DNA of 64,000 bases from Acidobacteriota bacterium (GTDB lineage: Bacteria; Acidobacteriota; Blastocatellia; Pyrinomonadales; Pyrinomonadaceae), in the NCBI GenBank assembly GCA_003385635.1, contig QQUY01000002.1, forward strand, positions 496,001 through 560,000, in the 5' to 3' direction. The notes under the pieces are model-generated. The model did not search any database, was not told the DNA's origin, and was given only the letters and a program-made list of their open reading frames with translations. Positions 1-64,000 of the stretch are shown one piece after another; within the stretch, counting starts at the first letter, position 1; every line of letters begins with the position of its first letter. The position numbers were made by a program, and so were the translations under genes.

Positions 1-1215
1 TGAATGATCCATCTTGTCTTCATTCATTCCGTCCATCTTCATGCCGTCCATATTCATTCCCTTCATTTTCGACATATCCATTCCCATATCCTTCATCGTG
101 CGTTTGGGAATAGAACGTCTTGCGGGAATCGGTGCTGCCATTCCCTGACGGGGGGCGAGTGTTCCGCGTGCAAAACCACTTCTGTCTAGTGTTTCGGCAA
201 AAACCGTGTAAGCCTTATCGCCTTCGGGTTCGACTATCACATCGTAGGTTTCAGCCACGGAGATACGGAATTCTTCGACCGGAACGGGCTGAACATTCTG
301 ACCGTCAACGGCTACGACATTCATTTTGAGTCCCGGAATGCGGACATCAAAGATGGTCATCGCCGCCGCGTTGATAAACCGCAGACGCACCTTTTCGCCC
401 GGATTGAACACGCCCGACCAGTTTGCAGCCGGCGAAAAACCGTTCATCAGATATGTATAGGTAACTCCGGTAACATCAGCAAAATCGGTCTGATCCATCC
501 GCATCCTCTCCCACATCAGGCGTTCGGAAAGTGCCTTTGAAAAGCCGACCTTTTTCGCTTCCTTCATCAGCGTTTTGACCGTCGGTTTTTGGTAGTTGTA
601 ATAACTAGCCATCTTCTTCAGTTTTGACATCACTTTCATCGGGTCTTCAAAAGTCCAGTCCGACAGAACGACCACGTAATCACGGTCATATTCGAATGGA
701 TCGGGTTCGAGCGGATCAATAATAAGCGGACCGTAAAGTCCCAATTGCTCCTGCATTCCCGTGTGGCTGTGATACCAGTAAGTCCCGCTTTGCTTGACTG
801 GAAATTGATACTTAAAAGTCTCTCCCGGTTTGATTCCCGCAAAACTCACGCCCGGAACGCCATCCATCTGAAACGGCAGAAGTATTCCGTGCCAGTGAAT
901 CGAAGTATCTTCATTCATCGTGTTAGTCACATTTAGCGTGATGTCGTCGCCTTCTTTGAGACGGATCAGGGGAGCCGGCAAACTTCCGTTTACCGTTACC
1001 GCTTTTCCCGTTTCTTCGTCGATTCGGAAAGGTGTTTTCCCGATGCTCAGGTCTATCACCGAACCACTCAATTCTTCCGCCACCGGATTTGCCGCAGTAT
1101 TAACTCCCGCAAAAACATAATCCGGCATGAGTTTTCCCAGAGCGAGCGCTATTCCTGCCCCTCCGGCCACTCGCAAAAAAGATCTCCGATCGAATCTACT
1201 TGATTTGAATTGCAT
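1..1215 (-). CDS. copA: CopA-type multicopper oxidase, copper resistance (TAT signal; C-terminus cut by window start)
   Basis: Manual minus-strand translation from ATG at 1215: MQFKSSRFDRRSFLRVAGG (twin-arginine), NEDTSIHWHGILLP, GTYWYHSHTGMQ cupredoxin copper motifs, Met-rich tail MKDMGMDMSKMKGMNMDGMKMDGMNEDKMDHS. Absent from the ORF track because it is open at the edge. Confidence 0.9.
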   Translation of the reverse strand, partial: MQFKSSRFDRRSFLRVAGGAGIALALGKLMPDYVFAGVNTAANPVAEELSGSVIDLSIGKTPFRIDEETGKAVTVNGSLPAPLIRLKEGDDITLNVTNTMNEDTSIHWHGILLPFQMDGVPGVSFAGIKPGETFKYQFPVKQSGTYWYHSHTGMQEQLGLYGPLIIDPLEPDPFEYDRDYVVVLSDWTFEDPMKVMSKLKKMASYYNYQKPTVKTLMKEAKKVGFSKALSERLMWERMRMDQTDFADVTGVTYTYLMNGFSPAANWSGVFNPGEKVRLRFINAAAMTIFDVRIPGLKMNVVAVDGQNVQPVPVEEFRISVAETYDVIVEPEGDKAYTVFAETLDRSGFARGTLAPRQGMAAPIPARRSIPKRTMKDMGMDMSKMKGMNMDGMKMDGMNEDKMDHS

Positions 1216-1477
1216 AAAATTTTTACAGCTTATAGTAAGAACTTATTTAGTCTTCTTTGGGAATTTTAGACCTCGAAAATAAACGAGCGATTAAGTGACA
1301 CTTAGTTTTATCCCGCAACCGCCGCTCCGATCACAGACAAAAATAACGGACCGCAGAATAATGCTGCTGCGGCCCGCGCCTGCTTAGAAGATTTGGCTGA
1401 TCCTTCGATTCTCTCTAAGAATTCCGATCTTTTGCCCAACCATTTCTAAAGGTAGTGAAGGAAAGATAAACGTAAGA

Positions 1478-2929
1478 TTAAAGAAGGTCTGGCTTGGTTT
1501 TCGCAGGTAAATTGACTGTAAAAACCGATCCTCGGGAATCCGATTGGGTAAGCTCCAAGTGCCCATCATGCCGTTCAGCAATCCACTTGGCGATAGACAG
1601 TCCAAGACCTGCGCCGCTTCCAAACAGGGACCTGCTCTCATTCGAGCGGGATTTGTCTACGCGATAAAATCTTTCGAATATATGAGGTTGGTTTATGACT
1701 GGAATGCCCGGGCCGTCATCAGAGACTTCAATCCTGTAGATGCCTTCTTCTTTGAATCCGCGAATCGCGACCTGAGATCCTGCATGTTTGATTGCATTGT
1801 CGATAAGATTCGTGAAGAGCCTCCTTAACAAATGCTCGTCTCCTTCAATAGGCATATCCTCTTCAACGTCCATCTCAACAGATACATTTTGTCTTAAGCC
1901 CAGGGTTCGAAAAGCCCTTACCGTTTCCGATATCACGTCATCTAGAAAGATTGAGGACTTTTGAATCTTCTTTGCACCAGCGTCAGCCCTGGCCAAGGTG
2001 AACAAGTCCTCAATAATTCTGGACATGCGTTCGCCTTCTTTCTGCATAATCTCAATCGTTTCAAGATACTCAGACGCCTCTCGGTCTTTCTTCGTAAGAC
2101 TTACCTCAGCCTCGCCGCGGACAATCGAAACCGGTGTGCGAAGTTCATGAGACGCATCTGCCATAAACCGTTTTTGTTGTTCGAACGATCTGTTCAAGCG
2201 CGCGAGCAGATCGTTGAACGTCTTCGCCATCCGTCCGAGCTCGTCTTCTTCGTTCTCTATAGGGAGTCGTTCGTACAAATTGGTTGCGTTAATATGTGCC
2301 GCTTTGTCGCTCATTTCAGCAATCGGCAAGAATGTTCTTCGAGCGAGAAAATATCCTCCAACGCTCGTAAGGAACAAGGCAACAGGAACGATCAGTAGAA
2401 GCCCATTGCGTATTCGGGCCAAAAATGCCTTTTGTTCATCAAGCGGATGGATAACGATCAACGAGAAATCGCTGTTCCCGATTCGAAAGGGATGGTAGTG
2501 GACCCGGTACAGTTCACTGTCGCTCGAGAATCCATCTAAGTTGGCTTCGCGTCTCGCGGTAAACCTATCCAGCCACTTATGCGCCGTATCCACGGAGATA
2601 TTGGGCTCCAACGCAAGGGTCTTGGTTTGCCATCGCAATTCCTTGGTCTTGGAAAAAACGAATACCTTATAGTTTTTAAAGCTTACGTCCTCAGCCGTGT
2701 GCTCAAGCGCTTCCTCAGCGGTCATTTTTTCTTGTACGTCTTCAAAGTGTCGTCGAGCTGTTATCTCGAATGATGTACCAACCTCTGATAGTGTCTTGTC
2801 AGTTAAGTCATAGAAGGAGAGTGAAAAGACCGTATACGCGAGAAAGCCAAGAACGGCAAGAATAAAAGCCAGCACCCCTACATAAAGAAAGGTTAATCTC
2901 CATCTGGCCGATCTAAGTATTTTCATCAC
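1478..2929 (-). CDS. Sensor histidine kinase (heavy-metal type, CusS/CopS-like)
   Basis: Two TM segments, HAMP, MADASHELRTPVSIVRGEAEV H-box, DNAIKHA N-box, DDGPGIP and GLGLSIAKWIAERH motifs; next to response regulator and copA. Confidence 0.92.
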   Translation of the reverse strand: MMKILRSARWRLTFLYVGVLAFILAVLGFLAYTVFSLSFYDLTDKTLSEVGTSFEITARRHFEDVQEKMTAEEALEHTAEDVSFKNYKVFVFSKTKELRWQTKTLALEPNISVDTAHKWLDRFTARREANLDGFSSDSELYRVHYHPFRIGNSDFSLIVIHPLDEQKAFLARIRNGLLLIVPVALFLTSVGGYFLARRTFLPIAEMSDKAAHINATNLYERLPIENEEDELGRMAKTFNDLLARLNRSFEQQKRFMADASHELRTPVSIVRGEAEVSLTKKDREASEYLETIEIMQKEGERMSRIIEDLFTLARADAGAKKIQKSSIFLDDVISETVRAFRTLGLRQNVSVEMDVEEDMPIEGDEHLLRRLFTNLIDNAIKHAGSQVAIRGFKEEGIYRIEVSDDGPGIPVINQPHIFERFYRVDKSRSNESRSLFGSGAGLGLSIAKWIAERHDGHLELTQSDSRGSVFTVNLPAKTKPDLL

Positions 2930-3605
2930 GCTTCAAATCTTCGAGAATGTAACCGGCACCACGCCGGGTATGCAATATCGTTACATCGGAATCCTGATCC
3001 ATTTTCTTTCGCAGACGATTCACGATTACTTCAATGGAGTTGGAAAATGGATCGTATTCCTCATTCCAACAATGTTCCGAAATTTCTTCCCTGCCAATAA
3101 CTCGATTCGCGTTTCGTGCTAAGTACTCGAGCACAGTAAACTCTTTGGCCGTGAGTGGAATCTCTTTGCCCGCTCGCCAAAGCCTCTGTGAGTTTGAGTC
3201 GATCTCTAGATCACTAACATTAAATCGAGATCCCACGAACTCTTTTTCCCTTCGCCGCAAAAGAGCATGAACTCTAGCTAAGAGCTCACCGTAGGCAAAC
3301 GGTTTTGTTAGGTAGTCATCCGCTCCCGATTCCAAACCTTCTATGCGGTCTTCCACCTCATCACGGGCCGTCAGCATAAGGATCGGTGTTTGAACATCTT
3401 GTTCTCGCAACTCTTTACATACTTCGAATCCATTCTTAAAAGGTATTACTACGTCAAGTATGATGAGATCATAGGTGTTAATCGAAGCTTGGTACAGAGC
3501 GGCCTCTCCATCTGCGGCTACATCAACAGCAAAGGCAGATTCAATCAGCCCTTTCTCAATGAAACTGCTGATCCCCACATCATCTTCAACCAGTAAAATC
3601 TTCAC
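2913..3605 (-). CDS. OmpR/PhoB-family response regulator (CusR/CopR-like)
   Basis: MKILLVEDDVGISSFIEKGL receiver with DLIILDVVIP and LTKPF; C-terminal winged helix; overlaps the HK start by 17 nt. Confidence 0.95.
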   Translation of the reverse strand: MKILLVEDDVGISSFIEKGLIESAFAVDVAADGEAALYQASINTYDLIILDVVIPFKNGFEVCKELREQDVQTPILMLTARDEVEDRIEGLESGADDYLTKPFAYGELLARVHALLRRREKEFVGSRFNVSDLEIDSNSQRLWRAGKEIPLTAKEFTVLEYLARNANRVIGREEISEHCWNEEYDPFSNSIEVIVNRLRKKMDQDSDVTILHTRRGAGYILEDLKRDENT

Positions 3606-3671
3606 GCTTAACCTCGGGTCTTAAAATACTTGACTTGCGATCGCCATAAATTCAACATTCTCTACTTCTTA

Positions 3672-4625
3672 TTACGCTTTATACATTTCCGCATCCGAAC
3701 CTGTGTCTATATGTTCTTCCTCGATCTGAATCGTCGAAAAGAAAAAGCCGTACTTGTCCTTTAATAGTTTAGTCGCTTTGTCCAGAACGGCCTGAGACAT
3801 TTCTCTACGATCAATTTGAACATGAGCCGAGAAAATGTTTTTTTCTGAGGTCAAAACCCAGGCATGTGGATGCCGAACATCTACCACCCCATCAATCCCG
3901 GCAAGATCCTTTCTTATCTCGTTTACATCCAGATCTTTCGGAACTGCCTGCATTAGAATATTGATCGCGTCTTTGATAATGCCATACGAGGCGTAAACCA
4001 AAACAACACCGAAAGCCATTCCGAGTATCGGATCTATTCTGGTCCATCCCGTAAAATAGATTACAAGCGCTGCTACGATTATGAGGACACTCCCAACAAA
4101 AGTCTGCATCACATGCCAAAACGCTCCCTGCATGTTTAAGTTGCCCTTCTGGCGTTTATATATCAAGCCAAACGCGATGAACTCTGTTACCAATCCACCT
4201 CCCGCAGCCAACATCATGATGCCTGCAGGTAAATCTAAATCTTCAAACAGCCTCATATATCCCATGTATAGAACATAGAAAGCCATCAACAGCAGAAACA
4301 GTCCGTTCAACAATGCACCGACAATTTCCGCACGCTTGTAACCAAACGTCGCGTGTTTGTCCGCAGCTCTCGCTGAAATCCTATTTGCGATGACCGCGAT
4401 CAAGATTCCCCCAACTGCCGAAAATGTGTGAAAAGCATCTGAAATCACTGCGACAGATCCCGAATAGAATCCAAGAGCCAATTCAATTACGAAATACACT
4501 CCTGTTAACCAGCCGGTGATCTTCAACACCCTGGCGTTGGCTTCTAGGCCATGAAAACTTCCTTGGTGCTCACCGGCCTGAGTTGGCATTGCACGATTCT
4601 TTGAATGCGTTTGTCTATCCTTCAT
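3672..4625 (-). CDS. Cation diffusion facilitator (CDF) heavy-metal efflux transporter
   Basis: SGSVAVISDAFHTFSAVGG and KHATFGYKRAEIVGALLN; C-terminal CDF domain; multiple TM. Confidence 0.92.
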   Translation of the reverse strand: MKDRQTHSKNRAMPTQAGEHQGSFHGLEANARVLKITGWLTGVYFVIELALGFYSGSVAVISDAFHTFSAVGGILIAVIANRISARAADKHATFGYKRAEIVGALLNGLFLLLMAFYVLYMGYMRLFEDLDLPAGIMMLAAGGGLVTEFIAFGLIYKRQKGNLNMQGAFWHVMQTFVGSVLIIVAALVIYFTGWTRIDPILGMAFGVVLVYASYGIIKDAINILMQAVPKDLDVNEIRKDLAGIDGVVDVRHPHAWVLTSEKNIFSAHVQIDRREMSQAVLDKATKLLKDKYGFFFSTIQIEEEHIDTGSDAEMYKA

Positions 4626-4818
4626 CGATCCTGCGGTGCGCTTTTCCTTCTTATGGATTTCTGGAGTCAGATTTCTGCATTAGGCAACACAAAAGATAAA
4701 CGGAGTATTAAACCGCCAAGGAATATGGAGAAAGTGCCTTAAATTCGACCTGCGTTTAATCGAGGGTTTAACTTTGTCCATATAGATTAACTAGTCGAAA
4801 GTGAACTGAGGTCTTTCG

Positions 4819-5274
4819 ATGACGAATGTAGACGCGCAAGTTAGGGCTTTAAAAAGGCCTGTCATATTGGGAATCGTATTCTCCATGACTGCGGAACTCG
4901 TGATCTTTATACTGTGGGGCCTGATTCTCTTTCCGGCCGGAAATATCTTTTATAAATTCCTGTGGGCAGTTGTATTTTGTGGCACAGGAATGGGCGCGAC
5001 GATTGGAGCAATGATTCAGCTATTTGTAATCGGCAACCTCAATGGATTGAAAGCAATAGTCGCCTGTACGCTACTCAGTGTGGTCGTACTAGGCATTGCG
5101 TGTAACTTGCTCTGCCTAAATCTGGATTCGCATTTTCACTATTTTGGAGGAATCGAGGATCCGTATTTCTTCATAGGTGGCGGTATAGTCTTGGCAGCTT
5201 TAAGCGGCGCACTTGCAGGATGGTTGATGTTCACCGCAAAAGGTATGAAGGTGTTGGACCGTGTAGGGATTTGA
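4819..5274 (+). CDS. Hypothetical membrane protein (about 4 TM)
   Basis: 151-aa hydrophobic ORF upstream of same-strand accessory genes. Confidence 0.65.
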   Translation: MTNVDAQVRALKRPVILGIVFSMTAELVIFILWGLILFPAGNIFYKFLWAVVFCGTGMGATIGAMIQLFVIGNLNGLKAIVACTLLSVVVLGIACNLLCLNLDSHFHYFGGIEDPYFFIGGGIVLAALSGALAGWLMFTAKGMKVLDRVGI

Positions 5275-5329
5275 ACAAACCGTTTCACCCAGAAGAAGTC
5301 AATCTAAATTAAGCCAAGGAGAACTAAGA

Positions 5330-5821
5330 ATGCTAAGAAAGTCAGTTTTCGCATCATTATTGAGCATTGGTCTCGTGATCGCTGCTTCACTGGTAGTCGT
5401 CTCGAAATCGGCGACACCAACCCCAGATAGCGACAAGGATGCGGTTTTAAAGGTCCTGATGCTGGAGGCGGAGTCAATCGAAAAAAACGATATCGACTCA
5501 CTTAACAAAATCTGGTCACCAGACGATTCGGTGTTGATTTTTGAGAACGGGGGTATAGACAAAGGTTGGAAGAATTACCGTGACCATCACCTTGCGCCGG
5601 AATTGCGAGCGTTTAAAAACACAAAGTTCTCAATCTCTGACGCAGTTGTAAGTGTTGATCACGATACTGCTTGGGCAACTTACAGGTATTCACTGGACGC
5701 GGATTACAAAGAGAGAAAGATCGAGAGCAAGGGCCTGGGCACGATGGTATTTGAAAAGACGAACGGAAAGTGGCTGATTGTACATTCTCATACCAGCAGG
5801 TCGAGGAAACCTGCGAGTTAG
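5330..5821 (+). CDS. SnoaL/DUF4440-like (NTF2 fold) exported protein
   Basis: Signal peptide plus EAESIEKNDIDSLNKIWSPDD...NGKWLIVHSHTSRSRKP, typical ketosteroid-isomerase-like tail; RBS aaggagaac. Confidence 0.8.
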   Translation: MLRKSVFASLLSIGLVIAASLVVVSKSATPTPDSDKDAVLKVLMLEAESIEKNDIDSLNKIWSPDDSVLIFENGGIDKGWKNYRDHHLAPELRAFKNTKFSISDAVVSVDHDTAWATYRYSLDADYKERKIESKGLGTMVFEKTNGKWLIVHSHTSRSRKPAS

Positions 5822-5829
5822 GCATCACT

Positions 5830-6480
5830 ATGGCCCGAGACAATTATGTTCCGGCACTCAGGTTTGATTGGCTTACGCCGATATACGATCCCGTAGTCCG
5901 CATAACAACTCGTGAAAAGGAATTCAAAAGAGATCTGATAGAAAACGCAGGCTTGGGTCAGCATGACACCGTACTTGATCTTGGTTGCGGTTCAGGGACG
6001 TTGATATTGATGCTTGGAAGGATGCGGTCAGGTTCGATCGTACATGGCATCGATGGCGATCAGAGAATTCTTGGGCGTGCGAACGAAAAAGTACTCAGTG
6101 CTGATAGCAGGGCAAGTTTGGTTCAGGGGATGTCTTTTCAATTGCCCTACGGAGAGGAATCGTTTGATCACGTGTTTTCAAGCCTGTTCTTTCATCATCT
6201 AACTACTGCAGACAAGGTTCTAACGTTAAATGAAGTCAGGCGCGTTTTGAAACCGGACGGAGCCTTTCATGTCGCAGATTGGGGGAGCCCCGACAACTTT
6301 GCAACGAAAATAGGTTCGTATTTTGTGGTGGCGCTCGATGGATTTGAAAAGACACGTGACAACTTCAGCGGCAGGCTCCCCGAACTGATTACAGACGCTG
6401 GATTTGCCGGTGTCGAAGAAACGAGTTCCGTTAATACCGCGTTTGGAACGATCCGGATTCTGAGATCAAAAGCAAAATGA
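5830..6480 (+). CDS. Class I SAM-dependent methyltransferase
   Basis: VLDLGCGSGTLILMLGR motif I and EVRRVLKPDGAFHVADWG; ATG at 5830 chosen over ORF-track start 5770. Confidence 0.9.
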   Translation: MARDNYVPALRFDWLTPIYDPVVRITTREKEFKRDLIENAGLGQHDTVLDLGCGSGTLILMLGRMRSGSIVHGIDGDQRILGRANEKVLSADSRASLVQGMSFQLPYGEESFDHVFSSLFFHHLTTADKVLTLNEVRRVLKPDGAFHVADWGSPDNFATKIGSYFVVALDGFEKTRDNFSGRLPELITDAGFAGVEETSSVNTAFGTIRILRSKAK

Positions 6481-6902
6481 CAGCTGATTTCAAACCGAAA
6501 ACCTTCTTGACACTATTCGGAGTTGGCTTCCTGCTCAATCTTGTCTGGGAATTGCTTCAGATGCCCCTATACACGAACCTGTCGGAATTCGGGTATTTGC
6601 TCGGGATCACGTTTTGTTCACTTGCCTCGATCATAGATGCAGTGACGATCCTCATTATTTTTGTCGTTTTGGAAGTTACCTTTGGGGTCAGCAACCTCCT
6701 CTATTACCTCGGAGCAGCTCTATTGGGTGCCGCGATTGCTGTCTTTTTCGAGTTGTTTGCACTCGAAACGGGTCTCTGGTCTTACGAGCAGAGTATGCCC
6801 GCTGTGCCCGAGTTGGACATAGCTGTTCTACCGATTGTCCAACTTACTATTCTGGTTCCATTGAGTATCTTTTTGGCGAACAAAGTAAGAGACAGGAGCT
6901 AA
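6477..6902 (+). CDS. Hypothetical membrane protein
   Basis: ATGA overlap with upstream methyltransferase; about 4 TM. Confidence 0.72.
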   Translation: MTADFKPKTFLTLFGVGFLLNLVWELLQMPLYTNLSEFGYLLGITFCSLASIIDAVTILIIFVVLEVTFGVSNLLYYLGAALLGAAIAVFFELFALETGLWSYEQSMPAVPELDIAVLPIVQLTILVPLSIFLANKVRDRS

Positions 6903-6903
6903 A

Positions 6904-7323
6904 ATGCTGACCACAAGTGTTCTAGCAAAAGAAGCGGATGTGCCAGTCTATACCGTGCGGCATTATACCCGCATCGGGCTTATCACCCCACTTCGTCGAC
7001 ACACCAACGGGTATAAAGTTTTTAAGGATTCGGATATCTCAACAATAAGGTTCATCAGGAATGCGCGAAGCCTGGGATTTACGCTGAAGGAGATTGGACA
7101 CATTCTGGATATGGCCAAATTAGGGCTTACCCCTTGTCCAACTGTCCGCGAGATCGTTCTGAGGCGAATTACCGAAAATCGGGCAAAGATCGAGACACTG
7201 CGGCGGCTTCAGGAGAAAATGGAAGAGGCGAAATCAGCATGGACGAAGATGCCTGATTCCGTACCGAACGGCGATTCCGTTTGCCATCTGATTGAAGCCT
7301 TCGATGACAAGAATAGGTACTGA
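6904..7323 (+). CDS. MerR-family transcriptional regulator (metal-responsive type)
   Basis: AKEADVPVYTVRHYTRIGLITPLRRHTNGYKVF HTH; Cys in GLTPCPTVREIV and DSVCHLIE. Confidence 0.93.
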   Translation: MLTTSVLAKEADVPVYTVRHYTRIGLITPLRRHTNGYKVFKDSDISTIRFIRNARSLGFTLKEIGHILDMAKLGLTPCPTVREIVLRRITENRAKIETLRRLQEKMEEAKSAWTKMPDSVPNGDSVCHLIEAFDDKNRY

Positions 7324-7361
7324 CCGGTTATACGGTGCGAGTTTTCGAAGTATCTAATCCT

Positions 7362-8060
7362 ATGACCGAGAAGACCAATACAAAGATTGTGAATTTTTGG
7401 ATACGAACAATCTATAAGTTGATAATAAACCGAACGGCGAAGAAAGTTTTAACCGGCAGGCTTCGTTCGATCGACGACGCTGAAGTCGGGCGGTTTACTA
7501 AAGAAGATTCGAAACTAATACTTAGGGACACATGGGGCCGCTACGACGAAATATCAGGATCAGTTCCGAATGAGGTTAATCTCGGTGGTCGCATAAACAT
7601 TCTCCTAGCCTGTCTCACACTGTGTACATTCCGGAGCCTTGTAGATCAAGGTATTGAACGATCATATGCAGTCGCACTGGTTGCGGATATCACTTGGAAT
7701 GCCTACCGCAAGTGGGGGAAGATAGCCATTTTGATTGGCCGTAGCCTGACGAGAGATAAAACCAGGCAGCTACAGATCGCAGTCGGAAGCTTTCTTAAGT
7801 TTCCGTTCTCGCCTCCCACATATCAGATCGAAAGCCTTCCGAATAGTGAAGGAATCGACCTAAGGGTTACCCGTTGTCCCATAGAGGAGTATTTTGACAA
7901 AAATGACGCTACGGATCTGTGTAGAGAATCCTGGTGTAATCTCGATTTTGCACTCGCTGAGATGTGGGGTGCGATCCTCGAAAGGGATAGAACTCTGGCT
8001 CTCGGATTCAAGTTCTGTGACTTTAAGTTCAAAACCAAGTCGAAGTATTCGGATAACTAA
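7362..8060 (+). CDS. L-2-amino-thiazoline-4-carboxylic acid hydrolase-like family protein
   Basis: C-terminal VTRCPIEEYFDKNDATDLCRESWCNLDFALAEMWGAILERDRTLALGFKFCDFKF resembles the ATC-hydrolase family pattern (CP..EYF...LC...WC..D...); internal ATG at 7362 or GTG at 7335. Confidence 0.72.
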   Translation: MTEKTNTKIVNFWIRTIYKLIINRTAKKVLTGRLRSIDDAEVGRFTKEDSKLILRDTWGRYDEISGSVPNEVNLGGRINILLACLTLCTFRSLVDQGIERSYAVALVADITWNAYRKWGKIAILIGRSLTRDKTRQLQIAVGSFLKFPFSPPTYQIESLPNSEGIDLRVTRCPIEEYFDKNDATDLCRESWCNLDFALAEMWGAILERDRTLALGFKFCDFKFKTKSKYSDN

Positions 8061-8367
8061 TCCATTGTCATAGCTTATTACATCAGCAATTCGCTTTTCG
8101 CTTCTTCTGACTATCAACTCGAAATCCCTCTGAACCTACCTTTAATCTCCGGTTTAAGAAACTAGCCGTAAAGTCTTCACATCACGGTTGGCTTGTGACT
8201 TTGAGCTAAGCAGGACCCCTGAGCGAGTCCGAGTGGTAATGCGCACGCGTTCTGATCGTAATGAATGCTTGACCTGACACCTGCTGACAGGTTGTACGCT
8301 GATCTTCTGCACACCTGACGTCGGCATGTTCCGACGTTCGGTGGCAGCGCATAGGGAGGTTTTTAAC

Positions 8368-8589
8368 ATGCAGAGATTTCAGCATCAGGCACCGATTTTG
8401 ATGTTGATAGGAAGCACATTTCCACTGGCCTTTATTTTTCTCGCTCCAATGTTTGGATTGAACGGAAGGCTTGCTCTTCTCATTGTTATCGTAGCCGTTT
8501 TCGTGTGTCACCTGGTGTTCATGGCTTACATGAAAAAGGCTGGAGGTGATCAGAATCCGCCGAATCTGCACAAGGAGGACCAAAAATGA
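8368..8589 (+). CDS. Small membrane protein
   Basis: RBS gggaggt then ATG; MQRFQHQAPILMLIGSTFPLAFIFLAPMFGLNGRLALLIVIVAVFVCHLVFMAYMKK; overlaps next gene. Confidence 0.6.
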   Translation: MQRFQHQAPILMLIGSTFPLAFIFLAPMFGLNGRLALLIVIVAVFVCHLVFMAYMKKAGGDQNPPNLHKEDQK

Positions 8590-8861
8590 ACCAATCATTG
8601 GATGTAGGAAGATTCGGATTCGCATTTGCGGGAACAGGGCTTTTGCTATACCTGGGCTGTACTTTGGTTTTGGTGCTTGTAGGTAGGGATTCCGCAATCC
8701 TTTTTTTCAACAGCATCCTTCACGGGATTGATGTCTCAACCATCATTCGAATGGAGATGCCCATGTGGGAGGGCATTATCGGAATTGTCGAGACCTACAT
8801 TATCGGGTGGCTAATAGGCGCAAGCGTCGCGTCGATTTATAACCTCAGCCTGAAAATCTAG
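8586..8861 (+). CDS. DUF5676-like small membrane protein (paralogue 1)
   Basis: FAFAGTGLLLYLGCTLVLVL...NSILHGIDVSTIIRMEMPMWEGIIGIVETYIIGWLIGASVASIYNLSLK. Confidence 0.72.
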   Translation: MNQSLDVGRFGFAFAGTGLLLYLGCTLVLVLVGRDSAILFFNSILHGIDVSTIIRMEMPMWEGIIGIVETYIIGWLIGASVASIYNLSLKI

Positions 8862-8892
8862 TGATTCGAGAATCGGCAAGCTAGGAACTGCC

Positions 8893-9741
8893 ATGAATGT
8901 TACGAAAGCAAATGGAGAAATTGTCCCCTTTAACCCTGGTAAGATCCGGGCTTCGTTGAAACGGGTAAACGCCTCCCCGGCGAATATAGAAGAAATTATG
9001 GGTGAGGTAGAGAACGAGATTTTCGATGAGATTTCTACCTCTCATCTCTATCGAATCGTATTTCGAAAGCTAAAGAAGCTCCAACGCGGTGTCGCCGGCA
9101 AATACAACCTAAAGCGTGCCGTAATGTCACTGGGACCATCGGGCTACCCTTTCGAGAAATACGTAGCTGCGCTCTGGGCAGTAGACGGGTTTTCCACAAG
9201 AACTAACTTAATTGTCAAAGGTGCCTGCGTAAGTCACGAAGTCGATGTTGTCGCGCAGAACGGGGGCTTAGTTGAGTATCTGGAGTGTAAACACCATAGC
9301 TCACGAGGCAAAGTCTGCTCCGTCAGGAACGCACTTTACTTCTACGCAAGGTTTCAGGATCTAGAGCGAAGAGCATTGTCAAAACCCGGCCTAGAGGTCG
9401 GTGACTACAGGGGTTGGCTAGTCACAAACAATCGATTCACAAGCGAAGCCCAAACCTATGGCACATGCGTCGGCCTCGGGCTCCTCAGCTGGGATTTTCC
9501 TCCGAAGAACGGCCTGCGCGAAAGAATAGACAAAATGGGGCTGCACCCCATCACTTGTTTGACGTCGGTCTCAAAAAAGAAGCTCGAATTGCTAATGGAC
9601 CGGGGGATAACGCTCTGCATGGATTTGTGTAAGAGGCCTGATGTTCTCTCGGAAATAGGTATCACTGGATCGACGGCGGGCAAAGTGATGCGGGAAGCGT
9701 TCGAAATATGCGGAACAGAGAAAACCGCTTCGAAGAATTGA
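8893..9741 (+). CDS. ATP-cone domain fused to PD-(D/E)XK (Mrr-like) nuclease-like domain
   Basis: N-term MNVTKANGEIVPFNPGKIRASLKRVNAS = ATP-cone; C-term SHEVDVVAQNGGLVEYLECKHHSSRGK = D...ExK-like core. Confidence 0.78.
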   Translation: MNVTKANGEIVPFNPGKIRASLKRVNASPANIEEIMGEVENEIFDEISTSHLYRIVFRKLKKLQRGVAGKYNLKRAVMSLGPSGYPFEKYVAALWAVDGFSTRTNLIVKGACVSHEVDVVAQNGGLVEYLECKHHSSRGKVCSVRNALYFYARFQDLERRALSKPGLEVGDYRGWLVTNNRFTSEAQTYGTCVGLGLLSWDFPPKNGLRERIDKMGLHPITCLTSVSKKKLELLMDRGITLCMDLCKRPDVLSEIGITGSTAGKVMREAFEICGTEKTASKN

Positions 9742-9746
9742 GAAAC

Positions 9747-10553
9747 ATGTATCCGGAACTATTTAAAATTGGCGATTTTCCGATCAACGGGTATGGCATT
9801 TGGCTCGTTCTCGGGTTGTTGTTTGGACTATTTATCGCAGGACGTTTGGCGAAGAATGACGGTTTGCCGAATTCACGAATCTACGATCTTGGTTTGTGGA
9901 CGATAGTTGGCGGTCTTGTTGGCTCAAAAGTGCTGCTTCTCTTAACTGAGGATAACGTCCACGTGTTATCAGTGGATTTTTTGCGGTCGGGTGGAGTCTA
10001 TTTCGGAGGATTGATCGGAGGAGGTCTAACCCTCGCCTTGCTGATCCGCTATTACGGGCTGCCCTTTTGGAAGGTTGGCGATGCGTTTGCTCCGGGGGTG
10101 GCGCTTGGGCAGTTTTTCGGAAGACAGGGTTGTTTCGCGGCAGGTTGTGATTGGGGAAAAGAAACCCTTTTGCCGTGGGGTGTGCAGTTTTCCGAGACTG
10201 GTCATGAGGCTACGGGTGTACCGGTCTACGGTCCGGATGGAAGGGATTTATATCTTCACCCAACCCAACTTTATGAGTCTTTTGCAATGCTGGCTGTTTT
10301 CGGGCTCCTTCTCTACCTACACACACGAAAACGATTCGACGGACAAATATTGATCGCTTACGGAATTATCTACAGCATTGTGCGATTTCTGATTGAAATT
10401 CTTCGCGACGATCCGCGAGGAGATCTGTTTGGGATCACGACAGCTACCGGGCTTTCTACGTCACAACTCATCAGCATCTTGGTTGCAGGAGTTTCGATTG
10501 TGTTTCTTTTTGTGCGGTGGAAATCGGGAGGCATAACAAGGCCAACTTATTAA
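9747..10553 (+). CDS. lgt: Prolipoprotein diacylglyceryl transferase
   Basis: FPINGYGIWLVLGLLFGLFIAGRLAK, GGVYFGGLIGGGL, GQFFGRQGCFAAGCDWGKET, HPTQLYES; ATG at 9747 chosen over ORF-track 9708. Confidence 0.92.
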   Translation: MYPELFKIGDFPINGYGIWLVLGLLFGLFIAGRLAKNDGLPNSRIYDLGLWTIVGGLVGSKVLLLLTEDNVHVLSVDFLRSGGVYFGGLIGGGLTLALLIRYYGLPFWKVGDAFAPGVALGQFFGRQGCFAAGCDWGKETLLPWGVQFSETGHEATGVPVYGPDGRDLYLHPTQLYESFAMLAVFGLLLYLHTRKRFDGQILIAYGIIYSIVRFLIEILRDDPRGDLFGITTATGLSTSQLISILVAGVSIVFLFVRWKSGGITRPTY

Positions 10554-10560
10554 GTGTCTT

Positions 10561-12078
10561 ATGAAAATTGAAGCAGCAAAGACTCACTCTTTGAGATTGA
10601 AGCGATTGGGAATCGATTCGCGAAACGAGCATCTCGTGTTTATGCGGCGCGATTGTCCTGAGTGTAAATCCGAGGGGTTTGAGGCCCTAAACCGAATTCG
10701 CGTTTCCACTGAAAACAATGAAGTTGTAGCCTCGCTGGTCGTTGTAGATGGAATCAACATTCTGGGCCAAAATGAGGCCGGTTTATCCGAAGGCGCTGTG
10801 ACAAAGCTTCAAGCCCGCGAAGGCGATGTTCTGACCTTTTCCCACTTAAAATCACTCGATTCCATGAGCGATGTTCGCCGTAAGGTGTTTGGAAATGCGC
10901 TCGATCAGGATGCATTCACAAGAATCATCGAAGATATTGTCAATCTCAACCTGTCCAATATCCAGGTTTCGGCATTTCTGACGGCTTGTGCCGGCGACCG
11001 TTTGAATCTAGACGAGATTGTTTATCTTACGCGTTCGATGATCGACTCCGGTCAGCGTCTTCATTGGAAAACCGATGAAATATACGACAAGCACTGCATT
11101 GGCGGCCTGCCGGGAAATCGGACAACACCGATCGTTGTATCGATAATCGCAGCTTCCGGTCTCAAGATTCCGAAAACATCATCAAGAGCAATCACATCTC
11201 CGGCAGGCACGGCCGACATGATGGAAACCCTGACGAATGTCGATCTAAGCGTTGCCCAGATTGAGAAAATCGTCGACGAAGAGGGCGGTTGTCTTGCATG
11301 GGGAGGAGCGGTCCAACTCAGTCCGGCTGACGATATCTTGATCCGTGTAGAACGTGCTCTTGATATTGACTCGGAAGGCCAGATGATCGCGTCGGTTTTG
11401 TCTAAGAAGGCGGCCGCCGGTGCGAAAGCGGTTGTGATCGATATTCCGGTTGGAAAATCCGCGAAAGTTAGGTCCATGAAAGATGCCGAGCGACTCGCCA
11501 CCCGGTTGTGTTCAACAGGCGAATCTATCGGTCTGTTTGTCGAGCCGGTCATCACGGACGGATCCCAGCCTGTCGGGCGCGGGATCGGACCTGCTCTTGA
11601 AGCAAAGGATGTCTTGGCGGTACTCAAAAACGAGGCAAACGCACCTCGCGACCTCCGGGATCGAGCGGTCTCGCTCGCGGGCGTGTTGCTCGAAATGGCA
11701 GAGAAAACCAAAAAAGGCATGGGGCGTGGGATCGCGCTGGGGATTTTAGAATCTGGATCCGCTTGGGAGAAATTCAAGCGGATCTGCATTGCTCAGGGAG
11801 GTCTAAAAGGCCCGCCTGAGGCGGAATTTCGCCGCGAGATTGCGGCCTATAAAGACGGAAAGATAACGGCTATTGATAACCGGAGAATCGCGCGGTTGGC
11901 AAAACTCGCGGGAGCGCCCGCCGCGCCTGCAGCAGGTATTTTGTTGAACGTGTCAATCGGCGACGCTGTTCGCAGCGGCGAAAAGCTTTTTGAACTCCAT
12001 GCTATGTCAGAAGGCGAACTCAGCTATGCGTTTGATTATCTCGCAGATAACAGGGACCTGATTCGAATAGAAAGATGA
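10561..12078 (+). CDS. Thymidine phosphorylase / AMP phosphorylase family (with N-terminal extension)
   Basis: Nucleoside phosphorylase type II signatures: DKHCIGGLPGNRTTPIVVSIIAA, SSRAITSPAGTADMMETLTNVDL, PVGRGIGPALEAKDVL; N-terminal archaeal-type extension. Confidence 0.88.
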   Translation: MKIEAAKTHSLRLKRLGIDSRNEHLVFMRRDCPECKSEGFEALNRIRVSTENNEVVASLVVVDGINILGQNEAGLSEGAVTKLQAREGDVLTFSHLKSLDSMSDVRRKVFGNALDQDAFTRIIEDIVNLNLSNIQVSAFLTACAGDRLNLDEIVYLTRSMIDSGQRLHWKTDEIYDKHCIGGLPGNRTTPIVVSIIAASGLKIPKTSSRAITSPAGTADMMETLTNVDLSVAQIEKIVDEEGGCLAWGGAVQLSPADDILIRVERALDIDSEGQMIASVLSKKAAAGAKAVVIDIPVGKSAKVRSMKDAERLATRLCSTGESIGLFVEPVITDGSQPVGRGIGPALEAKDVLAVLKNEANAPRDLRDRAVSLAGVLLEMAEKTKKGMGRGIALGILESGSAWEKFKRICIAQGGLKGPPEAEFRREIAAYKDGKITAIDNRRIARLAKLAGAPAAPAAGILLNVSIGDAVRSGEKLFELHAMSEGELSYAFDYLADNRDLIRIER

Positions 12079-12983
12079 AAGCTAACAGCAGAATCGCAGT
12101 TTTACCTTTGCCGGGCAACGAATTCATCGCGGGCCGCCTAGCTGGTCTGCTTGGCGCGGAGACTGTTGACGCGGAGCTTCGCTTGTTTCCTGACGGTGAA
12201 TCTTATGTCCGTGTCTTGTCCGATGTCGAAGGTAAGAAAGTTGTGTTGGTCTGTACATTGGACCGTCCGAACGAAAAATTTCTTCCCCTCTACTTTTTGA
12301 GTAAGTGCCTCAGAAAACAGGGCGCAGGCCATTTATCGCTCGTTGCGCCGTATCTCGCTTATATGCGGCAGGATATGGTTTTTAATCCTGGAGAAATTGC
12401 CACATCCGAGTATTTTGGCGAATTGATATCGTCCGCGTTCGATAGCCTTATTACTGTTGACCCGCATTTACATCGTCGGACTTCTCTCTCGGAAATTTAT
12501 TCGATTCCAAACAAGGTCGTTCACGCGGCTGATCATATTTTCAGATGGATTAGACGGAACGTGAAGACGCCGGTCTTAATCGGTCCGGACAGTGAAAGCG
12601 AGCAATGGGTAGGAGTTGTCGCACAAAAGGCCAACCTGCCTTTTACGGTTTTGCAAAAAACCAGATACGGCGATTCGGAGGTTGAAGTTTCCGTTCCAGA
12701 GATCGCAGATTATCAAAACCACACGCCGATACTGATTGACGACATAATCTCGACCGCACGCACGATGATCGAGACGGTCACTCATTTGCGGACATTGGGG
12801 ATGAAGCCGGCGGTTTGTATTGGGGTTCACGCAGTATTTGCGGACGGTGCGTTGGATGGGCTGCTCGGATCGGGAATCGAGCGAATCGTGACCTGCAATA
12901 CGATCCCGCACGTAACGAACGATATCGATGTTTCTGATCTGTTTGTTGATTTTGTTAGTAGAAGTGAGTCTGCAGCCGAATGA
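12075..12983 (+). CDS. prs: Ribose-phosphate pyrophosphokinase (PRPP synthetase)
   Basis: RLFPDGESYVRV, LVAPYLAYMRQDMVFNPGE, TVDPHLHRR, PILIDDIISTARTMIE PRPP loop; 4-nt overlap with upstream gene. Confidence 0.92.
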   Translation: MKANSRIAVLPLPGNEFIAGRLAGLLGAETVDAELRLFPDGESYVRVLSDVEGKKVVLVCTLDRPNEKFLPLYFLSKCLRKQGAGHLSLVAPYLAYMRQDMVFNPGEIATSEYFGELISSAFDSLITVDPHLHRRTSLSEIYSIPNKVVHAADHIFRWIRRNVKTPVLIGPDSESEQWVGVVAQKANLPFTVLQKTRYGDSEVEVSVPEIADYQNHTPILIDDIISTARTMIETVTHLRTLGMKPAVCIGVHAVFADGALDGLLGSGIERIVTCNTIPHVTNDIDVSDLFVDFVSRSESAAE

Positions 12984-13029
12984 TGTTCGAGGACTTGCAT
13001 GAGCATTTTACCAATTGAGGAGAAAGAAG

Positions 13030-13425
13030 ATGAGCTGTTGTAGTGACGTGATGAAACCAATCGAATCAGCCTCGTGCTGTACGCCTGAAGACACGGTGAA
13101 GGCCGCCGCTGAGGCCATGAAGCATTCCGGATGCGGTTGCGCGCCGGTAGTTGAAAACAAAGAAGATATGAGCCTCGTCGGTGTAGTTACCGAGCGTGAT
13201 ATTTGCCACACCGTCGCAGCTAAGGACAGGCTCGCTTCCGCTGTTTCTGTTGAGGAAGTCATGCATCCCACTTCATCTTGCTGCAATGAAGATGACCAAG
13301 TAGAGGTTGCCGTTCAAAAGCTGAGTGAAAATCACTCAAGGGGCTTACCCGTTGTTAGCACGGAGGGCAAATGCTGCGGCACTGTTAGCTTGGAACAACT
13401 CGGCGCAAATCAACACATTGGTTAA
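13030..13425 (+). CDS. CBS-domain pair protein, cysteine-rich
   Basis: MSCCSDVMKPIESASCCTPEDTVKAAAEAMKHSGCGCAPVVE...VTERDICHTVAAK...VEEVMHPTSSCCNEDD; ATG at 13030 with upstream gaggagaaaga. Confidence 0.87.
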   Translation: MSCCSDVMKPIESASCCTPEDTVKAAAEAMKHSGCGCAPVVENKEDMSLVGVVTERDICHTVAAKDRLASAVSVEEVMHPTSSCCNEDDQVEVAVQKLSENHSRGLPVVSTEGKCCGTVSLEQLGANQHIG

Positions 13426-13451
13426 TCGGTGAGTCTGAAAGGAGTAGGAAA

Positions 13452-13700
13452 ATGGAACATGGATGGATCCTCGGAATGCATATTTCCTGGTGGGTGTTTT
13501 TGATTCTGCTCGGAATCGTGTTTATCGCCTTTCTCGAAATTGAACCGAAACACAAGGCACGGAAAAGACGAGAAGATCCGCTAGAGATCTTAAAGAGACG
13601 TTATGCATCCGGCGAGATTGACACCGAGGAATATGAACAACGCAAGGCTCACCTGAGCTCTGACGAGAAGAAGGGAGAATCAGAAGATCACTCGGGCTAG
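13452..13700 (+). CDS. Small membrane protein with C-terminal SHOCT domain
   Basis: One TM helix then REDPLEILKRRYASGEIDTEEYEQRKAHL. Confidence 0.78.
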   Translation: MEHGWILGMHISWWVFLILLGIVFIAFLEIEPKHKARKRREDPLEILKRRYASGEIDTEEYEQRKAHLSSDEKKGESEDHSG

Positions 13701-13809
13701 AACGCGGGGCAATCCGGGTCGACAAGCCGACTTGTGGGCATCCCGTGATACGGGATACGAAGCGAGACCGGGACTCAGCACTACAGCCTGGTAACAAAGG
13801 AGAAGCTCT

Positions 13810-14025
13810 ATGGAATGGTTATTGGCGAATTGGTTTTGGGTCTTAGTATTTGTTCTTTTTATTGCAATCCACATGTTTGGTCACGGCGGCCATGGGGGTC
13901 ATGGCGGTCATGGCGGTCATGGCAAGCATAAAGGTCACGGTAACGGCGGCTGTCATCACGACGAACTTGAAAAACAGGACGCTGAACGTTCCGATCACAA
14001 ACATCCAATGGAACATCAGCATTAG
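13810..14025 (+). CDS. Histidine-rich small membrane protein (DUF2933-like)
   Basis: MEWLLANWFWVLVFVLFIAIHMFGHGGHGGHGGHGGHGKHKGHGNGGCHHDELEKQD; RBS aaaggagaagc. Confidence 0.62.
   Translation: MEWLLANWFWVLVFVLFIAIHMFGHGGHGGHGGHGGHGKHKGHGNGGCHHDELEKQDAERSDHKHPMEHQH
13879..13936. repeat. 9-bp tandem (ggtcatggc)n encoding Gly-Gly-His repeats
   Basis: ggtcacggcggccatgggggtcatggcggtcatggcggtcatggcaag read directly. Confidence 0.75.
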
Positions 14026-14114
14026 CTTTTACATAAAGGACCGAATCAGATTCGGCAGATATCGTTTGTAGGTTAATTCCTCTCAGAACGGGTTATTTAT
14101 AAGGAGTAGAGGCG

Positions 14115-14396
14115 ATGTTGAATATCAAGTTAGTTAGCTGGTCCTTGGGCGTATTTGCAGCGATTAGTTTCGTATTGTGCGTGATATACGGCCTGGTTAC
14201 GCCCGAGAGCATACACATGCATGAGTTCTTGGAAATGGCACTGCCCGCGTTTGAATGGCTGAGTTTTTGGGGATTCATGCTGGGATTAGTCGAGAGTTTT
14301 CTCTTCGGTGCCTATGCGGGAATCGTTTTTGTCCCAATTTATAACCTACTCTATCGCGTTTGGGGTCAGAAGCCGCTGCCACATACCGGGCGTTAA
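14115..14396 (+). CDS. DUF5676-like small membrane protein (paralogue 2)
   Basis: Two TM; ...FLEMALPAFEWLSFWGFMLGLVESFLFGAYAGIVFVPIYNLLYRVWG; RBS aaggagtagagg. Confidence 0.7.
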   Translation: MLNIKLVSWSLGVFAAISFVLCVIYGLVTPESIHMHEFLEMALPAFEWLSFWGFMLGLVESFLFGAYAGIVFVPIYNLLYRVWGQKPLPHTGR

Positions 14397-15631
14397 TGAG
14401 AAAGCACCTATTCGTTCTTTTTTCCTGCCTGTTCGTCGTCAATATCGGATTTGGCATGACGTTACCCGTTCTAACCTTTTACACGGAAAGATTGGCGTTG
14501 GCAGAAGGCGTTTCGAGAGACGGCATCTCACTTCACGTGGGATTGCTCACCAGCGTTTATGCTGTCATGCAGCTTCTTTTTGCCCCTTTGTGGGGTAGAT
14601 TCTCAGACCGTTTGGGACGAAGGCCAATGCTGCTCCTCGGCATAGGAGGCTATGCTGTGTCCCTGCTCACTTTCGGCTTAGCTTCAAATCTTGCACTGCT
14701 ATATCTCGCACGTGTGATCGGTGGAATCTTCTCTGCCGCAACTTATCCCGCTGCCGCAGCTTATGTTTCGGATCGAACAAACGGTGAGGAACGGAATCGA
14801 GGAATGGCATGGCTTGGAACTGCGGCAAGTATGGGAGTTGTGGTGGGCCCTGCCCTTGGCGGGGTACTTGCGAACCGTAATTGGCATTTTCGTGCTGAGT
14901 TCGGTCATTTTGTTGCGGATAGCTTCTCGATTCCCTTTTTCGCCGCCGCCGCTCTTGCCATTGCGACACTTGTGGTTGCGGTTAGGTGGCTGCCGGAATC
15001 CGACTCAAATGACTATGTCGCGAAACCAACGAAGTCTGTGGGAGTCGGCTGGCTTGAACTGGTTCGCACGCTCCGGCCACTCCTCGTGCTCGCTTTTATC
15101 GGGCAATTTGGTTTGGCGCTTTTTGAGGCAATTTTCGTCCTTTACGCTAACGCAAGGTTTGACTTCGGGCCTTTCGAAGTGGGTGCGATATTTGTTATTT
15201 GCGGATTAGTCATGGCCTTGTTTCAAGGAATCTTGGTGGGCTATCTGGCCGGCCGCGTCCGCGAAAGCAATCAAATAGTAGCGGGATTCACGTTAATGGG
15301 ACTCAGCCTGGGATTGTTGGCTACAACGCGAATTGCGGGATCAGTTTACTTTCTTGTCGCATTTTTGGCATTGGGAATGGCACTGATCGCGCCCAACCTA
15401 TCAGCACTTGTATCAAAACAAACTGACCAGTCAAACACAGGGGCGGCATTAGGGATCCAAGGGATGGCCAACAACTTGGGGCAGTCAGGCGGCCCGGTTA
15501 TTGGCGGCGCGTTGTTTGTATTAAGTGTGGGTACGCCGTTTCTTGTTACTGGAGGACTACTTCTCGCAACCGGATTGATAGTCGGGCTGAGAACACTGTC
15601 GTCGTCTCGCGCAGAAACGAGGTTTGGATAG
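14396..15631 (+). CDS. MFS transporter (TetA-like drug/metabolite efflux)
   Basis: GRFSDRLGRRPMLLLG motif A, 12 TM; start ATG overlaps upstream TAA (taatg). Confidence 0.9.
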   Translation: MRKHLFVLFSCLFVVNIGFGMTLPVLTFYTERLALAEGVSRDGISLHVGLLTSVYAVMQLLFAPLWGRFSDRLGRRPMLLLGIGGYAVSLLTFGLASNLALLYLARVIGGIFSAATYPAAAAYVSDRTNGEERNRGMAWLGTAASMGVVVGPALGGVLANRNWHFRAEFGHFVADSFSIPFFAAAALAIATLVVAVRWLPESDSNDYVAKPTKSVGVGWLELVRTLRPLLVLAFIGQFGLALFEAIFVLYANARFDFGPFEVGAIFVICGLVMALFQGILVGYLAGRVRESNQIVAGFTLMGLSLGLLATTRIAGSVYFLVAFLALGMALIAPNLSALVSKQTDQSNTGAALGIQGMANNLGQSGGPVIGGALFVLSVGTPFLVTGGLLLATGLIVGLRTLSSSRAETRFG

Positions 15632-15636
15632 GATTT

Positions 15637-16341
15637 ATGCAACATGTGTGGATAGTCTGGTCTTTGATAATGCTCAGCATATGGGGCCTCGTCTTTCTAT
15701 TGAAGCGGGATTTCAGAAAGATCATGTTGCCGGTCAGTCTTGTAACGATGCTTTTCGGGTTAACCGAACCGCTTTTTGTTCCGGAGTATTGGTCCCCACC
15801 GTCCGTCTTCGACCTGGCAGCCAACACTGGGTTTGACCTGGAAAGCTTTATCTTTTCATTCGCAATTGGAGGGATTGGATCCGTCATTTACGGTCTCGTG
15901 TTCCCTTACGGGACCAAGAAAATGGAAGAGCACGAAAGAAACGAGAAACGGCATCGTCTCCACAAACCGATTTTGCTCCTACCATTCGTGTTGTTTCCGG
16001 TCTTAAGTTTGATCACATCCGTGAACCCAATCTACGTGGGAATCATCACGCTGTTTCTGAGCTCACTGGCGACGTTGTACTGTCGACCTGACCTCGGTGC
16101 AAAGGTTTGGATTGGTGGTGTCTTATTTGGAATTCTCTACTTTTTGTATTTTGGAAGTGTACTGCTCATATTTCCGGATTACGTCGTGAATTATTGGAAT
16201 TTGGAGGATCTTTCGGGAGTTTTTGTCTTTGGGATCCCGTTAGAGGAATTGCTGTTTGGCCTTACCTTTGGAATGTATTGGTCGAGCGTATTTGAACATC
16301 TCGGCTGGATGAAAGTCGTGTCGAGCAACGAGGTATCTTGA
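15637..16341 (+). CDS. Lycopene cyclase domain-like integral membrane protein
   Basis: PLFVPEYWSPPSVFDL and FVFGIPLEELLFGLTFGMYWSSVFEHL resemble the heterodimeric carotenoid cyclase domain (PxEE motif). Confidence 0.62.
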   Translation: MQHVWIVWSLIMLSIWGLVFLLKRDFRKIMLPVSLVTMLFGLTEPLFVPEYWSPPSVFDLAANTGFDLESFIFSFAIGGIGSVIYGLVFPYGTKKMEEHERNEKRHRLHKPILLLPFVLFPVLSLITSVNPIYVGIITLFLSSLATLYCRPDLGAKVWIGGVLFGILYFLYFGSVLLIFPDYVVNYWNLEDLSGVFVFGIPLEELLFGLTFGMYWSSVFEHLGWMKVVSSNEVS

Positions 16342-16343
16342 AT

Positions 16344-17396
16344 ATGAACAGAATTCAAGTTGCGGTAAACGGAAATGGCGTGATCGGAAAGCGTGTCGCG
16401 GACGCAATTGCCTTGCAAGAAGACATGCATCTGGCAGGCATTTGCGATATTTCCGCCGACTGGCGGATTAAGGTCGCATCGGCCAACGGATACGATGTTT
16501 TCTCTTTTGATGAGTCCAGCGCTGAAAAAATGAATGCAGCCGGTATCGAAGTTCAGGGCGTGCTCCAGGATTTGTTGGCAAGATCGGACATTGTTGTTGA
16601 CTGCACACCCAAAAATATCGCCGCGCATAATATCGCCCAATACAAAAAAGCGAATTTGAAACATATCGTCCATGGCGGTGAAAAACACGAGATTACGGGC
16701 CATTCATTTAGTGCTGAGAATAATTATCAAACGGCTTTCGGTCGCGAATCTACACGCGTTGTCTCCTGCAATACGACCTCGATTGTTAGAACTCTTACGG
16801 CACTAAAACGTGCGGGGCTACTCAAGAAGGCCCGAGGTACTCTATTACGTCGAGCTACTGACCCGTGGGAAAGCCATCTAGGTGGAATTATGAATACATT
16901 GGTTCCGGAGCGCGATATTCCAAGCCATCAGGGGCCCGATGCGCAAACTGTGGATCCCGATCTCGATGTGATCACCGCGGCGGTCAAAGTGCCGGAAACC
17001 TTAAGTCATCTACATTATTGGAATGTACAACTGACTCGACGAGTGACGAAAGAAACCGTATTAGAAGCACTTGCAAGTTCGACTCGGACTGCATTCATAA
17101 ACTATTCCGACGGATTGTCCGCGAATAATGCCGTCAAGGAAATGATGCTAGGCATGGGCCGTCCATACGGAGACATGTATGAAGTGGCAATTTGGGAGGA
17201 CATGCTCAAAGTCATCGACGATGAGGTGTTTTACGCCTATTTGGTCGACAACCAGGCAATCGTAATACCTGAGACTATTGACGCGATCAGGGCTCTCACG
17301 GAGCTTGAGATAAATTCAGAAAAGTCAATCAAGAAAACCAATCGCTCACTTGGTATCAGAAAGGACTTTTTTAGTAGCCAGCGATCATTTGGCTAG
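16344..17396 (+). CDS. Type II (archaeal-type) glyceraldehyde-3-phosphate dehydrogenase
   Basis: VAVNGNGVIGKRVADAIALQEDM, VHGGEKHE, RVVSCNTTSIVRTLTALK, RRATDP, PSHQGPDAQTV, typical of archaeal GAPDH. Confidence 0.9.
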   Translation: MNRIQVAVNGNGVIGKRVADAIALQEDMHLAGICDISADWRIKVASANGYDVFSFDESSAEKMNAAGIEVQGVLQDLLARSDIVVDCTPKNIAAHNIAQYKKANLKHIVHGGEKHEITGHSFSAENNYQTAFGRESTRVVSCNTTSIVRTLTALKRAGLLKKARGTLLRRATDPWESHLGGIMNTLVPERDIPSHQGPDAQTVDPDLDVITAAVKVPETLSHLHYWNVQLTRRVTKETVLEALASSTRTAFINYSDGLSANNAVKEMMLGMGRPYGDMYEVAIWEDMLKVIDDEVFYAYLVDNQAIVIPETIDAIRALTELEINSEKSIKKTNRSLGIRKDFFSSQRSFG

Positions 17397-17414
17397 AAAA
17401 CCAACTGATTTCTA

Positions 17415-18551
17415 ATGAGATCAAAAATAGCCAGCGACCGAGTTTCTCGGAATCCGAACGAATCGACAGACAACAGTGTTTTGATAGTCGGCGGATATGG
17501 CCAGGTCGGTCAGGTGATAACGAGGGGCCTCAGCAAGTCACTACCAATTGAATTGATTGTCGCTGGCAGAAGTCTACGGCGCGCGACCAACTTTTCGAAT
17601 CAATTCGATCGGAATGTAGTCCCTGTAAGACTGGACCTCGACAATCTTTCTAATGTCGATGAGCTACTGAAAAACGTTCAGCTTGTAATAATGTGCACCG
17701 ACCAGACTAATCTTGATTTAGTTGCTCGTTGCATGAACCTTGGGATTCACTACGTAGACATTACAGCGAGCATTGGATTTATCCGAACAGTCGAGGCTCT
17801 GAATGCTGACGCACGGAGATCAGGCGCGGTCGCCGTTTTGAGTGTGGGGTTGAGCCCCGGACTTACCAATTTGCTCGCGAAGCGTTGTAAATCGAGGGTC
17901 CCCGATCTGAAGTTTGTGGACATCTTCCTGGTACTTGGTTTAGGAGATGTCCATGGCGATAGTGCGATCGATTGGATGCTGGAGAATCTTAATTCTCGAT
18001 ATTCCGTGATGGAAAAAGGGAAGCCAAAATCAGTTGGCAGTTTCCTAGAATACAAGAAAACTACATTTCCCGGCGAGAACAAAGAACAGCGAGCCTATCG
18101 ATTTAATTTCTCTGACCAACACGTAGTTGCGAGAACACTCCAGGTAAGCTCTGTTTCGACATGGCTCAGTTTTACTTCTCCCGTTGCTGGTTGGTTCATT
18201 TACCTTTTAAGAAAAACTGGTGTGAGTCGTCTATTTGATTGGCCATTAATTAGACAATTGAGTCTAAAGGCGCTCAAAGCTCTGCGTTTCGGTTCCCGGC
18301 GTTTCTCGGTTAAGGCTGAGGCAGGTGTGGATCGAAAAAAAGGATGCGAATTCGAATGTTCGGTTTCCGGCTCAGGCGAAGCTCGCGTTACAGGCTTGAT
18401 TGCAGTGAAGGTGGCGGAACAGCTCCTCAGTTCCTCGTTGCCACCCGGTGTATTTCATATAGAAGAGCTATTTGATCTGAATCAATTTGTTGACGAACTA
18501 GAGGAGTATCAAATAAGGGAAACCACTGTTCTCAAGCAGCGCAGCGTATGA
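17415..18551 (+). CDS. Saccharopine dehydrogenase-like NAD(P)-binding protein
   Basis: VLIVGGYGQVGQVITRGLSKSLPIELIVAGRSL Rossmann; HYVDITASIGFIRTV; SVGLSPGLTNLLAKR. Confidence 0.82.
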   Translation: MRSKIASDRVSRNPNESTDNSVLIVGGYGQVGQVITRGLSKSLPIELIVAGRSLRRATNFSNQFDRNVVPVRLDLDNLSNVDELLKNVQLVIMCTDQTNLDLVARCMNLGIHYVDITASIGFIRTVEALNADARRSGAVAVLSVGLSPGLTNLLAKRCKSRVPDLKFVDIFLVLGLGDVHGDSAIDWMLENLNSRYSVMEKGKPKSVGSFLEYKKTTFPGENKEQRAYRFNFSDQHVVARTLQVSSVSTWLSFTSPVAGWFIYLLRKTGVSRLFDWPLIRQLSLKALKALRFGSRRFSVKAEAGVDRKKGCEFECSVSGSGEARVTGLIAVKVAEQLLSSSLPPGVFHIEELFDLNQFVDELEEYQIRETTVLKQRSV

Positions 18552-18725
18552 ACCCGCACCTACAGAGCGGAGTCTGGAGCGTTTAATCCTGCGTTTATTT
18601 TCAGCTCTGTAATTTGATCGTAAAAGTAACTGGCCGTAGAAAGCGGGAGTGTGCATAAAGCCGAGGCCGTAATTCTAGACTGCGCGGGTGAATTACAACC
18701 TGCTCATCTTTTTGCAATAGAAGCC

Positions 18726-21476
18726 ATGACAACAAAGAAAGATCCGATCTGCGGAATGTCCGTTGATCCTGCGAAAACGTCCTTTAAGACCGTCAGAGAA
18801 GATGAAACATTCTTCTTTTGCTCGCCCACCTGTCAACAGCGGTTTGAGAGTCAAACCGAGACGGTAGGGCAATCCAGGCTTCAAGATGGTGCGATAATTG
18901 GGGCATCCGGTTCTGGCGCAGAACCTAACGATTCGCCCTCAGTTACGATCAAATCAGAGAAAAGGACGGATCCCATTTGTGGCATGAAGGTGGATCCGGA
19001 GACAGCGTTCGGAACAAGCGAATTAGACGGCGAAGTTTATTACTTTTGCTCAAACACCTGTAAGACAACCTTTGAGACGAAGAACAGCAATGAGCGCGGC
19101 AGCAATCCCGATACTTTAATCCCCACCGGCGATTCTGGAACTAATCATGGTGACCTCGAGAAGCCAGAAATAAGCAAACAACTCAAAGATCCCGTGTGCG
19201 GAATGGCCGTCGAACCCGAAGCGGCTTTCGGAAAACTAGATCACGAAGGTACGACCTACTATTTTTGCTCGGCTTCTTGTAAAGCCAAATTTGAAAGTGA
19301 TCCGGATCAGTTCACCGGAGACCATGAAAGTTCTGCGCAGCATTTAGTTACTGAAGGCGTTGAATATACATGCCCAATGCACCCTGAAATTGTTCAGGAC
19401 AAACCCGGAAGCTGTCCTATATGCGGAATGGCATTAGAACCCCGCATGCTGGCAACCGACAAGGAAGACACATCGGAACTGGACGACATGACGAGGCGCT
19501 TTTGGGTAAGTGCGGTCCTGTCGCTCCCTGTGTTCTTAAGCGCAATGGCTGCAGAGTTTTGGCCTGAATCGATGGCTAAAATAATTGCTCCGAACACGCG
19601 GCAGTGGGTCGAGATGGTTTTGGCGACACCTGCCGTTGTTTGGGGAGGCTGGCCGTTTTATGTGCGTTGCTGGCAATCGATCGTCAACCGCAGCCTGAAT
19701 ATGTTCACGTTGATTGGAATTGGAGTTGGAATAGCGTGGATTTACAGCGTTATAGGAACGGTATTTCCCCGTATGTTCCCCGCGGACGTATTCAATGACA
19801 TGGGAGTCGTCCCTGTCTATTTTGAAGCGGCAGCGGTAATCACCACACTCGTGCTCCTTGGACAGGTCATGGAACTGCGTGCGCGGAGCCAGACGAATGC
19901 GGCGATCAAGTTGTTACTGGGACTTGCTCCGAATACGGCGCGGGTCATCAGGCCGGACGGGACTGAAGAAGACATCCCTCTTGAACAAGTTCAGTTGGGT
20001 GATAAGCTTCGAATCCGGCCTGGAGAGAAGATCCCCGTCGACGGGACGGTCATAGAGGGAGAGAGTCACGTTGACGAATCGATGGTCACCGGTGAACCTT
20101 TGCCCGAGAAGAAGAAGAAGGGTGAAGCGCTGATTGGTGCAACTGTCAACGGCACCGGTAGCCTTGTAATGCGCGCTGAGAAGGTTGGCGCTGACACCCT
20201 TTTATCCCAGATCGTAAGAATGGTGGCTGATGCTCAGAGATCCCGGGCACCCATTCAAAAGCTCGTCGACACAGTTTCCAGCTACTTTGTGCCCGCGGTC
20301 ATCGTTGTATCGATCATCACTTTCATTGTTTGGTCGATCTGGGGACCGGAACCAGCACTCGCCTTTGCCGTAATAAATGCAGTTGCCGTGTTAATAATCG
20401 CCTGTCCCTGCGCCCTTGGTCTTGCGACTCCGATGTCGATTATGGTTGGAACCGGAAAAGGGGCAATGATGGGAGTGCTTATCAAGAATGCGGAAGCACT
20501 TGAGGTAATGCGTAAAGTTGACACACTGGTGGTAGACAAAACCGGAACGCTCACAGAGGGGAAGCCTGCACTTGTGGCAGTCAATGCTGCGGAAGGATTT
20601 GATGAAGAAAGATGCCTCCGCATCGCCGCAACACTTGAGAAGAACAGCGAGCATCCGTTGGCAGAAGCAATTGTTAGAGGAGCTGAATCCCGGGGTCTCG
20701 AACTGTCGTCTCCCGATGATTTTCAATCGGTTACCGGAAAGGGTGTGGTGGGAAATGTGGAGGGTTCTCGAGTTGCGCTCGGCAATCGAAAGCTCCTTGA
20801 GAGCCAGCAGATTGACGTCCTCGATTTTGTTGAAAAAGCCGATAAACAACGCTCTCAGGGTCAAACCGTGATGTTTCTTGCGATTGAGGGAAAACTGGCC
20901 GCCTTGATCGGGGTCGCCGATCCGATAAAGGGGTCTACTCCTGAGGCCATTAGAGATCTTCATGCTGAAGGAATACAGGTAATGATGCTCACGGGTGATA
21001 GCCGCAAAACCGCTGAGGCAGTCGCTTCTAAGTTAGACATCGATCAGGTTGTCGCGGAGGTATTGCCGGACGAGAAGGCGGCAATCGTCAAGAAGTTTCA
21101 GGACGAAGGAAGGCTCGTTGCTATGGCGGGCGATGGAATTAATGACGCTCCGGCTTTGGCTCAGTCACATGTTGGAATCGCGATGGGCACCGGCACCGAT
21201 GTTGCGATGGAAAGCGCGGGCGTGACGCTAATAAAAGGTGACCTTCGGGGAATTGTCAGAGCCCGGCGATTGAGCCGTGAAACCATGAAGAACATAAGGC
21301 AGAATCTGTTCTTCGCGTTTATCTATAACACCCTCGGTGTACCGGTAGCAGCAGGAGTTCTGTATCCGTTCTTCGGAATACTACTATCACCGATTATCGC
21401 GGCGGCGGCCATGAGTTTTAGCTCGGTTTCCGTGATCTTCAATGCGTTGCGGTTAAGGCGATTTAAGGTCGATTAA
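18726..21476 (+). CDS. Copper-translocating P1B-type ATPase with three N-terminal YHS domains and a heavy-metal-binding domain
   Basis: YHS x3 ([10 protein letters not shown]...[21 protein letters not shown]...[21 protein letters not shown]...[11 protein letters not shown]), YTCPMHPEI...[45 protein letters not shown] 18726 or GTG 18651. Confidence 0.95.
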
Positions 21477-21734
21477 ACCTCTTCAATAGTTATCTCAATC
21501 TGTGGGTTCGCAAGGGTAATGCCTGTTCAACATTGCGAGCCCTATTTATGTTCGCAGTGGTGGACTCGCTTTTCCATCTTCCTCATCCGGACCCTTTAAT
21601 CCCCGATTTATCTAGCAGTCAATATTATGAGCCTTACTAGGGTCGGGTCAGAAGTTTGGGGATTCGCTCTTGGATTTTCAAGCGACCTATATATGAGTAG
21701 AACTCAAGTGATCCAAAGAAGAGCAACTAACAAA

Positions 21735-21932
21735 ATGAAGATTCGAATTGTCAAAAGGGACGAGGTCCAAACCGCGAAAAGCGAACGGAAAAGCGCGATT
21801 CAGCACAGAGAAGACCGGAGAAAGATTTCGAGAACTGTTTCCGCCTGGGTTGAGGAATTCCAACTGCGGCGTAGAAAAGAGTCGCAGGGTCAAGTTATTT
21901 CCTTTTTCCTTGAGCAGAAGGCCATTAACTAG
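21735..21932 (+). CDS. Small charged hypothetical protein
   Basis: MKIRIVKRDEVQTAKSERKSAIQHREDRRKISRTVSAWVEEFQLRRRKESQGQVISFFLEQKAIN; composition plausible, no family recognised. Confidence 0.3.
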   Translation: MKIRIVKRDEVQTAKSERKSAIQHREDRRKISRTVSAWVEEFQLRRRKESQGQVISFFLEQKAIN

Positions 21933-21960
21933 GCCCGGCAAGTTTCGAAGGAGAAGATGA

Positions 21961-22635
21961 ATGCACGGTTACGATGAATATGCATATGGGATGTGGGTAG
22001 TAGTTGCGTTCAATATCGCAATTTTTTTGTTCTTTACCCTTGGCTTTCTGAAACCAAGGGGAGGCCAACAATGGCGAAGCATGGGCGTCGTAATCGCTTT
22101 CATCGTAGCGCTGTTCGCTGAAATGTACGGATTCCCGTTAACGATCTACCTTTTGGTTGGCTGGCTTGGTAGCGCTTATCCAGCATTGCAGCCATTTTCA
22201 CATAAATTCGGCCATCTGTGGGTAGTTGTGCTGGGCGGTTCGACAGCAGCATGGGTTCTCGTTATGGGCCTGAGCATTATTGTACTGCTCGCCGGATACA
22301 CGCTCTTATCTAAGGGTTGGACACAGATCCATGGTGCACAAGGAAGACTTGTAACAGATGGGATCTATGCATATGTACGACATCCGCAGTATACCGGCCT
22401 GTTTCTGGTTATTCTCGGATTCCTAATCCAGTGGCCAACGCTTCTTACCGTGCTAATGGCGCCAATACTGGTAATTGCCTATGTGAAACTCGCCAGAAGC
22501 GAGGAGCGGCGCGCGTTAAACGAGTTCGGAGTGAAGTACAAAGAGTATATGGAGCAAACACCTGCCTCGTTCTTTCCTCCTTTGAGACTTTGGAAGGAAT
22601 TCCTGTTTGTGAAGGTTCCAAGACAAGCAACCTAA
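21961..22635 (+). CDS. Isoprenylcysteine carboxyl methyltransferase (ICMT)-family membrane methyltransferase
   Basis: GIYAYVRHPQYTGLFLVILGFLIQWPT ... RSEERRALNEFGVKYKEYMEQTPASFFP. Confidence 0.87.
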   Translation: MHGYDEYAYGMWVVVAFNIAIFLFFTLGFLKPRGGQQWRSMGVVIAFIVALFAEMYGFPLTIYLLVGWLGSAYPALQPFSHKFGHLWVVVLGGSTAAWVLVMGLSIIVLLAGYTLLSKGWTQIHGAQGRLVTDGIYAYVRHPQYTGLFLVILGFLIQWPTLLTVLMAPILVIAYVKLARSEERRALNEFGVKYKEYMEQTPASFFPPLRLWKEFLFVKVPRQAT

Positions 22636-22904
22636 GATGGTGTCCATGCACTGCCCCGTCCCAGCAAACAGGGTTAAAGATGGCGTTCTGCAGCCTTCCA
22701 CAATCAACAAAGTTTTCGTTATTTCTGTTTAATCTTCGGTTTAACTTACAGTTGCTAATTTTTACTCATTGATAAGTAAGCTGATGAAGGATGTCGATCC
22801 GGATTCGAGTTCTCATGCAATTTGGGGAATGCCGATATTTTCCGAACGGCATGGCTTATAGAACAAAATTAATGATTCGAAAATTCTTAATGGAGATTAA
22901 AACG

Positions 22905-23453
22905 ATGAAGTTCAAGATAATGTTAGTTGGTTTGGTAGCAGTACTTATGTTCATAGTGAGCACTGATTCTTATGCTCAGGGCGACGCCAAGATGGCGATG
23001 CACAAGTCAGACAAGAGCCCAATGTCGGAAATGATGAATAGCTCCCATCACAAAATGGGTATGGCTTATCGTAAGAATCTGAACACTCTTGCGACAACCT
23101 TGGTCGATCTTTCGACGGGTACTGACGCCGTCAATCATGACTTGGTAAAAGCGATTGTGGCTGATATCAAGAATGCTTCCGGCATGATGAATCGGATTCA
23201 CATGGATCACATGGGCAAGATGAAACCCGAGATGAAATCGAAAATGGCTCCAATGATGGAGAAAATGAAAACAAAAAGGGAGAAGCTTGCAAACCACATA
23301 AAGGCACTGGAAACGGCGGCAAACACCGATGCGTTTGACATGAAAGAAATCGGAATGCATGCTGCTGCGATTGCCGAACTAACAAGCTCTCACGACATGA
23401 AGCGGAAGCATAAAGAGAAGATGAAAATGGATGGAATGAATCGGGACAAGTAG
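22905..23453 (+). CDS. Secreted Met/His-rich protein (putative periplasmic metal-binding)
   Basis: Signal peptide MKFKIMLVGLVAVLMFIVSTDSYAQ; repeated M/H/K motifs MHMDHMGKMKPEMKSKMAPMMEKMK. Internal ATG 22905. Confidence 0.7.
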   Translation: MKFKIMLVGLVAVLMFIVSTDSYAQGDAKMAMHKSDKSPMSEMMNSSHHKMGMAYRKNLNTLATTLVDLSTGTDAVNHDLVKAIVADIKNASGMMNRIHMDHMGKMKPEMKSKMAPMMEKMKTKREKLANHIKALETAANTDAFDMKEIGMHAAAIAELTSSHDMKRKHKEKMKMDGMNRDK

Positions 23454-23499
23454 ATATTACTCCGCCATCCGACTCTGCAAAATACTTTAAGGAGGTCCA

Positions 23500-23757
23500 A
23501 TGAAAATCAAAGCGATTCCTTTTGCGATTGCAACCGCACTTACTGCTGTGATCTTGTGGGTCGTGTGCAGTGTACTGGTGTTCGCGATGCCAGATCAGAT
23601 GATGGGTATGTCGGGAAACATGATCCATGCGAATCTTTCTGAAATGAGATGGGATCTTTCTATAACAGGACTAATGATCGGATTGATCGCTTGGGGGGTA
23701 TTCGCGGGAGTGTTCGGATGGTTCCTGGCGGTAGTCTACAATTTACTGAACAAATAG
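23500..23757 (+). CDS. DUF5676-like small membrane protein (paralogue 3)
   Basis: FAIATALTAVILWVVCSVLVFAMPDQMMGMSGNMIHANLSEMRWDLSITGLMIGLIAWGVFAGVFGWFLAVVYNLLNK; RBS aaggaggt. Confidence 0.75.
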   Translation: MKIKAIPFAIATALTAVILWVVCSVLVFAMPDQMMGMSGNMIHANLSEMRWDLSITGLMIGLIAWGVFAGVFGWFLAVVYNLLNK

Positions 23758-23846
23758 CGATTCAATTTGATCGTGGGCAGCCGCTTCCTTGAACTAAAGA
23801 GACGGCTGTCGATTTTTTTGCCGGCTATTTAAGCTTTCTAACGACT

Positions 23847-24401
23847 ATGAAGAACCTACTATTAATCCTCAGTTTTGTTATTGTGTCTGGGCTTACGCTT
23901 GTAGGGTGCTCAGATTTATCCGGTGAACCACCAGCCGCAAAAACTGATTCCGAAAGCTCTGAACCGGTCGATCGGACCGAATTAAAAGACCAGCCCACAG
24001 CTAAACCGAAGGAGAAAACTGCAAGTTCGACAAAGATTACCGTCTATAAGTCACCAACCTGCGGTTGTTGTACTTCATGGGAGTCTCATCTGGAGGATAA
24101 TGGCTTTGTCGTTAGTTCCAATTCGACGGATAAAATGACCGAGATCAGACAGCGATTCAACGTACCGCGATCGTTGAGTTCCTGCCACACCGCGATTATT
24201 GATGGCTATGTGATCGAGGGTCATGTGCCTGCAGCTGATATCAAAAAACTGCTCAGTGAGCGACCGGAATTAGTAGGTTTGGCGGCACCCGGAATGCCTA
24301 AGGACTCCCCGGGAATGCAGCCTAAGGATGAGGAGCCAAAGGGTTACGACGTACTAAGCTTTGATAAGAACGGTAATACAGACGTTTTTACTTCTTATTG
24401 A
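23847..24401 (+). CDS. DUF411 metal-binding lipoprotein
   Basis: Lipobox LTLVGC; ITVYKSPTCGCCTSWESHLEDNGF, SLSSCHTAIIDGYVIEGHVPAADIKKLL. Confidence 0.9.
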   Translation: MKNLLLILSFVIVSGLTLVGCSDLSGEPPAAKTDSESSEPVDRTELKDQPTAKPKEKTASSTKITVYKSPTCGCCTSWESHLEDNGFVVSSNSTDKMTEIRQRFNVPRSLSSCHTAIIDGYVIEGHVPAADIKKLLSERPELVGLAAPGMPKDSPGMQPKDEEPKGYDVLSFDKNGNTDVFTSY

Positions 24402-24729
24402 CCAGACCGACTCCCAGTTAAGCTCCGAGGCCTGTTTCGATTTCGTTCTGTTCAATGGGTCGTGTCTCATGCCCTTTGCTTTTGATATTTCAGAACATTT
24501 GGATTGGTTCGTCCTTCTCTGCCTCCCGCTCATTCCTATGGCAATTCTCTACTCAGCGAAATGATTAGGAACAACTTAAGACTCTTCTAAAGCCTGGCGA
24601 CGAAACTCACGTGTGCTCACATTTGTGAAATTTTGCCAATATTACACGTTTTTTAATTGCGGGCTGATGCTCAGAAGATTTGGGCCGGAAAAGAGTTTCA
24701 TAGACAGAAAGTAGCTGGAAGTTAATCGA

Positions 24730-25770
24730 ATGAAAAATGTTGAGGCAAAGCTTCATCCAATGAGCAAAGTGGCTCGCGTTAATCTTGACACAAGGATCAG
24801 CGGAGAGATTGCAAACGATCGATTAAAACTAGTCGAAGCCCGATGCTGTTTATGCGAGACCGAAGAAGCTAAATCAATTGCAACCGGCGAAGACTTTGAG
24901 TACCTGACGAGCGATGACAGCTTTGAAGTTTCGCAGTGCCAACTATGTTCATTGGTTTATCTAAACCCCCGTCCCGACATTTCCGAATTCGAAAGAATTT
25001 ATCCGCCTGAGTATCACGCCTTTGAATTTTCTGAACAAGAATTTGGTCTCGTCTATAGGATCCGCCGCAAGTTGGAAGCGAAAAGGTTGTTGAGATGGTG
25101 CACAGGGCTCAAGCAAAAAGCGCGGATACTCGACGTTGGTTGCGGAGATGGTTTTCACCTAGGCCTGCTTGAAGAATTTGGCGAAGAATCGTGGGAACTT
25201 GAAGGTATCGATCTGGATCAGAGAGCGGTCGATATCGGGAGAAAACAAGGCCTGAACATTCGTCACGGTTCGTTAGAAACTCTCCAAATGCCCGAATCCC
25301 ATTACGATCTTATTATTCTCGTCCAAACCCTGGAACACGTAGCCGAGCCCGTTGAACTCCTACAGAAGATCCGATCGCTGCTGAGACCAGGCGGCAGACT
25401 TGTCGTGGTAACGGACAACACGAGATCTCTGGATTTCCGCTTGTTCAAAGGGCGATACTGGGGCGGGTATCACTTTCCCCGACATTGGTATCTATTTAAC
25501 CCATCAACGATAAGGAATTTGGCTGAGATCACAGATTTTACTGTTGATCGCCTGACGACCCAGGTAAGCCCGGTCAACTGGACCTATTCGATCCACAATT
25601 GGCTCGTCGACCGTAAAGCACCAAGCTGGTTACGCAGTTTCTTCAGTCTTCGGTCACCAATAGCCCTTAGTTTCTTCACCGTGTTTGACTTGCTCAATCA
25701 GTTGCTTGGCCGGGGCGCTCTGATCAATGCAACTCTTTGCCGTCCCGTCGAACCTGTTCCAAAGCCATAA
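24730..25770 (+). CDS. SAM-dependent methyltransferase with N-terminal zinc-ribbon-like region
   Basis: CCLCETEE...QCQLCSLVYLNPRP; ILDVGCGDGFHLGLLEEFG; LRPGGRLVVVTDN. Confidence 0.87.
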   Translation: MKNVEAKLHPMSKVARVNLDTRISGEIANDRLKLVEARCCLCETEEAKSIATGEDFEYLTSDDSFEVSQCQLCSLVYLNPRPDISEFERIYPPEYHAFEFSEQEFGLVYRIRRKLEAKRLLRWCTGLKQKARILDVGCGDGFHLGLLEEFGEESWELEGIDLDQRAVDIGRKQGLNIRHGSLETLQMPESHYDLIILVQTLEHVAEPVELLQKIRSLLRPGGRLVVVTDNTRSLDFRLFKGRYWGGYHFPRHWYLFNPSTIRNLAEITDFTVDRLTTQVSPVNWTYSIHNWLVDRKAPSWLRSFFSLRSPIALSFFTVFDLLNQLLGRGALINATLCRPVEPVPKP

Positions 25771-25774
25771 GCCT

Positions 25775-27148
25775 ATGAGAAATATTTCGAAAAATAAACC
25801 TGTTGTAATCGTTGGCGGCGGACTCGCCGGACTAACTGCCGCGAACTATTTGCATGAGAAAGGGATACCGTTTGTTTTGTTTGAAGCTGGTGAGCGGCTA
25901 GCCGGGCTTGCACAGAGTTTCCACGACAAGGATGGCTTTACATATGACTTCGGGGCCCACTTTGTTACGAACCGCCTGGCTGATGCAATTGGTGTCGGTG
26001 CGCAGTGCAAGGATGTGCCTCTCTATGGAGAATCGGTTTGGCTCGAAAAACGCTCTCACAGTTATCCACTCGGTCTAATGCTGGTTCCAAGATTCACGTT
26101 AAGCGGGATCAAGTCGAAGATCAAAGGTCTCGCCGGTATGAACGCAAATGGGTCGGCGGCGAACTGGTTTAGATCGAGCTATGGCGAGAAGTTGGGTAAC
26201 GAGATAGCGATTCCCTTGACCGAAGCATGGTCCGGAGCACCCGGTGAAGACCTTTCATCGGCAGTCGGAGACAGTATCCCGGGAAGTATGCTCAGGACAA
26301 TATATTTGAAGCTTGCTAGTCGCTGGACAGGTCGAGCCGTATCATGCGGATATAGCCGGGAGAAACCCGAACATCCAGGTGTATGGCACGTGTATCCCGA
26401 TGGAGGTGTCGGAGTATTGTGTCAGAAACTCGCCGAAAACATCATGGATTCGATCAGGTTGAGTTCCCCTGTTGAGGAGATTCTCGTTGAGAATGAAAAG
26501 GTCGTAGGCGTTAAGGTCGGAGGGAAGCGCATCGACGCAGGAGCCGTAATTAGCACAGCCCCTGTCCACATTCTCGCAAGGCTCGTAAATGGAACCTCGA
26601 CTCTCGATTATCTGTTGAAATTCAGGTACCGTCCGATGACATTTGTGAACATGCGTTTTGAAGGGCGTGGGTTGTTGCCGGATGTTGTTACATGGACTCC
26701 TGAAGATAAGTATCCGTTTTTTCGGCTGACTGAAACTGCGGTGTCGATGCCATGGCTGGCTCCGGCGGGCAAGACCGTGATTACCGTTGATATCGGCTGT
26801 GAAATCGGTGATGACATCTGGGAAATGGAAAACGACGCTCTAGGTGAGAAGTGCCTAAATAACCTCCTGCCTTTGATACCCGATGCAAAGGAACGATATC
26901 TCGGCTGCAAAGTATTGCGAACACCGCTCGCCTACCCGATATTTCTAAAAGAGTACGAAGAAGACCGAAAGCGATTCGAAAAAGGTACTGAAATTGACGG
27001 ACTAATAAGTATTGGACGAAATGGTGAATTTCGGCATGTGTTTATGGAAGATGCATACTGGCGTACGCGTCAAAAGGTAGATGAACTATTGGGGAACGAA
27101 CCTCAAGCGTCACCGCAACCAACCAACAATGGAAATAACACAGGATGA
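25775..27148 (+). CDS. FAD-dependent oxidoreductase (protoporphyrinogen oxidase / amine-oxidase-like)
   Basis: KPVVIVGGGLAGLTAANYLHEKGIPFVLFEAGERLAG Rossmann; internal ATG 25775. Confidence 0.88.
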   Translation: MRNISKNKPVVIVGGGLAGLTAANYLHEKGIPFVLFEAGERLAGLAQSFHDKDGFTYDFGAHFVTNRLADAIGVGAQCKDVPLYGESVWLEKRSHSYPLGLMLVPRFTLSGIKSKIKGLAGMNANGSAANWFRSSYGEKLGNEIAIPLTEAWSGAPGEDLSSAVGDSIPGSMLRTIYLKLASRWTGRAVSCGYSREKPEHPGVWHVYPDGGVGVLCQKLAENIMDSIRLSSPVEEILVENEKVVGVKVGGKRIDAGAVISTAPVHILARLVNGTSTLDYLLKFRYRPMTFVNMRFEGRGLLPDVVTWTPEDKYPFFRLTETAVSMPWLAPAGKTVITVDIGCEIGDDIWEMENDALGEKCLNNLLPLIPDAKERYLGCKVLRTPLAYPIFLKEYEEDRKRFEKGTEIDGLISIGRNGEFRHVFMEDAYWRTRQKVDELLGNEPQASPQPTNNGNNTG

Positions 27149-27366
27149 ATTCAAACAAAGAACAAAAGATGCTACTCCAAGGTTTGCTTGTATGGGCATT
27201 CCTAGGCTTTGTCTTGGTTATTCTCTGGATCCTAACCTATCTCGTTATTAACGTTCTGTTCTTCAACGGTCCAAATCTTTACTCGTTCGGCTCCTTTGTT
27301 TCAGCTTTTCTCGCCGGAATATTTGGAATCGGTGTTTCGTACGCTTTTTTTAGAAAGCTCACTTGA
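27145..27366 (+). CDS. Small two-TM membrane protein
   Basis: ATGA overlap with preceding gene. Confidence 0.55.
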   Translation: MNSNKEQKMLLQGLLVWAFLGFVLVILWILTYLVINVLFFNGPNLYSFGSFVSAFLAGIFGIGVSYAFFRKLT

Positions 27367-27685
27367 TTCATCGTCGAAACAGCTTTCCAAGCTGTTATTG
27401 ATAACGATATAGGAAACTATGAAGTTCCTGTGGATAACTCAGTAGCACTCAACTTGTAGATTCAATTCCGTTTGTGAATATCCAGCTGGCCTTACCAGAC
27501 TTCTTTAGCGACAATTTCGCAGATTTAAAACGAAATTTGAGAGTCGTTCCCCCGTCCTGAAGAACCTTCACAGACACTCAAGACTAATCCGGCAAGGCAA
27601 TTGACCGGAGGAATTATCAGTCTTCTTTTTGAGTTGAAATTCCTGCTACGATTTAAGTACCAAAGACTCACTAACGAAAATCAAA

Positions 27686-28132
27686 ATGCCATCGAATTTC
27701 AAGAACGGAATTCGAGGCGCACGAAAGAGGACCGGGCTGACCCTCGATCAAGTGGCGTTGCTGCTTGGATACAAGACCACCTACTCAGTTTCAAAGTTTG
27801 AAACGGGAACCAGGCACCCGCCGATTTCGACCGCCCTCGATTTCGAAATCATCTATCACACCCCGGTCAGGCTTCTTTTTGAAGACCTGTACCTTGAACG
27901 CAGGGAACACCTGAGAAAGAGATGGAACTCCAAATCGGAATCCCTTCCAACTTCTCACTGGTTCCCAAAGGGGAGGGCTGCTTTGAGACAGTCCGAATAC
28001 TGTTTCTTTGGTGAGAAGCTTCTGCAAGACGAACTCTCACTGCTTGAAAAAGAAACAGTAAGAAAACACGCGCTCGACCTTGTAAATGCGTCCTCCGGTC
28101 TTGGTCAGTCGCCGCCCTGGACTCTGACATAA
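27686..28132 (+). CDS. XRE-family HTH protein
   Basis: GIRGARKRTGLTLDQVALLLGYKTTYSVSKFETGTRHPPISTALDFEIIY. Confidence 0.75.
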   Translation: MPSNFKNGIRGARKRTGLTLDQVALLLGYKTTYSVSKFETGTRHPPISTALDFEIIYHTPVRLLFEDLYLERREHLRKRWNSKSESLPTSHWFPKGRAALRQSEYCFFGEKLLQDELSLLEKETVRKHALDLVNASSGLGQSPPWTLT

Positions 28133-28190
28133 GAAAAAAAACGGCTTACTCAAGCCGGAATCTCTTCACATCATTAATCACCCCACAAAC

Positions 28191-28718
28191 ATGAGACGAA
28201 AATCAAACGAAATCATCCTGGGAATCGACCCGGGATCTCGCCACATCGGATTTGCTGTGTTTCGCCGCGGCGAACTCGACGACTATGGCATCAAGTCGAT
28301 CAAACAAAACTCTCACCCAAAGACGATCAGAAAACTTGCATCCGTTATTCGAAATCTGATCGATCTGGAAGGAGCTAATGTCGTAGCAGTTGAGATCCCC
28401 GTAACTTATCAACAGAAAAGTTCACTTGTTGCCGTTGTTGTAGAAAAGATAAAGTCCCTGGTAATTTCTGAATTCGGTAAATACGTAAATCTGAAAGTGG
28501 TCGATCCGAGGATCGTGAAAAAGGCGATCTGCGATGAGCTAAAGCCAACCAAAGCGAACATGGCGAAAAAGCTCGCGGAACTATTCCCACAACTACGCCC
28601 TAAACTCGATCTTCCTAATCCAGGCCAAACAAACTATCACGCGCGAGTTTTTGACGCGATCGCGATGGCATACTATTGCGTCTACCTCGAAAACGAGTTG
28701 CCGCTTCCGAATGCGTAA
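28191..28718 (+). CDS. RuvC-like Holliday junction resolvase / RNase H-fold nuclease
   Basis: ILGIDPGSRHIGFAVF, VVAVEIPVTYQQKSS, HARVFDAIAMAYYC acidic catalytic positions. Confidence 0.8.
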   Translation: MRRKSNEIILGIDPGSRHIGFAVFRRGELDDYGIKSIKQNSHPKTIRKLASVIRNLIDLEGANVVAVEIPVTYQQKSSLVAVVVEKIKSLVISEFGKYVNLKVVDPRIVKKAICDELKPTKANMAKKLAELFPQLRPKLDLPNPGQTNYHARVFDAIAMAYYCVYLENELPLPNA

Positions 28719-28860
28719 GATCAAGACGGGCAATCGGAGGAGCCCACTGATACGAATGGTGGAAGAGCACTTTCCGGAGATCGAAGATGAGAAAAAGGAG
28801 GAAGCTGCTGAGAATCTGCAGCGTTATCTTTTAGCACTCGAGCGGCTTCTCCAAGACTAA
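28711..28860 (+). CDS. Small acidic hypothetical protein
   Basis: ATG overlaps RuvC stop by 8 nt; MRKIKTGNRRSPLIRMVEEHFPEIEDEKKEEAAENLQRYLLALERLLQD. Confidence 0.4.
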   Translation: MRKIKTGNRRSPLIRMVEEHFPEIEDEKKEEAAENLQRYLLALERLLQD

Positions 28861-28991
28861 AATATTGACGAGTTTCCCTTTAAATACTACGGTTTAAAAG
28901 AATCTCGCTCCAGCTATTTTCTTAAGCTCAACTGGGATTTTCTACATGTTCAGTTGAGTTTTTGATTTCCCTATTAAATCAAGCAAAATCT

Positions 28992-30530
28992 ATGAACCGC
29001 TTAGCAAAATCTCACTTTGCATATATACGTGTGTCTACGGTTAGACAGGGCCAAACCGGCACTTCCCTCGAAGAACAAAGGGCCGCCATTTTTCGCCATG
29101 CTCAAAAGAATGATCTAAATATAGTCCAGGAATTCGAAGAAAAGGAAACCGCCGCCAAACGTGGCCGGCCGGTCTTTTCAAAGATGATTAAAGCGATCAA
29201 GAGAGGTGAAGCTACCGGGATTGTTATGCACAAAATTGATCGAAGTGCTCGAAATCTTCGCGACTGGGCTGAGCTGATGGAGATGATCGACAAAGGATTA
29301 GAGGTTCATTTCGCCAACGAAAATCTCGATTTGGATTCACGCGGAGGTCGGCTTTCCGCAGATATCCAGGCAGTGGTAGCGGCCGACTACATCCGCAATC
29401 TCAAAGAGGAAGTCAAGAAGGGCCTTTATGGGCGACTTAAGCAAGGATTGTATCCATTCCCCGCACCTGTGGGTTACCAGGACAATGGCCCGGCGAAAGC
29501 AAAAACTATCGATCCGATTCATGGGCCACTTGTAAAAAAAGCGTTCGAACTTTATCTGACTGGAAACTACAGTATCACCTCCCTTGCAGATGACCTTTAT
29601 AAGCGCGGGCTGCGCAATCAATTCGGGCGGAAAGTGTCGCGAAACGGCCTATTTAACCTCCTGCATAACCCTTTCTACATAGGGAGAATTCGAATGAAAA
29701 AGACTCAGCAGATATTCTCAGGTGTTCATCGCCCACTCATAACAGATGAGAAATTCCGAGCTGTGCAGGATATGCTTTCAAGCAACCGAACCTGCGATAT
29801 CGATAAGCGGGAGATTGCCGGCACCTTTGTCTTTCGGCGCAGATTGGAGTGCTCGCGGTGCGAAAGGCTTCTCACCGGTGAGATCCAAAAAGAAATCAGA
29901 TACTACCGTTGCCACACTCGCAAATGTGCCCAAAAAGGAATCAGGGAAGACGCTATAGAAAAGATATTCTGCGATACGCTTTTAGACCTCAAATTTTCGG
30001 ATGTGGAAATCGCACTGTTTGAACGATGGCTTCAAGAGAGTAAAAAAGCAAAAAAGGATCAATCGAACGAGGATAAAAAGAGAATCAGACTCGAAATAGA
30101 AAAAATAGCCAATCGCTTAGACCGACTTACTGACGCCTATCTCGACGGTGTGTTGGATGAGGATGTGTTCGTAGCAAAGAAGGAGAAAATGACGGAAGAA
30201 AAAGACCGATTGGACGATCAAATTAACGACCGAAAAGTGGATTTTGCCGATATTTCAAAAAAAATGGTGAGTTTTTTCGAACTCTCAAACTCGGCTTATT
30301 TAAGGTATAAATCGGGAAATATCCGTAAAAAAAGGGAATTCATGGATTCGATAGTTTCGAACTTTTCTGTGAAGGACAAATCCGTCTTAATTAAGCTGAA
30401 AACACCGTTTGATGTGGTCCAAAATCGGGGGGTCATCCCCTCTGGTGGGGCGCGCAGGGGCAGAGCTCGAACGGTTTACGCATTCTTAAGCCGATCGTTC
30501 AGATATTTCGAAGAATGCAATGCTGGGTGA
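28992..30530 (+). CDS. Large serine recombinase (resolvase + recombinase + zinc ribbon + coiled coil)
   Basis: FAYIRVSTVRQGQTGTSLEEQR, KIDRSARNLRDW, recombinase domain PVGYQDN..., zinc ribbon CSRCERLLTGE...YYRCHTRKC. Confidence 0.95.
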   Translation: MNRLAKSHFAYIRVSTVRQGQTGTSLEEQRAAIFRHAQKNDLNIVQEFEEKETAAKRGRPVFSKMIKAIKRGEATGIVMHKIDRSARNLRDWAELMEMIDKGLEVHFANENLDLDSRGGRLSADIQAVVAADYIRNLKEEVKKGLYGRLKQGLYPFPAPVGYQDNGPAKAKTIDPIHGPLVKKAFELYLTGNYSITSLADDLYKRGLRNQFGRKVSRNGLFNLLHNPFYIGRIRMKKTQQIFSGVHRPLITDEKFRAVQDMLSSNRTCDIDKREIAGTFVFRRRLECSRCERLLTGEIQKEIRYYRCHTRKCAQKGIREDAIEKIFCDTLLDLKFSDVEIALFERWLQESKKAKKDQSNEDKKRIRLEIEKIANRLDRLTDAYLDGVLDEDVFVAKKEKMTEEKDRLDDQINDRKVDFADISKKMVSFFELSNSAYLRYKSGNIRKKREFMDSIVSNFSVKDKSVLIKLKTPFDVVQNRGVIPSGGARRGRARTVYAFLSRSFRYFEECNAG

Positions 30531-30566
30531 GTAGAACTCAAAGCGTACTCTTGAACGAAGACAGAG

Positions 30567-32252
30567 TTACTCGTCCACTGGCTTCTTGACCAACCAGTTA
30601 ACTATCTCTTGAAATATTTCAGGGATTTGGGAATCTTTATCCAGTGCAATCAATCTCGCCCGGGTAGGTTTTCTGGTGTTCGGAAATCTTTGGCAATATG
30701 CCTGATAAGTTTCCTCACCCATCGCATTTCTCAGCTCATCTTCAAAATTCTTATCAAATCTCCAAACTTCGTTTACCCCATCTGCTGTTTTGAACGAATC
30801 AAGTTTGGCATTGTACTCATTCTCACTTTCACGATCATCCTTGAACTCTGAAGAATCTTTATCGTAAACGATACCCGTTGGAATCTTGAATGAGCTAGCT
30901 ATTTTAGCAAACTCAACTAGATTTCGTTTACCACCTACTTCAACGATAGTTGCTCCTGCTCTATCAACATCAAATCCGAGTCTATTGGCGTATTCAGGGA
31001 AAGCGAGTTTCTCTGTGTCGCCTTCGACTAGCAATAAACGTGTGGCAAAGAACATTTCATTGCGTTCTGGGTCAAACTCTTTTATCAGCTTTTCCCTTCT
31101 CACGTCATTATTATCGAGATCAGATCTTCGAAGTGAAGTACCTTCTTGATCTTTACGCACCAGAATCACTTCATCATATTCGGGAATAGCGACGAAGTGG
31201 GGTGAATGCGTCGTATATATAACTTGGTTAGTCTTACCCAACTCGCGCAGCGTCTTGTAGAGAGACCTTTGCATTTGTGGATGCAAGAACATTTCAGGTT
31301 CTTCAATTAGGAATATTGCGCCTTTCTTCTTATGAGATTCGAGGGCCTGGAGCATTGCCATGATGATTGCATTTTGGAGGCCATCACCTACTTCAGTTGC
31401 GCTTATTGACATCTCGCCTTCACCTATTTGAAGGTCAAGTGATTTATAGAATTCGAAAGTATCGAAAGGTGAAAAGAACAAATTCAGCTTTTCTTCGTCC
31501 TCAACTGGATCAAACCCAAGAAGCTTCAGAGCATTTACCTTAATTGTTCTTTCAAGCTCATTAAATTGATCGGTCCGAAGCACTTTCATCGCTTCCTGCA
31601 TCAACCTGTGAAACCTCTCTAACCTGGTTACTTCAATTTCCTCACCACCTATCCTTTTTACTTTTATTTTGTTTTCAGGATCTTGAAGGTTCTGATCAAT
31701 ACTCTCGAACAACTGTCTCAAAACAGAATACCTAGAGCCGGGAAGCTGAGACCTAAGAGTTCGATTCGACCCAATATAGATTAAAGGGTTGTTTTCCCTC
31801 ACCTCCTTTGGAGTACTATATAACGTCTCGAATTTTCTCCTCTCGCCCTTCTTTGGAGCCTTTGCTAGTACAACCGGAGCATCTCCTTCTGGCCCAAAAC
31901 ATTTTTGTTCAAGACGTCGTTCACCAGCGTTGGGGCCAATCTTATAACGAGTAAATTCAAAGTAAATTGATGAAATATCTACGGGCTCAGCTTCTTTGAA
32001 TCTTTGGTACTCATACGGTGGGTCTAGTTCCAAGGTAATCTCGATGTCTTTATCTGGATCCCTTCCGTAAACATCCTCTTCAGTAAACGAATTTCGGGTC
32101 AACCAATCCTTTTCTAGTACCCTTTGGATTGATCTAAGGATATTGCTCTTGCCTGCATTGTTCGGGCCAATCAATGCACAAATAGGAGAAATAGACTCAT
32201 CTATTGCTTTAATAGATCGAAAATTTACTACTCTTATTCTTGAAATTGGCAT
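30567..32252 (-). CDS. OLD-family ATP-dependent endonuclease (AAA + TOPRIM)
   Basis: ISRIRVVNFRSIKAID, LIGPNNAGKSNIL Walker A, AIFLIEEPEMFLHPQMQRSLYKTLRELGKTNQVIYTTHSPHF, LLLVEGDTEKLAFP TOPRIM. Confidence 0.92.
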   Translation of the reverse strand: MPISRIRVVNFRSIKAIDESISPICALIGPNNAGKSNILRSIQRVLEKDWLTRNSFTEEDVYGRDPDKDIEITLELDPPYEYQRFKEAEPVDISSIYFEFTRYKIGPNAGERRLEQKCFGPEGDAPVVLAKAPKKGERRKFETLYSTPKEVRENNPLIYIGSNRTLRSQLPGSRYSVLRQLFESIDQNLQDPENKIKVKRIGGEEIEVTRLERFHRLMQEAMKVLRTDQFNELERTIKVNALKLLGFDPVEDEEKLNLFFSPFDTFEFYKSLDLQIGEGEMSISATEVGDGLQNAIIMAMLQALESHKKKGAIFLIEEPEMFLHPQMQRSLYKTLRELGKTNQVIYTTHSPHFVAIPEYDEVILVRKDQEGTSLRRSDLDNNDVRREKLIKEFDPERNEMFFATRLLLVEGDTEKLAFPEYANRLGFDVDRAGATIVEVGGKRNLVEFAKIASSFKIPTGIVYDKDSSEFKDDRESENEYNAKLDSFKTADGVNEVWRFDKNFEDELRNAMGEETYQAYCQRFPNTRKPTRARLIALDKDSQIPEIFQEIVNWLVKKPVDE

Positions 32253-32377
32253 TGTTGTGAGAGTAAGAGGCTAACTGTGTAAAGGTGAGCCCCACTGATT
32301 GACTGATGCATTAATCATACCGTTTCCCTACTGACGTGCAAGAGTTTTTGGTACCCCAAAATCAGTCTTACCCAAGT

Positions 32378-32397
32378 CGTTGTCTTAGGGGACAACG
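32378..32397. promoter_or_regulatory. Inverted repeat CGTTGTC-6-GACAACG upstream of the OLD gene (operator candidate)
   Basis: cgttgtcttaggggacaacg read directly in the region between divergent genes. Confidence 0.4.
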
Positions 32398-32703
32398 AGA
32401 GAGTTTGATTTAACAGCTGAACTGGTGAATTTATCCACAAATTCTGAATCTGGTTGTCAGATTCGGCACGACTCGTGTCTGAACTGGCGCATCGCGTGCC
32501 AAAATCGTCTGATTATTAGAAACGGAAGCGGCAAAACTTTCTTTAAGTATCTCAGTTTTCTCAACGCACGAGAACCAACCTAAAATGAACTAAAGTACTG
32601 AAATAGTAGTAACAGCCCTCGGGGACAACTGAATGAACCACGAATCTTGATGGCTGATAAATCAGTCTATTCACGCTAGTAGTTGGCTGCTAAAATTCAT
32701 GAC

Positions 32704-33174
32704 ATGAAGATTCAAGAACTTCCACTCTGCAAATCCCCCAAAACTAAAACTGAATCGGAATCAAGTTCGAAAAAATTAGGCATTAGGAATACAAGCTGGT
32801 GGACTCCCGTCTACTCCGGCCTTGTAGTCAGTCCTGAGGGCAAGCACCGAAGCCAGATGGGTCCGGCGATCTGGGTGTATTTATACTTGATCACGTATGC
32901 GAAGCGAAAGACGGGTATCGCTCATCGGAACGTGGGCAAGATTTCGGAAGAAACTGGAATGTCAGCGAGGTCAATTCACCGACATTTGAATCGGCTGGAA
33001 ACAAATGGCTACATACGGTTTGTTGAGCGCCGGCCGATTTTGAAGATCCAGATTACAAAATGGAAGAACTTCGGGAAACACAATGTAAACGGATCGAAAA
33101 CCTCTGAGACCCACCGACTCAATTCACCGGAAGATTCTCAAATGAGCAGAACTTTGGAGCGATTTTCGCACTAA
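32704..33174 (+). CDS. Winged-helix/HTH protein (replication-initiator or regulator-like)
   Basis: AKRKTGIAHRNVGKISEETGMSARSIHRHLNRLETNGYIRFVER. Confidence 0.68.
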   Translation: MKIQELPLCKSPKTKTESESSSKKLGIRNTSWWTPVYSGLVVSPEGKHRSQMGPAIWVYLYLITYAKRKTGIAHRNVGKISEETGMSARSIHRHLNRLETNGYIRFVERRPILKIQITKWKNFGKHNVNGSKTSETHRLNSPEDSQMSRTLERFSH

Positions 33175-33247
33175 AAGCGGCGAGATCATGAGCAGATTCC
33201 TGGTGCCGAAAAAATCAGTCTATACAGGATTATGAAGCTCTGGTAAT

Positions 33248-34486
33248 GTGAGTCCATGCCCAGATACATCGACACCTGAATACACTCACGATCTGCCCGA
33301 CCAGCCAGTCGGAGGAGACACTCCAACCATATTCGCCGAGGTCTCATCACGCGGAAAGAGCTATGAGTTCGGCATCCTACCGCAGGACCGTCGATCCCAT
33401 ATTTACATCCTAGGAAAAACCGGAACCGGAAAGTCCACGCTTCTTAAGACCTTCATGTACTCAGATCTTAAGAAGGGCAACGGATTTGCCCTTCTCGATC
33501 CTCACGGAGATCTTGCAGAGGACGTAAAGCGTAACGCACCCTGGTCTCGCAAAGACGACATAATCGACTTCGATGCAACGGATCCGCAGCAACCCTATGG
33601 GATCAATCCGTTTTCAAATGTTCCGGAATCAAGCCGTACACTCGCCTGCTCTGGCATGATGCAGGTTTTCAAACACCTTTGGACTGATTCCTGGGGTCCG
33701 AGACTTGAGCACATTTTGAGAAACGCCATCCTCGCTTTACTTGATCACCCAGGATCGAATCTTTCCGATATCCTAAGAATCCTCACTGACAACGTCTTCC
33801 GACGCGAGGTCACTAAGTCGATAGCCAATGAACAGGTTCGGGATTTCTGGTCAAAAGAGTACGAAGGCTACACTTCGCGACTCCGAACTGAAGCCATTTC
33901 CCCAGTCCAGAACAAGGTCGGGGCTTTCCTCAGCGATCCACTTCTTAAGAGAATACTTACTGCGCCCGAAAAACCCCTGAATCTCAGAAAGATTATGGAT
34001 GAAGGCAAGATTCTGGTCGTCAATCTCGCGAAAGGAAAACTTGGAGACGATACGGCAAATCTTCTCGGCTCGCTTTTGATCTCACGATTTGATCTCGCAG
34101 CCCTCAGCCGCGCTAACGTGCCGGAATCCGAACGCAAGGACTTCACAGTCTACCTCGACGAGTTTCATAACTTTACGACTAAGAGCCTTGAACTGATGCT
34201 GTCCGAATTGCGCAAGTACCGGCTTTCGCTTGTGCTTGCAAACCAGTATCTTTATCAGCTGGAGCCGAGAATTAGGGAAGCCGTATTAGGCAACGCGGGA
34301 ACAATCATCTCGTTCCGACTTGGGGCAAAAGACGCTACGGAACTGGCCCGGGAATTCCACCCGGAGGTCGCATCGACAGATCTCGTCAGCCTTCCAAATT
34401 TCAATGTCTACATGAAGATGATGATCGATGGCAGTCAATCCCGGCCGTTCAGCGCCAAAACCTTTGTTCCGAAAATCAACTCATAA
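33248..34486 (+). CDS. TraD/VirD4-HerA-like DNA-translocating ATPase
   Basis: HIYILGKTGTGKSTLLKTFMYSDLKKGNGFALLDPHGDLAEDV; FTVYLDEFHNFTTKSLELMLSELRKYRLSLVLANQYL. Confidence 0.92.
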   Translation: MSPCPDTSTPEYTHDLPDQPVGGDTPTIFAEVSSRGKSYEFGILPQDRRSHIYILGKTGTGKSTLLKTFMYSDLKKGNGFALLDPHGDLAEDVKRNAPWSRKDDIIDFDATDPQQPYGINPFSNVPESSRTLACSGMMQVFKHLWTDSWGPRLEHILRNAILALLDHPGSNLSDILRILTDNVFRREVTKSIANEQVRDFWSKEYEGYTSRLRTEAISPVQNKVGAFLSDPLLKRILTAPEKPLNLRKIMDEGKILVVNLAKGKLGDDTANLLGSLLISRFDLAALSRANVPESERKDFTVYLDEFHNFTTKSLELMLSELRKYRLSLVLANQYLYQLEPRIREAVLGNAGTIISFRLGAKDATELAREFHPEVASTDLVSLPNFNVYMKMMIDGSQSRPFSAKTFVPKINS

Positions 34487-34496
34487 GCGCGAAAGC

Positions 34497-34609
34497 TTGT
34501 TCGCAGCCTTCCGTTTGCAACGCAAGATTTATTTAGACTAATTCATGGGGTCCTTTCGATTTTTCTCAGAAGGGGTAGGTACGAGTTGCAAGCGGAAGGC
34601 TGCGGACAA
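34497..34609. other. 25-bp inverted repeat (possible structured RNA) with 63-nt loop
   Basis: Left arm 34497-34521 ttgttcgcagccttccgtttgcaac; right arm 34585-34609 gttgcaagcggaaggctgcggacaa; 23/25 Watson-Crick and both mismatches are G-U compatible on + strand RNA. Confidence 0.65.
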
Positions 34610-34745
34610 ACCGCACGCGCCAACAATCCGACAGGAGGAAACGAATTGCCGTCTTAAGACGTGCATTACTTTCTTAATGATCGAGTGGCAATTTACCAAA
34701 GCGTCCACCGCCGAAAGCGCGGATCGAGCATAAGGAGAAAGAAGT

Positions 34746-35561
34746 ATGAAAAAAAATGGAACCGAAGCCGTACTGCTCACGAACGGTACCGAACTTATTT
34801 CCAGAGAAGACCTGAAGTCGATTCCATTACCGAAGCCGACGAGGACCCACAAGCCCATTGCCCATTTAGATTTTGTTGAATCGCTCATTGAGGCACTGTC
34901 AATGCGATCACTCTCAATCACGAGGGACGAATACGCCGTTTCAAATGATGGAATGAAGATGTTTGGTGTTATGGACCTGGATACGGAATTCTCAGGGTGT
35001 CGGTTTTCAATCGGATTGCGGAACGCGAATGATAAATCTATGAGGCTCGGCCTTACCGCAGGGCTCAGAGTACTCGTCTGCGACAATATGACATTTAGCG
35101 GAGACTTCACAACGCTGTCTCAGAAGCACTCAAAGAGCCTGAACCTCTCTGACTCCTTTTCGATCGCAGTTGACCGCATACATCGCAGTTTTGAGCCTCT
35201 CAAAGCAGATGTACATGAAATGAAAGAACGGAATCTCAGTGAGAATCACGCAAAGCTTCTGATCTATGAAGCGTTTATAGAAGGGCGGATTCGCGGGATT
35301 CCGAAACACCTGGTTCGAGTTGTTCACAAGAACTACTTCGAACCTGAGCACCCGGAATTTCAAACCGGAAACTTATGGTCGCTATCGAATGCGTTTACTT
35401 CAAGCTTTAAGGAGCTTCGTCCGATGAAGCAATTCGAAATCACCGCAAGACTTGGTTCGTTTATGAACTCGGTTCGCGGAAATGATACTGGGGCGTCGAG
35501 TAGCCAAGCAGGTGCCGGGTTCGGTTCCCTCACACCGAAACCGGCGGGAGCCACAGCTTAG
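34746..35561 (+). CDS. DUF932-like phage/plasmid protein
   Basis: LGLTAGLRVLVCDNMTFSGDFTTLSQKHSKSLNL...RPMKQFEITARLGSFMN. Confidence 0.8.
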   Translation: MKKNGTEAVLLTNGTELISREDLKSIPLPKPTRTHKPIAHLDFVESLIEALSMRSLSITRDEYAVSNDGMKMFGVMDLDTEFSGCRFSIGLRNANDKSMRLGLTAGLRVLVCDNMTFSGDFTTLSQKHSKSLNLSDSFSIAVDRIHRSFEPLKADVHEMKERNLSENHAKLLIYEAFIEGRIRGIPKHLVRVVHKNYFEPEHPEFQTGNLWSLSNAFTSSFKELRPMKQFEITARLGSFMNSVRGNDTGASSSQAGAGFGSLTPKPAGATA

Positions 35562-35634
35562 CTATCTCCTTCCTCACCCCCAGCAAAAGGAAGCGTTATC
35601 TACGGATTTCGCTTCCTTCTTTTTTTCAACCAGA

Positions 35635-38250
35635 TCAAACTGCGAAGAAGAGCAGCCCCAAAAACATTGGCAACCAAAGCATCTGTATGGCTCGCCGTTG
35701 GAACATGCCGGACCGGATTGACCAGAGCGGGATGAGCACAGCGACCGAAGCTATTATCAACAAGAACAACGTAATTGATATGGCCGACCTTTCGAAAAAT
35801 ACCAGCGGCAACAACAAAAGAGCACCTAGTAGCTGAAGTCCGAATCCTAAGACTGCGGTATTTGAAGATCCAAGCTTCATCGGAATTGTAACTAAGCGAC
35901 CTTCAGAATCACCGTCTATATCGCGTATGTCCATCAACCATTCACGCCCTAGGACAAAACAAGACGCCGCAATCGGAAGGAAGAGAAATGCGCTCGGATA
36001 ATCAAAGACGACCACAGAGAACAAAATGGGAAGCGATGAAACGGCAGAGGTTAGAAAGGTCTTGGTCAAACTCAAATAGGTCACGAATACGTTGTAGGTC
36101 GCAACTCCAGCAATACAAAACAAATATACCGTTAGCTGAAAGCCAGTCATCGATACAAAGATCGCAGTCCCAATTCCAAAACCGATCGAGAGCATACTAA
36201 AAAGGAGTACGAACTGTTTTGAAATCCTTCCGCTTGGAATAGCCCGATATGGTTTGTTTATCAGATCTTTGTCAACGTCGAAATAGTCGTTTAACGAGAA
36301 TCCACCAATAGCAGAGAGTAAGAACGGAAGCGCAAAATAACTTGAGTCCAGAAGACTGTTTCCAACGTAGACAGAAGGCAGAAACACGGCCAAGGATATC
36401 AACATCGTCGTCACAACACGGGAAAGAATCAAGAAACCAACAAATGAACTCAAAATCGCCTTACCGAAACCGGGCTTGGAAAAGAAGTTGATAACAGATG
36501 CAATAATGCACAAACAAGCACTTACAAAATAGAAAGCGAAAGCTAGCTGTGCTTTAGCCTGAAAAAGAGTCCCTTTCTCGAATACATCACTTAAAAAGAG
36601 GAGGATCAAACAAGTAAGGGAAGCCATTAACGACAGAGCTCTTGTAAAGTTAATTCGATCAGAAAAAACTACCGCGACTTTTTCGTCTCTCAATCTGAAA
36701 ATCAGTGGTAGGGCGATCAGTATAGATAGAACAAAAATGAAGAAAAATGCGCCCCAATTTGCAATTGTAATACCACTATCTTGATTAGGTAATGAATTCT
36801 GGATCGTTACCATCACAAGGAGCAGAATAAAGGTCAGCCCAGCAACGATCTTGCCGTAGCCCCAATGTTTGAATTTTAGCTTTTCACCCCGCCCAAGATA
36901 AATCCAAATAACAAAAGCGAAAAACGCGTGAACCCCAAAGAAAGCTAGGAACAAGGAACCGTACTGACTGAAAATAAAAAAGAACGGAAGAGCCCAAATC
37001 GAAAGCATTAGCGCGGTCAGTGCTCCCAAAGAATAAAGCTCCGCCTTATCTTGATCCATAAGAACAACATTCTGTTCCTTCCTCGCAATATCCGAAGTGA
37101 TTTTCCACGACTCGAAGACAGCAAGGTATGCGGAGACGATGATACAGAATTGCATCAGCAAAAGATCGCGAGCAACAATCCAGTATTCGCTAGCCAGGGT
37201 AGCTGCAATCGTCAGAAGCAGGAAGTATGCCAAACTCACCACCAGGAATTTCGTCTTGCTTAGATTTCTAGTTAAGAAAAACAGGATCAGCACCAATGCA
37301 ATTGGAACTAAGGCAATCGACGAATCCGACAAGGCGTGGAAGCTCAGCCCAAAATACAAGCTGAAGCCAATCAATAAAATTACCGGCCACACCAGTTGGT
37401 GCCTGATAGAAGGCAGTGTCTTCGCATTCTTGTCACGGAAAAGAAATATTCCATAGGAAACATGCAATCCACCTAATACCAATAAGGAAAGAACCAGCGA
37501 AAACGAGAAGTTATATGGCAAAAAATACGTCGGGATAAGTGCAATTACGATCAGCAAGAAGGCAACCAGCGCATAGTTCCTAATCGCATCATACCGAACC
37601 GTAATCTCAACCTCAGTGTTTTCGAGATCCGGCGGGGGGAACCGCTCGGCGTAGCACATAAAAAAGAAGATTGATGTAATTGACGGTATCGCCAGAATGA
37701 GATAGTCATCGATTTCGGCCGGCTCCAGTTGCATCCAGTACCCTGCGAAGAGCGCAGCAATCGACGTTAATGCATAAGTAAATCCTCTCCACATGAAGCG
37801 TTGGGAATTTGGGCGGCGTTTCGCCATCCGTTTCGTGTCTTCTAAAACAGCTTTAGATTCAAAACTCGTTGCGTCATCCGCTTCTGATGGTTCTTCAGTA
37901 TCTCGTTTTGAGAATGATGAGTATCGGTTTTTGACTTCCTTCAGAAACCGATAACCGTGTCCTGGAATCACCTTAATGAACTCAGGGTTTTTCGAATCGT
38001 CGTTCAGAGCCTTTCGTAACTTCGATATGCATGTCGTAACGTTTCCCTCTTCTACGGACTCATCTGGCCACACTTCATCAAGGAATTCCTCCTTGCTAAT
38101 TAGGGTCCCGGCATTCTCGACCAAGAAGACCAGAACGTCGAAATCCTTACCCTTTACGTTGAGAGTCTCTCCACGACGGTAGAGCAATCTCTCCTTAGGG
38201 ATCAGCGTGTAATCATCAAATTCAAAAAATGTCGGAGTCGTTTTTGGCAC
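35635..38250 (-). CDS. Fusion: OmpR/CadC-type winged helix + multi-TM region + UbiA-family prenyltransferase domain
   Basis: N-term FFEFDDYTLIPKERLLYRRGETLNVKGKDFDVLVFLVENAGTLISKEEFLDEVWPDESVEEGNVTTCISKLRKAL...IKVIPGHGYRFL; C-term GGFSLNDYFDVDKDLINKPYRAIPSGRIS and DIRDIDGDSEGRLVTIPMKLG (two UbiA Asp motifs); single 871-aa ORF. Confidence 0.9.
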   Translation of the reverse strand: MPKTTPTFFEFDDYTLIPKERLLYRRGETLNVKGKDFDVLVFLVENAGTLISKEEFLDEVWPDESVEEGNVTTCISKLRKALNDDSKNPEFIKVIPGHGYRFLKEVKNRYSSFSKRDTEEPSEADDATSFESKAVLEDTKRMAKRRPNSQRFMWRGFTYALTSIAALFAGYWMQLEPAEIDDYLILAIPSITSIFFFMCYAERFPPPDLENTEVEITVRYDAIRNYALVAFLLIVIALIPTYFLPYNFSFSLVLSLLVLGGLHVSYGIFLFRDKNAKTLPSIRHQLVWPVILLIGFSLYFGLSFHALSDSSIALVPIALVLILFFLTRNLSKTKFLVVSLAYFLLLTIAATLASEYWIVARDLLLMQFCIIVSAYLAVFESWKITSDIARKEQNVVLMDQDKAELYSLGALTALMLSIWALPFFFIFSQYGSLFLAFFGVHAFFAFVIWIYLGRGEKLKFKHWGYGKIVAGLTFILLLVMVTIQNSLPNQDSGITIANWGAFFFIFVLSILIALPLIFRLRDEKVAVVFSDRINFTRALSLMASLTCLILLFLSDVFEKGTLFQAKAQLAFAFYFVSACLCIIASVINFFSKPGFGKAILSSFVGFLILSRVVTTMLISLAVFLPSVYVGNSLLDSSYFALPFLLSAIGGFSLNDYFDVDKDLINKPYRAIPSGRISKQFVLLFSMLSIGFGIGTAIFVSMTGFQLTVYLFCIAGVATYNVFVTYLSLTKTFLTSAVSSLPILFSVVVFDYPSAFLFLPIAASCFVLGREWLMDIRDIDGDSEGRLVTIPMKLGSSNTAVLGFGLQLLGALLLLPLVFFERSAISITLFLLIIASVAVLIPLWSIRSGMFQRRAIQMLWLPMFLGLLFFAV

Positions 38251-38395
38251 GATATTTTGGGCTCTAAATCGGATTACATAAAAATTTAAGAATATTTCTT
38301 CCTTTTTTTAAGGACTCCTTTCCGCTGTCTCTCTATTGTTCGGAATAGGCGAGCTTTTCTTGCCTACGAATATAACAGAAAGGAGAAAACTCAAA

Positions 38396-38632
38396 ATGAA
38401 GAAGATCATCATCTCCGTGGCGGGCACGGACGGAAAACGAGAATTTAAGGACGTGGAATTGGAGCCCGGTACAAAGCCGCGGGACATTCTGACGCAGCTC
38501 GATCTAAATGGATTTCAGCTCAACAAGCCTGAGGGCGGTGCCTTTGGGTTTAACGATGACATTTATCAGGCAGTGTCGGAAGGCCAAAAGGTATTTGCAA
38601 CCAAGGCTGATGTTGAGGCCGGTAGCAAATAG
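38396..38632 (+). CDS. Ubiquitin-like (beta-grasp) small protein
   Basis: MKKIIISVAGTDGKREFKDVELEPGTKPRDILTQLDLNGFQLNKPEGGAFGFNDDIYQAVSEGQKVFATKADVEAGSK, immediately before E1/JAMM genes; RBS aaaggag. Confidence 0.65.
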   Translation: MKKIIISVAGTDGKREFKDVELEPGTKPRDILTQLDLNGFQLNKPEGGAFGFNDDIYQAVSEGQKVFATKADVEAGSK

Positions 38633-38646
38633 GAGGGACATGAACC

Positions 38647-39258
38647 ATGCCGGTCGTATTGCTGATCCTGCTCTTGATTCTCCTTTTTTGGATCCTGAGC
38701 AGGATTTCCGTCCGCGGTGGGTGGATGGATTCACCCGTCGCTCTCGCCGATAAGAGGAAAATGAAGATAAAGCCAAAAAGAAATGATCCGGTAGCAATAA
38801 AGGCAGGCGATGCCGTCGTAATCCCGCCGTCTTCTGGCGAACCGGTTCGGATTAAACCCACTGAGGCAATTGTCGTTAGCGCAGCACCTGCAACCTCGAC
38901 CCGAATCGCGGTAGCGAAACCGGTCACCGTCAAACCGCCGCGCCGCGGGGCCTGGGACGAACGCGGTTGGACAAAACAGGCAGACGGCCGGAACGAAGTT
39001 TATGAAGGGTTTTTCGTAGCCGGTGGCAACAGGTTTCAGGGCCGCATCGAAACCGCGCGGAGATCCCGGCAGATTTCCGTTTATATACGCAACCCTCCAC
39101 CGGAAATCAAAAGACACCGGAAAGGTCCGTGTTTTCAGCTCTTGAAAAACGGGTGGTTCCGCCTTCATTGGACACGGCCAGCGCGAAATGTCGACGACGC
39201 AATTCTGTACATGGAGCGGATTCTGGACGAATCGCTCCGTAACCGCAAAAGGAGATAA
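38647..39258 (+). CDS. Membrane-anchored E2-like protein (putative)
   Basis: N-terminal TM MPVVLLILLLILLFWIL; C-terminal ISVYIRNPPPEIKRHRKGPCFQLLKNGWFRLHWTRPARNVDDAILYMERIL, E2-like PP..H..G.C pattern; paralogous to 41171-41539. Confidence 0.55.
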   Translation: MPVVLLILLLILLFWILSRISVRGGWMDSPVALADKRKMKIKPKRNDPVAIKAGDAVVIPPSSGEPVRIKPTEAIVVSAAPATSTRIAVAKPVTVKPPRRGAWDERGWTKQADGRNEVYEGFFVAGGNRFQGRIETARRSRQISVYIRNPPPEIKRHRKGPCFQLLKNGWFRLHWTRPARNVDDAILYMERILDESLRNRKRR

Positions 39259-39260
39259 TT

Positions 39261-40253
39261 ATGTTGAGTCTTATGGGCAATGAAACAAAAAATGTAAATC
39301 AAGGGCCGATCTGGTCTTTGCGCCGCTGGCGGAACAAAACCTCCAACTCGGATCCGGCATTCGTTTTGGAAAAGCTCTCGAAAGCGTTGAAAAAAAAGCT
39401 CAACCGGTCATTGAAAACGATTCTTAATCTAACCGACGGATTTGATTCGATTCTGGCTATTCAGCTTTCCCTGGATCTTCTCAGCAATACCAGACTTGAA
39501 ATCGAAAAAGCGTTGGCGTATCGAAACCTCATTACCGGCGACGTTGCAATCAGTTTGCTTGATGAAGAAATCGGGAAAGTCTTAACGCTGATCAAATCTG
39601 GGCACTTCACTGATTCACCGAGGGCGCTTTCCAATGCGCTTTTTACTATCAACCAACTTTTTTGTGCAAAACAACAAATAAAGAACCAATTCTCTATTAT
39701 CACCACACCGGCGTTGCTCGATAAAAAAGCGCCGGTCCTTCAGCCTGGATCCGGCACTCCAAAACAACTTCCTCTGACCACAGGAGCAACCGGCCGCCGG
39801 ATGATAATCCATTCTTCGGTCCTCGTTCAACTGAACCAATCGCTCTTCCCGGCCGAAAGAATGATCGTAGCCGCCGGAGTTAAGTGCGGCGGAGATATCA
39901 GCGTCGGCGGTGTTTATGACGTCACCGGCGAAGCATCTCAAGCTGGCGTGAAGGCGGACGCGAATTTACTGGGGCGGGCATTGATCGCAATGGAAACCAC
40001 AGAAACTTATTTTGCTCTGTGGGTCCACTCACACCCGGGACAAGGCAAAAATGCAACGCGCCCAAGCAGCATTGACCTAAACCAAGAACAAGACTGGCTT
40101 AAGGACTACTCGCCCAATCTGGTCAACGCGATCATGGTGCGGGATCGCTTTATCCGTTTCTGGGGAAAATCCATTGAAACGAACAGGGTCACTATCAAAG
40201 TGGTTGGAAGCGGTGTCCAGAAGATTGAGCCAAATATTTACAAGCTCGACTAG
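39261..40253 (+). CDS. JAB/MPN (JAMM) metalloprotease
   Basis: YFALWVHSHPGQGKNATRPSSIDLNQEQDW = HxHPxx...SxxD JAMM motif, with upstream Glu candidate (PAERM). Confidence 0.88.
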   Translation: MLSLMGNETKNVNQGPIWSLRRWRNKTSNSDPAFVLEKLSKALKKKLNRSLKTILNLTDGFDSILAIQLSLDLLSNTRLEIEKALAYRNLITGDVAISLLDEEIGKVLTLIKSGHFTDSPRALSNALFTINQLFCAKQQIKNQFSIITTPALLDKKAPVLQPGSGTPKQLPLTTGATGRRMIIHSSVLVQLNQSLFPAERMIVAAGVKCGGDISVGGVYDVTGEASQAGVKADANLLGRALIAMETTETYFALWVHSHPGQGKNATRPSSIDLNQEQDWLKDYSPNLVNAIMVRDRFIRFWGKSIETNRVTIKVVGSGVQKIEPNIYKLD

Positions 40254-40268
40254 TTATTAGGAGATTCC

Positions 40269-41135
40269 ATGAAAATCAAAACATCAAAAGAATCCGCAAA
40301 ATTCGATGGCGATACCGACGATCTTGCGGAATTCCCAAGTAGTTTCTTGTCCGTTGAAAACCCCATTACAAGAATCACAGCAACCGAAATTCCGGTAACG
40401 CATCCGGCGGAACCGGACATGTTCGCCCGGCATGACGGTGTACCGGCTCATGACCAGGCCGCGTTGAGTGGCAAAAGAATTGTCCTTGTCGGCGGTGGAG
40501 GCCTAAACAGCTGGGTAGCGGTCGGCTTGGCAAGAAGCGGTGCCCGTCGACTGACGGTCATCGATCCGGATCGGGTTGACCGTACGAATCTATCAAGGCA
40601 GTTCTTCTTTCAAGAAGATTTAGGGGAATTGAAAGGCATGCGCCTGGCTGCCAACCTGGAGCGTCAAGCGGTTGGCGGAGCAGCAATCACCGGCATCGGA
40701 CTCCCATTTGAGGAAGCATTGGAAGACTTTTCAATTGATGCGGACATTCTGGTGGTCGGGGTCGACAACAACTCCTGCCGTTTAGCCGCGGCACAAGAGG
40801 CTCGCCGCCGGCGCATCCCTGCGGTCTTTTCAATGTTGTCGCGCGACGGAATGCGTTGCCAGGTCTTCTACCAAGACCCTACGACAATCGAGCCGTGTTT
40901 GTGGTGTGCACTTCCAAACCTTGACCCCGACAAGATCATGCCGTGTGCGTCGGCGATCATATCAAGCTGCTTTATGGCTGCCGCGTTTACGACGTTTTTT
41001 GTTCACCGAGGCCTTATGGGATGGGGAACTATCGAGAGGTTCAACTGGCGCGAAGCAGACTTGACCGGGATGGCGCTTAATCAGACCGGAATGATCAAGA
41101 AACGGGAAGATTGTCCGGTATGCAGCGGGGGTTGA
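40269..41135 (+). CDS. E1-like ThiF/HesA/MoeB-family adenylyltransferase
   Basis: GKRIVLVGGGGLNSWVAVGLARSGARRLTVIDPDRVDRTNLSRQFFF; CLWC...CPVC zinc site. Confidence 0.93.
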   Translation: MKIKTSKESAKFDGDTDDLAEFPSSFLSVENPITRITATEIPVTHPAEPDMFARHDGVPAHDQAALSGKRIVLVGGGGLNSWVAVGLARSGARRLTVIDPDRVDRTNLSRQFFFQEDLGELKGMRLAANLERQAVGGAAITGIGLPFEEALEDFSIDADILVVGVDNNSCRLAAAQEARRRRIPAVFSMLSRDGMRCQVFYQDPTTIEPCLWCALPNLDPDKIMPCASAIISSCFMAAAFTTFFVHRGLMGWGTIERFNWREADLTGMALNQTGMIKKREDCPVCSGG

Positions 41136-41170
41136 TCGTTTTAGAACCCGCGCTTAGAGAGGAGTGAAGA

Positions 41171-41539
41171 ATGGGAAGGATATTGGATTTTATAGAGAAC
41201 GTAACAATCGTTCTTTCCGAACCAAGGGACTGGAAGATGACCCGTACCGGAAAGCAGACGATTTACAGGGGCAAATTCTTGGTCTTCGATTACCGGGGCA
41301 AGATCAGGTACCGGATACAGGGAAGGATCGTCCAGCAAAGGACGAAATCTTCGGAAGTATATATCTTTGACCCGCCCGGTTTCGTCAAGAATCACCGGCA
41401 TGGTTCATGTCTGCAGCTGCTAAGACCCAATGACAATTGGTTCAAGCTCCATTTCGAGTATCCCGCAAAGGACTTCGCCGGTGCCTATACCTATGTTGAG
41501 CATCTTCTGACGGAAGCACTCATCAACGAGGAGATCTGA
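41171..41539 (+). CDS. Second E2-like protein (soluble, putative)
   Basis: VYIFDPPGFVKNHRHGSCLQLLRPNDNWFKLHFEYPAKDFAGAYTYVEHLLTEAL aligns by eye with the 38647-39258 C-terminus, conserving H..G.C.QLL. Confidence 0.58.
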   Translation: MGRILDFIENVTIVLSEPRDWKMTRTGKQTIYRGKFLVFDYRGKIRYRIQGRIVQQRTKSSEVYIFDPPGFVKNHRHGSCLQLLRPNDNWFKLHFEYPAKDFAGAYTYVEHLLTEALINEEI

Positions 41540-42231
41540 TGAGTGAATTATCTGCACTGATGTTTGGTCTCCTGCAGGTCGTTTTCTGGATCGTGCTGAT
41601 AGTTTTCGGCTTTTCGTGGCTGGTCAGCTTTTTGTTTCCAAAGAATCGATGGCTGAAGAGAATGCTGCGTAGCTTTGTTCGCGGTCTTTTCAAACCGATC
41701 CAGGCGCTTTTTAGATTCTTCAAGTGGTTGATTTACAAGGCCTTCACGACAAGGCCGGATTTTAACCGGCGGCGGACGGTGATCGAGGATTGTCAGTTTA
41801 CCCCTTTGGAACTGTTTGATGAAGTTGAGGAAGTCTTTCAAACCAGACACGTTGATCAAACTGCAATTTCAAGAATCACCCGGCGCGAATGGCATCTGCT
41901 GTCAACCAGTAGAACTTATTTGCTGATTTCATTTAGACAATCAGCCTTCATCGTCAGTGCAGTTGTTCTCGGTACCTCGCTTTTGATCACCGAGAGATTC
42001 ACAAGGACCCCGAGCAGGCTGGTTTTGATCATCCTTCAGGTGCCGGTGCTGGGTGCGGTGATGGAGCATTTCTTAGTTCCTCCAACATTTTATCGTGAAG
42101 ATATCTACTATGCGTTTGAACAGTCAGTTCGATCTTCACTGCGGGAAGCGACAGATCTACTGGATGCCCGCGAACTCGGCGAGCTGAACATAGTCGAACA
42201 ACAACCTGTGCTCGAAGAGTTTTATGAATAA
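41539..42231 (+). CDS. Hypothetical membrane protein of the Ubl operon
   Basis: 1-nt overlap with upstream stop (tgatga); TM segments near N-term and middle. Confidence 0.65.
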   Translation: MSELSALMFGLLQVVFWIVLIVFGFSWLVSFLFPKNRWLKRMLRSFVRGLFKPIQALFRFFKWLIYKAFTTRPDFNRRRTVIEDCQFTPLELFDEVEEVFQTRHVDQTAISRITRREWHLLSTSRTYLLISFRQSAFIVSAVVLGTSLLITERFTRTPSRLVLIILQVPVLGAVMEHFLVPPTFYREDIYYAFEQSVRSSLREATDLLDARELGELNIVEQQPVLEEFYE

Positions 42232-42244
42232 CGGAAGTTGACGC

Positions 42245-45200
42245 ATGCGTGAGAACACAAAACAACAAAGACAGACAGTTGCGCTGGTGGACGCCTTTAC
42301 TAAATGGGAAAAGGCGCTGCGGGGGTGGCAGGTCTTTGACTATGCGGTAGCGCTCGAACCTGTCTTCAAACATGTAAAGGTCAGTTCGAGAATCCAGGCG
42401 CCGATTACCGATGACGCAAAAGTCGGTGGCAATGTGAGCAGGTTGTTGATGAGAAAAAAGGTTGACTTCGGGGAATCTGCCGGTCAAGCGAAAGAGGCTG
42501 AACCGGAAGTAGTAAAACCCAAGGCGTTTTACCGGAAAGAACCCCTAACAGAACTTCAAATTCTGCTGCCAAACGATTTCGAGACATCACCAAATGCTGT
42601 AAGCCAGTTCATATCAAGTCTGAGCAGCATTAAAAGTCCCTTGAGTTTTGAATTATTAGCCGATTCCAAGGAAGTCATACTGCAGCTTGCATGTGACGGA
42701 GCTATCGCCGGTTTTCTAAGGAATCAACTAAACACCTTCTTTCCGGACGCCATTATTTCCGAACACGCCGGTACTCTGGAGAACCATTTTCGAAATCGCG
42801 ATCAAACCGTCATCGCGGATTTCGGATTGAAGCACAGTTTTTTGTTTCCACTTCAAACGTTTCGCAAGTACACTCCGGACCCGCTTACAGGGCTGATTAG
42901 TGTGCTCGGAAACCTGGGCGAAAACCAAAACGCCGTGGTTCAAGTGCTGTTTCAAGCAACGCAATCCGCTTGGGACACAGAAGTTAACAAAGCAATTTCC
43001 AATAAAGGGTTGCGAGCCCACCTTAATGACAACAATCCAAGGTTCGTTTCAAGCCTGAAAGAAAAACTCTCGGCTCCCCTTTTCGCTTGTTCAATCAGAA
43101 TCGCTGTTTCCGCCGCTAACAGGGAACAGGCATGGCAGACTCTCCGCCAAATCGGCGGGAATTGCAGAACTTTTTCGAGCGGCAACGGGAACGAACTCAT
43201 CGCACTCCGCAACGACATCGCTTCTCACAACAATCATTTTCTTTCGCTGCTTTCGAGGACGACCTACCGGAGTGGAATGCTCTTAAACATTTCGGAGCTC
43301 AACTCAATAATTCATCCGCCTTCTGGACCGATTGACGTTGAAAGGTTCCAACGCAACAAGAATCTCACCAAATCCGCGCCTGAGATTGCGAGACACGGAA
43401 ATCTGGTCCTTGGTGACAACAATCATGCCGGAAAATCAACAACTGTTTCCTTGTCCGAAGATCAAAGGGTGAAACATACACATATGATCGGGGCATCCGG
43501 TTCGGGTAAATCGAATCTGATGCTAAATTTGATCGCTCAAGATCTAGAAAACGGCAAGGGCCTTTGTGTCCTCGATCCGCATGGTGACCTGATAGACGAC
43601 GTCGTTTCAAGAATTCCGGAGAATAGAACAGGAGACGTCATATTGTTTGATCCCTCCGACGCGGACTTCCCAATTGGGTTCAACATCCTTAGGGCAAATT
43701 CCGAGCTGGAAAAGACACTTTTGTCTTCGGACCTGACGGCAACCTTCAAGCGGTTTTCCACCTCTTGGGGTGACGTTATGGACGCCGTGTTGTCGAACGC
43801 AATTCTCGCGATCATTGACAGTGACGACGGCGGCACTTTGTTTGATCTCAAACGTTTTCTTGTCGAAAAAGACTTCCGTGATGGAATCTTGAAATCTACA
43901 AATGATGAATCGATCCGCTACTTTTGGAACAACGAATTTCCTCTAATCAGCGGAAAACCTCAGAGTTCAATTCTTATAAGACTTGATACGTTCCTTCGCC
44001 AAAGGTTGATTCGGAACATCGTTTGCCAAAAGGAATCGAAAGTCGATTTTCGGGACATCATGGACAACCAGAAAGTCCTGTTGATCAAGCTTTCGCAGGG
44101 CGCGATAGGTGAGGAGAATTCCCATCTGCTTGGCTCCCTGATGGTCTCCAAGCTCCATCAGATCGCACTCAGCCGCCAGGATTCGCGTCAGAGGCCTTTC
44201 TTTTCTGTTTACATGGATGAGTTCCATAATTTCATAACTCCTTCGATGGAGAGCATTCTTTCCGGCGTGAGGAAGTACAACATCGGTCTTGTCTTGGCTC
44301 ACCAGGAGTTCCGGCAGTTATTGAGCAGAAATCAGGAAGTGGCTTCAAGCGTGCTTTCAAATTGTTATACGAGAATATGCTTCCGTCTCGCAGAAGCTGA
44401 CTCGGAAAGACTTGCGAAGGGGTTTACGTTTTTTGATGGCAAAAGCCTTCAAAATCTAGGTGTAGGCGAAGCGATCGTTCGAATTGAACGAGCGGAATAC
44501 GACTTTAATATGACTACAGATCTTACGAAACAAGTTGAGGCCACGGCTGCGTCCGAGCGCCACTCCGAAGTTCTCGTTGAGTCTCGCCAGAAATACGCCG
44601 CATCAAGGGAACGGGTCGAAAAGGAACTTGGAATTGAGTTTCTCGTAGCCTCATCGAGTACCAAAAAACATAAAGACGGAAACAAAATTAAGCCCGTTAC
44701 GAAAAAGGAAAAGCAAAAACTCTCAAGCGGCAAAAAAGCCAGAGACAGGGAATCTGGGGACTCGCCTTTTCAAGACAGGGGTCATGCGAAGCATGTTTAT
44801 ATTCAGAAGCTGCTCAAGAGAATCGGAGAAAGAAGTGGTTTCGTGTCGAACATCGAGCAACAGGTGTTTGGCGGAGCCGGAAAAGTTGATGTTGCGCTGG
44901 AAAAAGATGGACTGAGAATCGGTTGTGAAATTGCGATTACAAATTCCGTTGAGTATGAAATTTCGAACATCCAAAAATGTTTTGCCGCGGGATTTGAGCA
45001 TGTTGCGGTGGTTTCAGAAGACGAACAACATCTAGCGAAGATCAGGAAATATTCCAGCGAGTTGGTTTCGGGACTCCAAAAAGAAAAGCTGCACTTTCTT
45101 TCGCCGGAGAACTTCCATCATTTCCTTGATTCGGTGACTAACACCAAAATCGGATCAGAAACCGGTTCAAGGGTAAAGGGATACAAGATAACTATTGAAT

Positions 45201-45280
45201 CCGCACCAGAGAATGAAGCAGAACGAATAAAAGCTATCACTAAGATCCTGGATGAGGCTAAGAGGCGAAATGCAAAATAA
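42245..45280 (+). CDS. TraD/HerA-like DNA-translocase ATPase with C-terminal PD-(D/E)XK nuclease-like domain
   Basis: HTHMIGASGSGKSNLMLNLIAQDLENGKGLCVLDPHGDLIDDV; FFSVYMDEFHNFITPSMESILSGVRKYNIGLVLAHQEF; C-term VDVALEKDGLRIGCEIAITNSVEYEISNIQKCFAAGFEHVAVVS. Confidence 0.9.
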   Translation: MRENTKQQRQTVALVDAFTKWEKALRGWQVFDYAVALEPVFKHVKVSSRIQAPITDDAKVGGNVSRLLMRKKVDFGESAGQAKEAEPEVVKPKAFYRKEPLTELQILLPNDFETSPNAVSQFISSLSSIKSPLSFELLADSKEVILQLACDGAIAGFLRNQLNTFFPDAIISEHAGTLENHFRNRDQTVIADFGLKHSFLFPLQTFRKYTPDPLTGLISVLGNLGENQNAVVQVLFQATQSAWDTEVNKAISNKGLRAHLNDNNPRFVSSLKEKLSAPLFACSIRIAVSAANREQAWQTLRQIGGNCRTFSSGNGNELIALRNDIASHNNHFLSLLSRTTYRSGMLLNISELNSIIHPPSGPIDVERFQRNKNLTKSAPEIARHGNLVLGDNNHAGKSTTVSLSEDQRVKHTHMIGASGSGKSNLMLNLIAQDLENGKGLCVLDPHGDLIDDVVSRIPENRTGDVILFDPSDADFPIGFNILRANSELEKTLLSSDLTATFKRFSTSWGDVMDAVLSNAILAIIDSDDGGTLFDLKRFLVEKDFRDGILKSTNDESIRYFWNNEFPLISGKPQSSILIRLDTFLRQRLIRNIVCQKESKVDFRDIMDNQKVLLIKLSQGAIGEENSHLLGSLMVSKLHQIALSRQDSRQRPFFSVYMDEFHNFITPSMESILSGVRKYNIGLVLAHQEFRQLLSRNQEVASSVLSNCYTRICFRLAEADSERLAKGFTFFDGKSLQNLGVGEAIVRIERAEYDFNMTTDLTKQVEATAASERHSEVLVESRQKYAASRERVEKELGIEFLVASSSTKKHKDGNKIKPVTKKEKQKLSSGKKARDRESGDSPFQDRGHAKHVYIQKLLKRIGERSGFVSNIEQQVFGGAGKVDVALEKDGLRIGCEIAITNSVEYEISNIQKCFAAGFEHVAVVSEDEQHLAKIRKYSSELVSGLQKEKLHFLSPENFHHFLDSVTNTKIGSETGSRVKGYKITIESAPENEAERIKAITKILDEAKRRNAK

Positions 45281-46202
45281 TCAAAGTAAAGATTCGGATC
45301 CGCAAAGTCCTGTAAAGGAGGTCGGCGGAGTTGCGCCTTTTGGATATAAATGGCTCGAAGGTCAGCTTTTAGTCGACGAGGAGGAAGCTCCGATACGGCG
45401 ATTGATATATGAGCTGTTTCTGAAACACAAAAGAAAGAAGACTGTTGCGAGGATTCTAAATGAGACCGGACACCGAACCAGAAAAGGAGCACGGTTCTCC
45501 GATACAACAATCGATCGTTTGATTCGCGATTCAACCGCAAAAGGAATTCGAACTGTAAAGGGCAGAGCCGTTACGGTTGATCCAATTGTTGAAACAGCTA
45601 TTTGGGAAAGGGCAAATAACATCCTTGGAAAAACGAGAAAGCCTGCGAAACAGTCAGCCACTATTTTCTCCGGCTTAGTCTTCTGTAATTGCGGTAAACC
45701 TATGGTACGCCGAAAGAGTGCGAAAACATTTTCGTGTGCACTATGCGGTACCAAAATCGAAACATCAATCATTGAAGAGGCGTTTGCAGAACGAAACAGT
45801 GCGATAATCCTTTCGGGACGAAAGGATTCAATTGGAGAAAACTGGAACATCCTTACAAAACGTGAAAAACAAATAGTGGCTGAAAACCTTATAAATCGAA
45901 TTGTGATAGAGAGGGATACGATTAGATTCGAATATAGAATTAATACTAATTCATTTAAAACGGCGTTTGAATGGCAACAAAACCGTGGAGGGACGGAAGT
46001 TCCGGCCGGCGGTTACCGGAAATCAGAACTGGAAGAACCCTTGCTCAGCGAAACAGAAGCAGCACAATTGCTCGGAATCTCCAGAATGACACTACATAGA
46101 TGGCGAAAGGCCAACAAAATCAAGTACTTTCAAGTAGGATCAAGGATCTTGTACTCCAAGGAAAAACACCTAAATTCGTTCCTCAGAGACAGAGAAAAAT
46201 GA
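45270..46202 (+). CDS. Serine-recombinase derivative lacking the resolvase catalytic domain, fused to excisionase/MerR-like HTH
   Basis: Starts at recombinase domain VGGVAPFGYKWLEGQLLVDEEEAPIRRLIYELFLKHKRKKTVARILNETGHRTRKGARFSDTTIDRLI; zinc-ribbon-like FCNCGKPM...CALC; C-term LSETEAAQLLGISRMTLHRWRKANKIKYFQVGSRILYSKEKHLNSFL. Confidence 0.85.
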   Translation: MQNNQSKDSDPQSPVKEVGGVAPFGYKWLEGQLLVDEEEAPIRRLIYELFLKHKRKKTVARILNETGHRTRKGARFSDTTIDRLIRDSTAKGIRTVKGRAVTVDPIVETAIWERANNILGKTRKPAKQSATIFSGLVFCNCGKPMVRRKSAKTFSCALCGTKIETSIIEEAFAERNSAIILSGRKDSIGENWNILTKREKQIVAENLINRIVIERDTIRFEYRINTNSFKTAFEWQQNRGGTEVPAGGYRKSELEEPLLSETEAAQLLGISRMTLHRWRKANKIKYFQVGSRILYSKEKHLNSFLRDREK

Positions 46203-46266
46203 GCTTGGAATGCTCTTTTCAGCACCGGACGGTCAAGATAGCACGCTGAGTGTTAGGAAACTTTTT

Positions 46267-46303
46267 AGGAAAACAACAAAAGCCCGACCATGTTGGTCGG
46301 GCT
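46267..46303 (-). terminator. Rho-independent terminator downstream of tRNA-Asn
   Basis: agcccgacca-tgt-tggtcgggct hairpin, followed on the minus strand by TTTTGTTGTTTT. Confidence 0.7.
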
Positions 46304-46319
46304 AACTTGTTGATTAAAT

Positions 46320-46394
<75 letters not shown>

Positions 46395-46591
46395 ATAAAT
46401 AGCGGCCTTCCGCGGACGGAAGGCGAACATTTTTTATAACATCCGTACCCCCAAATTGCAACCGCTTCCGGCCGCCCGCTCAGACCTTCCGAGCCTGGGA
46501 CACAAGCCCGGAAGAAGGCCGTTTTAATCCACGTGAATTGCTGTTATCTTATACGCGGTTTCGGTACTAACTGCGATCCGGATCGGCCCGA

Positions 46592-47281
46592 ATGGATATC
46601 TCCGTTATCATCCCAACTTACAATGAGGAACAGACGATCGGCAAGACACTCGATGCCATCTCGCGGCTCGTCAACGTGTCGGAGCTCGTCATCGTCGACG
46701 GGGGATCGACGGACCGCACGCTAGATATCGCTGAGACCCACGAGAAGATCAAGAACACGCAGATAGTGAGCTTCGGCAGGCCCAGCCGCGGACTGCAGAT
46801 GCACCTTGGGACAGAGCACGCCACGGGTGACATCTTCTGGTTTGTCTACGCCGATGCCCGTCCCGTTCAGGGATCCGGCAGCCAGATAAAGAAGTTCATG
46901 AAAATGGAAGAGGTTTCCGGAGGCCACTTCGAGGTCTATTTCAAAGGCGGATCGATCTTCGCCCGAATGATGACGGCCCTCGTGAACCAGGCGCATACTT
47001 CCAGTCTTGTATATGGCGAAACAGCGATCTTCACCAGCCGTGAGATGTACGAACGGGCCGGAGGCTTTCGGGACCTGCCGAAATTCGAGGATGTCGATTT
47101 TGGAAAGAGGCTGCTTAAACTCGGCCGCCTTGTTTATATAGACAGGCCGGTCGAGATCTCGGACCGGCGATTCGGCAAAGGCTACTGGTGGCGATTCCTG
47201 AAGTGGATCGTCAGGCAGTCGTTCTACTCGCTCGGAATTCCGCCAAGGTTCTTGTCGAGGGCATACCTGCCTAACAGGTGA
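46592..47281 (+). CDS. Glycosyltransferase family 2 (TIGR04283-like)
   Basis: MDISVIIPTYNEEQTIGKTLDAISRL...ELVIVDGGSTDRTLDIA. Confidence 0.9.
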   Translation: MDISVIIPTYNEEQTIGKTLDAISRLVNVSELVIVDGGSTDRTLDIAETHEKIKNTQIVSFGRPSRGLQMHLGTEHATGDIFWFVYADARPVQGSGSQIKKFMKMEEVSGGHFEVYFKGGSIFARMMTALVNQAHTSSLVYGETAIFTSREMYERAGGFRDLPKFEDVDFGKRLLKLGRLVYIDRPVEISDRRFGKGYWWRFLKWIVRQSFYSLGIPPRFLSRAYLPNR

Positions 47282-47285
47282 ACAA

Positions 47286-48020
47286 ATGGGTGACAGCACA
47301 AAGGAGAAACAGCTCGCGGCTCAAGAGGCCGTAAAACTTGTCGAGGACGGAATGACGCTAGGGCTTGGAACAGGTTCGACGGCGTATTTTGCGATCGAGG
47401 AGATCGGGCAGAAGGTCCGCAACGGCTTTTCATTGAAGGCGGTTCCCACATCAGCCCGAACGGAAGAACAAGCGCGGGGCCTGGGGATAGAACTGGTTTC
47501 GATCGACGATGTAGATTCGATCGACCTGACGATCGACGGAACCGACGAGTTCGACGACGACCTGAACCTGATCAAGGGCGGAGGAGGCGCGCTACTGAAA
47601 GAAAAGATGGTGGCGCGGATCACAGACCGGCAGGTGATCATCGCAGATTCTACCAAGCACGTTGAACGGCTCGGCGCTTTCAAGATCCCGGTTGAAGTCC
47701 TTCCTTTCACGGTCAATTACGTCAAATCGATGATCGATGAATCGGGCGGAATTGGGCACATTCGTATGAACGGAGACGATTTCTATCTGACCGATGAGAA
47801 GAACTACATCGTCGATGCGGACTACGGACTGATGGAAGACCCGTACGAGATATCTGACTTTCTGAATGACATTGAAGGCGTCGTCTGCAACGGCCTCTTC
47901 CTGGACCTCGCCGAGATCGTGATCATCGGCAAGGACGACTCGGTGGTCACTTACGAAAGGGAAGCCGATGACGAAGAGCCGGACGAAGAAGAGGGTACCG
48001 AAGAGCGTTTGTTTGCGTGA
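47286..48020 (+). CDS. rpiA: Ribose-5-phosphate isomerase A
   Basis: GLGTGSTAYFAIEEIG, LTIDGTDEFDDDLNLIKGGGGALLKEK; extra acidic C-terminal tail. Confidence 0.96.
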   Translation: MGDSTKEKQLAAQEAVKLVEDGMTLGLGTGSTAYFAIEEIGQKVRNGFSLKAVPTSARTEEQARGLGIELVSIDDVDSIDLTIDGTDEFDDDLNLIKGGGGALLKEKMVARITDRQVIIADSTKHVERLGAFKIPVEVLPFTVNYVKSMIDESGGIGHIRMNGDDFYLTDEKNYIVDADYGLMEDPYEISDFLNDIEGVVCNGLFLDLAEIVIIGKDDSVVTYEREADDEEPDEEEGTEERLFA

Positions 48021-48179
48021 CTTCGAGTTTCGAGGATCAGGTATCAGGTATCGATCCTCCGAGTTGCGAGACTGGATTCTGACTGGCACCTACTTCGACA
48101 ACTTGAGGATAGCTGATTCTCGCACTCCGTCACGGTCGAGCTAAAGACACCTGATCCTTGATCCCTGATACATGCCAAA

Positions 48180-48563
48180 ATGGAGTTCGCAACAAAAATC
48201 GCGTTTATCGCAGTCGGCGGGGCCGCCGGCGCGGTGGCTCGTCATCTGGTCAATATCTCGCCGCTCAAGGACATACCCGGCGGTTTTCCTTATCCGACGT
48301 TCACGGTCAACGTTCTCGGATCGTTTCTAATCGGTGTAGGGTTTATTGTGTTCGCCGACCACATAGAGATCAGTGAAGGTTTGCGGTTCGGACTTCTTGT
48401 GGGGTTCCTTGGAGCATTTACTACATTCTCGACCTTCGAACTCGAGATCTGGAGCCTCGTAAAGGCAGAAAACTACCTGCTTGCATTCCTGTACGTGCTA
48501 CTCAGCGTCGTAACAGGGTTCATCGCATTTCTTTTCGGGGTTTTCCTGGCAAGAAAGATCTGA
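48180..48563 (+). CDS. crcB: Fluoride exporter CrcB/Fluc
   Basis: VGGAAGAVARHLV, PTFTVNVLGSFLIGV, GFLGAFTTFSTFELE. Confidence 0.93.
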   Translation: MEFATKIAFIAVGGAAGAVARHLVNISPLKDIPGGFPYPTFTVNVLGSFLIGVGFIVFADHIEISEGLRFGLLVGFLGAFTTFSTFELEIWSLVKAENYLLAFLYVLLSVVTGFIAFLFGVFLARKI

Positions 48564-48568
48564 CGTGT

Positions 48569-49705
48569 TCAGGCAGTTTTCAGGACCAAAGATTCTCTTG
48601 CTGCCGCGAGAATTCTGACTGCTTCGTGGGGGGAATCGGCCATCGCCGTGATATGCCCCATCTTCCTTCCGTGACGAGCTTCCGCCTTTCCGTATAGGTG
48701 CAGTTTCACGTCAGGATCCTCGAGCACGCGCGTCCAGTCCGGTTCGCCTTTCTTCCACAGATCGCCAAGTAGATTTGCCATTGCCGCTGGTTTGATCAGC
48801 TCGGTCGATCCCAGCGGCAGCCCGCAAACCGCCCTCACCTGCTGTTCGAACTGACAAGTTACGGACGCATCGAACGTAAGGTGGCCCGAGTTGTGGGGAC
48901 GCGGCGCGATCTCGTTCACAAGAAGGCCGCCGTTCCGCTCGACAAAGAACTCGACGCATAGCGTGCCAACGTAATCGAACGCCTCCGCGATCCCCCGGGC
49001 TATCATGACGGCCTCGTCCCGGAGTTTGCTCGTTACCTCGCCGGGAGAAAACGAAATATCGAGAATGTGATTGACGTGGTCGTTCTCGGTTATCCCGTAA
49101 TGGCTGAAATACCCGTCTTGCGCACGTGCGGCCACCACTGAGACTTCTTTTTCGAAATCGACGAAGGCTTCCAGGATCGCTTCCTTTCCGCCGATGCCCT
49201 CAAATGCTGGTTCGCAATCTTCGGCTGAACGAATCTTGGCCTGTCCCTTTCCGTCATACCCGAATCCCGCGGTCTTGAGAACAGATGGTGTTCCCAGATC
49301 CTCGATTGCCTGGTACAGCTCGTCTAGGCTCGTAACGTGCCGGAATGGCGCAACTGGAAATCCGTTTTCATCCAGAAAGGTCTTTTCGCGAAGACGGTTC
49401 TGGGTGGTGTGGAGAACGTCGCCTCGAGGATGGACCGGGACGAATTCGGCCGCCGTCTCGATCGTCTTTGAAGGTACGTTTTCAAATTCAAAGGTTACGA
49501 CATCGACTTCGCCGGCGAATTCCCGTACCCGCCCAAGATCCTCGTAATCGGCGGCGATCTCAAAATCGGAGATATGTCCTGTCGGCGTGTCGCTTACCGG
49601 AGAATACGTGTGAACGCGGTAACCCAGCTTGCGCGCCTCGATAGCGAACATGCGGCCAAGCTGGCCAGAGCCAAAGACGCCTATTGTCGAACCTGGAGGG
49701 ATCAT
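48569..49705 (-). CDS. purK: N5-carboxyaminoimidazole ribonucleotide synthase
   Basis: IGVFGSGQLGRMFAIEARKLGYRV; EKEVSVVAARAQDG; NEIAPRPHNSGHLTFDASVTCQFEQQVRAVCGLPLG. Confidence 0.96.
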   Translation of the reverse strand: MIPPGSTIGVFGSGQLGRMFAIEARKLGYRVHTYSPVSDTPTGHISDFEIAADYEDLGRVREFAGEVDVVTFEFENVPSKTIETAAEFVPVHPRGDVLHTTQNRLREKTFLDENGFPVAPFRHVTSLDELYQAIEDLGTPSVLKTAGFGYDGKGQAKIRSAEDCEPAFEGIGGKEAILEAFVDFEKEVSVVAARAQDGYFSHYGITENDHVNHILDISFSPGEVTSKLRDEAVMIARGIAEAFDYVGTLCVEFFVERNGGLLVNEIAPRPHNSGHLTFDASVTCQFEQQVRAVCGLPLGSTELIKPAAMANLLGDLWKKGEPDWTRVLEDPDVKLHLYGKAEARHGRKMGHITAMADSPHEAVRILAAARESLVLKTA

Positions 49706-49801
49706 GATCTAACCACGAAGGACAAAGAGTAACACGAAGGAAGAAACTGTAACATCGCGAGGTTAAATTTCCGTTTCTGTTCTTCTTTCTTTGTAGGTCG
49801 A

Positions 49802-50004
49802 GGCTCCGTAGGAGCCAAATGTCTGTAGCAATGAAATACAGAAACATTCGAGGGCTCAGGTAGGAGCCCTACACGCGTTTCCAAAATTCAGCTCCTGACG
49901 GAGCTGACCGCCCGATCTTCAATTTTCTACAGACATTGTGCCCCTAACAGGGCAGGATGTGGGTTAGGGACGCGAAGCTATTAACATAAGGCTCCGATGG
50001 AGCC
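49802..50004. repeat. Cluster of short palindromes (REP-like) between purK and purE
   Basis: ggctccgtaggagcc, gggctcaggtaggagccc, cagctcctgacggagctg, gcccctaacagggc, ggctccgatggagcc, with atgtctgtag and ctacagacat. Confidence 0.8.
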
Positions 50005-50040
50005 GGAGGATGCTAAAGGCGTTCCAGCGTTCTGACCCGA

Positions 50041-50529
50041 TCAGCTCTTCAATTCAGAATCGAGGACCTTCGCTGTTTGAGCGTCCCGGAACTTTCGAAG
50101 CTTTTCGCGGAGCTCTGGGCGGGAGTTGGAAAGAATAGCAATCGCAAGCAATGCGGCGTTCTTGGCTCCTGCATCGCCGATAGCAAGCGTGCCGACAGGC
50201 ACTCCGGCGGGCATCTGGGCAATGGACAGAAGCGAATCGATGCCCGAGAGTGCGCGGCTCTTCACAGGAACCCCGAGAACCGGAAGTACGGTCTGCGAGG
50301 CTGTCATTCCCGGGAGATGGGCAGCTCCCCCCGCGCCCGCGATGATCACCTCGATCCCGCGGTCCTCAGCGGATTTGGCAAACTCAAACAGGAGATCAGG
50401 TGTCCGATGCGCGGAAACGACCTCGCATTCGTGCGGAACGCCAAAGTCTTCGAGAATGTCGGCAGCGTTCTTCATCGTCCCCCAATCGGACGTGCTGCCC
50501 ATTATCACTGCTACGAGAGGTTCAGACAT
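50041..50529 (-). CDS. purE: 5-(carboxyamino)imidazole ribonucleotide mutase
   Basis: [57 protein letters not shown]. Confidence 0.97.
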
Positions 50530-50693
50530 TGTTAGTCAGGAGTTTGACACAGATGAACACGGATAAATCTGATAGCCCAACAATCCGTGGTCGAAGTTTC
50601 CATCAGAATCCTAGCATTCTATATAGTTCCTACCTTCTATCCTAATTCATCCGTGTTCATCCGCGTCCAGATTCTTCAACTTCCTGTAAAGGC

Positions 50694-50790
50694 GAGTCGC
50701 TTCGCGACTGTTTTCCTTCACGGTACGTTGCACAGGGTATGACGCTAAGGTTTATCTGCGGGTAAATGCAGGCCGTCGCTTTGCGACTTG
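50694..50790. repeat. REP-like palindromes (agtcgcttcgcgact / gtcgctttgcgac)
   Basis: Read directly in the intergenic DNA between purE and the TPR protein. Confidence 0.6.
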
Positions 50791-50856
50791 GGAATCCTTT
50801 TTCGGTTCTCGACTCACAGGAGCACAATGTTCTCCTGAAGATCCAATTCTCAATTT

Positions 50857-51549
50857 TCAATCTAACAGGTCCAGCAGCGCCTCAGCCTTTTTCTTATACC
50901 CGTCGTCCTCGCGTTCGTGGTTCTTGTTCGCCGGCGTTTCGATGATCCAATCGAGCTGCTCACGGGCCTTCTCTTTCTTCCGCATCGAGATGTAAAGTTC
51001 AGCAAGAAACAGGTGATTCAGAAAGAACTTGGGGCCGAGCTCCACGGCCTTCAGCAGATGCTTTTCCGATTTCTTGTTGTCGCCGATCGAGATCGGGAAA
51101 CCGGGTGCCCTGTTGTATAGCCTTCCAAGGATCCTGTGCGGGCCGCCGTAAAAGAAGCCCTCGTCGGTTTCCATCACCCGTTCAATCGTCTCCTTTATCG
51201 GGTTCACCAGAGAAAGGCTTTTCATAATTCCTTTCTCCTGACCGTAAGATCCCCAATTTGCCGCCAGCCAGAAACTCGCCTCGACGCAGTCCTCGTCCAG
51301 TTCGACGCCTTGCTCTCCGTATTCCACGCCCTCGTTAAAATAGAAGAGTTTCTCGTCTGACTCGGCGTTCTCTCCGGTCCAGTAGTAGATCTCCGACAGA
51401 AGGCCGTAAGCCCAAGCGCATTCGTCGTCCTCATCAAGCAGGTCGAGAAGCTCGCCATTTGCTTCATCAAGGCTCTCGTCGTCGAGCTCGCGCTCATCGA
51501 TCAATTTCCGGACTCGCAAGTAGATGTCTTCGTGTTTCATCCCCGTCAA
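50857..51549 (-). CDS. TPR-like repeat protein
   Basis: Helical repeats: GELLDLLDEDDECAWAYGLLSEIYYW...KHLLKAVELGPKFFLNHLFLAELYISMRKKEKAREQLD. Confidence 0.78.
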   Translation of the reverse strand: MTGMKHEDIYLRVRKLIDERELDDESLDEANGELLDLLDEDDECAWAYGLLSEIYYWTGENAESDEKLFYFNEGVEYGEQGVELDEDCVEASFWLAANWGSYGQEKGIMKSLSLVNPIKETIERVMETDEGFFYGGPHRILGRLYNRAPGFPISIGDNKKSEKHLLKAVELGPKFFLNHLFLAELYISMRKKEKAREQLDWIIETPANKNHEREDDGYKKKAEALLDLLD

Positions 51550-51621
51550 AATTCAAACAGGTTCGAACGGCTCGTTATAAGTTGGGATTTGACATAAACT
51601 TGTTGAGAATAGCCCTATTGA

Positions 51622-53919
<2,298 letters not shown>

Positions 53920-54185
53920 TCCGGTTAGCGGCGGGCTTGCCCGCTGTCGTAAATCGTAAATTGTGAATCGCAAATAGTGGTCTTCTTTCGATCAAGCGGA
54001 GCTGATCGGAGCGCGGGCATCTCGCCTGCAATGGCCGCCAAGCGGCCGAACTTCCTTAGTTGACTGAAGTTTGTAAGTTGCAATCGATGGTTGCAGTGCC
54101 AACTGTGTTCTCCGTGGTAATACTCCGTTAGAGGATCTCAAACCACGAAGGAACACGAAGAAAACCACTGGTCAATGACAATTGA

Positions 54186-54473
54186 TCAATGATCGATGCC
54201 CTGAATCTTCCCCGCCAGGTCGAAGTCGTTCTGCGTCAGTCCGCCGGTGTCGTGGGTCGTCAGTTCGATCTCGACGTAGCCCCATCCGAACTTGATATCC
54301 GGATGGTGATCGGCTTCTTCTGCGAACTCTCCTACCTTGTTCACGAAATCGAGGCTGAGAGCGAAATTCCTAAAATCGAAGCGCTTTTTCAGCCATTCGC
54401 CATCCACTTTCCAGCCTTCAAGTTTGGATAATCCTACGGCGATCTCCTCGTCGCTAAGTTTCCTGCGGCTCAT
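54186..54473 (-). CDS. 4a-hydroxytetrahydrobiopterin dehydratase
   Basis: KLEGWKVDGEWLKKRFDFRNFALSLDFVNKVGEFAEEADHHPDIKFGWGYVEIELTTHDTGGLTQNDFDLAGKI. Confidence 0.93.
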   Translation of the reverse strand: MSRRKLSDEEIAVGLSKLEGWKVDGEWLKKRFDFRNFALSLDFVNKVGEFAEEADHHPDIKFGWGYVEIELTTHDTGGLTQNDFDLAGKIQGIDH

Positions 54474-54549
54474 TCGTCACACTCCTTGATTTTGGATATA
54501 CTTTCCGTAAAGTATATCCCTTTCGCCAAGGATTGACAGCGACCCCAAA

Positions 54550-55143
54550 ATGCGCATTTTTCTCACTGTTCTTGTTTCGTTATCATTACTCCTTTTCGTA
54601 GCCTGCGGTTCGAACGAAGAGCCTGCTACACCTGTGGAAACGCTGAAGGCTTACACGATCGCGATGAAGAGCAAGGACATCACGATGATGAAGCTTCTGC
54701 TGTCCGAAGGCTCGCTCAAGTTGCACCAGGACGAGGCTAGCGCCCGAGGTGTGACACTGGACGAGATCGTTCAGCAACAGACATTGTTCGCGCCTGACCA
54801 GAGGGTTTTTGATTACCGTAACCAGAAGATCGAGGGTGACAGTGCGACCGTCGAGGTTAAGAACGCGTTTGGCGGCTGGGATACGGTATTCCTTGTTCGC
54901 GAAGGCGGCACCTGGAAGATAGATCGCAAAGGCACGAGCGACAAAATGATCGAGGACATCGAGAAACAGAACGAACTTCTCGACCAGCAGATCGAAGAAG
55001 GTCAGATACCGGTCGAGGAAAGCCCTCTGCCGGAGGGTGATTTGACACCTGCTGACACAACACCGTCGCCTGTTCCGAACCCTAATGAACCGGTCCCTTC
55101 TGTCGATCCGACCACGACTCCGCCTCCTGCTTCGTTCAACTAG
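54550..55143 (+). CDS. Putative lipoprotein, DUF4878/NTF2-like (tandem paralogue 1)
   Basis: Lipobox LLFVACGS; PVETLKAYTIAMKSKDITMMKLLLSEGSLKL. Confidence 0.75.
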   Translation: MRIFLTVLVSLSLLLFVACGSNEEPATPVETLKAYTIAMKSKDITMMKLLLSEGSLKLHQDEASARGVTLDEIVQQQTLFAPDQRVFDYRNQKIEGDSATVEVKNAFGGWDTVFLVREGGTWKIDRKGTSDKMIEDIEKQNELLDQQIEEGQIPVEESPLPEGDLTPADTTPSPVPNPNEPVPSVDPTTTPPPASFN

Positions 55144-55199
55144 CTACCTGCACATTTTCAAGTCTTATCAAGAATCGTTACAGCTGCTCGGAGGACCCG

Positions 55200-55691
55200 A
55201 TGAACTCGCGAATTTTATCAACACTATTTGTTCTTACCTTCCTTTTTGCCGGTTGCAAAGGAACCGACACGGCTTCGTCTAACACGGAACCAAACAGTGA
55301 GATCCCGGTGACAGGGTCTCCGGGCGAAGTCTTGGCGGAAAACGAGACGTCGACCTCAGACGCGCGGGAGGGCAAGCCAATCGATTCACCTACCGAAGCC
55401 GTCAATACCTTTATCATCGCGATGAGAGAAAAGAACTCGGACCTGATGCGTGCGACGCTATCGGAGGCGACGGTCAGGAGGTTCGACGAGCTGGCAAAGA
55501 AAGAGAACAAGTCGTTCTATGAGATCGCTGCCATCGATGATTATCAGGACAAGATGCCGGAAGTAAGAAACGAACAGATCACCGGAAACCGCGCGACTCT
55601 GGAGATCAAGAACGAGAAGACAGGCGACTTTGACCCGATGCCGTTTGTGAAAGAGGCCGGGAGCTGGAAGATCGCAGTATTTGAGCAATAG
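55200..55691 (+). CDS. Putative lipoprotein, DUF4878/NTF2-like (tandem paralogue 2)
   Basis: LTFLFAGCKG; PTEAVNTFIIAMREKNSDLMRATLSEATVRRFDEL, similar in layout to the preceding ORF. Confidence 0.75.
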   Translation: MNSRILSTLFVLTFLFAGCKGTDTASSNTEPNSEIPVTGSPGEVLAENETSTSDAREGKPIDSPTEAVNTFIIAMREKNSDLMRATLSEATVRRFDELAKKENKSFYEIAAIDDYQDKMPEVRNEQITGNRATLEIKNEKTGDFDPMPFVKEAGSWKIAVFEQ

Positions 55692-55726
55692 CAGAAAAGA
55701 GCTAACTGCACGACAGGAGAACATTT

Positions 55727-56953
55727 TTGGCGGTAATCAGACCTTTCAGGGCGCTTCGGCCCGCATCGGAAGTGGCAAAGCAGGTCGCGTGTGTACCTTA
55801 CGACGTGGTCTACGAGTCCGAGGTGCGAGATTTCATCGGGATGAACTCCATGAGCTTTCTCCGCGTCACCCGGGCTGAGGCGGAGTTTCCCGAGGGCTCA
55901 AATCCCGAGCCGAACGAGGTCTTTGCCAGGGCCAGGATGAATCTCGAGGAATTCATTCAAAGAGAGCTTCTCGTGAAGGACGAGGAACCCTCCATCTACG
56001 TCTATCAGCTAAGCGTCGACGATCACTCGCAAACCGGCGTGGTGGCCTGTTGTTCAATAGACGAATATGAGGCGGGCCATATCAAGAAGCACGAGAAAAC
56101 TAGGCCTGACAAGGTGAAAGACAGGACCGAGCACATGCTTGCCCTCAACGCTCAGACGGGCCTTATTTTTCTCGCTTTCCGCAACACCTCCGCCATTCAT
56201 TCGTTGATCAAGGAAACGGTCAAGAACCGGCCGATCTATAGCTTTCATTGCAAGGAAGGAGCTTCGCACTCGGTCTGGCAAGACTCTGATACGAAGAAAT
56301 GGGTCGATGCTTTCCACGAAGTACCCTCGCTATACATTGCCGACGGTCACCACAGGGCGGAAAGTACGGCGAATGTTAGAAGAGTGCTGAAAAAACAGAA
56401 CCCGAACCACTCGGGCAGCGAAGATTACAACTTCGTCGTTGTAGGGATGTTTCCGGCCGAGTACCTGAGGATACTCGCTTACAACCGTGTAATTAAGGAC
56501 CTTAACGGGCTTTCGGAGAGTGAGTTTCTAGAGAGGATCAGCGAGAATTTCGTGATCCAGGAAACCGATGAGAAAGAACCTCATACACACGGCCTGATCT
56601 GCCTCTATCTGAACGGAAAATGGCGTAAGCTGAAGTTCGCTGTTGAGTACATTCGCGAGCCTGATCCCATAGAACGGCTGGATGTCAGTATCCTTCAGAA
56701 CTACATTCTGGGCCCGATACTTGGTATCGAGGATCCCAGGACCGATCCAAGGATCGGATTCGTCGGAGGTGCGAGAGGAACTGCGGAGCTTGAAAGGTCG
56801 GTAGACGAAGGTGATTCGGTTGCGGCATTCTCGCTGTTTCCGACAACGATGCAGGATCTGCTGGATGTATCTGACGCGGGAGAGATAATGCCGCCGAAAT
56901 CTACCTGGTTTGACCCGAAATTAAAGGACGGACTGTTGGTTTACGAATTGTAA
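55727..56953 (+). CDS. DUF1015 family protein (TTG start)
   Basis: VIRPFRALRPASEVAKQVACVPYDVV...YIADGHHRAESTANVRR...VVGMFPAEYLRILAYNRVI. Confidence 0.93.
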   Translation: MAVIRPFRALRPASEVAKQVACVPYDVVYESEVRDFIGMNSMSFLRVTRAEAEFPEGSNPEPNEVFARARMNLEEFIQRELLVKDEEPSIYVYQLSVDDHSQTGVVACCSIDEYEAGHIKKHEKTRPDKVKDRTEHMLALNAQTGLIFLAFRNTSAIHSLIKETVKNRPIYSFHCKEGASHSVWQDSDTKKWVDAFHEVPSLYIADGHHRAESTANVRRVLKKQNPNHSGSEDYNFVVVGMFPAEYLRILAYNRVIKDLNGLSESEFLERISENFVIQETDEKEPHTHGLICLYLNGKWRKLKFAVEYIREPDPIERLDVSILQNYILGPILGIEDPRTDPRIGFVGGARGTAELERSVDEGDSVAAFSLFPTTMQDLLDVSDAGEIMPPKSTWFDPKLKDGLLVYEL

Positions 56954-56956
56954 GAC

Positions 56957-58105
56957 TCAGTTCTCGTCGAACCAGCCGGGCTGTTCGTACCAAAGAACCT
57001 CAAGGTCGCTTCTTAGGGACATCATCATCGTTTCGTTGAGGCCTAAAAGACCCTCAACTGTAACCCCTTCCGGTAGGTCCAACTCCCTAAGTATCCGCGC
57101 AATGATCAGAGAGCGTTTCTGGACAGGCACCTTTTCCAGAAGATGCCACAGCGTAAGGGTATCCTTTCGCCGGGATTCGCTGATTATCGTGTCTACGGTG
57201 TCAGGGCCGCCTTCCGAAAAGTCGAACTCAGCCAATGCCTTCTTGAGGTCTGCTGTGGCGTCACCAAAAAACGGGGTGCCGAGTTTCCCTCCTTTCTTCG
57301 ACTCGCAAAACGCTCCTGCCGGGACAAACGACTCAAGGCCTTCTGTTTCAAGTGCGACATAGCCGCTTGTAACGTGTAGTTTGCTGTTGCCATCATCGTC
57401 TACCTCAAGCGTGTAGGCACACCCGAGATCGACCGCTTGTGCAGAAGGCGTGTCGACGATGAACAGTCTGGGAGGCGCTACGATCACGGCCTTCAGGACA
57501 CCGCGGTCGAGGGCCATTCGGTGTTCTTCGGCGCTTGTGTTTACGATTCTGACCTTTGAGTTTGGAGCGATATCGACGCGGCCGATCTCAGCAACGGATA
57601 TTCTGGCACTGGAAGCCGCATCGGTCTCCAGAACTCCGCCTATTTCGAGGTTCTTGTCTTCACCCAGCTTTGTTACCTGTGGATTTCCCCGAGTTTCCAG
57701 AAGCCTCCAGCTTGAAGGCCTTGGTTCCTGCCCTGAGTTCTGTACAGAAACTGTTTCTGGACCGGCACTGGTGAGGTAGATATAGATTGGGACCGCTACA
57801 AGCATCGCCATCAGGGCGATCCCGAATGCGAGTGCAGGCTTCAGCAGCCGGAGCCTGCGGCTTCGTGCGCCCGATTCTCTTGCTTCATCAAGCTTCGATT
57901 CGACGGCCGCCCACATCGATGGCGGTGCGTCCGTGCGTTCCAGCGAGCCGGCGAGTTCCCTTCCTGCTTTCTGCTCATCGTGCTCTGTTCTACACACAGC
58001 ACAATTGATGAGATGCTCCCCTACCACCGACCGCTCTTCGTCAGAAAGCTCACGGTCGAGAAAGTGGGGAATCTTGTCTGTTATATGTTGGGTCATTCTT
58101 ATCAA
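56957..58105 (-). CDS. Anti-sigma factor: zf-HC2 N-terminus, TM, FecR-like C-terminal domain
   Basis: VVGEHLINCAVCRTEHD zinc-binding motif; TM; FecR-like SSARISVAEIGRVDIAPNSKVRIV; next to RpoE-type sigma. Confidence 0.85.
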   Translation of the reverse strand: MIRMTQHITDKIPHFLDRELSDEERSVVGEHLINCAVCRTEHDEQKAGRELAGSLERTDAPPSMWAAVESKLDEARESGARSRRLRLLKPALAFGIALMAMLVAVPIYIYLTSAGPETVSVQNSGQEPRPSSWRLLETRGNPQVTKLGEDKNLEIGGVLETDAASSARISVAEIGRVDIAPNSKVRIVNTSAEEHRMALDRGVLKAVIVAPPRLFIVDTPSAQAVDLGCAYTLEVDDDGNSKLHVTSGYVALETEGLESFVPAGAFCESKKGGKLGTPFFGDATADLKKALAEFDFSEGGPDTVDTIISESRRKDTLTLWHLLEKVPVQKRSLIIARILRELDLPEGVTVEGLLGLNETMMMSLRSDLEVLWYEQPGWFDEN

Positions 58106-58245
58106 GCGTTATGCTCGCATGTTTCAGGGATCACGCATCATGTATCGTCGAAACTACTCAAACGGTGTGATCTATTCTTGAATTTGTTTAGAGCGTCCGT
58201 GGAACTCCGATACCTGATCCATGATCCGTGACACCTGCTTACTGC

Positions 58246-58830
58246 TCACTGATTGCCGCTCACCTGCAAATGTCTAAGGCTTTCCGCAAGCATCTTGTGT
58301 CCTCGGCTCAGCCTCGATGCCACGGTTCCCTCGGAGATATCAAGAACCTGGGCCATCTCTGAATATGAGAGACCTTCGACGTGCTTCAGCACCAGCGGCG
58401 CCCGGAATATCGGCTTCAGCTCTGCTACAGCTTTCTTCACCGATTCCGAGATCTCGAGCCGCTCTTCGGTGGAATCATCGATCTCAACTACTTCCGAATC
58501 CTCTCGCTCAAAGATATCCCCGAAAAATGAGAACCGATTGCGCTTCTTTTGTTCGTCTATGCATTGATTCACGGTCACGCGGTATAGCCAGGTCGAGACC
58601 TGTGCATCGCCCCGGAATTTCGCAATTCCGACGTAGAGCTTCAGGAAGACCTGCTGACTGATATCCTCCGCAAGCTGTCGATCTCCGCCAAAGAAGTTGA
58701 ACGCAACCGAATACACCCGCCTTTGGTTCCGGCGGAACAATTCTTCAAAAGCGGATCTGTCCCCTTCCCGGCCGGCGGCGATCAGGTCGCTTTCAGAAGT
58801 GTTTTCGTGCATCGACTCTGCTTTTAGCAT
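58246..58830 (-). CDS. ECF (RpoE-type) RNA polymerase sigma factor
   Basis: FEELFRRNQRRVYSVAFNFFGGDRQLAEDISQQVFLKLY; ...VLKHVEGLSYSEMAQVLDISEGTVASRLSRGHKML. Confidence 0.95.
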   Translation of the reverse strand: MLKAESMHENTSESDLIAAGREGDRSAFEELFRRNQRRVYSVAFNFFGGDRQLAEDISQQVFLKLYVGIAKFRGDAQVSTWLYRVTVNQCIDEQKKRNRFSFFGDIFEREDSEVVEIDDSTEERLEISESVKKAVAELKPIFRAPLVLKHVEGLSYSEMAQVLDISEGTVASRLSRGHKMLAESLRHLQVSGNQ

Positions 58831-58848
58831 TAGCGCTGAAAGATACCA

Positions 58849-59505
58849 TTATACGGGCCAGAGTCTCAGGTTCCTCGTTCCGCGCAGAATGCCCTCGGCG
58901 TCCTTTTTGAGCTCGATCACGTTCTTGAATCCGCCTTTCTTTGCCGAATAATCTCGATCATTCAGAAGCGGATCGCCTTCAAACAAGATGGAGTCGGCCC
59001 AATCTTCCTTTCTTTTAAGCCCGGTCACCGTCATGTGAACGTGCGAAGGATTGTTACGACTCGGGTAAGGTTCGGGTTTGATGGTATAGAAACCGTATTT
59101 TCCGTTCTTGTCGGTAAGCACCCAGCCTCTGTACCTGCCGTGCCTGTGCTGGTCTCTTCTTCCGTATAGCCCTTCCGTGTCAGTATGGTAGAAGTAGATC
59201 AGAATATCGGGAGCCGGCGTCAAACCGTCCTCCTTGTAAACAGTCCCCTCTACCAAAAGCCTTTCACCGGCGTCCCCGTCCTTGTGAAGACGCGCTTTCC
59301 AGCGCACATCGTCCGGAACGTCTCGTGCCCCGCACCACTCACAATCAGGGTCCTGGACACCATTTGCACGGAGTATGTCCAGTTTGTCCTTCGGAGCCGA
59401 CTCGGCAACTGTGTCGAACTGGCAGGCGCTAACCAGGGGCACCAGAGCCGCACCAAGCGCAGCTGTTCCCAGAAAATCCCTTCGGGTCTGTATTAGTTTC
59501 TTCAT
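58849..59505 (-). CDS. Intradiol ring-cleavage dioxygenase-like, TAT-secreted
   Basis: TRRDFLGTAALGAALVPLVSAC; GTVYKEDGLTPAPDILIYFYHTDTEGLYG...PYPSRNNPSHVHMTVTG. Confidence 0.87.
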   Translation of the reverse strand: MKKLIQTRRDFLGTAALGAALVPLVSACQFDTVAESAPKDKLDILRANGVQDPDCEWCGARDVPDDVRWKARLHKDGDAGERLLVEGTVYKEDGLTPAPDILIYFYHTDTEGLYGRRDQHRHGRYRGWVLTDKNGKYGFYTIKPEPYPSRNNPSHVHMTVTGLKRKEDWADSILFEGDPLLNDRDYSAKKGGFKNVIELKKDAEGILRGTRNLRLWPV

Positions 59506-59604
59506 ATGTATTTGTTCCTTTTGAACTGATCGTTCAATAATGTGACCGCTCGGGAGCCGGATTTCTTCCATCATAGTCGGGATCCGGCATCTGCGTTACA
59601 CAAA

Positions 59605-60153
59605 ATGATCGAAACAGAACGGCTCTTGATCAGGCGATTCCGCGAAGCAGACGTCGATGCCATCCACGAGATGCGAAGCGATCCTGAGGTAATGCGCTAC
59701 ATCCGCGAGACGGCCGCGGACCGGGAAGAATCGGCAAAATGGACGGAGGCGATCTCGGCAAAATGGGAATCGGAAGGCATCGGATATTGCGCCCTCGTCG
59801 AGAAGGCGACCGGCGATATAGCCGGATGGTGCGGGACCTGGCGGATTCAGGAGACGAACGAGGTCGAGGTCGGGTACGCGATCGCCAAAACAAAGTGGGG
59901 AAAGGGTTTCGCGACGGAGGCTGCTGCTGCGATGGTAGATCACGCGTTTTCGGAACTTCGCCTCGACTACCTGGTCGCAGTGGCATATCCGGAGAACGAA
60001 GCATCGATACGGGTTATGAAGAAACTGGGCATGAGCTTTGTTCGGGAGGGTACTTTCTACGGAAAGCAGCTTGTACAGTATTCGATCCGCATCGCCGATT
60101 GGCAAAAGCATCTAGGCTCTGCGAAAGGAAATGAACGAGATCGTCAAGACTGA
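59605..60153 (+). CDS. GNAT acetyltransferase (RimJ/RimL-like)
   Basis: IETERLLIRRFREADVDAIHEMRSDPEVMRYI...KWGKGFATEAAAAMVDHAF. Confidence 0.92.
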   Translation: MIETERLLIRRFREADVDAIHEMRSDPEVMRYIRETAADREESAKWTEAISAKWESEGIGYCALVEKATGDIAGWCGTWRIQETNEVEVGYAIAKTKWGKGFATEAAAAMVDHAFSELRLDYLVAVAYPENEASIRVMKKLGMSFVREGTFYGKQLVQYSIRIADWQKHLGSAKGNERDRQD

Positions 60154-60682
60154 GAGACTCTCGATGCGGCCGTTCACTGAAGACGATCTCGAATGGATGA
60201 TCGGTCACCGGACGGATGCCGAAGTGGCGCGGTACCTGGGCGGACTGGAACTGCAGACGCCAAGCTTCGTTGAGAAGCGCCTGAAACTATACATCGGCTG
60301 CTATCGAGAGCTTGGATTATCGATGTGCCTTACCTCGCTGCGTGACAACGGCAGGCCCGTCGGAATATCGGGGCTGAAGCCGCTCGACAAAACCGGGGAG
60401 ATCGAGCTCGGTTATTCGTTCGACAAGGATCAGTGGGGAAAGGGCCTGGCGACCGAAGCAGCACTGGCGTGGCTCGATTTCGGATTTCGGGAGTCGGGTC
60501 TAGAGAGGATTGTCGCCGTTGCCGAACCCGAGAACAGTGCTTCTATACGAGTGATGGAGAAAGTTGGAATGAAGTTTGAGGACAAGGCCTTCTACTACGG
60601 ATTTCTACTCTCACGGTATGCGATCAACAAGGCGGACTTCTCGGGTCGCCTCGTCTTACCTAATAGTCAGCGCTTGGGTTAG
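60131..60682 (+). CDS. GNAT acetyltransferase (RimJ/RimL-like), tandem paralogue
   Basis: VKTERLSMRPFTEDDLEWMIGHRTDAEVARYLG...QWGKGLATEAALAWLDFGF; overlaps upstream gene by 23 nt. Confidence 0.92.
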   Translation: MNEIVKTERLSMRPFTEDDLEWMIGHRTDAEVARYLGGLELQTPSFVEKRLKLYIGCYRELGLSMCLTSLRDNGRPVGISGLKPLDKTGEIELGYSFDKDQWGKGLATEAALAWLDFGFRESGLERIVAVAEPENSASIRVMEKVGMKFEDKAFYYGFLLSRYAINKADFSGRLVLPNSQRLG

Positions 60683-60691
60683 AATGAATGT

Positions 60692-61225
60692 GTGAAGCCC
60701 AACGCGCCAAGACTTGCCGCAGCGATAATCGTAAGCCTCTACTTCTTCACAATCGCTTACAATCCGATGATGGACGGGTTATGGAACTTCCTGAACCTTG
60801 TCGATCTTCCGATACACGAAACGGGCCATCTGATATTCAGGCTCTTCGGGGAGTTTATGATGATCGCCGGCGGCTCGCTGTTTCAGATCATCGTCCCAGC
60901 GATCTTCGTGGGTTATTTTGTCCGCCAGGAACAATATTATTCCGCCGGAATGGTGCTCTTTTGGGTGGGCCAAAGCATACTTAACGTATGGGTTTACGCG
61001 GACGACGCGGTTAGAATGCAGTTGGTTCTTACAAGCGGTATGACCGGCACTGAGGGAAGTTTTCACGACTGGAACTATTTGCTGACGCAGACCGGATTGA
61101 TCGGCTACCATCAGATCGTATCCGGACTTATAAGGATCGCGGGAACACTTACGATCCTTGCGGCTACAGCGTGGACGGTCTACTTATCTTTCGAACCATC
61201 TGACGAAGGCCGGATAGGAGTATGA
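60692..61225 (+). CDS. Hypothetical membrane protein (GTG start)
   Basis: Multiple TM; ATGA overlap with SDR. Confidence 0.75.
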   Translation: MKPNAPRLAAAIIVSLYFFTIAYNPMMDGLWNFLNLVDLPIHETGHLIFRLFGEFMMIAGGSLFQIIVPAIFVGYFVRQEQYYSAGMVLFWVGQSILNVWVYADDAVRMQLVLTSGMTGTEGSFHDWNYLLTQTGLIGYHQIVSGLIRIAGTLTILAATAWTVYLSFEPSDEGRIGV

Positions 61226-62034
61226 AAGCAACACTGATCACTGGAGCATCGAGCGGAATCGGCGAAGAGTTCGCGCGACGGCTTGCTGCGGAAGGTCACA
61301 ACCTCGTCCTCGTGGCGAGATCAGAAGACAAGCTTGCAGCGCTGTGCGATGAGTTAATGCTCGAGCACAAGATAACCGCCCATTACGTTGCCATTGACCT
61401 GAATGACTATCAGGCCGATCTCCGCCTTTACAAAGAGACCGTTAATCACAATTTTGAGATCAACTGGCTGATAAACAACGCAGGATTCGGTTCAATGGGA
61501 TACTTCGGCGACCTTGATCTGAAGCGCGAGCTCGAGATGATCCATCTGAACGTGAATGTTCTCGTTTCGCTTACTCACCGATACCTGAACCTGATGGTCG
61601 AGGACGGAGAGGGGACGATCATCAACGTTTCGTCATCCGCCAGCTTTCAGCCACTGCCATTCATGGCCACTTACGCGGCGACAAAGGCTTTCGTTACTTC
61701 TTTCACACAAGCGATCGCAGAAGAATACAAGCCGCAGGGCTTAAGGGTCCTGAATCTCTGCCCGGGCGCGACCGATACAGGTTTTTTCGATGCGGCAGGT
61801 ATGGACGAACCTGTGATGATAAAGGGCGTTCAGACCCCTGACGAGGTGGTTGATGCGGCTTTGAAGGCGCTCGAAAAAGGAAAGTCAAGCGTGATCTCGG
61901 GCTGGTTGAACTATCTTGTTGCAAGCGCCGCGTCCGTGTCTCCGGATTCGATGGTCACGGCTTCCGTAGCCAAGGTGCTTCGTCCAAAGGTAGAGAATGG
62001 TCCCGGCAACGAAACCGGAGAGGAAGAAGAATAG
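61222..62034 (+). CDS. Short-chain dehydrogenase/reductase
   Basis: TLITGASSGIGEEFARRLAAEGHNLVLVARS; INNAGFGSMG; YAATKAFV. Confidence 0.95.
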   Translation: MKATLITGASSGIGEEFARRLAAEGHNLVLVARSEDKLAALCDELMLEHKITAHYVAIDLNDYQADLRLYKETVNHNFEINWLINNAGFGSMGYFGDLDLKRELEMIHLNVNVLVSLTHRYLNLMVEDGEGTIINVSSSASFQPLPFMATYAATKAFVTSFTQAIAEEYKPQGLRVLNLCPGATDTGFFDAAGMDEPVMIKGVQTPDEVVDAALKALEKGKSSVISGWLNYLVASAASVSPDSMVTASVAKVLRPKVENGPGNETGEEEE

Positions 62035-62037
62035 CGT

Positions 62038-63141
62038 TCAGGCGGTTGATTCCGCCCGTCCTTCTTTGATTCGGATCACCTCGGCTTCGCCCCCGAACTG
62101 AGTTACAAAGCTCTCCTTTGAAGTCGAAACAAACGTCTGCGTCTTCCCCTTCAGAAAGTCCAGGAGTTTCCCGATACGCCTGTAGTCGAGTTCCGCATCG
62201 ATATCGTCAATGAGGAAAAGCGGATACTCGCCTTGCTGTTCGTAAAAGACGGAGACCTCTGCGATCAACAGTGTCAGCAATGCGCTTCTTTGTTGCCCCG
62301 ACGATCCGAATTTGCGCAGGTCGCGGCCGTCAAAGCTGATTTCTAGGTCGTCCCGGTGCGGTCCGATCAAAGCATAACCCGAGTAGATCTCGGCCTGTGT
62401 CCTGAGAGCGAGCCTTTCTGCGATCAGCGACTCATAGTCGTCAAGATCTCCTTTTCCTTCGAGCGAGGATGCATATCGAATCGATATCTCTTCCCTGTCA
62501 AATAGCTTCCGTTCCAGCACCTCGTTTATGCGGTCAACAAAGCGGACCCTCGCTTTGTGTATGCGCGCCGAAAGCGAAACGACTTGTTCGTTCCAGGGCT
62601 CTAGCGTCGCCTCTATCTTTTCGACCGGTGTCTCGTTCTTCCTTGCTTCCTGAAGGAGTTTGTTCTTCTGCCTCAACACCTTGCTGTAGTCGCTGACAGT
62701 CTGAACGTACGGCGGGAAGATCGAAACGATCCCATTGTCCAGGAACTTTCTCCGTCCTTCTGGTCCCCCGCGCACTATCTCAAGTTCGTCGGAATTGAAT
62801 ACGAAAGCGTGAAGCTGACCGAGATAGCGCTGAACCGTCTCTTTCTTTCCATTAACGGTCAGCGTCTTCTTGTTACCTTCAAGTATGACCTGAAGTGATC
62901 TGACGATCTGATCGCTTTGCCTTACTTCTCCCCGGACGATGGCGTTTGACGCACCAAACCGGATCGCCTCCGAAAGGCGGGCCGTTCTGAAGGATTTTGT
63001 CGTGGAAAGGAGGTGGATGGCTTCCAGCCAGTTGGTCTTCCCGTGACCGTTCTCGCCGCAAATGACGTTCAGGCCAGCCCGGCATCCGAATTTTCCGTCC
63101 AAATTACGAAACCCGTCAGCCGCAACTGACTCCAAAAGCAT
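62038..63141 (-). CDS. recF: DNA replication/repair protein RecF
   Basis: GLNVICGENGHGKTNWLEAIHLLSTTKSFR; FGSSGQQRSALLTLLIAEV; PLFLIDDIDAELD. Confidence 0.95.
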   Translation of the reverse strand: MLLESVAADGFRNLDGKFGCRAGLNVICGENGHGKTNWLEAIHLLSTTKSFRTARLSEAIRFGASNAIVRGEVRQSDQIVRSLQVILEGNKKTLTVNGKKETVQRYLGQLHAFVFNSDELEIVRGGPEGRRKFLDNGIVSIFPPYVQTVSDYSKVLRQKNKLLQEARKNETPVEKIEATLEPWNEQVVSLSARIHKARVRFVDRINEVLERKLFDREEISIRYASSLEGKGDLDDYESLIAERLALRTQAEIYSGYALIGPHRDDLEISFDGRDLRKFGSSGQQRSALLTLLIAEVSVFYEQQGEYPLFLIDDIDAELDYRRIGKLLDFLKGKTQTFVSTSKESFVTQFGGEAEVIRIKEGRAESTA

Positions 63142-63274
63142 GGCTTATGTTACCATAGTGCGGGCCCTATTCCTTTCGCCCAAATCTGGAACGATCCCGA
63201 CTTTACTCATCTGTGTTAGATAGCGTTGAACGTCGTTCAACACGCTCAGATTACCTTCCTTGTCGGGAAAAACA

Positions 63275-63793
63275 ATGCGCACTCTTTTTGTTTTTATACT
63301 TGTTTTAGCCTTTTCTGTATTTGCTCTTGGCCAGCAAAGCACCGGTCAGCCTGCCCACAACTTTCTTGAAACGACGATCACCGGTGAGAGCATAGAAATG
63401 GACAAACTCCGCGGCAAAGTCGTGGTCCTGACCTTCTGGTCGACGCGCTGCGAGATCTGCGCTTCCGAGATTCCGAACCTGAACAGACTGGTGGATAAGT
63501 ATGGCGAGAACGACGTTGAGTTCATCGGCCTGGCCTGGCAGGATAAGGCGAAACTCGAAGCGTTCTTCCAGAAGAAACCGTTTAAGTTCAAGATCGTCCC
63601 CCAAAGCTTCGGCGTCCTTCTCAAATACGCGGACCGGGATTCGCAGGGGAGATTGAACATGGGCTTTCCTTCTTACTTCATCGTGAGCCAGGACGGCACG
63701 GTGGTCTACAAATCGAGCGGCTTCGATAAAGTCAACAAGATCGACAGTACGATCTCAAAGCTCCTTTCGAACAATCTTGCGAAGGTCGATTAG
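63275..63793 (+). CDS. TlpA-like thioredoxin-fold protein, exported
   Basis: Signal peptide; GKVVVLTFWSTRCEICASEIPNLNRLVDKY; ATG 63275 chosen over TTG 63260. Confidence 0.92.
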   Translation: MRTLFVFILVLAFSVFALGQQSTGQPAHNFLETTITGESIEMDKLRGKVVVLTFWSTRCEICASEIPNLNRLVDKYGENDVEFIGLAWQDKAKLEAFFQKKPFKFKIVPQSFGVLLKYADRDSQGRLNMGFPSYFIVSQDGTVVYKSSGFDKVNKIDSTISKLLSNNLAKVD

Positions 63794-63818
63794 TTTCGAT
63801 TCGCCACCGAAATTTGAC

Positions 63819-63847
63819 GCCCGGGCAAACTCGCCCGGGCTTTCTTA
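63819..63847 (+). terminator. Rho-independent terminator
   Basis: gcccgggc-aaactc-gcccgggc-tttctt downstream of the TlpA-like gene. Confidence 0.85.
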
Positions 63848-63960
63848 TTGGCTTCAGCACGCTGCTATCGGAACCCGGAGCGCCAGCGACGGGCAAGACA
63901 GAAGTCAGAGATCAGAGAAGAAATTCTAGATTCCAAATTCCAGATCAGTTACCCCGACAG

Positions 63961-64000
63961 ACTCGACCGACTCACCAGACCCAATAGACTCAACAGACTC
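63961..64000. repeat. 9-bp tandem repeat (actcRacag)n running off the window
   Basis: actcgaccg actcaccag acccaatag actcaacag actc. Confidence 0.7.

Follow-up and report, generated by a model that had tools for sequence, protein, structure and literature searches.

The window, a stretch of 64,000 nucleotides from an acidobacterial genome (G000), carries on its minus strand an open reading frame of 871 amino acids (35635-38250), which begins with a GTG codon and has zero internal stops. Pfam recognised Trans_reg_C (PF00486) at aa 27-102 (E 4.5e-18; 65.5 bits against a cutoff of 26.2) and UbiA (PF01040) at aa 634-857 (E 3.1e-23; 82.8 bits, cutoff 34.2). These matches, together with the uninterrupted frame, bear out the original prediction of a winged helix (wHTH) at the N-terminus, many transmembrane (TM) helices and a UbiA domain at the C-terminus of one protein, and the UbiA similarity was clear enough in the profile search to withstand refutation. 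The gene belongs to a mobile region, where it lies between recombinase genes with an OLD/GajA-like nuclease gene near it, and it diverges from a ubiquitin-like (Ubl) conjugation operon. The divergent arrangement (38250 versus 38396) had also been predicted and leaves 145 bp between the two genes.

Features of the fusion gene and of the divergent Ubl operon (positions within the window; aa, residues of the fusion protein)
Feature	Position	Strand	Basis or remark
Winged-helix domain, OmpR/CadC-type, N-terminal	37936..38250	-	aa 1-105; PF00486; PDB relatives CadC 5ju7, ToxR 8b4b
Linker, charged, variable	37795..37935	-	aa 106-152
Membrane module, 14 predicted TM helices	36457..37794	-	aa 153-598; hydropathy and loop charges
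UbiA prenyltransferase domain, 9 predicted TM helices	35635..36456	-	aa 599-871; PF01040; alignments with 6m31 and ChlG 9sas
Divergent intergenic region, 145 bp, presumed operator/promoters	38251..38395		sequence
Ubiquitin-like protein gene, first of operon	38396..38632	+	conserved Ubl / E2-like / JAB / E1 order in relatives; no Pfam match
E2-like protein, conserved Cys motif RHRKGPCF, role inferred	38647..39258	+	position and motif kept in L048, L049, L059, L060; no notable Pfam match
JAB/JAMM peptidase	39261..40253	+	weak Prok-JAB match; L049 relative E 1.1e-4; invariant HSHPG, then S, D
E1-like adenylating enzyme	40269..41135	+	ThiF E 3.8e-24; PADLOC E1-E2 models
HerA/TraD-like ATPase, last large gene of operon	42245..45280	+	TrwB_AAD_bind E 5.8e-15; same place in L048, L049

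The solved structures nearest to the wHTH by sequence include the response regulator 1p2f and CadC 5ju7 (E 8.9e-12). In the C-terminal domain, both Asp-rich motifs foreseen in the original prediction, NDYFDVDKD (aa 654-662) and DIRDIDGD (aa 774-781), aligned with the active-site regions of 6m31 (the digeranylgeranylglyceryl phosphate synthase of M. jannaschii; E 2.6e-10) and of chlorophyll synthase 9sas, and all four homologues, including those at L034 and L035, retain the key Asp positions. The UbiA domain is probably an active prenyltransferase. No NCBIfam equivalog cutoff was reached by this domain (best score 83 bits versus 296), and since the scores fall far under all of these cutoffs, its substrate cannot be named.

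The wHTH and UbiA domains are separated by about 450 residues with 14 TM helices, which lie outside all known families, a point that the original prediction overlooked. No Pfam match was obtained between the two domains, no family in Pfam, NCBIfam or PDB covers the module, and no credible match outside the family was present among 327 genomes of the phylum; its homology is confined to four loci of the family. The idea that the module is a second UbiA copy or a visible duplication was rejected, as hhalign gave probabilities below 1%. WYL, HTH+peptidase and STAS/GHKL kinase domains were absent from the fusion in the Pfam scan, and PADLOC returned no match to the protein. An AlphaFold model (window and L029 rows) was too uninformative for fold searches (pLDDT 34).

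To describe the topology, TM segments were set by hydropathy and placed by hand. The resulting model contains 23 TM segments with 38 K/R residues in the 12 inside loops versus 2 in the 11 outside loops, a large contrast in charge. The wHTH and the loops bearing NDYFDVDKD and DIRDIDGD are thereby all predicted to be cytoplasmic, and the wHTH is predicted to be tied to the membrane by its own chain. The same model has no periplasmic domain, an absence on which the original prediction was silent. Since the longest outside loop is only 10 residues long, the protein would be without a periplasmic sensor of the ToxR/CadC kind, and any signal would be expected to come from the membrane or the cytoplasm.

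The proteins of the divergent operon offered several observations of their own. The Ubl proteins of the window (38396-38632, plus strand), L048, L049, L059 and L060 share a conserved DV.AG motif, after which the tail varies (SK, ESFRA, LYVRPSTL, LAA); it resembles a precursor tail that the JAB peptidase would trim after the Gly. The products of 38647-39258 and 41171-41539 (both plus strand) resemble each other in their C-terminal domain, in which a Cys is conserved (RHRKGPCFQL and RHGSCLQLL), and are probably two E2-like paralogues; a similar domain, apparently fused to a Ubl, is encoded at L061 (7532-8218, minus strand). At 45252-46202 (plus strand) a serine-recombinase-like protein is encoded whose sequence starts at the Recombinase domain; it has no catalytic resolvase domain, and its end is formed by an excisionase-type HTH_17. 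The OLD/GajA-like ATPase-TOPRIM gene (30567-32252, minus strand) adjoins a serine recombinase and is possibly a defence gene of the same element. No relatives of the JAB protein were found in viral contigs or plasmids.

The fusion also occurs in G399, another species of the same genus, where the protein has 863 aa and is 89% identical overall. There it is encoded on a 5,325-bp contig (JABDJV010000279.1) of a Pyrinomonadaceae MAG (acidobacteria), and its flanks, a DUF932-like gene and the divergent Ubl operon, match those in the window. This implies that the fusion is not an assembly error limited to one genome, and the search for it elsewhere, which yielded this one other species, removed the objection that no other genome might carry it. 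The amino-acid identity between the two proteins was 91% in the UbiA and membrane parts and 80% in the wHTH, and the dN/dS values were 0.12 for the wHTH, 0.10 for the membrane part and 0.11 for the UbiA domain. In the linker, which is 10 residues shorter in G399, dN/dS was 0.24 over 35 aligned codons and identity 71%. The value of about 0.1 in every domain indicates that all of them have been under purifying selection as one frame. The dS was about 0.85 up to approximately aa 225 and about 0.4 thereafter (1.6 for Ubl, 0.49 for JAB); a recombination breakpoint at the wHTH junction was considered and rejected, as dS declines along the gene with no clean step at that point. The fusion was found in this genus only. 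Its relatives were absent from viral contigs, plasmid and phage records held nothing beyond a domain-length match, and a search of open-licence papers gave no earlier description of a wHTH-UbiA fusion.

Full-length relatives of the membrane and UbiA parts were present in 4 of the 119 genomes of the family (G000, G399, G383 and G477). The G383 and G477 proteins are 45% and 42% identical, respectively, and start just ahead of the first TM helix; there was no wHTH in or near the gene in either genome, nor did the JAB search detect a Ubl operon in either of them. The occurrence of the membrane+UbiA unit with neither wHTH nor Ubl operon in two genomes outside the genus, a point missing from the original prediction, indicates that this unit is a protein in its own right and that the wHTH is an added module. 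At L034 of G383 (1341-6920, plus strand), about 50 bp separate the gene from a Type ISP restriction-modification gene (PF18135, E 3.4e-73) that follows it in the same direction. The G477 gene has a Schlafen-type helicase gene no more than about 5 kb away, and DprA and phosphoribosyltransferase genes are near.

The link between the fusion gene and the Ubl operon, proposed from the window, held up in the comparison of genomes. JAB-related operons were identified in G399, G157, G455 and G114 within the family and in G172 outside the class. A wHTH gene is divergent from the Ubl gene in all four readable operons of the family (G000, G399, G157 and G455), which represent two genera; the G114 contig ends upstream of the Ubl operon, and G114 is outside this count. 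The divergent gene of G157 encodes a protein of 425 aa in which the wHTH is followed by a soluble C-terminal domain with no TM helix and no Pfam match, unrelated to the membrane+UbiA part, and the G455 gene begins in the same way, with a wHTH and then a soluble-type part. Compared with the wHTH of the window, those of G157 and G455 show 41-43% identity, and within its own genome each ranks first among the wHTH matches, though narrowly. In a tree of 37 wHTHs the four divergent ones cluster together (96/77). However, an alternative grouping with the host wHTH G000d passes the AU test (0.44), and the supported clade of four was lost when the G439 sequence was added. Thus, a common origin of the divergent wHTHs is weakly suggested by one tree and is not robust to sampling. 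Shared descent fits, and so does recruitment of a wHTH to this place more than once; both would point to a wHTH acting on the Ubl promoter region. The presence of a wHTH gene beside the Ubl operon across two genera, with different C-termini, supports an operon regulator with an exchangeable sensor.

At the same time, the association is not exclusive, since the Ubl operons of G172 have no wHTH gene in the readable stretch and the soluble-type wHTH gene of G439 occurs without a Ubl operon on its 8.3-kb contig, G439 also having given no JAB match in the family-wide searches. The G439 gene adjoins an isochorismatase-like gene. The same pair is seen in G157, and in both genomes (L048, 6732-8594, and L095, 868-2754, both on the minus strand) the gene comprises a wHTH and a soluble domain of about 310 aa; the pair thus occurs with and without a Ubl operon. 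In G172 (L060, 2305-4019, minus strand) the Ubl gene is preceded, with a few-base overlap, by a co-directional gene that is DNA methyltransferase-like, as named from the sequence.

We also searched the 145-bp intergenic region for an operator. A pair of TTTAAG motifs with 22-bp spacing looked good at first, but in the unbiased repeat test it was not above chance in G000 or G399 (p(max) 0.5-1.0) and was rejected as an operator; no other repeated site exceeded chance in either genome by this test. Repeats with 22-bp spacing were significant only in G157 and G455, at longer window sizes.

We tentatively propose, giving it slightly less than an even chance, that the fusion protein is a membrane-embedded one-component regulator of the Ubl operon whose sensor consists of the UbiA domain and its 14-TM partner. 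The proposal builds on features read from the sequences (the domains, the intact catalytic motifs, purifying selection, the modular origin and the conserved divergent position) and on a predicted topology. It is favoured because both domains score far above their cutoffs and the fusion has been kept in two species at a dN/dS of about 0.1, because G157 and G455 also have a wHTH gene divergent from this Ubl operon despite the soluble C-terminus there, and because the G383 and G477 homologues lack both the wHTH and the Ubl operon. Against it stand the absence of an operator above chance in G000 and G399, the weak support for a common origin of the wHTHs (the G000d grouping and the effect of adding G439), the soluble-type wHTH of G439 without a Ubl operon, the G172 operons without a wHTH and the restriction of the fusion to one genus. 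We infer DNA binding, the target promoter, the direction of control, the ligand and catalytic activity. The cytoplasmic wHTH would bind the 145-bp region and set the expression of the Ubl operon, and probably that of the fusion gene itself. The signal would be read within the membrane by the 14-TM module and the UbiA domain: a prenyl diphosphate or a lipid acceptor, on being bound or turned over, would shift the membrane part to another conformation or oligomeric state, and this in turn would alter the DNA-binding activity of the wHTH.

Alternatively, the protein could be primarily a membrane enzyme that transfers prenyl groups to a lipid or soluble acceptor, in which the wHTH is an autoregulatory addition that tunes the gene's own transcription to substrate or product, as in trigger enzymes, and the Ubl operon would be affected, if at all, only as a by-product of sharing the intergenic region. 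The intact catalytic motifs agree with this, as do the dN/dS values of the UbiA and membrane parts, which are as low as that of the wHTH, the higher identity of these parts (91% versus 80%) and the existence of the enzyme without a wHTH in G383 and G477; the genome has three other UbiA genes, which could cover housekeeping, so that the fusion need not. Nevertheless, in the other genus the wHTH is still divergent from the Ubl operon although the gene there has no UbiA part, and the scan of the flanking genes turned up no biosynthetic genes to provide an acceptor. We regard the enzyme explanation as unlikely, though worth keeping in view.

It is less probable still that the membrane+UbiA unit serves as an effector in defence or as a membrane-stress module, travelling on mobile elements with varying defence partners and placed here under wHTH control beside a Ubl defence operon. 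The restriction-modification neighbour in G383, the helicase, DprA and phosphoribosyltransferase genes in G477, and the recombinase genes and the OLD/GajA-like nuclease in the window would suit such a unit, but these amount to three contexts only, and the 14-TM module has no known relatives and the protein no PADLOC match. A chance fusion in a decaying element, in which a host-type wHTH was joined to a passenger gene with no specific function, would fit the confinement to one genus and the abundance of wHTHs: ten or more occur in these genomes, many in long frames, and the window's genome has 13 wHTH-type matches, several in frames of 500-740 aa. However, the dN/dS of about 0.1 across two species and the finding, in a second genus, of a wHTH gene at the corresponding position next to the operon make a chance fusion very improbable.

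A further step from the regulator proposal, and a rather doubtful one in our estimate, is that a transcription factor with an active membrane prenyltransferase as its sensor controls the Ubl conjugation operon, so that the state of the isoprenoid or lipid pool (e.g., upon envelope damage or infection) turns conjugation on, and that different lineages attach different sensors to a wHTH at the same place. Such control would mean a membrane or isoprenoid-pool input for bacterial ubiquitin-like systems, unlike the DNA-damage input of the regulators described in PMC13373217. It would also widen the ToxR/CadC principle to a DNA-binding protein in which a multi-TM enzyme replaces the periplasmic sensor.

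Each step of the proposed mechanism is plausible in the light of known systems. Bub, Bil and CBASS operons are often preceded by dedicated regulators (CapW, CapH+CapP, CapK+CapS), described as DNA-damage-responsive (PMC13373217); like the fusion gene, which is divergent in G000 and G399, their genes adjoin the promoter of an immune operon of the ubiquitin-like or a related type, but no OmpR-type wHTH joined to a membrane enzyme is among them. GGPP acts directly on CrtR, a divergent MarR-type regulator (PMC7432914), which resembles the fusion in its position at a divergent promoter but is of another type and has no prenyltransferase domain. UBIAD1 is a UbiA enzyme that serves as a geranylgeraniol-responsive target in a ubiquitin-linked pathway (PMC4374513); it is thus an isoprenoid-responsive regulator, although its action is on protein degradation and it lacks a wHTH. 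With the UbiA prenyltransferases (6m31, 9sas) the fusion shares the 9-TM domain, both Asp-rich motifs, the NKPYRAIPSGR stretch and the predicted cytoplasmic active-site loops, and it differs from them by the additional N-terminal 14-TM module and wHTH. The closest parallel in design is with ToxR and CadC (8b4b, 5ju7), in which an N-terminal cytoplasmic OmpR-type wHTH, a linker and a membrane anchor are likewise joined in one chain and the gene is near its presumed target. In those proteins a single TM helix is combined with a periplasmic sensor, whereas the fusion, with its 23 predicted TM helices, lacks any periplasmic domain and carries an enzyme domain at the C-terminus, which on the topology model sets it outside the ToxR/CadC family as usually defined, though it may work in a similar way. 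Both domains are already known, and the principle is that of ToxR and CadC.
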